A stretch of 28,212 nt of DNA. Origin: a virus. Below are positions 1 to 28,212 of this stretch, in pieces; the stretch's first letter is position 1; every line of letters begins with the position of its first letter. The notes below the pieces were generated by a model. It saw only the letters and a program-made list of their open reading frames with translations. It did no database searches and was not told the origin of the DNA. The position numbers were made by a program, and so were the translations under genes. The stretch spans positions 1 to 28,212 of IMG/VR virus record IMGVR_UViG_3300017719_000137, one strand, 5' to 3'.

Positions 1-3000
1 TTAAATGATTTTTATGGTAGAATAGAATTGAACAAGTTACTGCGAGGTGGATATGCATTTGCTAAATCACCTGCAGACTTCTATAAAAGAATGCGTCTTC
101 TAACTACACCGGGCCAAAAACTATCTATAAAAGGTGATATAGAAGGTGATCCTACCTGGGGTATGCCTGAAGAGTACAACGCTGTAACATTTAGAGAGTT
201 AGACTTTCAAGATCCATTCGGAGCTAGAGACGTAGTCAATAACTTAGACGCCGCTCTTATAGGAACTTCTGCACAAGACAGAGCTCTTAGTCAAACGGAA
301 GCTACTGAGATAACAAAAAATTATCAGAGCACAGTTAAAACAGATGCGCAAGCTTATATAACAATATCTATGTATAGAGATATACAACAAGGTAGAGGAC
401 AGTGGACTGAAGAAGATCAGCAAGCATACGAAAATGAACTTGCGGGCAGAGGATATGTAGATAGTCAAGGCAATGCTAGACCTATATACCCACTTAAACC
501 TTATCACGAAGAGCTTACAGTAAGAAACGGAGTTGCTGAGCTACACATGGATAAGAACTCATATACAGTCCTTACTTCAGAGTTAACAGCAAACTACCCA
601 GTAGCAGACAAACTACGTTTATCTATGCTAAGAAATAACATAGGTGTTGCAAACGAAGAAGGAGCTACAAAAGGCGCAACAGGAATAGTACTAGATTTAT
701 ATAATGATAGTTTAGAAAACATACAAAGTAATATTCTAAAAAAGAAATCTAGAAATTTAAGATTCCCGCAAACTATATCTAGAGCTCCTAAACCAGAGAT
801 TATATTTGCAAGACAGCTGCGTAAAAACTTACTAGCTAATTTAACTGAGCAAGATAAACCCTTGTATGATAAGTTTCACAGACTATTTGCAGAAAACGTA
901 AATGAGGACCTTAAAGCTTTACAGGACGAGCTTGGTATTACAGAATTAAACAACGCAAAGACTGATACTCAAAGGTTAAAAGCAAAAAGAAAGTATTTAG
1001 AAAAACTAAGAAGTGCTCTAATAAGAACATTAAAAGATAGAAACCTACCTGACTCTTATTTAGGCGCATTAGATATAGTGCCTAATGGAGAAGGAGATGT
1101 GCGATTTGATATACCGCTGGCATTCCCAAACTATCAAGCAAAGTTTGAGCAGATATTCTTTAGCATGTTTAACAACAACGTATATACACAAAAAGTAAAA
1201 GGTAAAGAACTAGTTCAAGTAGCAGAGCCCGGCGGATACATAGACAGCCAAGGACAGACAAAAGAACTTAAGATGTATGTAGAGGAAGATGGTAAGTGGC
1301 ATGCAGAAATGTTAATGAGAGCTAGTGACTTAGGATTTGAACCTGGTACAAAAATAGAAGATGTAGATCCAAAAGATTCAAGGCTATTTGTTATAGGTTA
1401 TCGTATACCGCATCAAGGTAAAAACTCTATGCTTCCATTAAAAACAGTACAGTTCTTACCTGAGTCTCATGAAAAAGCTATTATGGTCCCTGGAGGTATT
1501 ACTATACAAATGGGTAGTGACTTTGATGTAGATAAAATGATGGTAATGCAAAGGCCAACATCTAACGAGACTACTAGGAATAAAAGAGACCAAGAGTTAT
1601 TTGATACTATGACAGAGCTTCTAACAGATCCTAAATATCTACAAGAAGTATTCAATCCTTTAGATGGTAAACAGTTAGAAACCTTAGCAGCTGAGTTAAG
1701 CTTAGCAAAACCAGTTGATTACAATAACCCATTAAATGAAATAGAAATGGAGATGCGTAACAAAGCTGGTAATGCATTGATAGGTCTATGGGCTAATATA
1801 CTAGCAGGTCACAATGTTGCTAACAGAGGAAGCCTTAAAGTGTTAGATACATTCAATCTAAAAGGACAGATAATTAAGACATATCCAATAATAGAAGGAA
1901 TAGAATTTACAAACATAGGAGAAACATACTCTTATGACTTTTCTACAAATACAAATAGTAAAAACTTTGCAAACTCATCTGTATCGCTTTACCTATCTGC
2001 AGCTGTTGACGCCGCTAGTAAACCTATACAAATAGATATAAACGACAATATATTTACAGTACCTGTAGCAGGCCTAATGCTTACAACCGGTGTACCTGTA
2101 GAGTATGTAGTTAAGTTTCTAACTCAACCATCTATTATAAAAGCAATACAGCATGCTAGAGCTAATGGTTACAATCCAAGTCAGCTGTTCTTATCTATAC
2201 AAGAAATAGGAAAAGAATATAAACTAAAACCAAGTGCGTCTGTACAAAACATGACACTAGATGAGTTAGATTCTAGGAGTGATGAAGTTCAATCCAAAAT
2301 GTTAAACAACTTTGCTGCTCTTGTAAAAACTGGAAGAGAATTAAGTAGAGCTTTTACAGTTCTAAACCCTGATGGCTTAGACAATATGAATGAAATATCA
2401 GGTGTTAGAGAGTTTATTGATAGAGAGAATGAAGTTTTAAAAACTAGTGGAGTAATCTCTGGTATAGAATCATTTATAAATGAAGACTTATCTCTAGCAG
2501 AATACAACGAAGTAATCGCACCAATACAAAGTGCTTATAGAAATATACTAAACGAAACTATTAAAGCAGGAGACCAAGCGGGCTTCATAAATAACAGGGC
2601 AGCGTTCTTTGTATTTAAAGAGAAGTTAAAATTTATAACTGGAAAAACTAAGTTTAATGCTGAGACTCACAAGTTTATAGACAGAGCATTGTTCTTAAAA
2701 ATGATAGCAGATCAAGATGTAAACAATCCTTTAAAAGACTACATGTCTAAGGAAAGGTTTGAAAAGTTATACAAAAACCCTAATGATAATATAGCTACTA
2801 GATTATACAGCTTAAAGAAAAGTGGTAAGATACAGGATAACATATTCTTTGACCTACTCCAAGCAGGCAATACTAACAACACGCAGAGTTTAGTATTTAC
2901 AATAGATGTAAACACTACATATTCTTTAAACACTGCAGAAAAAAACGCGATAGTAGAAGGGTTTAGAGAAATGTTAGAAAGTTCAGACACTGAAATAAAA

Positions 3001-3579
3001 GAGTTTGCACAAGACTTAGTAGCTAATCAACTCATGACTTCTGGATTTCATCCGAGAAGAGGTTCTTATATGGACCTTATACCTTCTGAAGCATTTACTA
3101 CCAACATGTTAAATCCGCAGCAAGAGTCACCAGTGCAGTTCTTCTCTAGTATTGAGAATCAATCCTACAATAATGAATACTTTACTGATTTTGTTCACGA
3201 TTTTATTCGTAACTTTGGAACGCACAGTCCTGGAGGTATGTCAATACTGCCAACTGTGTCTCCTACATCTGTAGCTAGAGATAAAAATAATAATTATAAA
3301 GCTACTAATGTCACAGCAGATTACTTTATAAGTAACACAGGCATAGATGGTCCTGAAATATATGTTAAAATAGGAGAAGATACTTATGCTAAACTGCAGC
3401 AGAAAGGAATAAAAGGACAGCTAAATGAGATTGGCAACGTTGAAGATCAAAGTTCTTTACGTAAAGAAAAGACAGGTGAAACAACAACTAGCTCAGTAGT
3501 AGATAGAAAAATAAAAGAAATAACAGTTACTGCACCATTGCCTAGGCAGGTTGTAATAACAAAAGCTTGTACAATATAA
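1..3579 (+). CDS. crAss-like virion RNA polymerase, large polypeptide (5' partial)
   Basis: The reading frame is open from base 1, so the gene begins upstream; the TTG at 28 is not a real start. At least 1192 residues are visible. Around codon 507 counted from base 1 there is a G-S-D-F-D-V-D-K loop, with Asp at 507, 509 and 511. This is the metal-binding DxDxD signature of two-double-psi-barrel RNA polymerases, and crAss-like phage virion polymerases (phi14:2 gp66 has DFDID) share it. About 30-40 residues upstream lies the basic G-Y-R-I-P-H-Q-G-K-N-S segment, which fits a barrel lysine region. In the known family the protein is packaged in the capsid, injected, and transcribes early phage genes. 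The stop overlaps the next start as TAATG, so the two are translationally coupled. The rest of the protein has no motif I can name. The family call rests on the catalytic loop, the giant size and the neighbourhood; subunit boundaries are unknown. Confidence 0.82.
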   Translation, partial: LNDFYGRIELNKLLRGGYAFAKSPADFYKRMRLLTTPGQKLSIKGDIEGDPTWGMPEEYNAVTFRELDFQDPFGARDVVNNLDAALIGTSAQDRALSQTEATEITKNYQSTVKTDAQAYITISMYRDIQQGRGQWTEEDQQAYENELAGRGYVDSQGNARPIYPLKPYHEELTVRNGVAELHMDKNSYTVLTSELTANYPVADKLRLSMLRNNIGVANEEGATKGATGIVLDLYNDSLENIQSNILKKKSRNLRFPQTISRAPKPEIIFARQLRKNLLANLTEQDKPLYDKFHRLFAENVNEDLKALQDELGITELNNAKTDTQRLKAKRKYLEKLRSALIRTLKDRNLPDSYLGALDIVPNGEGDVRFDIPLAFPNYQAKFEQIFFSMFNNNVYTQKVKGKELVQVAEPGGYIDSQGQTKELKMYVEEDGKWHAEMLMRASDLGFEPGTKIEDVDPKDSRLFVIGYRIPHQGKNSMLPLKTVQFLPESHEKAIMVPGGITIQMGSDFDVDKMMVMQRPTSNETTRNKRDQELFDTMTELLTDPKYLQEVFNPLDGKQLETLAAELSLAKPVDYNNPLNEIEMEMRNKAGNALIGLWANILAGHNVANRGSLKVLDTFNLKGQIIKTYPIIEGIEFTNIGETYSYDFSTNTNSKNFANSSVSLYLSAAVDAASKPIQIDINDNIFTVPVAGLMLTTGVPVEYVVKFLTQPSIIKAIQHARANGYNPSQLFLSIQEIGKEYKLKPSASVQNMTLDELDSRSDEVQSKMLNNFAALVKTGRELSRAFTVLNPDGLDNMNEISGVREFIDRENEVLKTSGVISGIESFINEDLSLAEYNEVIAPIQSAYRNILNETIKAGDQAGFINNRAAFFVFKEKLKFITGKTKFNAETHKFIDRALFLKMIADQDVNNPLKDYMSKERFEKLYKNPNDNIATRLYSLKKSGKIQDNIFFDLLQAGNTNNTQSLVFTIDVNTTYSLNTAEKNAIVEGFREMLESSDTEIKEFAQDLVANQLMTSGFHPRRGSYMDLIPSEAFTTNMLNPQQESPVQFFSSIENQSYNNEYFTDFVHDFIRNFGTHSPGGMSILPTVSPTSVARDKNNNYKATNVTADYFISNTGIDGPEIYVKIGEDTYAKLQQKGIKGQLNEIGNVEDQSSLRKEKTGETTTSSVVDRKIKEITVTAPLPRQVVITKACTI

Positions 3580-6500
3580 TGGCTTGTAAGATATTTGTAA
3601 ATAAAGAAGAGAATACAATGCTAACTGCATTGTTTGACTACATTGACAACTCCAATCCGGGTACTAGAAAGGTTGACAAAGTAATAGATATATTAAAAGA
3701 GAACGGTGTTGTAAGAAGTATGCAGGGCAGATCTGGTATCTATGCTACTGAAGAAGATATGATGCAGTTAAGATATATAGATGATCCAAGCTTACTGCCG
3801 GGCCTCTTAACGTCTACGCTTGTAACTACTATAAAAGACCCTGCTACAAATCAAGATACAAATGTTTACGAAATAGATGTAAACAGTCTTACACTAAACT
3901 TTGCTAATGCTGTTAAAGATAGAAATGCAGATATAACATATAGTAATCAGTATGAGCTTGATAAAAAACTAAAAGAAAGAGCACCAGATAATGTTGGTCA
4001 AAAGCTAACACAAGAAATAAAGCAAGAGCCTTTACCTAAAACATATAGGACTAATGCTCAGTCACACGACGATCTTCAAAAGCTAGCAATAGAAGCAAAA
4101 GTTATTATAGAGTCTGAGATAGAAGACTTAAAAAACTTACCAGAAGAAGAAAGAAATAAAAAAGAAAACAGGTTACTACAACTACAAGCAGCTGTTAAAA
4201 AAATAAATAGAGTAGATGATTTCTACATGTTTGTAGTTGCAAATAAAGATACCATAGATAATGCAGTTCTAGAGTTTGATTCTATTATGGGGATGCCTAG
4301 AAAAGAACAAGCAGCGTTTGTTAATCTAAATAACATGTATGCTATAAAAGAAGCATTAGATGCGGTAGATACTCTAAGAAGTCTTAGAAAAGTTGTAAGA
4401 GATCAAAAAGCATTAGGAGCTGTAGGCAGATTAGATGCTATGCTAGATATGCTTAAAGATACTATAGACCAAGCTGATATATTAAACGAACAGTTTGAAC
4501 AGGAGATAATTCCTATTATGGCAGACGTATTGATAGGATACCACAACGAAGCAATAGATCCACAGATTGATGCGATAGTAAACAACATAGTAGAACATAA
4601 TCGTTGGAAGAGTTTTGAAAGTGAGATTGAAAAAGGTACGATGTTTGCTAATGAGTACAAAGAGCTAAAAAGTAAACTTGCTAAAAAAGAAATAACTGAG
4701 CAGCAGTTTAATGCTAGAGCTCAAAAAATGACAGTTGAAAGTTTTAAGAATAGAAAACTAGAAGGTAGAGAAGTACTAATAACACAGATGACAAATGACC
4801 ATAGAGATAAAAGCGCATTCTCTTATTACTTTGACCCTTTGATGTATTCATCTGAATCAACAATACAGCTGTTTACTAAGTCTGTAAAAGAGGCTACTTT
4901 TAAAAAGAACGATATGACTCGTGACTTTAAAGGAGATCTAAATGAAGCGTATCAAGACTTTGCAGAAGGAAAGAATGAGGAAAATGTAGAAGAACTATAC
5001 GAAGATATAGTAGAAGAAGTAGATTATATCACTAGTAACTCTAAAGGAGAAAGAGATACTATGAAAGTACTATCACTAGTTCAACCTACACTGAAAGATA
5101 AACACGAGAAAAACAAACAAGAGTTTTATAAAGCTACTGCTAAAAAGTATAATAAACCTCAAAGAGAAGACTACGCAAGTGAAGCTAAATACAAATCAGA
5201 TTTAGTAAAATGGCAAGACAGTAGCTCTAATGCTAAAGTTAGAAATGAATATAATAAAGCTCTAGAGAGCTGGGATAATGAAAATTCAGAACCAATTGAT
5301 GGATGGGAAAAGATTGTAGATCAGTATCAAAGCGTTATAGACAAACAAAGAAGAATTGAAGAAAGGGCAAACGAAGCTGGAAGAGCGGGAGCTGCAGAGG
5401 CTGCTAGAATTCAGCGTGTAGATAATGAGAAAAAACTATCTCGTGTATACAATGAAAAGACAGGTAAGCCTAAAGGAGATTTGCTTAAACCAAAGCAATC
5501 TAAGTATGAAAATCCAAAGTATGTAAAAATACAAAACGATCCAAGACTAAAGAAGTTCTATGACTTTACACTGAAGAGTTTTAAAGAAGCTCACGAACTA
5601 GTAGGTAAGAAGCGGATGCCTAAAAATACCTGGGATGAGTTCTCATACTTGCTACCATCTATTCGTAAAAGAGATTTAGACAGACTAAAAGAACAAGGTA
5701 TAATGTCAGCAGGTAAAGACATGTTATCTGAAGGATTTACTGTTGTAGAAACAGATAGAGTTTTTGGTATATACAATGAAAAAACAGGAGAGTTAAAAAA
5801 ATCAGTTCCTGTATATCACACTAAGCCTATAGACGCAAAAGATGTATCTAGAGATGTAGCAAGTAGCCTTTATTTGTTTAGAGATATGGCTCATAACTTT
5901 AAAGCAAAAAATGAAATATATGGGCATGTAATGCTATTTAGAGAAATAATATCAAATAGAGATGCTATGGAGCTAGACAGCTTTGGTGTAGCCCATTTAA
6001 GTCAAGTAGCTAAAAAATTAGGATACAACCTGCCGGCAAAAAAACCTGGAGAGTCTTACACATTAAAACATGTTAATGACTTTATAGATACTATAATGTT
6101 TGGTCAAATACAATTAAAACAAAATGTAAAAGGTATATCCTTAACTAAGAGTGTAGATGCAATTAATGCATTTACTGCGATGAATGCTTTATCATTTAAC
6201 TTTTTACAAGGTGTTAACCAAAGTCTTATAGATAATATGGCGTTAGTCGCTGAGGCTGCAGCGGGACAGTTTTTTAATAAAAAAGATTTAGGATGGGCTA
6301 AGTCACAATACTGGCTAGAAGGAGCAGGCCTATCTGATACAGGAAAGTTTATGCCTGAAACAAAACTAGGTAAAGCATTAGAACTATTTGATGCTCTTAC
6401 TGAGTTTACAGATCAAGAGGGTAATAGATTAGTAGGTTCTAAATTGCGTAAAGCATTACAACTTGGTAACTTATTAGTAGTACAGCAAGCAGCTGAGCAC

Positions 6501-7442
6501 GAGGTAGGAGCAACTAGAATGCTAGCGCTAATGAAAAACTTAGAGGGAAAATTAAAAGACAAGGATGGTAACGTAATCATGAATGAAAGCGGTAACCCTG
6601 CTAATCTATATGATTTGTTAGTAGTAGATAATAAAGGGAGAATGTCTGTAGATCCAAGAGTTGCAAACTTTAATAGGTACGACTTTATAAATCTAATACA
6701 AGGATTATCTAGAAGAACTAACCAGACTAAAGGAAGTTTTGACAGACCAACTCTAAACAGAATATGGTATGGTAAATTGTTTATGCTGTTCCGCAGCTGG
6801 ATGAACCCAGGTATAAGAAAGAGATACGGACACGGCGGTATGAACGGGCCAAGTATTCACGTAGATGAAGAACTTGGTACAGTAACACAAGGTACATATA
6901 TATCTTTTTGGAATATGCTAAGAGAGAGTATTAGAGAAAAAGACATGCCGCAAGAAGTTTATGGAAGACTTACTGATATGGAAAAACAAAATGTTAAACG
7001 TACAGTAACTGACTTAACATCTCTTGCCGTAGCAGGAGTGCTAATAGGGGCACTTACTAATCTAGATGACGACGAGAAGACTTGGGCTAGTAATTTCTTA
7101 CTATACCAAATATTACGATATAGAGCTGAGGTGCAACAATGGCTACCATTCTATGGTACAGCGGAAGCTCTTAGAATTCTAAAATCTCCAACAGCAACTG
7201 CTAGACAAATAGAAAAGATCCAAGGGATCATAGAGCAGATAAGTTTAGAAGGTATGTATAACGTGGGGTTCCCAGTAGATGAAAAAGAAATATTCTACCA
7301 GAGAGATACAGGACGTTACAACAAGGGAGATAGAAAGATAAAAAAGAATTTTGAAGACTTAATGCCACTCCTTAGAGGACTGAATAAATCAGGCTCCCCT
7401 GAGGACGCGGCTAAGTACTTCTTGTCTGGAACTTATAAATAA
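3579..7442 (+). CDS. Giant probable virion/cargo protein next to the virion RNA polymerase
   Basis: A 1287-residue protein. I chose the ATG at 3579, which shares a base with the upstream stop (TAATG), over a TTG 12 bases earlier. The first half is rich in Lys and Glu and has long predicted helices (about residues 110-480), likely coiled coil. A less charged helical part with M-N-A-L-S-F-N-F-L-Q follows near 870. One hydrophobic stretch (L-A-V-A-G-V-L-I-G-A-L) lies near 1148-1160, close to the C-terminus, and is a possible membrane-interacting segment. No enzyme motif is visible. In crAss-like phages several giant proteins encoded beside the virion polymerase are carried in the capsid or tail and ejected with the DNA, so a cargo/ejection role is inferred from size and position only. 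Its stop codon directly abuts the stop of the opposing leftward gene. It could instead be a polymerase-associated subunit. Confidence 0.6.
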   Translation: MACKIFVNKEENTMLTALFDYIDNSNPGTRKVDKVIDILKENGVVRSMQGRSGIYATEEDMMQLRYIDDPSLLPGLLTSTLVTTIKDPATNQDTNVYEIDVNSLTLNFANAVKDRNADITYSNQYELDKKLKERAPDNVGQKLTQEIKQEPLPKTYRTNAQSHDDLQKLAIEAKVIIESEIEDLKNLPEEERNKKENRLLQLQAAVKKINRVDDFYMFVVANKDTIDNAVLEFDSIMGMPRKEQAAFVNLNNMYAIKEALDAVDTLRSLRKVVRDQKALGAVGRLDAMLDMLKDTIDQADILNEQFEQEIIPIMADVLIGYHNEAIDPQIDAIVNNIVEHNRWKSFESEIEKGTMFANEYKELKSKLAKKEITEQQFNARAQKMTVESFKNRKLEGREVLITQMTNDHRDKSAFSYYFDPLMYSSESTIQLFTKSVKEATFKKNDMTRDFKGDLNEAYQDFAEGKNEENVEELYEDIVEEVDYITSNSKGERDTMKVLSLVQPTLKDKHEKNKQEFYKATAKKYNKPQREDYASEAKYKSDLVKWQDSSSNAKVRNEYNKALESWDNENSEPIDGWEKIVDQYQSVIDKQRRIEERANEAGRAGAAEAARIQRVDNEKKLSRVYNEKTGKPKGDLLKPKQSKYENPKYVKIQNDPRLKKFYDFTLKSFKEAHELVGKKRMPKNTWDEFSYLLPSIRKRDLDRLKEQGIMSAGKDMLSEGFTVVETDRVFGIYNEKTGELKKSVPVYHTKPIDAKDVSRDVASSLYLFRDMAHNFKAKNEIYGHVMLFREIISNRDAMELDSFGVAHLSQVAKKLGYNLPAKKPGESYTLKHVNDFIDTIMFGQIQLKQNVKGISLTKSVDAINAFTAMNALSFNFLQGVNQSLIDNMALVAEAAAGQFFNKKDLGWAKSQYWLEGAGLSDTGKFMPETKLGKALELFDALTEFTDQEGNRLVGSKLRKALQLGNLLVVQQAAEHEVGATRMLALMKNLEGKLKDKDGNVIMNESGNPANLYDLLVVDNKGRMSVDPRVANFNRYDFINLIQGLSRRTNQTKGSFDRPTLNRIWYGKLFMLFRSWMNPGIRKRYGHGGMNGPSIHVDEELGTVTQGTYISFWNMLRESIREKDMPQEVYGRLTDMEKQNVKRTVTDLTSLAVAGVLIGALTNLDDDEKTWASNFLLYQILRYRAEVQQWLPFYGTAEALRILKSPTATARQIEKIQGIIEQISLEGMYNVGFPVDEKEIFYQRDTGRYNKGDRKIKKNFEDLMPLLRGLNKSGSPEDAAKYFLSGTYK

Positions 7443-7997
7443 TTACTTCTTACGTTCCATAGCCATCTTCAATAAGAATAGATAGCCAATAAGATCTGTA
7501 ACGGTATCCTCTGTTTCATCATTGATACCACGATTCTTGATACGCATAACTTTGTCATCCATACGGACAAGTAAAGATTCTATAGCATCAAGCTTACTAA
7601 ATATATTTGCAGGGTTTAACGCGCTATTTCCATATGCAGCGTTCTTTTCCTTCAATAAATCAGTAACGGATTTGGCCACTTTATCAAGGTGCCATGCAAA
7701 ATCTGCATTCTCAGGGACTTGCCATCTGCTTTTTTCTTGCGTATAAGCGCTTTCTAAAGATTGTATACTTTCTGACCATTTTGCAGCGTCAAAGGGTACA
7801 GATTCTTCAGTTGGAACAGTGCATGCTCCAGGATCTACTGCTTCACAACAGTTAACTGGGTAATAGAAAGTATAAGTAGTCTTGCCAGGCATAACTAGTC
7901 TAAACCCATCTACTGGATTCTTTTCTATTACTTCGTAAATATGGCCTAGCTTACCACGAGACCCGCACTCTTTAATTATTCTTACGTATTGTTTCAT
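7443..7997 (-). CDS. DUF1599/Nmad1-like protein
   Basis: A 184-residue protein starting at the ATG 7995-7997, which sits behind an A/T-rich leader. An upstream in-frame extension to 8096 runs into the preceding zinc-ribbon gene and is not preferred. The C-terminal half (about 104-180) reads K-N-A-A-Y-G-N-S-A-L-N-P, then D-D-K-V-M-R-I-K-N, then E-D-T-V-T-D-L-I-G-Y-L. This is the pattern of DUF1599, also called nucleotide-modification-associated domain 1, a small helical family common in phages whose reaction is not settled. The N-terminal 60 residues look like a small beta-rich domain with Cys50, Cys51 and Cys59. It is the last leftward gene; its stop touches the stop of the convergent giant gene with no base between. 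The family call is from motif pattern, and a role in nucleotide pool or base modification is only an inference. Confidence 0.68.
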   Translation of the reverse strand: MKQYVRIIKECGSRGKLGHIYEVIEKNPVDGFRLVMPGKTTYTFYYPVNCCEAVDPGACTVPTEESVPFDAAKWSESIQSLESAYTQEKSRWQVPENADFAWHLDKVAKSVTDLLKEKNAAYGNSALNPANIFSKLDAIESLLVRMDDKVMRIKNRGINDETEDTVTDLIGYLFLLKMAMERKK

Positions 7998-7998
7998 A

Positions 7999-8190
7999 TT
8001 AAAATTTTTTTGAAACAGTTCCCCCCTTCTTCTTAATGATCCCGCCAAAACCTCCGCCTTCCCTAACAGGAACGCCTTGAGTCTTACACTTTTCACAATA
8101 AGCTTCAGGGTAAACTACTTCGTTGTTTATTACTTTGATGGTAGTACGAGCTACATAGAACTCGCCGCACTTACATTTAAACTTAGACAT
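7999..8190 (-). CDS. Small zinc-ribbon protein
   Basis: A 63-residue protein with C-K-C-G near residues 6-9 and C-E-K-C near 32-35. These paired cysteine knuckles, about 25 residues apart, should bind one zinc ion. The C-terminus is Gly- and Lys-rich and basic, which fits nucleic-acid contact. The start ATG follows the uracil-DNA glycosylase stop by 11 bases, and its stop lies one base before the start of the DUF1599-like gene, so it sits in one operon with both. Nothing shows its partner; it may be a transcription-associated or DNA-binding accessory factor. I do not recognise the specific family. Confidence 0.7.
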   Translation of the reverse strand: MSKFKCKCGEFYVARTTIKVINNEVVYPEAYCEKCKTQGVPVREGGGFGGIIKKKGGTVSKKF

Positions 8191-8201
8191 GCTTTGTAAA
8201 T

Positions 8202-8921
8202 TTAAAAAGGAGCTGTATTACGCTCGCGAGGCAAAGGCTCACCACAATAAGAATTCCATTTAATAGGAACATCAAGAAATTCATTAACGCTCCTAAAGCT
8301 ACCACTGGTATAAAAACCAGCTTTACCACCTGTATAAGCATCAGCTGCAGGGTGAGGAGCTTTGAAAATTTTGTTGTGTCCTTTAATGTATTGCTCATAT
8401 GCTTGGGCGTTTTTGCCCCATAGTACAAATATAATATTATCTTTCTTAGTAGAAAGCTCGTGTATAAATTTCTTAGTAAAATCATTCCACAGCGCAGTGT
8501 GTGAACCGGCTTTACCTTTTTCCACGGTCAAGGCAGTGTTAAGTAACAACACTCCTTGTTGGGCCCAAGACTCTAGGCTCCAGTCAAAGTCAACACAGAT
8601 AGTATCATAGTCATGCTCAATAGATTTTACAATCCACTGTAGACTTGGACTAGGTCTCATTGTAATTTCGTTATCATTAGCAAAAGCCAAACCTGTGGCG
8701 CGGCCATCATGGTATGGATCTTGTCCAAGTATAACTACTTTAAGGTCCTGTAATTGACAAAGGTTAAATGCTCTAAATGTAGACTTAGTATCCGGATATA
8801 CCTTCTTACCTTCAGCCTTACACTTCTGTACCTGAGTTATAACTTTCTTGAAATAATCAGATGTAACTATTGGTTCAAGCAGGGGATACCAATCCCCCAC
8901 TTGATTCTTTATTCCACTCAT
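8202..8921 (-). CDS. ung: Uracil-DNA glycosylase, family 1
   Basis: A 239-residue protein, close to the usual UNG length. It excises uracil from DNA. The water-activating motif G-Q-D-P-Y-H is at 66-71 (Asp68 catalytic), followed by R-A-T-G-L-A-F. The L-L-N-T uracil-pocket motif is near 125, and a catalytic-loop His appears in A-P-H-P-A-A-D near 188. In most UNGs that last motif is H-P-S-P-L-S; here the intercalating-loop Leu is replaced, a variant I believe also occurs in Bacteroidetes enzymes. The start overlaps the upstream stop as ATGA, and it sits with a 5'-3' exonuclease and other DNA enzymes. It probably keeps the phage DNA free of deamination products. Family confidence is high. Confidence 0.95.
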   Translation of the reverse strand: MSGIKNQVGDWYPLLEPIVTSDYFKKVITQVQKCKAEGKKVYPDTKSTFRAFNLCQLQDLKVVILGQDPYHDGRATGLAFANDNEITMRPSPSLQWIVKSIEHDYDTICVDFDWSLESWAQQGVLLLNTALTVEKGKAGSHTALWNDFTKKFIHELSTKKDNIIFVLWGKNAQAYEQYIKGHNKIFKAPHPAADAYTGGKAGFYTSGSFRSVNEFLDVPIKWNSYCGEPLPRERNTAPF

Positions 8922-9658
8922 ATATAAATTTTTGGATTAAACGTTTCTTCTTCTATATCAATAATGCTTAGTAACTCTGAACCAGGTTCAATTTCTGCAT
9001 CAAGTTCTTCTTGTAATCTAAGCCTGCGCTTCTCATCTTGAAACAAGATCTGCGCCATCTCCCCGTGTATATTAAAACCATGGAACTCCATAATCTTACT
9101 CTTATACTCAGGGCTAAACTTAGAGTACTTACCATCAACAAACAAATTAAATTGCTTTTTGTAATTGGTAGGTACATCAAATACAAACATGACAAAGTAT
9201 GGTGATGGGTCATACGTATCCTTAAAAGTTCTAAACTTCTTAAGAGCCTGCTCAAACTTTAGAAAGATAGTATCGCCTGAAAACCTATACAAAAGACAAA
9301 TAGAATCTTGATGCTGGTCAGAGTTAATAAATGCATTAACAAATAGCTTATCCCACATATACAATCTTCTAGTACCACCTAGCATAGGTAGTAAAAAGAG
9401 AGACGACTTGGTAAGCCTAGCTGTATTACAATTATACAACAACTTACCATTCACCACCTCTGACTGTATCTTGTTTACTTTATAAGGCTTTTTGTTTACT
9501 TCAACATTTTCATGCAGTGTGATATTTCTATCTTTAAGCTGCAGACATATAATCTCGCCGCCTAGAACTACAGGAACTGTATCTGACACATTGCCTACAA
9601 TAGTAAAACTACGAGAGTCTTTTGCTATTAAAAACTGTTCTTTACTCTTTACTCCCAT
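8918..9658 (-). CDS. Uncharacterised phage protein between exonuclease and UDG
   Basis: A 246-residue protein of unknown family. It is mixed alpha/beta, with beta-rich N-terminal and central parts, no transmembrane segment, no nucleotide-binding loop and few cysteines. The C-terminal 45 residues are charged (K-R-R-L-R-L-Q-E-E-L) then acidic. Its start overlaps the exonuclease stop by 10 bases, and its stop overlaps the glycosylase start as ATGA, so translation of all three is coupled. Position suggests a DNA-metabolism accessory role, but the sequence itself shows no function. Confidence 0.8.
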   Translation of the reverse strand: MGVKSKEQFLIAKDSRSFTIVGNVSDTVPVVLGGEIICLQLKDRNITLHENVEVNKKPYKVNKIQSEVVNGKLLYNCNTARLTKSSLFLLPMLGGTRRLYMWDKLFVNAFINSDQHQDSICLLYRFSGDTIFLKFEQALKKFRTFKDTYDPSPYFVMFVFDVPTNYKKQFNLFVDGKYSKFSPEYKSKIMEFHGFNIHGEMAQILFQDEKRRLRLQEELDAEIEPGSELLSIIDIEEETFNPKIYI

Positions 9659-10401
9659 GCGCTTTCCTCCTGGATTTCAAAAGGTTCTGCAATAAAAAGA
9701 GTTTCAGGTAGTTCACCTACCTCCATAGCCGCTATGTCTATGTCAGTATGCATTCTTACTAGCTTAAACGTTTCAGCAAATCTGGCTACACCCTCATCTA
9801 GTTTAAACTTAGCCAAGTATTGACTTAGTACTACTTGATGATATGACAATACGCTGGGCATATTATCAATAATTGCATCAGCAGTTTTAGGGCCCAATCC
9901 AGGAATACCAGGGATGCCGTCAGTGCTATCGCCCATAAGAACTTGCTTCCATAGGAAAGCAGTTGCCTCTTCTTCTGTAGTTTCATGAAAATGTGCTTTT
10001 TGATAGTTATAATGTTTACCAGGCAATTGACATAGTACATCCTTATCAGGACTGCAAATTACACTGTTAGGATTTACTGACCGTGCTAGTCCTACAAGAT
10101 CATCAGCTTCTAGACCACTAAAGGATCTAAAATTCCAAGGACTCTGTTGAATGTATGCATCAAGTGCGTAATATATTGGTGGTTTACTTCCGTGTTTTCT
10201 ATTGTATTTGTATGGTTTAGATTTTGCAATGTTATACCTAAAACACTTGCCGCGTGTTAAGTATCCTATGTAGCTATCAGCTTCTGTTTCTATTAGTATT
10301 TGTTGTATTCTTTGGTTTAAACCTTCAATTGCCTCTTCTAGGGTATCTTTACCCATTTCAAAATACAGTAGGCTGTCTGCATCTATAAGTGCTACTTTCA
10401 T
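9649..10401 (-). CDS. 5'-3' exonuclease / flap endonuclease (T5 D15, T4 RNase H type)
   Basis: A 250-residue protein with the metal-ligand pattern of the FEN/5'-3' exonuclease family: D-A-D-S at 7-10, G-L-E-A-D-D-L-V-G near 96, S-P-D-K-D near 115, and G-D-S-T-D-G-I-P-G-I-P-G-L-G near 157, the last leading into the helix-3-turn-helix DNA-binding segment. The family removes RNA primers and flaps during replication. The window's DNA polymerase has no fused 5' nuclease, so this separate protein supplies that activity. The gene starts after the rIIB terminator, behind an A/T-rich leader, and therefore likely has its own promoter that I could not identify. Confidence 0.93.
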   Translation of the reverse strand: MKVALIDADSLLYFEMGKDTLEEAIEGLNQRIQQILIETEADSYIGYLTRGKCFRYNIAKSKPYKYNRKHGSKPPIYYALDAYIQQSPWNFRSFSGLEADDLVGLARSVNPNSVICSPDKDVLCQLPGKHYNYQKAHFHETTEEEATAFLWKQVLMGDSTDGIPGIPGLGPKTADAIIDNMPSVLSYHQVVLSQYLAKFKLDEGVARFAETFKLVRMHTDIDIAAMEVGELPETLFIAEPFEIQEESAWE

Positions 10402-10425
10402 ATTAATAAATTTATAAGGTTAAGA

Positions 10426-10452
10426 CGCAAAAAGGGGAACGTTAGTCCCCCT
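10426..10452 (-). terminator. Intrinsic terminator after rIIB
   Basis: Read leftward, a GGGGA...TCCCC stem with a short loop is followed by TTTTTG. It lies about 35 bases beyond the rIIB stop and 25-50 bases before the exonuclease start. Confidence 0.8.
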
Positions 10453-10483
10453 CCTCGCATCATGAAAACAAATACACAAACAA

Positions 10484-11662
10484 TTACAGAGAATTAACCT
10501 CTGTAATATCATCTTGACAATTGTCCATAGTTTCTGTGTAGAATGTGACTGCTTCTTTGCGCATCTCTTCCCACTCAGCATCAGTCTTAGCTGCATAAGT
10601 AGAACTGTGGTAAATGCTACCATTTACACCAGCTAGAGATGAATGTACAAAGTACTGCAAACATCTGATTGCACCAGTCTCGTCGTCAGGCACTGCACCA
10701 ACATGCATAGGATCAACAAAGATGTTGTGGATCTCACCGCTGTAGTATGCAATGTACTTAAGACCACCAAAGTGTAAACCCTTAACACAAGACATATTGT
10801 CGTTTGTATTTACATAAGACCAGTCTGGTAATCTGTGTGTGCAGCCAACTTTAATAAAGTGTCCTGGATTAGCATAACCATTAGGACCTTCACAGTAAAA
10901 TGCATCACCGCTATTACCCATGATAGCTGGTTCAAACAATCTATCTTCTACATGCTCAGGTAATCCACCTTCTTCAATCTCGCCTGTATCAGGGTTGAAT
11001 GTGCGCTTGTAACGATCAACTTGTTCGCCAGTCTCTGTGTCATATGCATGCAGAACCTCTTGAGATACTTTGTAGCCATTAAGTAGGCCCTCTTGAGTAA
11101 TCTTCATCTGATACATAGTAGACCTACGCTCAGCAACTTCTTCACTTAAGCCGTGCTCTTCTATCAACTCTTCTTTGAGTCTAGGATGTACATACTGTAA
11201 GTTAACAAAGTTAAAGAACTTTTCAGTGAACTTCTCACCTCTCTCACAGTTACAATCGTGCATCTTCTGACGAAGAATAGGATTACGTAAGAATCTTACC
11301 CACATCTTAACAAGAGGCATAAAATCTACCTCTTTATCTAGTGAGTCAAAGATACGATCAACCAAAGCTTGAGGCATAGGTATACTAGATACTACACCAT
11401 TGTGCTTTAAGAAGAACTCACCGGTGCCTTCGTTAACGTGAATCCATTCGCACTCAGTTTCTACAGTTGTTTTGTAGTCTTGGACAGTAAGCTTAGCAAA
11501 CTCTTCCATGAGTGCATTGTACTCGTCCATAGTTGTAACAGATTGTTGTCTGTTAGATAGCTCCATCATATTTCTATAAGTGCCTTCGGAGTAGTTGACA
11601 CTAAACGGCGTATCGCCGTACGAACCAGATATTTGGTTCTCAATAACATTAATTGTAATCAT
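10484..11662 (-). CDS. rIIB: rIIB-like protein
   Basis: A 392-residue protein. The C-terminal part (about 290-340) contains V-K-G-L-H-F-G-G-L-K-Y, then F-V-D-P-M-H-V-G-A-V-P-D-D and R-C-L-Q-Y-F-V. This is the conserved pattern of the T4 rIIB C-terminal domain (GLHVGS..YA, then NP.DVV.VP). The N-terminal half is mostly helical and less conserved. It lies directly downstream of the rIIA-type GHKL ATPase on the same strand, as in T4. Each of the two genes has its own terminator, which suggests they are separately and strongly transcribed. In T4 the rII proteins protect against exclusion by a resident prophage; the molecular role here is unproven. Confidence 0.85.
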   Translation of the reverse strand: MITINVIENQISGSYGDTPFSVNYSEGTYRNMMELSNRQQSVTTMDEYNALMEEFAKLTVQDYKTTVETECEWIHVNEGTGEFFLKHNGVVSSIPMPQALVDRIFDSLDKEVDFMPLVKMWVRFLRNPILRQKMHDCNCERGEKFTEKFFNFVNLQYVHPRLKEELIEEHGLSEEVAERRSTMYQMKITQEGLLNGYKVSQEVLHAYDTETGEQVDRYKRTFNPDTGEIEEGGLPEHVEDRLFEPAIMGNSGDAFYCEGPNGYANPGHFIKVGCTHRLPDWSYVNTNDNMSCVKGLHFGGLKYIAYYSGEIHNIFVDPMHVGAVPDDETGAIRCLQYFVHSSLAGVNGSIYHSSTYAAKTDAEWEEMRKEAVTFYTETMDNCQDDITEVNSL

Positions 11663-11707
11663 GATTTAATTAATTAATTAGGGTTAAAAATACTATAAAA
11701 ATTTCTA

Positions 11708-11750
11708 TTATACAAGTAAAACAGGGGATATTTCACCCCTGTAACTTGTT
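11708..11750 (-). terminator. Intrinsic terminator after rIIA
   Basis: Leftward, a perfect 7-bp stem ACAGGGG/CCCCTGT with an 8-base loop is followed by TTTTAC. An outer ACAAGT/ACTTGT pairing extends the hairpin. It begins just after the rIIA stop. The rest of the gap to rIIB (11663-11707) is very A/T-rich with a TTAA-type run before the rIIB start. Confidence 0.85.
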
Positions 11751-11755
11751 GATTA

Positions 11756-14494
11756 TCACCAGTCTAGCCTGCCTTTAGCGTCTAGGTAAATCTTGATTTC
11801 TTTGATAAGGTCTTGATCTAAATTTTCATCTCTGTTAGGAAAGAATGATATTTCTTCAATGCAATCCAATAGTGTATGCACACCCTCAGACCACTCTTGA
11901 AGTTCATCAAACTTATCCATCAACTCTTGATCTTGACCAACAGCTTCTGGTACATCTATCACAAATAATTCACGACTCTTCTGCTGTATAGCAGCGGCGT
12001 CATCGTTATCTTTGCAGAAGTTATGCATTTCCACAATCTTTTCGACCATAGGAAATATATCAGTATCTTTCATCCACTGACTTGTTCTTACATCTACATC
12101 AGCTGCATTGTATACAGCCTCATACTTTTTAAACAAGTCTAGATTAATGTCCTTAAGACAATATAAATACGTCTTACCTGTGATACTCTTCATTTTATCT
12201 GCAGTGTACCACTTAATTGCATGTTCATCCATAGTGTAGCCTCCGTTAGGTGTTAGTTGTAAAAAGAATTCATCAATGTGCTTAACATTAGAGTTCATAC
12301 TAATATGTTTAACATTGCTCTGTGATACTCTGATAATCTGCGGCGTATCCCAATCAAAATTAGTATTGTGATATACCTCACCTTTATCATTAGTTGTAGT
12401 AGTTGGTTTTGTAAACTCACCATTACCAAGTCTAACAGCTGGAGTATCAAAGAAAAACAGTCTATCGTCCTCACCTTGAGTTCTCCACCCAGGCATATCT
12501 TTGTACACTTGACGAATTCTAGGAGCAAAAGGATGTATCATGCCGCAAGCTACCATCAGTTTCTCATCATCAGCTGCAGTACCATAATAGGTAGTACGCT
12601 GAGTCTGCATAAGATCTTTTACCTTTGGCTCAATCTTATCTCTGATATAGCGATTATCACTACCTGAACTATGCCAGTGTTTTTCGTTGTATCTAAAAGT
12701 GTATGCAACCATACGCTCTTCTATCTTACGACGTTCAGCTGGTGTAATGTTCTCAAACTGTGCAATCTCCTTAGCTTTAGCAATCTCATCCTTGTATTCT
12801 TCTAGCCAATCTTCAGCTACCTCTATGTCATCGTAGTTACGACTATGAGTAGACTCAGTAATTAGCTCAAGAACTCTAGCACGTTTAGCTATACGCTTAG
12901 CATGTCTTTTCTTGTTCTCAGCAGAGTCAAGGGTAAGGCCAGAGCTAAACTCTGCAGACTTAATACAAATAATAGGACCATTACACTCGTGTATAAGATA
13001 CATATCTTTGTACTTGCTATGATTCTCTTCGCCCATTATAAAGATATTATTATCTCTCAATTGGCTGTAGTTCTCAATAGCACTTCTATCAATAATATCT
13101 TCACCGTTTTTATAGTCTCTAACTTTAGTTATAACCTCAACCTTCATACCTGCGAATAGATTCTTTACAGATTCATTCTTAAGTCTTGGGTCTGGTCCAA
13201 ACTTAGGCTTGAGCGCCTCCTGATCAATGATGTTAGATAGTCTACCTAGTACACTGCCGCTATCAGCTTTAGTTAAGACTTGCTTGCAAGCTAGTAGCCA
13301 GGCCACAAAGTCTGTTTGCTTAAGCTCGTCTTGTACAATATCAGTAGCTTCGTCAGCCGCTGCTATGATAACAGACTTGATGTATGCTTTAGTGTTCTCA
13401 TTCCATATCACTTTCTCACGTGACGGCGTAACATCTACACCCTCTTGCAATACAATCTCTTCACCAGTTTCTGGGTCATTGATTACCTGTCTTGCAGGAC
13501 ATTTAAAAGCAATTGGTCCCCACATCTGTTGCATCTCCAACTCACGGAAATCAACAAAGCCATAGTTAACACCGGTTGGCGCGCCTACATCCTTAGTCAA
13601 TACAATGTGCGGTTTACTAAACAAATATGTATCTGAGATAATTAAGTTGTCAGAGTTGTGCATCACATTCGGGTGAATGCTCTCTTCCCTTTTATAATCA
13701 TCCTCTGCAATACGTATAAACCTGATGTTAGGCATATACATCAACTGCTCTTCAACTGCCTCACGGTAGTCACGCCTGTGATGCTTCTTTACACCAAATG
13801 ATACTGTAGTACCATTCATAGCATCAGTAGGTACATAGTGCACTTTCGTTCCATCGCTAAGTACAACATGTGGATTAGCTTGGCCCGCTGCTGGGTTAAA
13901 CGCAGGTATAATAAAGTCTGTCTTGTAATTGTAACAGTTCATTTTGAACCTCTTACCATTATGTACAGTCTCTATAGTATAGAAATCTACACCGGTAGAC
14001 AATGCAACCTTAGCCCCAAGGCCAAATGCGCCAAAGTTCTCAGCTGTATTACGCTTAGTTGAATAACCAAGCTCAAGTACACCCTCAAGACGACGCTCAC
14101 CAATACCAATACCATGGTCAGTGATACTAACTACATCACAATAGCCCGTTCCTTCGTTCTCTTTGTATGTAATTAGTACGTCGTTGTTCTCTGCATCTAA
14201 ATGATCCAGGTTGTAATAGCTAATATCAAAGTTACTATCACTGTACTGTTCGCCGTGGCGCTCAATATAATAGTCTTCTACATTAGCTTTACCAGTTAGT
14301 ATTTCTATAGCCATCTCCTTCTCACGCTGTGCGTCGGCACCATTGGTAGCCAACTCACGTACGGTAGACGGGATAGGTGTAGAATACTGTGTTGATTGTA
14401 AGATGTCAAAGACCATCTTCTCTGCGCCTTTGTTAATCTTCTTTGCTAGACCTTCAGATCCCTTGATCTGTTTGTCAATCGTTTTTATACTCAT
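11756..14494 (-). CDS. rIIA: rIIA-like GHKL ATPase
   Basis: A 912-residue protein with an N-terminal Bergerat (GHKL) ATP-binding fold: N box R-E-L-A-T-N-G-A-D-A (Glu47, Asn51), G1 box D-H-G-I-G-I-G at 126-132, and G2 box N-F-G-A-F-G-L-G-A-K near 153-162. These match T4 rIIA and related Hsp90/MutL-type ATPases. A large, poorly recognisable C-terminal region follows. The rIIB gene lies immediately downstream, which supports the name. The start overlaps the end of the small upstream gene by 20 bases. It is likely a membrane-associated or exclusion-resistance factor, by analogy with T4 only. Confidence 0.9.
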   Translation of the reverse strand: MSIKTIDKQIKGSEGLAKKINKGAEKMVFDILQSTQYSTPIPSTVRELATNGADAQREKEMAIEILTGKANVEDYYIERHGEQYSDSNFDISYYNLDHLDAENNDVLITYKENEGTGYCDVVSITDHGIGIGERRLEGVLELGYSTKRNTAENFGAFGLGAKVALSTGVDFYTIETVHNGKRFKMNCYNYKTDFIIPAFNPAAGQANPHVVLSDGTKVHYVPTDAMNGTTVSFGVKKHHRRDYREAVEEQLMYMPNIRFIRIAEDDYKREESIHPNVMHNSDNLIISDTYLFSKPHIVLTKDVGAPTGVNYGFVDFRELEMQQMWGPIAFKCPARQVINDPETGEEIVLQEGVDVTPSREKVIWNENTKAYIKSVIIAAADEATDIVQDELKQTDFVAWLLACKQVLTKADSGSVLGRLSNIIDQEALKPKFGPDPRLKNESVKNLFAGMKVEVITKVRDYKNGEDIIDRSAIENYSQLRDNNIFIMGEENHSKYKDMYLIHECNGPIICIKSAEFSSGLTLDSAENKKRHAKRIAKRARVLELITESTHSRNYDDIEVAEDWLEEYKDEIAKAKEIAQFENITPAERRKIEERMVAYTFRYNEKHWHSSGSDNRYIRDKIEPKVKDLMQTQRTTYYGTAADDEKLMVACGMIHPFAPRIRQVYKDMPGWRTQGEDDRLFFFDTPAVRLGNGEFTKPTTTTNDKGEVYHNTNFDWDTPQIIRVSQSNVKHISMNSNVKHIDEFFLQLTPNGGYTMDEHAIKWYTADKMKSITGKTYLYCLKDINLDLFKKYEAVYNAADVDVRTSQWMKDTDIFPMVEKIVEMHNFCKDNDDAAAIQQKSRELFVIDVPEAVGQDQELMDKFDELQEWSEGVHTLLDCIEEISFFPNRDENLDQDLIKEIKIYLDAKGRLDW

Positions 14495-14786
14495 GTTTAT
14501 TAATTTTAGTTTGTTCGTGTATTTCTCTTAAATCTACTGCTAGCTCATAAAACTCAAGCTCTCTTTTAAATTGCCTGCGTACATCTCTAACTAGTATAAA
14601 GAACTCTAAACCATATACAGGCTCAAAGATTCTATCAAACTTTTCCAAGTCCTCAAGGTATCCAAATGTATTGTACCTTGTACTTTCGTACAGCTGATCT
14701 AGCTGACGAAGAGTGTCCACGGGACCACTAGACATAGTAATCCCAAGCCCATCCAGACGGAGGAGCAATTCTTCTGTGTATTCCAT
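14475..14786 (-). CDS. Small helical protein upstream of rIIA
   Basis: A 103-residue, strongly charged, probably all-helical protein (long L/E/R/K-rich segments, with F-E-P-V-Y-G-L-E-F-F in the middle). No cysteines and no membrane segment. It ends inside the start of rIIA (20-base overlap), so the two are translationally coupled. I do not recognise its family. Confidence 0.75.
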   Translation of the reverse strand: MEYTEELLLRLDGLGITMSSGPVDTLRQLDQLYESTRYNTFGYLEDLEKFDRIFEPVYGLEFFILVRDVRRQFKRELEFYELAVDLREIHEQTKINKHEYKND

Positions 14787-14789
14787 AAA

Positions 14790-15245
14790 TTAAAGTTGTT
14801 TAATTAGTTCGATTGTTTTGATTACCTGACCTTGATTCTTAGGTAGGTATAATACAGGCGGGTTGCCTGTCTGTTGTAGGTGATTTTTAAACAGTTTCCA
14901 TTTTAAAGGAAAGACGTCGTTAGCAAAGCCTTTGACTTCTATAATCCATTTACCATTAGGGTCTACAAAATCTGGTGTATACGTAATATCTCTGACCTTG
15001 TCAGCATTATTTATATACTCTCCTTTTGTAGCTTTCTTGTTACTTGGCTCGATACTCTCTTGTTCAAAGCGAAACCCTTCCATAAGAACATACTTCTTCT
15101 TTTCATATAAAGATTTTATTCCTGCCTCTTCCAATTTCTTGTACGTAAATAACTCAAGCTTAGATCTAAACTTGATTCCTTTATATACTTTAGAAACGGC
15201 GTTCCTAACTTTCTTGTTCTTGGTTTGTTTCGTTCTTCTCTTCAC
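14790..15245 (-). CDS. PDDEXK-like phage nuclease (DUF1064-like)
   Basis: A basic protein with G-I-K-F-R-S-K-L-E near the N-terminus, then D-I-T-Y-T-P-D-F and W-I-I-E-V-K-G-F. These give the Glu, Asp and E-x-K residues of a PDDEXK nuclease core and resemble the DUF1064 family of phage endonuclease-like proteins. The frame is open to a TTG at 15287 (165 residues), but that would overlap the upstream gene by 83 bases. I give the GTG at 15243-15245 (151 residues) as the likelier start because it cuts the overlap to 41 bases and keeps the whole core. It may act as a recombination or DNA-degradation nuclease. Fold confidence is moderate and substrate unknown. Confidence 0.72.
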   Translation of the reverse strand: MKRRTKQTKNKKVRNAVSKVYKGIKFRSKLELFTYKKLEEAGIKSLYEKKKYVLMEGFRFEQESIEPSNKKATKGEYINNADKVRDITYTPDFVDPNGKWIIEVKGFANDVFPLKWKLFKNHLQQTGNPPVLYLPKNQGQVIKTIELIKQL

Positions 15246-15474
15246 TGCGTTGTATCTTAAGCCTGTCGTGGTAAAAGTCTTCGTCAATATCTTTAATTTT
15301 ATCTAGCATGTCTACTTCTAATCTCTTTGCCTCTTCTTTACTACCTACGTCTAATGGCGTACCAGTACCCAGGTTGGCAAACATAATTACAGTGTCATGT
15401 AGAATTCTATCTATCTTACGTCTAACTTCTTTATTGGTTTTATATCTAAAATTTCCTACTTCTCTGTTACTCAT
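15205..15474 (-). CDS. Small hypothetical protein downstream of primase
   Basis: An 89-residue, highly charged and probably helical protein ending in a Glu/Gln/Asn-rich tail. The start overlaps the primase stop as ATGA, a tight coupling that argues it is real. Its 3' end overlaps the nuclease gene. No domain is recognised; a primase or nuclease accessory role is possible from position only. Confidence 0.7.
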   Translation of the reverse strand: MSNREVGNFRYKTNKEVRRKIDRILHDTVIMFANLGTGTPLDVGSKEEAKRLEVDMLDKIKDIDEDFYHDRLKIQRSEEKNETNQEQES

Positions 15475-16463
15475 ATTTGTAATTGTATAATTGTTTTCAA
15501 TCCCTCTGTTCTGCCAAATTTAGCTATGTAGTCTGATAAATCTTTACATTCATAATCCTCTGGTAAATATATATTACTCATAGGATAATACTTTTTACAG
15601 ATCTTAGCAGCCATAGTCTGACCAGGGTTACCAGGATTTGTAAAATCATTATCATAGAATAGTACTACTTTTTTGAACCTTTCTTGGAGCTCTTTGATCG
15701 TCTTGGCTTCGGGCATTTGCATTTCTGATTGCAAGGCGATTGCGGGGATACCCATTTCGAACAAGCACATAACATCTTTGAGACTTGATGTAATAATACA
15801 GAGATCTCCTTCTTTAGGTAATTGATTATATCCTTGTATATGTTGCTTAGTAGTGTTACTAATCCATTTAATTTCATCATAAGGTGAATAGATTTTAAAT
15901 TTAGTTCCCATTTTATAAGCATAGCTTAAGTCACAACTAAATCTATTAGTGTTAATCCAATAGTGTGTGATAGGGCGAACTCCAAAAGTACATAAAGTTT
16001 TTTTACTAATCAAATACTTTGACCAAAACTCTGCGTCTTTGTTCATCCAAGCCCTAGCTCTCTTTCTAATAATAACAACAGGTTTAGGCTTTACAACTTT
16101 AGAAGATCTAAATGCCATATAACCTTTTGTAAACTCTGCCGCACTATTTATGTGAGCTAGTCCCAATCTAAAATCATTATCAATGATGCGCAAGGCTTCA
16201 AAGAAATTACAATTATACTTACAAGATACATATGAGAAACAGTCAAAGGTATGCTCAGGGTGACCAAAGTCTTTGTATAATAACCTGCCTTTCCAAAGTA
16301 CAATAGACACAGATGGACTATTGTCTTCACGCAGATCACTACAAAACGGTACGCCAAGATCCTGGAAAGGACTGCAGTAATATGAGAATATATCTATCTC
16401 TGTTATCCTGCTCAGCACCATCTCTTTCGATAGGTGAATTTCACTGTTTCTGCTCTTAATCAT
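15471..16463 (-). CDS. DnaG-type primase with TOPRIM core
   Basis: A 330-residue protein. The N-terminus has S-P-F-Q-D-L-G-V-P-F near 31-40, then R-E-D-N-S-P-S, the pattern of the CHC2-type zinc-finger domain of DnaG-like phage primases, here with cysteines in unusual places (30, 41, 75, 81, 85). The TOPRIM part starts with L-C-I-I-T-S-S-L-K-D at 221-230, followed by V-V-L-F-Y-D-N-D-F, where Asp271 and Asp273 form the DxD metal site. The usual TOPRIM Glu of the E-G motif is absent and Ser stands there. It would make RNA primers for the family A polymerase with the DnaB-type helicase encoded about 3 kb upstream in the block. It follows the SSB-like gene's terminator, so it needs its own promoter. 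Confidence 0.82.
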   Translation of the reverse strand: MIKSRNSEIHLSKEMVLSRITEIDIFSYYCSPFQDLGVPFCSDLREDNSPSVSIVLWKGRLLYKDFGHPEHTFDCFSYVSCKYNCNFFEALRIIDNDFRLGLAHINSAAEFTKGYMAFRSSKVVKPKPVVIIRKRARAWMNKDAEFWSKYLISKKTLCTFGVRPITHYWINTNRFSCDLSYAYKMGTKFKIYSPYDEIKWISNTTKQHIQGYNQLPKEGDLCIITSSLKDVMCLFEMGIPAIALQSEMQMPEAKTIKELQERFKKVVLFYDNDFTNPGNPGQTMAAKICKKYYPMSNIYLPEDYECKDLSDYIAKFGRTEGLKTIIQLQI

Positions 16464-16479
16464 AAGTTTGCTAATTTAT

Positions 16480-16512
16480 ATAAAAAATGGGGAGCTTTTA
16501 CACTCCCCATAT
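16480..16512 (-). terminator. Strong intrinsic terminator after the SSB-like gene
   Basis: Leftward, a perfect 8-bp stem ATGGGGAG/CTCCCCAT with an 8-base loop is followed by six T. It sits 26 bases after the SSB-like stop and about 20 bases before the primase start. Confidence 0.92.
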
Positions 16513-16537
16513 TTAACTTGGCCAAAAGACTACAAGG

Positions 16538-17287
16538 TTACACCCAGTCGTCTTCTTCTGATACCGTGGCATCTTCCTTATCTGGAGCTACTACTGCTAG
16601 TTCAGGACTAAATAAACCCCACCCTAAAGTAGTGTCAAATTCAGCATTGAACGAGCCGTACTCGTCGTTAAGATTCTTAGCAAAGATGTCATCACGCTGT
16701 GGCTTTACACGGCCAAATACTTTTGTGTACACAGTTTGATACTTACCATCTTTAACGCCGATCAATAGTCTAACTTGATTGCTTGCTAGTAATCCAACCA
16801 AAGCCTTAACTTCAGCTACATCGCCTTTAACAATTTTTGCTATACTATCAAAGTAAACTTCGTCACCATTAGCAACGTTAGCCCACTGCTTAACAAAGTT
16901 GATAAGAGTTTCTTCGCCAACTAAGGCTTTACGTAAACCTTCTTTCTTGTACCAATCGTACTCAGGTTCACCCTCTGACCATGTAGACTGACCCACAGCA
17001 TTTAGCCATTGGTGCTTACCAGACTGAGATACACGCTCATTACCATTCATCAAGATGTCAAACCTTGTAGTAAGGTCATCATTCTTAATCCAGAATGTAA
17101 GCTTAAAGTATTCAATACCGCTAAGTTCTACATAATAGTTAGGATCTTGTTTTACCATGATTCCTAGTTCATGCAGTTCCGCCATAGTAGGGTTAACTGC
17201 AATTACATTAAAATTTGCAAGGCCAGAGTATAGTTTTACTCCTCCACCTGCTACTTCGACATTACTGTCATTGCTTTTAATAGCCAT
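16538..17287 (-). CDS. Putative single-stranded DNA-binding protein
   Basis: A 249-residue protein with N-terminal G-G-V-K-L-Y-S-G-L-A-N-F and V-I-A-V-N-P-T, a beta-rich middle, and a strongly acidic C-terminal tail ending in S-E-E-D-D-W-V. The acidic tail with a terminal aromatic is a hallmark of phage SSBs of the gp2.5/gp32 type. There is no enzyme motif. It is followed by the best terminator in the block, as expected for an abundant protein, and lies between the primase and a Sak4-like annealing ATPase. The name is inferred from tail, context and size; an OB-fold could not be verified. Confidence 0.6.
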   Translation of the reverse strand: MAIKSNDSNVEVAGGGVKLYSGLANFNVIAVNPTMAELHELGIMVKQDPNYYVELSGIEYFKLTFWIKNDDLTTRFDILMNGNERVSQSGKHQWLNAVGQSTWSEGEPEYDWYKKEGLRKALVGEETLINFVKQWANVANGDEVYFDSIAKIVKGDVAEVKALVGLLASNQVRLLIGVKDGKYQTVYTKVFGRVKPQRDDIFAKNLNDEYGSFNAEFDTTLGWGLFSPELAVVAPDKEDATVSEEDDWV

Positions 17288-17305
17288 AAATAATAAATTT
17301 AATAA

Positions 17306-17692
17306 TTAATAATCAAAACTGTCCGTGTCATCCTCTTGTTCAAAGTCATTAAGATGACTTAGCTCAGGAGTAGCCTCTACAATCATAGACGCTTCCGTAT
17401 GTACATCTACATCTGGAGCTTCTACATCAATACTAGTCTGGTTAGGATCTGGTGTAGTATCATCTACAAAGTTGAAAGAAAGTTTTCTTACCTTCCTTGC
17501 TTTCTTGCCTTTCAATGTTGGGTGTTCAAACATTTGTTTTACTTCCCAACTCTGTAAGCCATACTTGTCTTTGATACCATTACGATCAATACCATTATCT
17601 AGATCTTCTAGAATCATAGTCACGGTTATAGTTTCTGGTGTTTGGTTTTTCTGCGTGTCCTCGCCAGGGTTGTTTGTGCGTGCTTCAATCAT
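17306..17692 (-). CDS. HTH-like protein with acidic tail, recombination-cluster accessory
   Basis: A 128-residue protein starting at the ATG 17690-17692; the frame extends to a TTG at 17719, inside the upstream gene, which is less likely. Residues about 20-65 (L-E-D-L-D-N-G-I-D-R, then Y-G-L-Q-S-W-E-V-K-Q-M-F, then H-P-T-L-K-G-K-K-A-R-K) look like a small helix-turn-helix with a basic extension. The last 50 residues are acidic and Ser/Thr-rich. It lies between the SSB-like gene and the Sak4-like gene. A DNA-binding mediator or transcription factor is plausible; the specific family is not recognised. Confidence 0.62.
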   Translation of the reverse strand: MIEARTNNPGEDTQKNQTPETITVTMILEDLDNGIDRNGIKDKYGLQSWEVKQMFEHPTLKGKKARKVRKLSFNFVDDTTPDPNQTSIDVEAPDVDVHTEASMIVEATPELSHLNDFEQEDDTDSFDY

Positions 17693-17711
17693 TTGTTTAA
17701 ATATTAAGCGG

Positions 17712-18410
17712 TTAATCAATAAATATTTTAGACCAGTCTAAGGGCATGGTCTCTCCCTTTAAGTGGTGACAACGTGAACCGGCAGTAATATCATCCAAAG
17801 AATTAAATGAAACCATAGTGGTATCATCTTCTCTGTAAATATAACCAACAGCATCAGCGTTAGCACAAGTAATCTGCTTGATCTTACCAGTCAAGTCAAG
17901 GTCCTTTACAGCAACCTCTTTGCCTTTCTTCTCAAGCATCTTGTCCTTTAGGTGACCAACTAAGATTATGTGATCCGCTAGTTTGTTCAGTCTGTCTATC
18001 CATTTCTTGTAGGCTATACGTAAGTATAAGTAGCCAGCGCCGTTAGGCAATGATAGTACTGACGCGCCAGGGTTCTTCTGCTCAAAGCTTTTACCCATAG
18101 GAGTCTGCATGTACAATACCTTTGCATCAGCTTCACACCATTCCTCAAGCTTTGAGATAGTGTCAATAGCAATGTATTTGTACGGTCTTCCCTCTTTGAT
18201 GATTGCTTTACCAACATCTCCAAGTTCTTTCAAACTGTTAACTTTAACTTTTAGGGCGTCAACCATATCGGAGCCATCCTCCAAGTCAATAATCAAACAG
18301 TCTTTCAATTGTGATAATACTGTAGTCTTACCTATCTTAGGTGGACCATAGATTATCATGTTCTTAGGCGATTTACGGCTCGCCTTTACCACAGTTTTTG
18401 GTAGTTCCAT
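17712..18410 (-). CDS. Sak4-like RecA-fold ATPase (single-strand annealing)
   Basis: A 232-residue RecA-fold ATPase: Walker A G-P-P-K-I-G-K-T-T at 22-30, an early D-L-E-D-G-S following strand 2, and Walker B Y-I-A-I-D-T near 100. The size and arrangement match the AAA_24/Sak4 family of phage recombinases, which anneal single strands with the help of an SSB. The SSB-like gene lies just downstream, the expected partnership. The start is an ATG three bases after the radical SAM stop codon. It could be another minimal RecA paralogue, but the phage context favours Sak4. Confidence 0.82.
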   Translation of the reverse strand: MELPKTVVKASRKSPKNMIIYGPPKIGKTTVLSQLKDCLIIDLEDGSDMVDALKVKVNSLKELGDVGKAIIKEGRPYKYIAIDTISKLEEWCEADAKVLYMQTPMGKSFEQKNPGASVLSLPNGAGYLYLRIAYKKWIDRLNKLADHIILVGHLKDKMLEKKGKEVAVKDLDLTGKIKQITCANADAVGYIYREDDTTMVSFNSLDDITAGSRCHHLKGETMPLDWSKIFID

Positions 18411-18412
18411 AA

Positions 18413-19267
18413 TTAAAATATATATCTAATAGTGTTCCAAGGAATAATACTCCCGTGCAATTCTTTAAACTGCTGTATAAACTTACCCTTGAATTTAAGT
18501 TTATATCTCAGGTTCTCGCCACCATATTGTGACTTCTTAATCTCTTGTATATCTGGTGTCCACAGCGTTACTTCAGCATTTGGGTGCCTCTGTAAGTTGA
18601 CTTTGTGTTTCTTAAAGTTATGTGTAAGGAAGATAACTTCCGCTAGCACTTTATCTTTATGTAACACAACATCATCTAGGTCCTTGAATAGTTGAGCGTA
18701 GTCATCTAGCCATCCGTCATATACTATGACAGGACTAAAGTTGACATGTACATCATAGCCTGCATCTACAAATCTATTGATAGCATTTATCCTATCATAT
18801 ATCTTTGATGTGTTGGGCTCGTGTATGTCTGACATTTTTTGCGGCATTAGACTAAATCTAATACGCACTTTACCTTGCGGGTCAAATGTCAGTAGTTTAT
18901 CATTAACATACTTGGTAGCAAAGCTAGCCATAGCAACCGGGTGAGTTCTAAAGAATTCAAAGATGCGTTCCCAATCATGGTACTTAGCATGCAATGCAAA
19001 ATCTTCGTTACAGCTTATATCATAAGTTGTATGCTCCGGGTGTGTTTGGTTAGGCTTATCTACTGGTGTAAAGTATGCATGATTGTTTACCTCTGTAAGT
19101 ATATCACCTACATTCTTTGCAACAGTCAGGCCATCGGGCTTGTGTCGTTTCATGTAACAATAGCTACAATCATACAAACAACCGTGTCCAAAACTAGGCG
19201 TGATAAAATCTGTAGACCTACCAGACTCTCGTATAGTAAATGTCTTTCTAGTAACTTCAGTTATCAC
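18413..19267 (-). CDS. SplB-like radical SAM enzyme (spore photoproduct lyase family)
   Basis: A 284-residue protein with S-F-G-H-G-C-L-Y-D-C-S-Y-C-Y near 25-38. Cys30, Cys34 and Cys37 form the C-x3-C-x2-C site that holds a 4Fe-4S cluster and cleaves S-adenosylmethionine. The order after it (an S-C-N-E-D-F-A segment near 85, I-R-F-S-L-M-P near 135 and V-H-V-N-F-S-P-V near 175) fits the SplB/DUF-type spore photoproduct lyase relatives. These split thymine photoproducts directly. The start is a GTG overlapping the DnaB-type helicase stop as GTGA. It sits in the replication block, so UV-damage repair of phage DNA or another DNA modification is likely; the exact substrate is not shown. Confidence 0.78.
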   Translation of the reverse strand: MITEVTRKTFTIRESGRSTDFITPSFGHGCLYDCSYCYMKRHKPDGLTVAKNVGDILTEVNNHAYFTPVDKPNQTHPEHTTYDISCNEDFALHAKYHDWERIFEFFRTHPVAMASFATKYVNDKLLTFDPQGKVRIRFSLMPQKMSDIHEPNTSKIYDRINAINRFVDAGYDVHVNFSPVIVYDGWLDDYAQLFKDLDDVVLHKDKVLAEVIFLTHNFKKHKVNLQRHPNAEVTLWTPDIQEIKKSQYGGENLRYKLKFKGKFIQQFKELHGSIIPWNTIRYIF

Positions 19268-20211
19268 GTTCTCTCCTTAATAGTAAATGTAGACATATCT
19301 GCCTCGTAGCCTATCATACCAAGTAAACCATCACGGTTCTTCTCCATATGACATGCTAGTAAACCTTGTGGGTTCTCGCCGCAGTATGAGTCTGTAATAC
19401 CATACAAATCATGAGGTCTGTTGAGTATCATAACAACATGTGCATCCTGACCAATAGAGTCACCACCAAACAAGTCTGTTAGTAAGGGCTGATACTGATT
19501 CTTAGCACGATGTTCTTGTTCTATGTTACGGTTAAGCTGAGATAGTAGTATGTTAACTACACCTAGCTTTGACTGCATCCACATACAACCTTTAGATATT
19601 GTGTTCAGTCTACGGAGCTCTGTCTCTTCGTTACCCCGGATCAAACGTGAGTGGTCAAACAAGTTGATAACTGTGTGATTAGGGTGTTGCAAGAATAGTT
19701 CTTCGTTAGTCTGCATAATATACTCCATAGTACGAGGTATATTATTGAAATAGATAGGATAGTGCCCATACTTTTGTACCTTAGATGCATATGTCTTAAA
19801 GTCCATGTCTGATAGAGGTGACTCTACTGACAATAGATCTGACATCTGCTTCTTTACATCCTTTGATGCGCTACGCATTACCTGCTGGTAACCGGGCATC
19901 TCGAATGTCCAATACAATACCATGATAGGCTTAGTTGGGTTTGTATCCAACACGTCAAACACTAGTTGATTACTGAATGCTGACTTACCTACACCGGGGC
20001 GTCCTGCAATAACATACATCTTACCTTTCTGCAGACCACCAAGTAAATTCTTGTTTAGTCTCTTCCAAGATGTAGCTAGTACATTACGTTTACCAAGCTT
20101 AGCTTGTTTAACAATAGCAATGGACTGATTAACCGCTTTATCTATCTTCTGAAATCCTCTATCTTTGAATACGTCAGAGGCGACGTGTGATTCTGGTTTC
20201 TTCTCCTCCAT
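19264..20211 (-). CDS. DnaB-type replicative helicase, C-terminal domain only
   Basis: A 315-residue RecA-fold hexameric helicase. Walker A is G-R-P-G-V-G-K-S at 70-77, V-L-Y-W-T-F-E-M follows near 100 (the H1a-type Glu), the Walker B region is N-L-F-D-H-S-R near 182, and L-L-S-Q-L-N-R-N near 222 and G-G-D-S-I-G-Q-D-A near 250 follow the DnaB order. The usual N-terminal domain is missing; only about 60 residues precede the core. It unwinds the fork ahead of the polymerase. Its start lies 38 bases inside the upstream small gene. Confidence 0.9.
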   Translation of the reverse strand: MEEKKPESHVASDVFKDRGFQKIDKAVNQSIAIVKQAKLGKRNVLATSWKRLNKNLLGGLQKGKMYVIAGRPGVGKSAFSNQLVFDVLDTNPTKPIMVLYWTFEMPGYQQVMRSASKDVKKQMSDLLSVESPLSDMDFKTYASKVQKYGHYPIYFNNIPRTMEYIMQTNEELFLQHPNHTVINLFDHSRLIRGNEETELRRLNTISKGCMWMQSKLGVVNILLSQLNRNIEQEHRAKNQYQPLLTDLFGGDSIGQDAHVVMILNRPHDLYGITDSYCGENPQGLLACHMEKNRDGLLGMIGYEADMSTFTIKERT

Positions 20212-20719
20212 TTTCGTCTATATTAATGTATTTTTCCCATGTATGATTGTTCAGCCATACTTCTAACTGTTGCATGTACTCAAGTCTATCTCGCTCTACC
20301 TTCAGTTGCACATTCAGTAAGCGCATAATCTTCTCATGCATAAATCTTTTTGTACCTACAATCCTACTATACTTAGCTTTTGCTTTCGCATTAGTCTTAA
20401 GCTCAGGGTCAGAGCCCCGTAGTATTCTATAGCTACCGTTTTTGGTTCTGACTTTCATTGGATATGTGCTGATAAGCTCAGCAAACATCTGATCAAAGTC
20501 ACTAGAAAACAAGTCAATAAACTCTTGTCTAATAACATGCTGTTCAGGAGTCTCTCCAAGTTTAACAAATCCTTGTTCTTGTAGTTTCTCCCAGTTAGGA
20601 CATATCTTTAGATTCTCAAGAGTCTTAAATCCTTTTCTGTACACAGCATAAAGTGCGAGATAATCATCTGCACTCATGTCATTTTCTATCAATAAATCTA
20701 TGTGTATTTCTATTTGCAT
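20174..20719 (-). CDS. Uncharacterised protein coupled to the DnaB-type helicase
   Basis: A 181-residue protein: an N-terminal 45 residues (I-D-L-L-I-E-N-D-M-S-A-D-D-Y) that look like a short winged-helix-type region, a basic middle part (K-A-K-A-K-Y-S-R-I), and a helical C-terminal part with R-L-E-Y-M-Q-Q-L-E. The C-terminus overlaps the helicase start by 38 bases. A helicase-loader or partner role would fit this coupling but is inference only; no ATPase motif is present. Family not recognised. Confidence 0.75.
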   Translation of the reverse strand: MQIEIHIDLLIENDMSADDYLALYAVYRKGFKTLENLKICPNWEKLQEQGFVKLGETPEQHVIRQEFIDLFSSDFDQMFAELISTYPMKVRTKNGSYRILRGSDPELKTNAKAKAKYSRIVGTKRFMHEKIMRLLNVQLKVERDRLEYMQQLEVWLNNHTWEKYINIDENGGEETRITRRL

Positions 20720-20753
20720 ATCTGTATAAATTTACGAAAAATGCGCCTGATTA

Positions 20754-21935
20754 TCAAGTTAACCAGGTCACATTATCTAGATTTTTAACACTACTTTTTA
20801 ACCATTTCTCTTCTTGACTATCCTTGACATACAGTATAAATATCTTGCCTATCTTACCTTCTTGGTATCTGACAATCCTACCTACACGCTGTATCATAGT
20901 CAATGACTTACTAGTTAAGCCGCAAATCACAGCCATAGTTGCATCTGCAACATCAAAGCCTTGGTTCAAAGCCTTAGTAGAGCACAGCACAGGTTTCTCA
21001 CCAGACCTAAAGTCTTTTAAGGCTTGCTCTTTCTGCTTTTTAGTCTTACCACTGTGGTATACAGCAGAGAAAGTATCTGTAGCTTCAGCTAGCTTATTAG
21101 TAAACTCGTTACTACCACCAAAGACAAGCATCTTCTCGCCTATGTTATTAATAACTAGTTTTTGTAGCTCTGCAACTTTACCATCAGCATGATCTACTAC
21201 AGTCTTACGACCTCTAATAGCCCTGTAAAACTGTACAGCTGCTGCTTTATCTTGCCCACTAGCTGTATTCTTACCTGGTCCCATGATATGTCTAGCTCTG
21301 TCAAATGCATCAAACTGTCCAAGTATATACTTAGAGTATACAAAAGCTTTGTTTGCTTTATCATACTCCTGTTTCTCTACATCAGTGAGCTCAATAGGCT
21401 TGCACATAATCTCATAAGGAGATACTAGTCCAAGTTCCACACACTTATCCAAATCAATACGATAGCACACGGGTGCTAGCTTGTACAATATATCTTTGTA
21501 CTCTATCTCTTCTGGAGGTGTGGCAGTCATACACAATAGCTTATTCCAAGTATTATTCTCAAAGAACTTACGATACTCAGGTGATAAGCCAAGGTGCACT
21601 TCATCACAAACTACTACATCGTAGTGTTCGTTCTTAAGCTTATATGCAGATGCATAACAAATTATTTCTACTCTATCTAAAACATGCTCGTAGCCCCACT
21701 TAATAAACTCTTCTTCAAACTGTGCTTGCAGTTGTGTAGTTGGGACCAGTACAATAGCCTTAGCAGTGTCAGTAGTATGCAGAGTTTTACCAGCAGCAAT
21801 GACGCCGCAACGAGACTTACCAAAGCCAGTCCCAGCAATTATACTGCCTGTAAACTTACGCTTAGCCCAAGCATTGATAGCTTTCTTTTGTTCTTCATCT
21901 TTTACTTTTATGAGTTTATTCATAGTTAGTTGCAT
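20754..21935 (-). CDS. Superfamily 2 DNA helicase
   Basis: A 393-residue SF2 helicase. Motif I is A-G-T-G-F-G-K-S at 34-41, a V-P-T-T-Q-L-Q segment is near 64-70, motif II is D-E-V-H at 111-114, motif III is M-T-A-T-P near 135, and motif VI is Q-R-V-G-R-I-V-R near 350. It resembles UvsW/RecG-like and T5 D10-type phage helicases that remodel replication and recombination forks. Starts at 21935 and 21923 are both ATG and in frame; the first overlaps the upstream gene by 20 bases, the second by 8. Confidence 0.93.
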   Translation of the reverse strand: MQLTMNKLIKVKDEEQKKAINAWAKRKFTGSIIAGTGFGKSRCGVIAAGKTLHTTDTAKAIVLVPTTQLQAQFEEEFIKWGYEHVLDRVEIICYASAYKLKNEHYDVVVCDEVHLGLSPEYRKFFENNTWNKLLCMTATPPEEIEYKDILYKLAPVCYRIDLDKCVELGLVSPYEIMCKPIELTDVEKQEYDKANKAFVYSKYILGQFDAFDRARHIMGPGKNTASGQDKAAAVQFYRAIRGRKTVVDHADGKVAELQKLVINNIGEKMLVFGGSNEFTNKLAEATDTFSAVYHSGKTKKQKEQALKDFRSGEKPVLCSTKALNQGFDVADATMAVICGLTSKSLTMIQRVGRIVRYQEGKIGKIFILYVKDSQEEKWLKSSVKNLDNVTWLT

Positions 21936-22194
21936 GCTTCTCTATAATTTCTTGTTCTATTTCATCTATGTCTATCAAATCCGTGTCTACTAGAAACTTA
22001 AGTACATCTACTTGTACAAGCTTACCGTTTCTCTCTGAAAGGGTAGCCCATACACTGTATACTCTAGCTTCAGCTGATGTACCTGGGTGTCCTGGATCTC
22101 CCCCACCAGTATAATATACTGCTTTTTCAGGAGAGGTGTATTCATAATCAACAGCTACATGCCATCCATTATCTAATTCTATATTCATTTCCAT
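21916..22194 (-). CDS. Small acidic conserved-type phage protein
   Basis: A 92-residue acidic protein with V-D-Y-E-Y-T-S, then G-G-G-D-P-G-H-P-G-T near 30-40 and an acidic helix at the end. The Gly/Pro-rich G-D-P-G-H-P-G motif recalls small proteins I have seen in several tailed phages, without a known function. The start is two bases after the tiny membrane gene's stop, and its end overlaps the helicase start. Confidence 0.75.
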   Translation of the reverse strand: MEMNIELDNGWHVAVDYEYTSPEKAVYYTGGGDPGHPGTSAEARVYSVWATLSERNGKLVQVDVLKFLVDTDLIDIDEIEQEIIEKHATNYE

Positions 22195-22196
22195 AA

Positions 22197-22310
22197 TTAA
22201 ATTGTTAATCCGTTAGTAATTAACATCACTATAAGTACTACAATGATGCCTACAAAACCTATAAAAGCTCCGAATAGGTTGTAATCAAACTTAGGTTTTT
22301 CTTGTTTCAT
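22197..22310 (-). CDS. 37-residue single-span membrane protein
   Basis: A small gene of 37 codons. The ATG at 22308-22310 overlaps the DnaA-like gene's stop as ATGA, and the TAA at 22197-22199 lies two bases before the next start, so the packing is exactly that of its neighbours. The protein has a charged N-terminus (M-K-Q-E-K-P-K) then about 22 hydrophobic residues (F-I-G-F-V-G-I-I-V-V-L-I-V-M-L-I), one transmembrane helix. It fills what would otherwise be a gap of more than 110 bases in a tightly packed block. Function unknown; anchoring or regulation at the membrane is possible. Confidence 0.72.
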   Translation of the reverse strand: MKQEKPKFDYNLFGAFIGFVGIIVVLIVMLITNGLTI

Positions 22311-22741
22311 ATCATTTCTTTTATGTCAGTTAATGTTTTTTTATATTCCTCGTTCTCTTGTTCTAGATAGTCAACACGCTGAGCAAGCTTTGCAATAATA
22401 TCATCTTTATTCTTACTGTCTGATATTTTATCTACACCTACAGTTGTTGCACAAATATTATAAAAGTCTCTGTATCCAGGGTCTGTATCTATAAAATCTT
22501 TATGCTTCTTTAGTGCATGATATACAGTAGCATGGTCCTTCTTAAAAGCACTACCGATAGTAGTAAGAGTGTAGTCATTTAAACTATGTATCAAAACCAT
22601 AGCTACTCTACGAGCTGTTACTACTTCATTGGTCTTAAGTTTACCTCTTATCTTACTAATAGGAACATCTGTGAGTCTAGATATAGTCGCAATAATGCGA
22701 GCTATTCTAGGGTCTAGTTTATATATTTTTACTTTTCCCAT
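22307..22741 (-). CDS. Stand-alone DnaA domain IV-like DNA-binding protein
   Basis: A 144-residue protein. Residues 41-80 read A-R-R-V-A-M-V-L-I-H-S-L, T-I-G-S-A-F-K-K-D-H-A-T-V-Y-H-A, which is the DnaA C-terminal DNA-binding signature (A-R-Q-I-A-M-Y-L, then I-G-x-x-F-x-x-R-D-H-T-T-V-x-H-A). The DnaA AAA+ domain is absent. A 40-residue Glu/Lys-rich tail (about 110-144) looks like a coiled coil. The start overlaps the polymerase gene's stop by 13 bases. It may mark the phage origin, recruit host DnaA-type factors, or act as a regulator; the sequence supports DNA binding only. Confidence 0.85.
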   Translation of the reverse strand: MGKVKIYKLDPRIARIIATISRLTDVPISKIRGKLKTNEVVTARRVAMVLIHSLNDYTLTTIGSAFKKDHATVYHALKKHKDFIDTDPGYRDFYNICATTVGVDKISDSKNKDDIIAKLAQRVDYLEQENEEYKKTLTDIKEMI

Positions 22742-24618
22742 GATTTACTAATATTTGTGTCCGCTTTTAGCAGACCGTTAGTTACTACCTCAAGAGCAGC
22801 TTGCTCCATCAGTTCTGTTAGTCTAGTTACCCACTCTTCAGCATAACTATTTTCGCATATAGTGTCTACTTGGTCATGGACAGTCATAACTATCTTGACA
22901 GGTACATTGTTATCTTTGATGTAGTTTCTAATAAGTATCATCGCTTTCTTAGTCATGTCAGCTGACGCACCTTGTATAGGTGTATTCTTACTAGCACGCT
23001 CTATACTACCAAGTTCAAAAGCTTGACTCTTGTCTTTGTAGATGCGAGGATACCATGTAGGAAACCAACGACGTCTATTGTAAGGCGGAAAGGTCTTGAT
23101 GTATCCATACTTTTTACCAAAGCTACCTAGTTTATCTAGGAACCCACCAATAGATGGGAACGCCTCAAAGTATTTCTCAATCAATATCTCTGCCTCTTTG
23201 ATACTAATATCTAGAGTGTCAGCAAGCTTGTGTGGGCCCATACCGTAAGCTAGTCCAAAGTTAATAGTCTTAACGTTCGTACGTAGCTTACCATGTTTGG
23301 GACACTTACACTTACTCTTATTCTTCATATAACTGCAATTGTCTTCAGCTGTGTCTATCCACTCTTGTCCATACACAAGGTCAGCACATACACTGTGTAA
23401 GTCTTGTCCTTGTTCAAGAGCGTCTATCCATACAGGGTCTTTGCTACCAAATGCAATAACATTTAGTTCTTGGCTAGAATAGTCACTAGATACAAAGCAC
23501 CACCCATCAGGAGCCAAAAAGCAATTACGGAACTTATTATCAGCAGGTATCTGCTGCATGTTTGGCCTTTTGCTGGCCACTCGACCTGTGTCAAGTATTT
23601 GATTAAACTGTGTATGTATTTTACCATCGCTTGCTACAAATTTGAAGAAATCACTGCCGTAAGATGTAGCCAACTTCATCTTTTCTTTGTACTTAACATA
23701 CAAATCAATAATCTTGTGCTGGCGTCTGTACTTGTACATCTTCTTACCGTTGACATCCTCTAGTTCAGGGACTAGTTTCTTAAATACTTTCAATACCTGA
23801 GTAGGGCTAGTCCACTTGACCCCAACTTTACGTATATCTTCAGTAGGAGTAAACAAGTCACCTTGGAGGTAGTCTAGCACAAAATCAGACAACTTAGCGG
23901 TAAACATAACCAAGTTATCTAAATCATCACGCATAGCCAAGGCTTCTTGTTCACTAGCTTTTGCTATAATTTCCCACTTGTCTTTATCAATATCAATACC
24001 ATTGTATTCAATGTCAGCAAATGCTAACACAGCCTGATTCTCCAAGTTAACCACGTTCTGCAGTTTAAACTCTTCAATCTTTGGTAGCTGTAGTATTCTA
24101 ATCTTACACAGATACTCTACATCTTTGGCACCATAGACTATCTGGTCGTCACGATAGGCCTGTCCTGATAAGCCTATAAATTGGTTTCTTACTTCTTTGT
24201 TAAGCTCTACATTTAAGTAACGCTTACACAAATCTTTCAGTCCATAGCCTATGTGACGGCCGCATGATAGTATTCGTTCAACCAAAAACGAGCAATATAT
24301 TCCTTCACATTCTATGTTTGCCCACCTTTTAATAAACTTGTAGTCAAATTTAGCGTTGTGAAATATCTTAGTAATCTGTTTACTTTCGAGTATATGTCTT
24401 AGCGGTTCTATACTCACAAACCGTGTGTCTATTACAAACTGTTGATCTTGGTCACCAATCTGAAACATAATCATTTTCTTGCATGTAAAGTCAAAGCCTT
24501 CTGTCTCTGTGTCTACACCAAGCACTGTCTTAGTTGAACAGTAGTCTACAACATCTTGTATTGTACCTAGTTTATACGAGTCGCTCAGACTCGTTGTTTG
24601 TGTTACGAATGTTATCAT
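22729..24618 (-). CDS. Family A DNA polymerase with 3'-5' exonuclease
   Basis: A 629-residue replicative polymerase. The proofreading domain has D36-x-E38, H-N-A-K-F-D at 87-92 and Y-G-A-K-D near 162-166. Polymerase motif A is D-Y-S-S-Q-E-L at 379-385, the O-helix is R446...K450...Y458 (N-F-G-L-A-Y-G), and motif C is V-H-D-Q-V at 580-584. The Tyr at 458 matters for dideoxynucleotide use. Between motif A and the O-helix there is an insert with Cys427, Cys437, Cys439 and His442 that could bind zinc. There is no 5' nuclease domain; the separate exonuclease at 9649-10401 fills that role. The start lies 47 bases inside the upstream small gene. Confidence 0.96.
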   Translation of the reverse strand: MITFVTQTTSLSDSYKLGTIQDVVDYCSTKTVLGVDTETEGFDFTCKKMIMFQIGDQDQQFVIDTRFVSIEPLRHILESKQITKIFHNAKFDYKFIKRWANIECEGIYCSFLVERILSCGRHIGYGLKDLCKRYLNVELNKEVRNQFIGLSGQAYRDDQIVYGAKDVEYLCKIRILQLPKIEEFKLQNVVNLENQAVLAFADIEYNGIDIDKDKWEIIAKASEQEALAMRDDLDNLVMFTAKLSDFVLDYLQGDLFTPTEDIRKVGVKWTSPTQVLKVFKKLVPELEDVNGKKMYKYRRQHKIIDLYVKYKEKMKLATSYGSDFFKFVASDGKIHTQFNQILDTGRVASKRPNMQQIPADNKFRNCFLAPDGWCFVSSDYSSQELNVIAFGSKDPVWIDALEQGQDLHSVCADLVYGQEWIDTAEDNCSYMKNKSKCKCPKHGKLRTNVKTINFGLAYGMGPHKLADTLDISIKEAEILIEKYFEAFPSIGGFLDKLGSFGKKYGYIKTFPPYNRRRWFPTWYPRIYKDKSQAFELGSIERASKNTPIQGASADMTKKAMILIRNYIKDNNVPVKIVMTVHDQVDTICENSYAEEWVTRLTELMEQAALEVVTNGLLKADTNISKSWEK

Positions 24619-24802
24619 CTGTCAAGTCTTTTAGAAATGTGTCTGTAAATTGTAATAAGTATTTAGCATAAGTTAGACTAATAGTCTGTCCTTGAAATCT
24701 CATAACCTCTCTGTTTTCAGACTCTGCTATTACATAAGCTTGTCTAAGGTCTTCAATGTAACCTTCTTGCATTGCTGCATATAATTCTTTCATCTTTCCC
24801 AT
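24572..24802 (-). CDS. Small helical protein upstream of DNA polymerase
   Basis: A 76-residue protein starting at the ATG 24800-24802. An upstream in-frame ATG at 24850 would put the start inside the terminator hairpin of the preceding gene, so it is not preferred. It is mostly helical (M-K-E-L-Y-A-A-M-Q-E, then Y-L-L-Q-F-T-D-T-F-L) with an Asn-rich end. It overlaps the polymerase start by 47 bases. Function unknown. Confidence 0.7.
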   Translation of the reverse strand: MGKMKELYAAMQEGYIEDLRQAYVIAESENREVMRFQGQTISLTYAKYLLQFTDTFLKDLTDDNIRNTNNESERLV

Positions 24803-24817
24803 AGTGTAAATGTTAGT

Positions 24818-24846
24818 AGACAACAAAGGGGCACAAGGCCCCTTCA
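24818..24846 (-). terminator. Intrinsic terminator after the AT-hook gene
   Basis: Leftward, a 7-bp stem AAGGGGC/GCCCCTT with a 5-base loop is followed by TTGTTG. It lies just past the AT-hook gene's stop and before the small gene upstream of polymerase. Confidence 0.8.
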
Positions 24847-24877
24847 TCATCAGTTAATACAATTGTGTGAATTGTTA

Positions 24878-25066
24878 CTACTTAGTTATAGTCTTCGTAG
24901 TTTTGTTTTTAGACCCTGAAGGTCTGCCACGTTTCTTAGTCTTTTTGGTTTTTGGCTTAGCCGTGGTAAATAGGTCAATAGTAATCTGTCTTTCAGTTAC
25001 AGTTACATTGTGTGATGCAGATATAGTAGCTACTACTTTACCTGCGCTTTTTATTAATGTGTTCAT
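24878..25066 (-). CDS. Small basic AT-hook protein
   Basis: A 62-residue protein starting at the ATG 25064-25066; a TTG two codons earlier is an unlikely start. The first 35 residues are Ser/Thr/Val-rich beta-type sequence. The C-terminal 25 are Lys-rich with K-K-R-G-R-P-S-G-S-K-N-K, whose R-G-R-P core at 46-49 is the AT-hook that binds the minor groove of A/T-rich DNA. The A/T-rich genome makes such a protein a plausible organiser or regulator of phage or host DNA. It has its own promoter and terminator, which suggests an abundant single-gene transcript. Confidence 0.68.
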   Translation of the reverse strand: MNTLIKSAGKVVATISASHNVTVTERQITIDLFTTAKPKTKKTKKRGRPSGSKNKTTKTITK

Positions 25067-25114
25067 TTTCAATGATTTAGATAATTATGTAAACTTATTC
25101 TTTATAATTGTTAA

Positions 25115-25146
25115 CAAATATAGTAAAAATGAGTATACCAAACAAA
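25115..25146 (-). promoter_or_regulatory. Leftward Bacteroidetes-type promoter for the AT-hook gene
   Basis: Reading leftward, TTTG (25146-25143), 20 bases, then TATATTTG (25122-25115) matches the Bacteroidetes sigma-A consensus TTTG-N19-21-TAnnTTTG. The start point would be near 25109, giving a leader of roughly 40 bases to the AT-hook ATG. It lies over the terminator of the preceding gene. Confidence 0.6.
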
Positions 25147-25160
25147 TGATATACCCATTT
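25122..25160 (-). terminator. Intrinsic terminator after the 196-residue protein gene
   Basis: Leftward, a 10-bp stem AATGGGTATA/TATACTCATT (one G-U pair) with a 12-base loop is followed by TTTAC. It lies 10 bases past the stop of the gene at 25170-25760, and the promoter of the next gene overlaps it. Confidence 0.72.
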
Positions 25161-25169
25161 TATTTATAC

Positions 25170-25760
25170 TTAGTTAAGGATTTCTCCAGTAGCTACATCT
25201 ACTTTCTCAACAGTAGAAGTTTGAACTGGTGCTGTATCAGCTTCCAAATACAAATCTGAAGGCTTATTGAATACTATAGATGAACGAGTGAAGATGTAAT
25301 CTCCATTGTGCAAGATATAATCTCCGTCTTTACCTTTACGCTTTGCAGAGGTGTTAAGATTAGCTCTTTGCCATTCAGTTGGTTCAGTAGTTTCTACAAT
25401 TTGTACTCGTAGTGGGAACTCCTGTCCTTCAAAAGAAGCAACCGGATTAAGAATGTTAACAGTAAGTATTTCATTACCCATGTCATCCATCTCCCATCCT
25501 TCAGCATCTCCAACTGAGATACCTAATGTACTCTCTATGTCGTTAGGTGTAGCAGGTTGCCACGCTCTACGTGCAGAGTTTCTTGAAAATCTATTATCAG
25601 ATTGATTAAATACGAATGCTGCGGACAAGCCGCGCGAGCCTTCTTTAACCTCTGCCAATTCCATTTGGACAAAGCCACCTTCAATCTTTCTGAATCTAGT
25701 AAGTAAAGTTTGACCTAGCTTTAGAGTGTTAAGGTCTCCACTGTGCAATAAATTTGCCAT
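25170..25760 (-). CDS. Uncharacterised protein, abundant-looking single gene
   Basis: A 196-residue mixed protein with no recognised motif, signal peptide or membrane span. It contains R-F-S-R-N-S-A-R-R-A near 60 (basic) and an otherwise acidic surface, with a beta-rich middle (F-P-L-R-V-Q-I-V-E-T-T). It ends at a strong terminator and starts behind an A/T-rich leader of the sort seen throughout the block. This gene may be highly expressed. Family and function not recognised. Confidence 0.8.
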   Translation of the reverse strand: MANLLHSGDLNTLKLGQTLLTRFRKIEGGFVQMELAEVKEGSRGLSAAFVFNQSDNRFSRNSARRAWQPATPNDIESTLGISVGDAEGWEMDDMGNEILTVNILNPVASFEGQEFPLRVQIVETTEPTEWQRANLNTSAKRKGKDGDYILHNGDYIFTRSSIVFNKPSDLYLEADTAPVQTSTVEKVDVATGEILN

Positions 25761-25779
25761 GATAAAATGTTTAATAATG

Positions 25780-26007
25780 TTAGTAATAATAGATAATTGT
25801 TCCTTCGTTGTCTATAAATGTCTTCAGTGTTTCTTCACTTGAGTCATCCATAGTACGAATGTCTTTATGAGGACTTGTACATTCCTCAAGAAAGTGCAAG
25901 GCATCTATCTTATCCTCGAACTGTCTTTCAAATTTGTTAGTATGATAAACAGGGTCTGCCCAGTGCTCATCATTACTGTTTGCTGTGTAAGTAACTACGT
26001 ATAGCAT
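25780..26007 (-). CDS. Small hypothetical protein
   Basis: A 75-residue acidic protein: N-terminal beta-type M-L-Y-V-V-T-Y-T, then a helix with D-K-I-D-A-L-H-F-L-E-E and a C-terminal I-I-Y-Y-Y. It could be a small alpha/beta protein. It lies between the structured noncoding region and the 196-residue protein gene on the leftward strand. Unknown function. Confidence 0.68.
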   Translation of the reverse strand: MLYVVTYTANSNDEHWADPVYHTNKFERQFEDKIDALHFLEECTSPHKDIRTMDDSSEETLKTFIDNEGTIIYYY

Positions 26008-26044
26008 GTTAATAATGTATAAAATGGTTAATAAATGTGGTTAG

Positions 26045-26327
26045 CTTGACACACTTTCAGCAGTGTCCTCTGTTGATTATAAAAGAGAGTACAGAGTCCC
26101 ATTTGTAGTATCTCTGTATTTGCGCAATCCAAACCCGTCAATGGGCGTGCCTGGTGACTAGTGCACTAGCCAACTCTCTTTAAGAAGGTACTTCACTTCA
26201 TTTGGACCAATGATTACAGGGATATCAGGCCAAACCAAAGAGCGGTGAACTCATCTTCTATTTTATATCTCGTCCAACCTTTAGCGTAAAGCTTATTCAG
26301 TTGGTTAGGGAAATCCCGACGAGATTA
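26045..26327 (-). ncRNA. Candidate structured noncoding RNA region
   Basis: No meaningful ORF occupies 26008-26324, yet the sequence is dense in exact pairings. A 9-bp stem joins 26082-26090 to 26173-26181 and encloses three hairpins (26091-26117, 26134-26145, 26152-26172, the last holding the 12-base palindrome CTAGTGCACTAG). Separate hairpins form at 26048-26067 and 26201-26234. An 8-bp stem joins 26267-26274 to 26318-26325 around two further hairpins (26274-26304 and GGGAAATCCC at 26308-26317). The leftward strand is assumed because both flanking genes point that way; the pairings do not settle the strand. It is no tRNA (no anticodon arm or T-loop consensus) and matches no RNA family I recognise. 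Confidence 0.5.
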
Positions 26328-26552
26328 TTTATCTAGATAATGCTTGTAATCAAAGTTATCCATCTTAGTCTGATACATTCTAGCTCTTTTGATTGAGACT
26401 ACGAATAGTAGTACAAATAATGCAGTAACCCAGCCATATAATACTGAAGATGTATCAATTGCTGCGATTGCAAACGCACCCATTCCAAGCATTGAAAGGA
26501 ATCCAAATAGTTGGTAGCAGAAGTTAAGTCTGCTGTAGTGTAAATAAGACAT
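26325..26552 (-). CDS. Small two-span membrane protein
   Basis: A 75-residue protein with two hydrophobic segments of about 20 residues (F-G-F-L-S-M-L-G-M-G-A-F-A-I and W-V-T-A-L-F-V-L-L-F-V-V) followed by a basic R-A-R-M-Y-Q-T-K tail. It should sit in the inner membrane with the C-terminus cytoplasmic. Its stop touches the outer stem of the structured region, and a 26-base repeat lies about 90 bases upstream of its start. A membrane-remodelling or superinfection role is possible, but nothing in the sequence shows it. Confidence 0.7.
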   Translation of the reverse strand: MSYLHYSRLNFCYQLFGFLSMLGMGAFAIAAIDTSSVLYGWVTALFVLLFVVSIKRARMYQTKMDNFDYKHYLDK

Positions 26553-26641
26553 AATGTTATATAATGTAATAGGAATAAACCTATTGGATTAGTAAAAGTG
26601 GTGAAATGGGGTGAATACGACCTAGTAACCACGCTCGTAAA

Positions 26642-26667
26642 CTAGTCAAAGTCTTTGCAATAGAACA
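26642..26667. repeat. Direct repeat, copy 1 (core GTCTTTGCAATAG)
   Basis: A 26-base element matching the copy at 27041-27066 at 23 of 26 positions. It lies about 90 bases upstream of the two-span membrane protein gene, in a noncoding stretch (26553-26704). Confidence 0.7.
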
Positions 26668-26704
26668 AATAAGATAAAGCGTAACGCAGTCGTAAAGGAA
26701 GAAA

Positions 26705-26731
26705 GTAAAAAGAAAGAGGCCGAAGCCTCTA
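26705..26731 (-). terminator. UUCG-loop intrinsic terminator
   Basis: Leftward, a 6-bp stem AGAGGC/GCCTCT closed by a TTCG tetraloop is followed by TTTCTTTTT. It starts a few bases after the 82-residue protein's stop, so that gene is a monocistronic unit. Confidence 0.92.
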
Positions 26732-26735
26732 GTCT

Positions 26736-26984
26736 TTACAATGCTTGGAACTCTGTCTCACTATATTGATTAACAGTAGCAATTACTTGCTGTATTCCGT
26801 CACGCGTACCTATCACATAGTTAAATGCGAAGATGTCGTTCTCTCCTTGAGAGTTCTTACCTACAGGGAATGTCGCAATAGAGTTATCCTCTTTAGCTGC
26901 AACAATGAAGTCGCCGTTAGGTCCGTTAACTACTTTGGCTTGTATATAGCCGTTCTCTTTAAGATAAGTGCTTAGCTTATTCAT
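26736..26984 (-). CDS. Small hypothetical protein, first leftward gene
   Basis: An 82-residue protein with no recognised family: N-terminal helix (L-S-T-Y-L-K-E-N-G-Y), a beta-type middle (N-G-D-F-I-V-A-A-K-E-D) and a C-terminal helix (G-I-Q-Q-V-I-A-T-V-N-Q-Y). It is soluble and has no cysteines. It has its own strong terminator and is the first gene read leftward from the divergent control region, so it is a good candidate for a very early, takeover-type protein. That role is inferred from position only. Confidence 0.75.
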   Translation of the reverse strand: MNKLSTYLKENGYIQAKVVNGPNGDFIVAAKEDNSIATFPVGKNSQGENDIFAFNYVIGTRDGIQQVIATVNQYSETEFQAL

Positions 26985-27040
26985 ATCACAATTGTATTAA
27001 GTTATGCGTGTGTGTGTCTTCGTGACACTTAACGCGAGAG

Positions 27041-27066
27041 CTAGTGAATGTCTGTGCAATAGAACA
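27041..27066. repeat. Direct repeat, copy 2
   Basis: Matches the element at 26642-26667 at 23 of 26 positions. It lies 57 bases upstream of the first leftward gene (26736-26984). Confidence 0.7.
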
Positions 27067-27125
27067 TACATTGAATTTATGTATATTTTGTGCGGGGGAC
27101 ATTCAAACTCCGTAACATAGGTGGG

Positions 27126-27138
27126 GTCTTTGCAATAG
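27126..27138. repeat. Direct repeat, copy 3 (13-base core)
   Basis: An exact GTCTTTGCAATAG core shared with copy 1 (copy 2 has one mismatch in the core). The flanks are not conserved. It lies 142 bases upstream of the first leftward gene. Confidence 0.55.
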
Positions 27139-27196
27139 TTGGTCTACGCTCTCAAAGATTTCCTAGAGTAAAATTTTTTTTTTGGGATTTTTTTTC

Positions 27197-27205
27197 TAGC
27201 TTTGC
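27197..27205 (+). promoter_or_regulatory. Bacteroidetes-type -7 element before the Cys-rich gene
   Basis: TAGCTTTGC fits TAnnTTTG. The -33 position lies in a T-run with no clear TTG at the right spacing. The start point would fall at about 27208-27211, on the ATG itself, so the mRNA may be leaderless. Confidence 0.6.
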
Positions 27206-27208
27206 ACT

Positions 27209-27424
27209 ATGGTATCAGAAAATGAAAAAACACAAACTTGCGGAGATAGAAACTGCGTATGTTGTAAAGGAGAAGCTACTTGTCCTCAATGCCCAGAGCA
27301 TTGTCAATGTGGACAACCTAAAAGTCACATAGGATTTGACGATTGGATTGAAGATATGGAAGATGGCGATCAGCCAGAAGCTTGCTCAATTGATAACCCA
27401 GACTGCGAGAATTGCGGCAGTTAA
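27209..27424 (+). CDS. Small cysteine-rich acidic protein
   Basis: A 71-residue protein with clustered cysteines: C-G-D-R-N-C-V-C-C near 11-19, C-P-Q-C-P-E-H-C-Q-C near 25-34, and C-S-I-D-N-P-D-C-E-N-C near the C-terminus. It ends one residue after the C-G. The pattern could bind one or two zinc ions or an iron-sulfur cluster. The middle is acidic (D-D-W-I-E-D-M-E-D-G-D). An overlapping frame from 27090 covers the same bases but lacks a promoter-consistent start. The gene is preceded by a -7 element so close that translation may start at the 5' end of the mRNA. I do not recognise the family. Confidence 0.72.
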   Translation: MVSENEKTQTCGDRNCVCCKGEATCPQCPEHCQCGQPKSHIGFDDWIEDMEDGDQPEACSIDNPDCENCGS

Positions 27425-27444
27425 AAAATTTTGTGTAACTTTGC
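27412..27444 (+). promoter_or_regulatory. Bacteroidetes-type promoter before the structured leader
   Basis: TTG (27412-27414), 21 bases, TAACTTTGC (27436-27444). It matches the TTTG-N19-21-TAnnTTTG consensus and overlaps the end of the Cys-rich gene. The start point is expected near 27450. Confidence 0.75.
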
Positions 27445-27449
27445 ACAAT

Positions 27450-27745
27450 TAGAGACACGCATATTGCGTATCACCCCAGAGGGCCGAGAGGTAGTTATGG
27501 GGTCAGAAGTTGGATTGTAGATCCTAAATAAGGATTAGAGTTTTCTCCAATAGTCTCGGAAAGGAAGGATATAGCCCCTAGGTTGGACACATGTCACATA
27601 AGTAGGTGTGGTGAATTAACACTAGTTTTAGTGTCCATGGGTCTCCGGTAGTGCCGGAAGAACTACTAGAATGGTAAAATTCCAACTGAAATTGGTGTCC
27701 TAAAGGGGGAACCTGTATCTAAGCCTTAAATCTTAAAACAATTTA
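27450..27745 (+). ncRNA. Candidate structured RNA or long structured leader
   Basis: About 300 bases without a usable ORF lie between a host-type promoter and the lipoprotein gene. Hairpins: ACGCA/TGCGT (27457-27469), ACCCCA/TGGGGT (27473-27503), ACACTA/TAGTGT (27620-27635), TCCGG/CCGGA (27643-27657) and CCAA/TTGG (27682-27695). A long-range composite stem pairs CCCCT and GGACAC (27575-27590) with GTGTCC and AGGGG (27695-27708) and encloses three of them. AGGTT (27580-27584) can instead pair with AACCT (27710-27714), which suggests alternative folds. It may be a free ncRNA or a regulatory 5' leader; I recognise no known RNA family and found no group I intron core. Confidence 0.55.
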
Positions 27746-27750
27746 CTTAC

Positions 27751-28059
27751 ATGAAATACTTACTTATCACTACACTAGCTGTAATGCTAGCCTGGGAACC
27801 TATAATTAAGAAAGACAAGATTATGCATTTCGGCGTGGGCTATATCTCTGCTCATGCTGCAACTAATATTCTACCTGAATATACAGATAACAAAAAGGTT
27901 ATTAAGTATGGTCCGTTTGTAGCTTGCTTAGTTCTTGGTGTTACTAAAGAACTTGTAGATAAGTATGATTCAAACCCTAAATCTACCTTTGAATGGGCAG
28001 ATATAGCCTACACAGCTGGAGGAGGCATAACTTTTTTCACTATTTCTTTGGATTTGTAA
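27751..28059 (+). CDS. DUF2279/YfiM-like small envelope protein
   Basis: A 102-residue protein with an N-terminal hydrophobic segment (L-L-I-T-T-L-A-V-M-L-A-W) that could be a signal or anchor. It then has D-K-I-M-H-F-G-V-G-Y, G-V-T-K-E-L-V-D-K-Y-D and F-E-W-A-D-I-A-Y-T-A-G-G-G. The spaced D-K-x-x-H-F, K-E-x-x-D and D-I-x-x-x-x-x-G pattern matches DUF2279/YfiM-like small envelope proteins. No lipobox cysteine is seen, so a transmembrane anchor is more likely than a lipoprotein. In phages such proteins are sometimes near lysis genes, but no holin or endolysin is in this window. Its mRNA likely carries the structured leader. Confidence 0.68.
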   Translation: MKYLLITTLAVMLAWEPIIKKDKIMHFGVGYISAHAATNILPEYTDNKKVIKYGPFVACLVLGVTKELVDKYDSNPKSTFEWADIAYTAGGGITFFTISLDL

Positions 28060-28080
28060 ACAATTTTATTATAACTTTGC
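28047..28080 (+). promoter_or_regulatory. Bacteroidetes-type promoter for the GroES-like gene
   Basis: TTTG (28047-28050), 21 bases, TAACTTTGC (28072-28080). The -7 element is identical to that of the promoter at 27412-27444. The start point would be near 28086, about 20 bases before the GroES-like ATG. Confidence 0.75.
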
Positions 28081-28104
28081 ATTATTAACCAAATTATAGA
28101 AATA

Positions 28105-28212
28105 ATGGCAAAGGAATTTACATTTCAACCCTTCGGAGCGTGGATCATTGTACCACGTCCAGATGCAAAAAAGACGGAATCAGGAATCATCCTTGATGAC
28201 GCAACTGCAAAA
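28105..28212 (+). CDS. groES: GroES-like co-chaperonin (3' partial)
   Basis: Thirty-six codons are visible before the window ends. The reading is F-G-A-W-I-I-V-P-R-P-D-A-K-K-T-E-S-G-I-I-L, which follows the GroES N-terminal pattern (P-L-G-D-R-V-L-V, then E-E-K-T-A-G-G-I-I-L-P). GroES caps the GroEL chamber; phages such as T4 (gp31) encode one to fold their own capsid protein with host GroEL. The ATG lies about 20 bases after a host-type promoter start point. The mobile loop and C-terminal half are outside the window, so completeness cannot be judged. Confidence 0.85.
   Translation, partial: MAKEFTFQPFGAWIIVPRPDAKKTESGIILDDATAK

Follow-up and report, generated by a model that had tools for sequence, protein, structure and literature searches.

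What does a viral genome keep in a gene-free stretch of about 300 nt directly behind a host-type promoter? The question arises near the right end of a 28.2-kb linear fragment (positions 1 to 28,212; here, the window) of IMG/VR record IMGVR_UViG_3300017719_000137. An earlier note had proposed that a structured RNA is made there, either as a free RNA that manipulates the host or as a leader, perhaps switchable, of the next gene.

Locus and promoter

The leftward genes of the window encode a family A DNA polymerase, DnaB, a helicase, UDG, a 5'-3' exonuclease, a Sak4-like AAA protein and a spore photoproduct lyase. Since the terminase of a relative is 38-42% identical to Crassvirales terminases, the window was assigned to a marine crAss-like phage. 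Two further observations concern the gene content of this phage: rIIA- and rIIB-like genes lie at 10484-14494 (-) (phrog_612, E 1e-17; phrog_609, E 3e-7), and the lyase-like gene at 18413-19267 (-) is of the radical SAM type (PF20903, E 5e-31).

No ORF of at least 60 aa is present from 27424 to 27751, so the stretch is gene-free as first described, and a reading as coding region was dropped. The features of the locus are as follows.

27209-27424 (+): small cysteine-rich ORF (...NPDCENCGS), upstream neighbour, outside the RNA
27412-27414 (+): TTG, possibly the -33 element, 21 nt upstream of the -7 box, read from the sequence
27436-27443 (+): -7 box TAACTTTG of a Flavobacteriia sigma-A promoter
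27448 to about 27725 (+): structured RNA of about 280 nt, 215.8 bits with model R1
27751-28059 (+): small membrane/lipoprotein-like ORF (phrog_26616, E 4e-5), an occasional downstream neighbour only
28072-28079 (+): putative separate GroES promoter (TAACTTTG), read from the sequence
28105-28212 (+), running off the window: GroES (Cpn10) gene; a relative matches PF00166, E 2e-7

In Flavobacteria, the sigma-A -7 box has the form TAnnTTTG and is located at -12 to -5 (PMC9723704). With this spacing, transcription is predicted to start at about 27448, four bases before the first helix, P1. The proposed consensus host promoter was borne out: TAACTTTG fits the box, and TAnnTTTG (A tolerated at the last base) stands at the same place in 99 of the 107 distinct homologues listed. 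With a strict TTTG ending it is found at this site in 87% of homologues; shuffled flanks contain the motif in 3%. Most of the eight homologues that lack the motif directly follow the stop codon of the cysteine-rich gene, which precedes the RNA in about 30 loci of group A (defined below); in some of these the RNA start abuts the stop codon.

Between the RNA and the ORF that follows it, 75 of 101 loci have a second TAnnTTTG promoter, of the kind seen before GroES in the window; the expectation from shuffles is 10.6. Together, the two promoters bracket the RNA as a unit of its own. An intrinsic terminator behind the RNA was found in 0/101 loci; its 3' end is therefore approximate, and 3' ends would arise by processing or Rho, unless the RNA belongs to a longer transcript.

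Homologues in phages

The protein encoded downstream led to locus L007, where the upstream sequence and the window share 75% identity across ~300 nt. A search of IMG/VR with a conserved 17-mer yielded 82 true homologues, and a pattern that omitted the covarying ends revealed a second clade. Among the matches listed there are at least 139 loci with at least 107 distinct sequences; the terminases indicate that the phages are crAss-like. A few loci represent the same contig twice, and statistics were therefore calculated on distinct sequences. Group A, which includes the window, has hairpin P1a and the P3 strands TTGGA/TCCAA, while group B has GCAAC/GTTGC in P1 and CGGA/TCCG in P3. Part of the invariance of GGATTGTAG and AGAGTTTTCTCC stems from the search patterns, which do not affect the covariation seen elsewhere.

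In 12 long phage records, R1 found exactly one copy of the RNA each. No match was obtained by blastn against named phages (queries: the window and a composite of four variants), by R1 in bases 1-50000 and 60001-100418 of Cellulophaga phage phi14:2, or with the pattern ACATCGGWTAGTAG...TTTCNCCGG in IMG/VR. A single weak match of 21 bits in the gut crAss-like phage cr60_1 (full R1 search) was not trusted, and a 13-bit R1 match in L009 was rejected.

Secondary structure

The minimum free energy of the window RNA is -86.2 kcal/mol (z = -2.1), a value reached by 4 of 200 shuffles and thus suggestive, short of proof. The earlier note had counted at least five hairpins; this picture of a hairpin-rich stretch was extended by comparison of homologues to about eleven helices, all on the + strand.

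27452-27456 (GAGAC) with 27553-27557 (GTCTC): P1, closes the 5' domain; compensatory exchanges
27457-27469: P1a, hairpin ACGCATATTGCGT; group A only, compensatory within group A
27473-27477 with 27499-27503: P2; 94% paired, double changes in 4/5 pairs
27509-27514 with 27546-27551: P3; 100% paired, TTGGA/TCCAA versus CGGA/TCCG, GU 109, AC 0
27521-27525 with 27531-27535: P4, hairpin with loop AAATA; 97-100% paired, at most 5 pair types per position
27563-27564 with 27686-27687: P5, outer part; 99-100% paired, covarying, E 0.01, helix-swap z -5.3
27567-27568 with 27682-27683: P5, inner part; support in group A only, 42.5% paired over all
27569-27573 with 27714-27718: P6; 94-96% paired, helix-swap z only -2.2
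27578-27581 with 27666-27669: P7; longer in many relatives, double changes in 3/4 pairs, helix-swap z -10.5
27584-27590 with 27631-27637: P8; >99% paired, AT/GC/TA and CG/GT/GC/AT exchanges, helix-swap z -10.8
27595-27597 with 27606-27608: P9, hairpin; 99-100% paired
27610-27623: P10, hairpin GGTG-AATTAA-CACT with conserved loop; 99-100% paired, GU 42, AC 0
27644-27658: P11, hairpin, TCCGG/CCGGA in the window; base 97-100% paired, TA/CG/GC/AT exchanges
27703-27708: AAGGGG near the 3' end, apparently unpaired; conserved in phage and chromosomal members

Across phages, P1 reads GAGAC/GTCTC, GAGGC/GCCTT, GAAGC/GCTTC or GCAAC/GTTGC. P2 encloses a small hairpin, CC-GAGA-GG (27484-27491), whose loop is GNRA-like in most of group A, and P3 a conserved internal loop, TTGTAG/TAGAGTTTTC. 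The pair flanking P9 covaries in most relatives (E 0.016) and is T-T in the window. P6 varies mainly by A-U/G-U exchanges (first pair: GU 26, AU 10, GC 4). Because P6 crosses P5, the two would form a pseudoknot, which we regard as likely from the alignment.

In alignment A1 (41 sequences), 94.7% of cells were paired in the named structure, compared to 34-47% for slid controls. Double changes affected 21 pairs (12.7 in shuffles) and 175 cells (57.8 in shuffles), and 0/500 shuffles reached these values; the number of further pair types was not above shuffles. In a phylogeny-aware test, in which the substitutions of each column were re-placed randomly on the tree (60 null alignments), eight column pairs had E<0.05. 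All were complementary, and they lie in P4 (three pairs at E 1e-6 to 1e-2), P5, P8, P9 and P11. P3, P4, P8 and P10 combined contain 223 G-U versus 1 A-C cells on the + strand, which indicates that the + strand RNA, not a DNA cruciform, is the selected form. Judged from the aligned sequences, the helices are kept by compensatory change and the fold is confirmed. The check for conserved pairing in relatives was thus positive for the RNA as such: helices, promoter and position are all conserved, and the proposal of a structured RNA from a host promoter is strongly supported.

The specific pairings first proposed fared differently. The two halves of a long-range stem, 27575-27590/27695-27708, are paired in only 68% and 52% of homologue cells, and GGACAC (27585-27590) pairs instead with GTGTCC (27631-27636) in P8, where compensatory changes occur. 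A switch between two folds had been suggested for AGGTT. Across homologues, 75% of the AGGTT/AACCT cells are paired; the two sides do not change in concert, and P7 and P6, with which this pairing competes, are better supported. The comparison therefore does not favour two folds, although the window molecule by itself may still adopt them.

Genomic context

In both groups, the RNA sits between a leftward replication block and a rightward block that runs from GroES to the terminase. The right side was co-directional with the RNA in 112/112 loci, the left side mostly opposite in 68/74, and the DNA polymerase was on the left side and strand in all 33 loci where it was seen. The immediate neighbours vary. 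GroES is the first gene 3' of the RNA in 67 of 101 scored loci, with others elsewhere, and whole genes, several in some loci, are inserted between the RNA and GroES. Such variation speaks against regulation of a single gene and is compatible with a free RNA or with an element serving the late operon as a whole.

This bears on the suggestion that the RNA is a leader of the envelope-protein gene, that is, the ORF at 27751-28059. Its family directly follows the RNA in only 3 of the 101 scored loci, so such a role is unlikely; the inserted genes before GroES and the frequent second promoter also speak against it. The pattern expected of a one-gene leader or riboswitch was likewise not found, as the next gene varies and 75/101 loci have the second promoter.

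Relatives outside crAss-like phages

Chromosomal relatives surfaced only with covariance models. R1 detected diverged homologues in one of 149 sampled Flavobacteriaceae genomes, in 4/19 species of the genus concerned, and further relatives on Bacteroidia chromosomes. A second model, R2, largely a sequence profile, found more, with scores up to 164 bits; these are in part high by construction, since R2 includes such chromosomal sequences. Independent of R2 are G1024, G1096, G1152, G1188 and G1182 (78-106 bits) and G1077 and G1084 (49 and 41 bits); R2 scores of 23-27 bits at G157, G542, G139 and G1011 were left out of the claimed family. Fourteen matches of an exact-core pattern in GTDB representatives were judged chance, as their flanks show nothing of the RNA. 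A blastn search for the chromosomal type in plasmids and phages gave no match.

The relatives retain P1 and P3 as well as AAGGGG near the 3' end, with P1 rebuilt as GTAAC/GTTAC or GGTACT/AGTACC. Their neighbours are tyrosine integrases, serine resolvases, excisionase-like HTH_17 genes, a NikA-like gene and an AAA_25 ATPase. By these sequence comparisons, the relatives in Bacteroidia integrative elements are diverged and statistically strong. A 1.1-kb block of the RNA, a 64-aa ORF and an HTH ORF (L184, L199, L200, L201) is 92-95% conserved in several Flavobacteriaceae chromosomes and also occurs in partial second copies, as a small mobile unit.

A very divergent candidate was noticed in an unrelated-looking tailed phage (two IMG/VR records; L226:3557 and L227:11282, both +). 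It has the chromosomal hairpin, a P1 of GTAGA/TCTAC and a host-type promoter, lies where divergent genes meet and is followed by a terminase-like gene. R2 does not score it, and it remains a lead.

Comparison with known RNA classes

The Infernal search against Rfam proposed in the earlier note was run and assigned the RNA to no Rfam 15 family. The window had no match at gathering, and at E<=10 the window and L126 gave only chance matches (E>8). L182 and L183 gave nothing at E<=0.1, and chromosomal member L224 gave sub-threshold matches only (best E 0.16). ARAGORN and RF00023 were negative for tRNA and tmRNA in the window. A tmRNA-like gene is present in a related phage record (L016:1480-1852 (-), RF00023, 55.5 bits). 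For group I introns there was no match at E<=10, the locus is intergenic and the helix order differs. RNase P RNA gave no Rfam match, although the crossing order of P5 and P6 recalls it. A guide-RNA idea (RAGATH-18/TnpB; PMC11061315) was set aside, no TnpB-like neighbour having been noticed.

GOLLD and ROOL are large structured phage-encoded RNAs of unknown function (PMC12286853). GOLLD itself (RF02032) occurs in two marine crAss-like phages of the set, where its 3' domains were found at L011:2695-3086 (-) (223 bits) and L132:3107-3489 (-) (212 bits), ~3 kb from the new RNA and on the opposite strand; RF02032 does not match the new RNA there. In contrast to GOLLD and ROOL, which exceed 600-800 nt, the new RNA measures ~280 nt. 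It shares no sequence or structure match with them, has a different genome place and strand, and no tRNA island was seen near it. RAGATH RNAs and the hatchet ribozyme are structured RNAs of the same phage order: RAGATH-7, RAGATH-9, RAGATH-20 and a hatchet ribozyme lie in the left block of cr60_1 (L181, 2273-6914 (-)). The models RF03159, RF03146 and RF03048 fire on cr60_1 but do not match the new RNA, and the hatchet model misses it as well.

OLE RNA and 6S-flavo (RF01685) are stand-alone bacterial RNAs thought to use host machinery. Unlike these, the new RNA has no Rfam match, no long interrupted hairpin of the 6S type and no conserved protein partner gene. No description of it was found in open-licence papers on crAss-like phages, satellites and noncoding RNA. 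By sequence and fold it forms a separate family, which resembles GOLLD, ROOL and RAGATH in kind. That it represents a known class in diverged form (group I intron, RNase P, tmRNA, 6S, RAGATH or GOLLD) is highly improbable in view of the Rfam results, even though it is pseudoknotted, has a length of ~280 nt and shares these or related phages with GOLLD, RAGATH, hatchet and tmRNA.

Proposed function and alternatives

The locus is probably best explained by a new family of stand-alone, trans-acting structured RNA of Bacteroidota mobile elements that would serve as a scaffold for a ribonucleoprotein with a host factor. Host RNA polymerase would transcribe it from a dedicated sigma-A promoter at the divergence of the leftward replication block and the rightward structural block. 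The folded RNA, in which the P5/P6 pseudoknot would lock a 5' domain (P1-P4) to a 3' domain (P7-P11), would act in trans. It would also be stable and bind a host factor. That it is free and works in trans is suggested by its variable neighbours, the promoter behind it, its occurrence in elements of unrelated kinds and its single copy in phages. A host partner is an economical guess because none of the neighbouring phage protein genes is shared by the entire family. Against a stand-alone RNA, a role in cis would also be in keeping with its invariable position ahead of the late block, terminators are lacking in all 101 loci, eight of 107 loci have no promoter of their own, and P6 varies mainly by A-U/G-U exchanges.

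The main rival, a smaller though real possibility, is a cis-acting leader of the whole late operon. For example by antitermination or processing, it would act on polymerase entering the GroES-terminase-structural block, as do put RNA and EAR, conserved, shorter, cis-acting RNAs at the start of long operons. Such a leader would account for an RNA that always lies just before the late block and runs with it, begins ~4 nt after the predicted +1 and lacks a terminator, and for the very divergent candidate in the same place in the L226/L227 phage. However, the second promoter that usually follows would give late transcripts without the RNA, several genes are inserted after it in some loci, and, unlike put and EAR, it has relatives in small integrative elements without a long operon behind. 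A leader or switch for the adjacent gene alone, be it the envelope-protein gene or GroES, is quite improbable. In the window, the RNA does end ~30 nt before the ORF at 27751-28059, which shows no promoter of its own; across loci, however, this gene is rarely first, GroES usually has its own promoter and the alternative pairing is not conserved. The position between the replication and terminase blocks, together with the occurrence in integrative elements, of which one has a gene for an AAA_25 ATPase, could also suit an RNA that primes replication like ColE1 RNAII or joins packaging like phi29 pRNA. This is improbable, as the terminase is ~4 kb away and, to our knowledge, pRNA of the phi29 type is restricted to phi29-like phages.

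A bolder reading, which we hold to be doubtful, is that a previously unrecognised RNA class common to Bacteroidota integrative elements, lytic crAss-like phages and one or more other tailed phages takes over a host machine. Bacteroidota ribosomes normally keep the anti-Shine-Dalgarno hidden. The conserved, apparently unpaired AAGGGG(G) could pair with CCUCCUU, this anti-Shine-Dalgarno of 16S rRNA, over 6-7 bp, one of them G-U, a speculation from one motif; if true, the RNA would bind ribosomes and not encode anything.

Phages of the crAss-like type are abundant and intensely studied, yet this RNA has neither a report among the open-licence papers searched nor an Rfam entry. As a covariance-supported RNA at a genome switch point, with conserved gene order and promoter, it lends itself directly to infection transcriptomics and genetics and is a smaller, tractable addition to the phage RNAs without a known job, such as GOLLD, ROOL and RAGATH. 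Its relatives in chromosomal integrative elements suggest a function from which mobile elements of very different kinds may benefit within these hosts, for example by controlling a host machine that they share or by defending against it.
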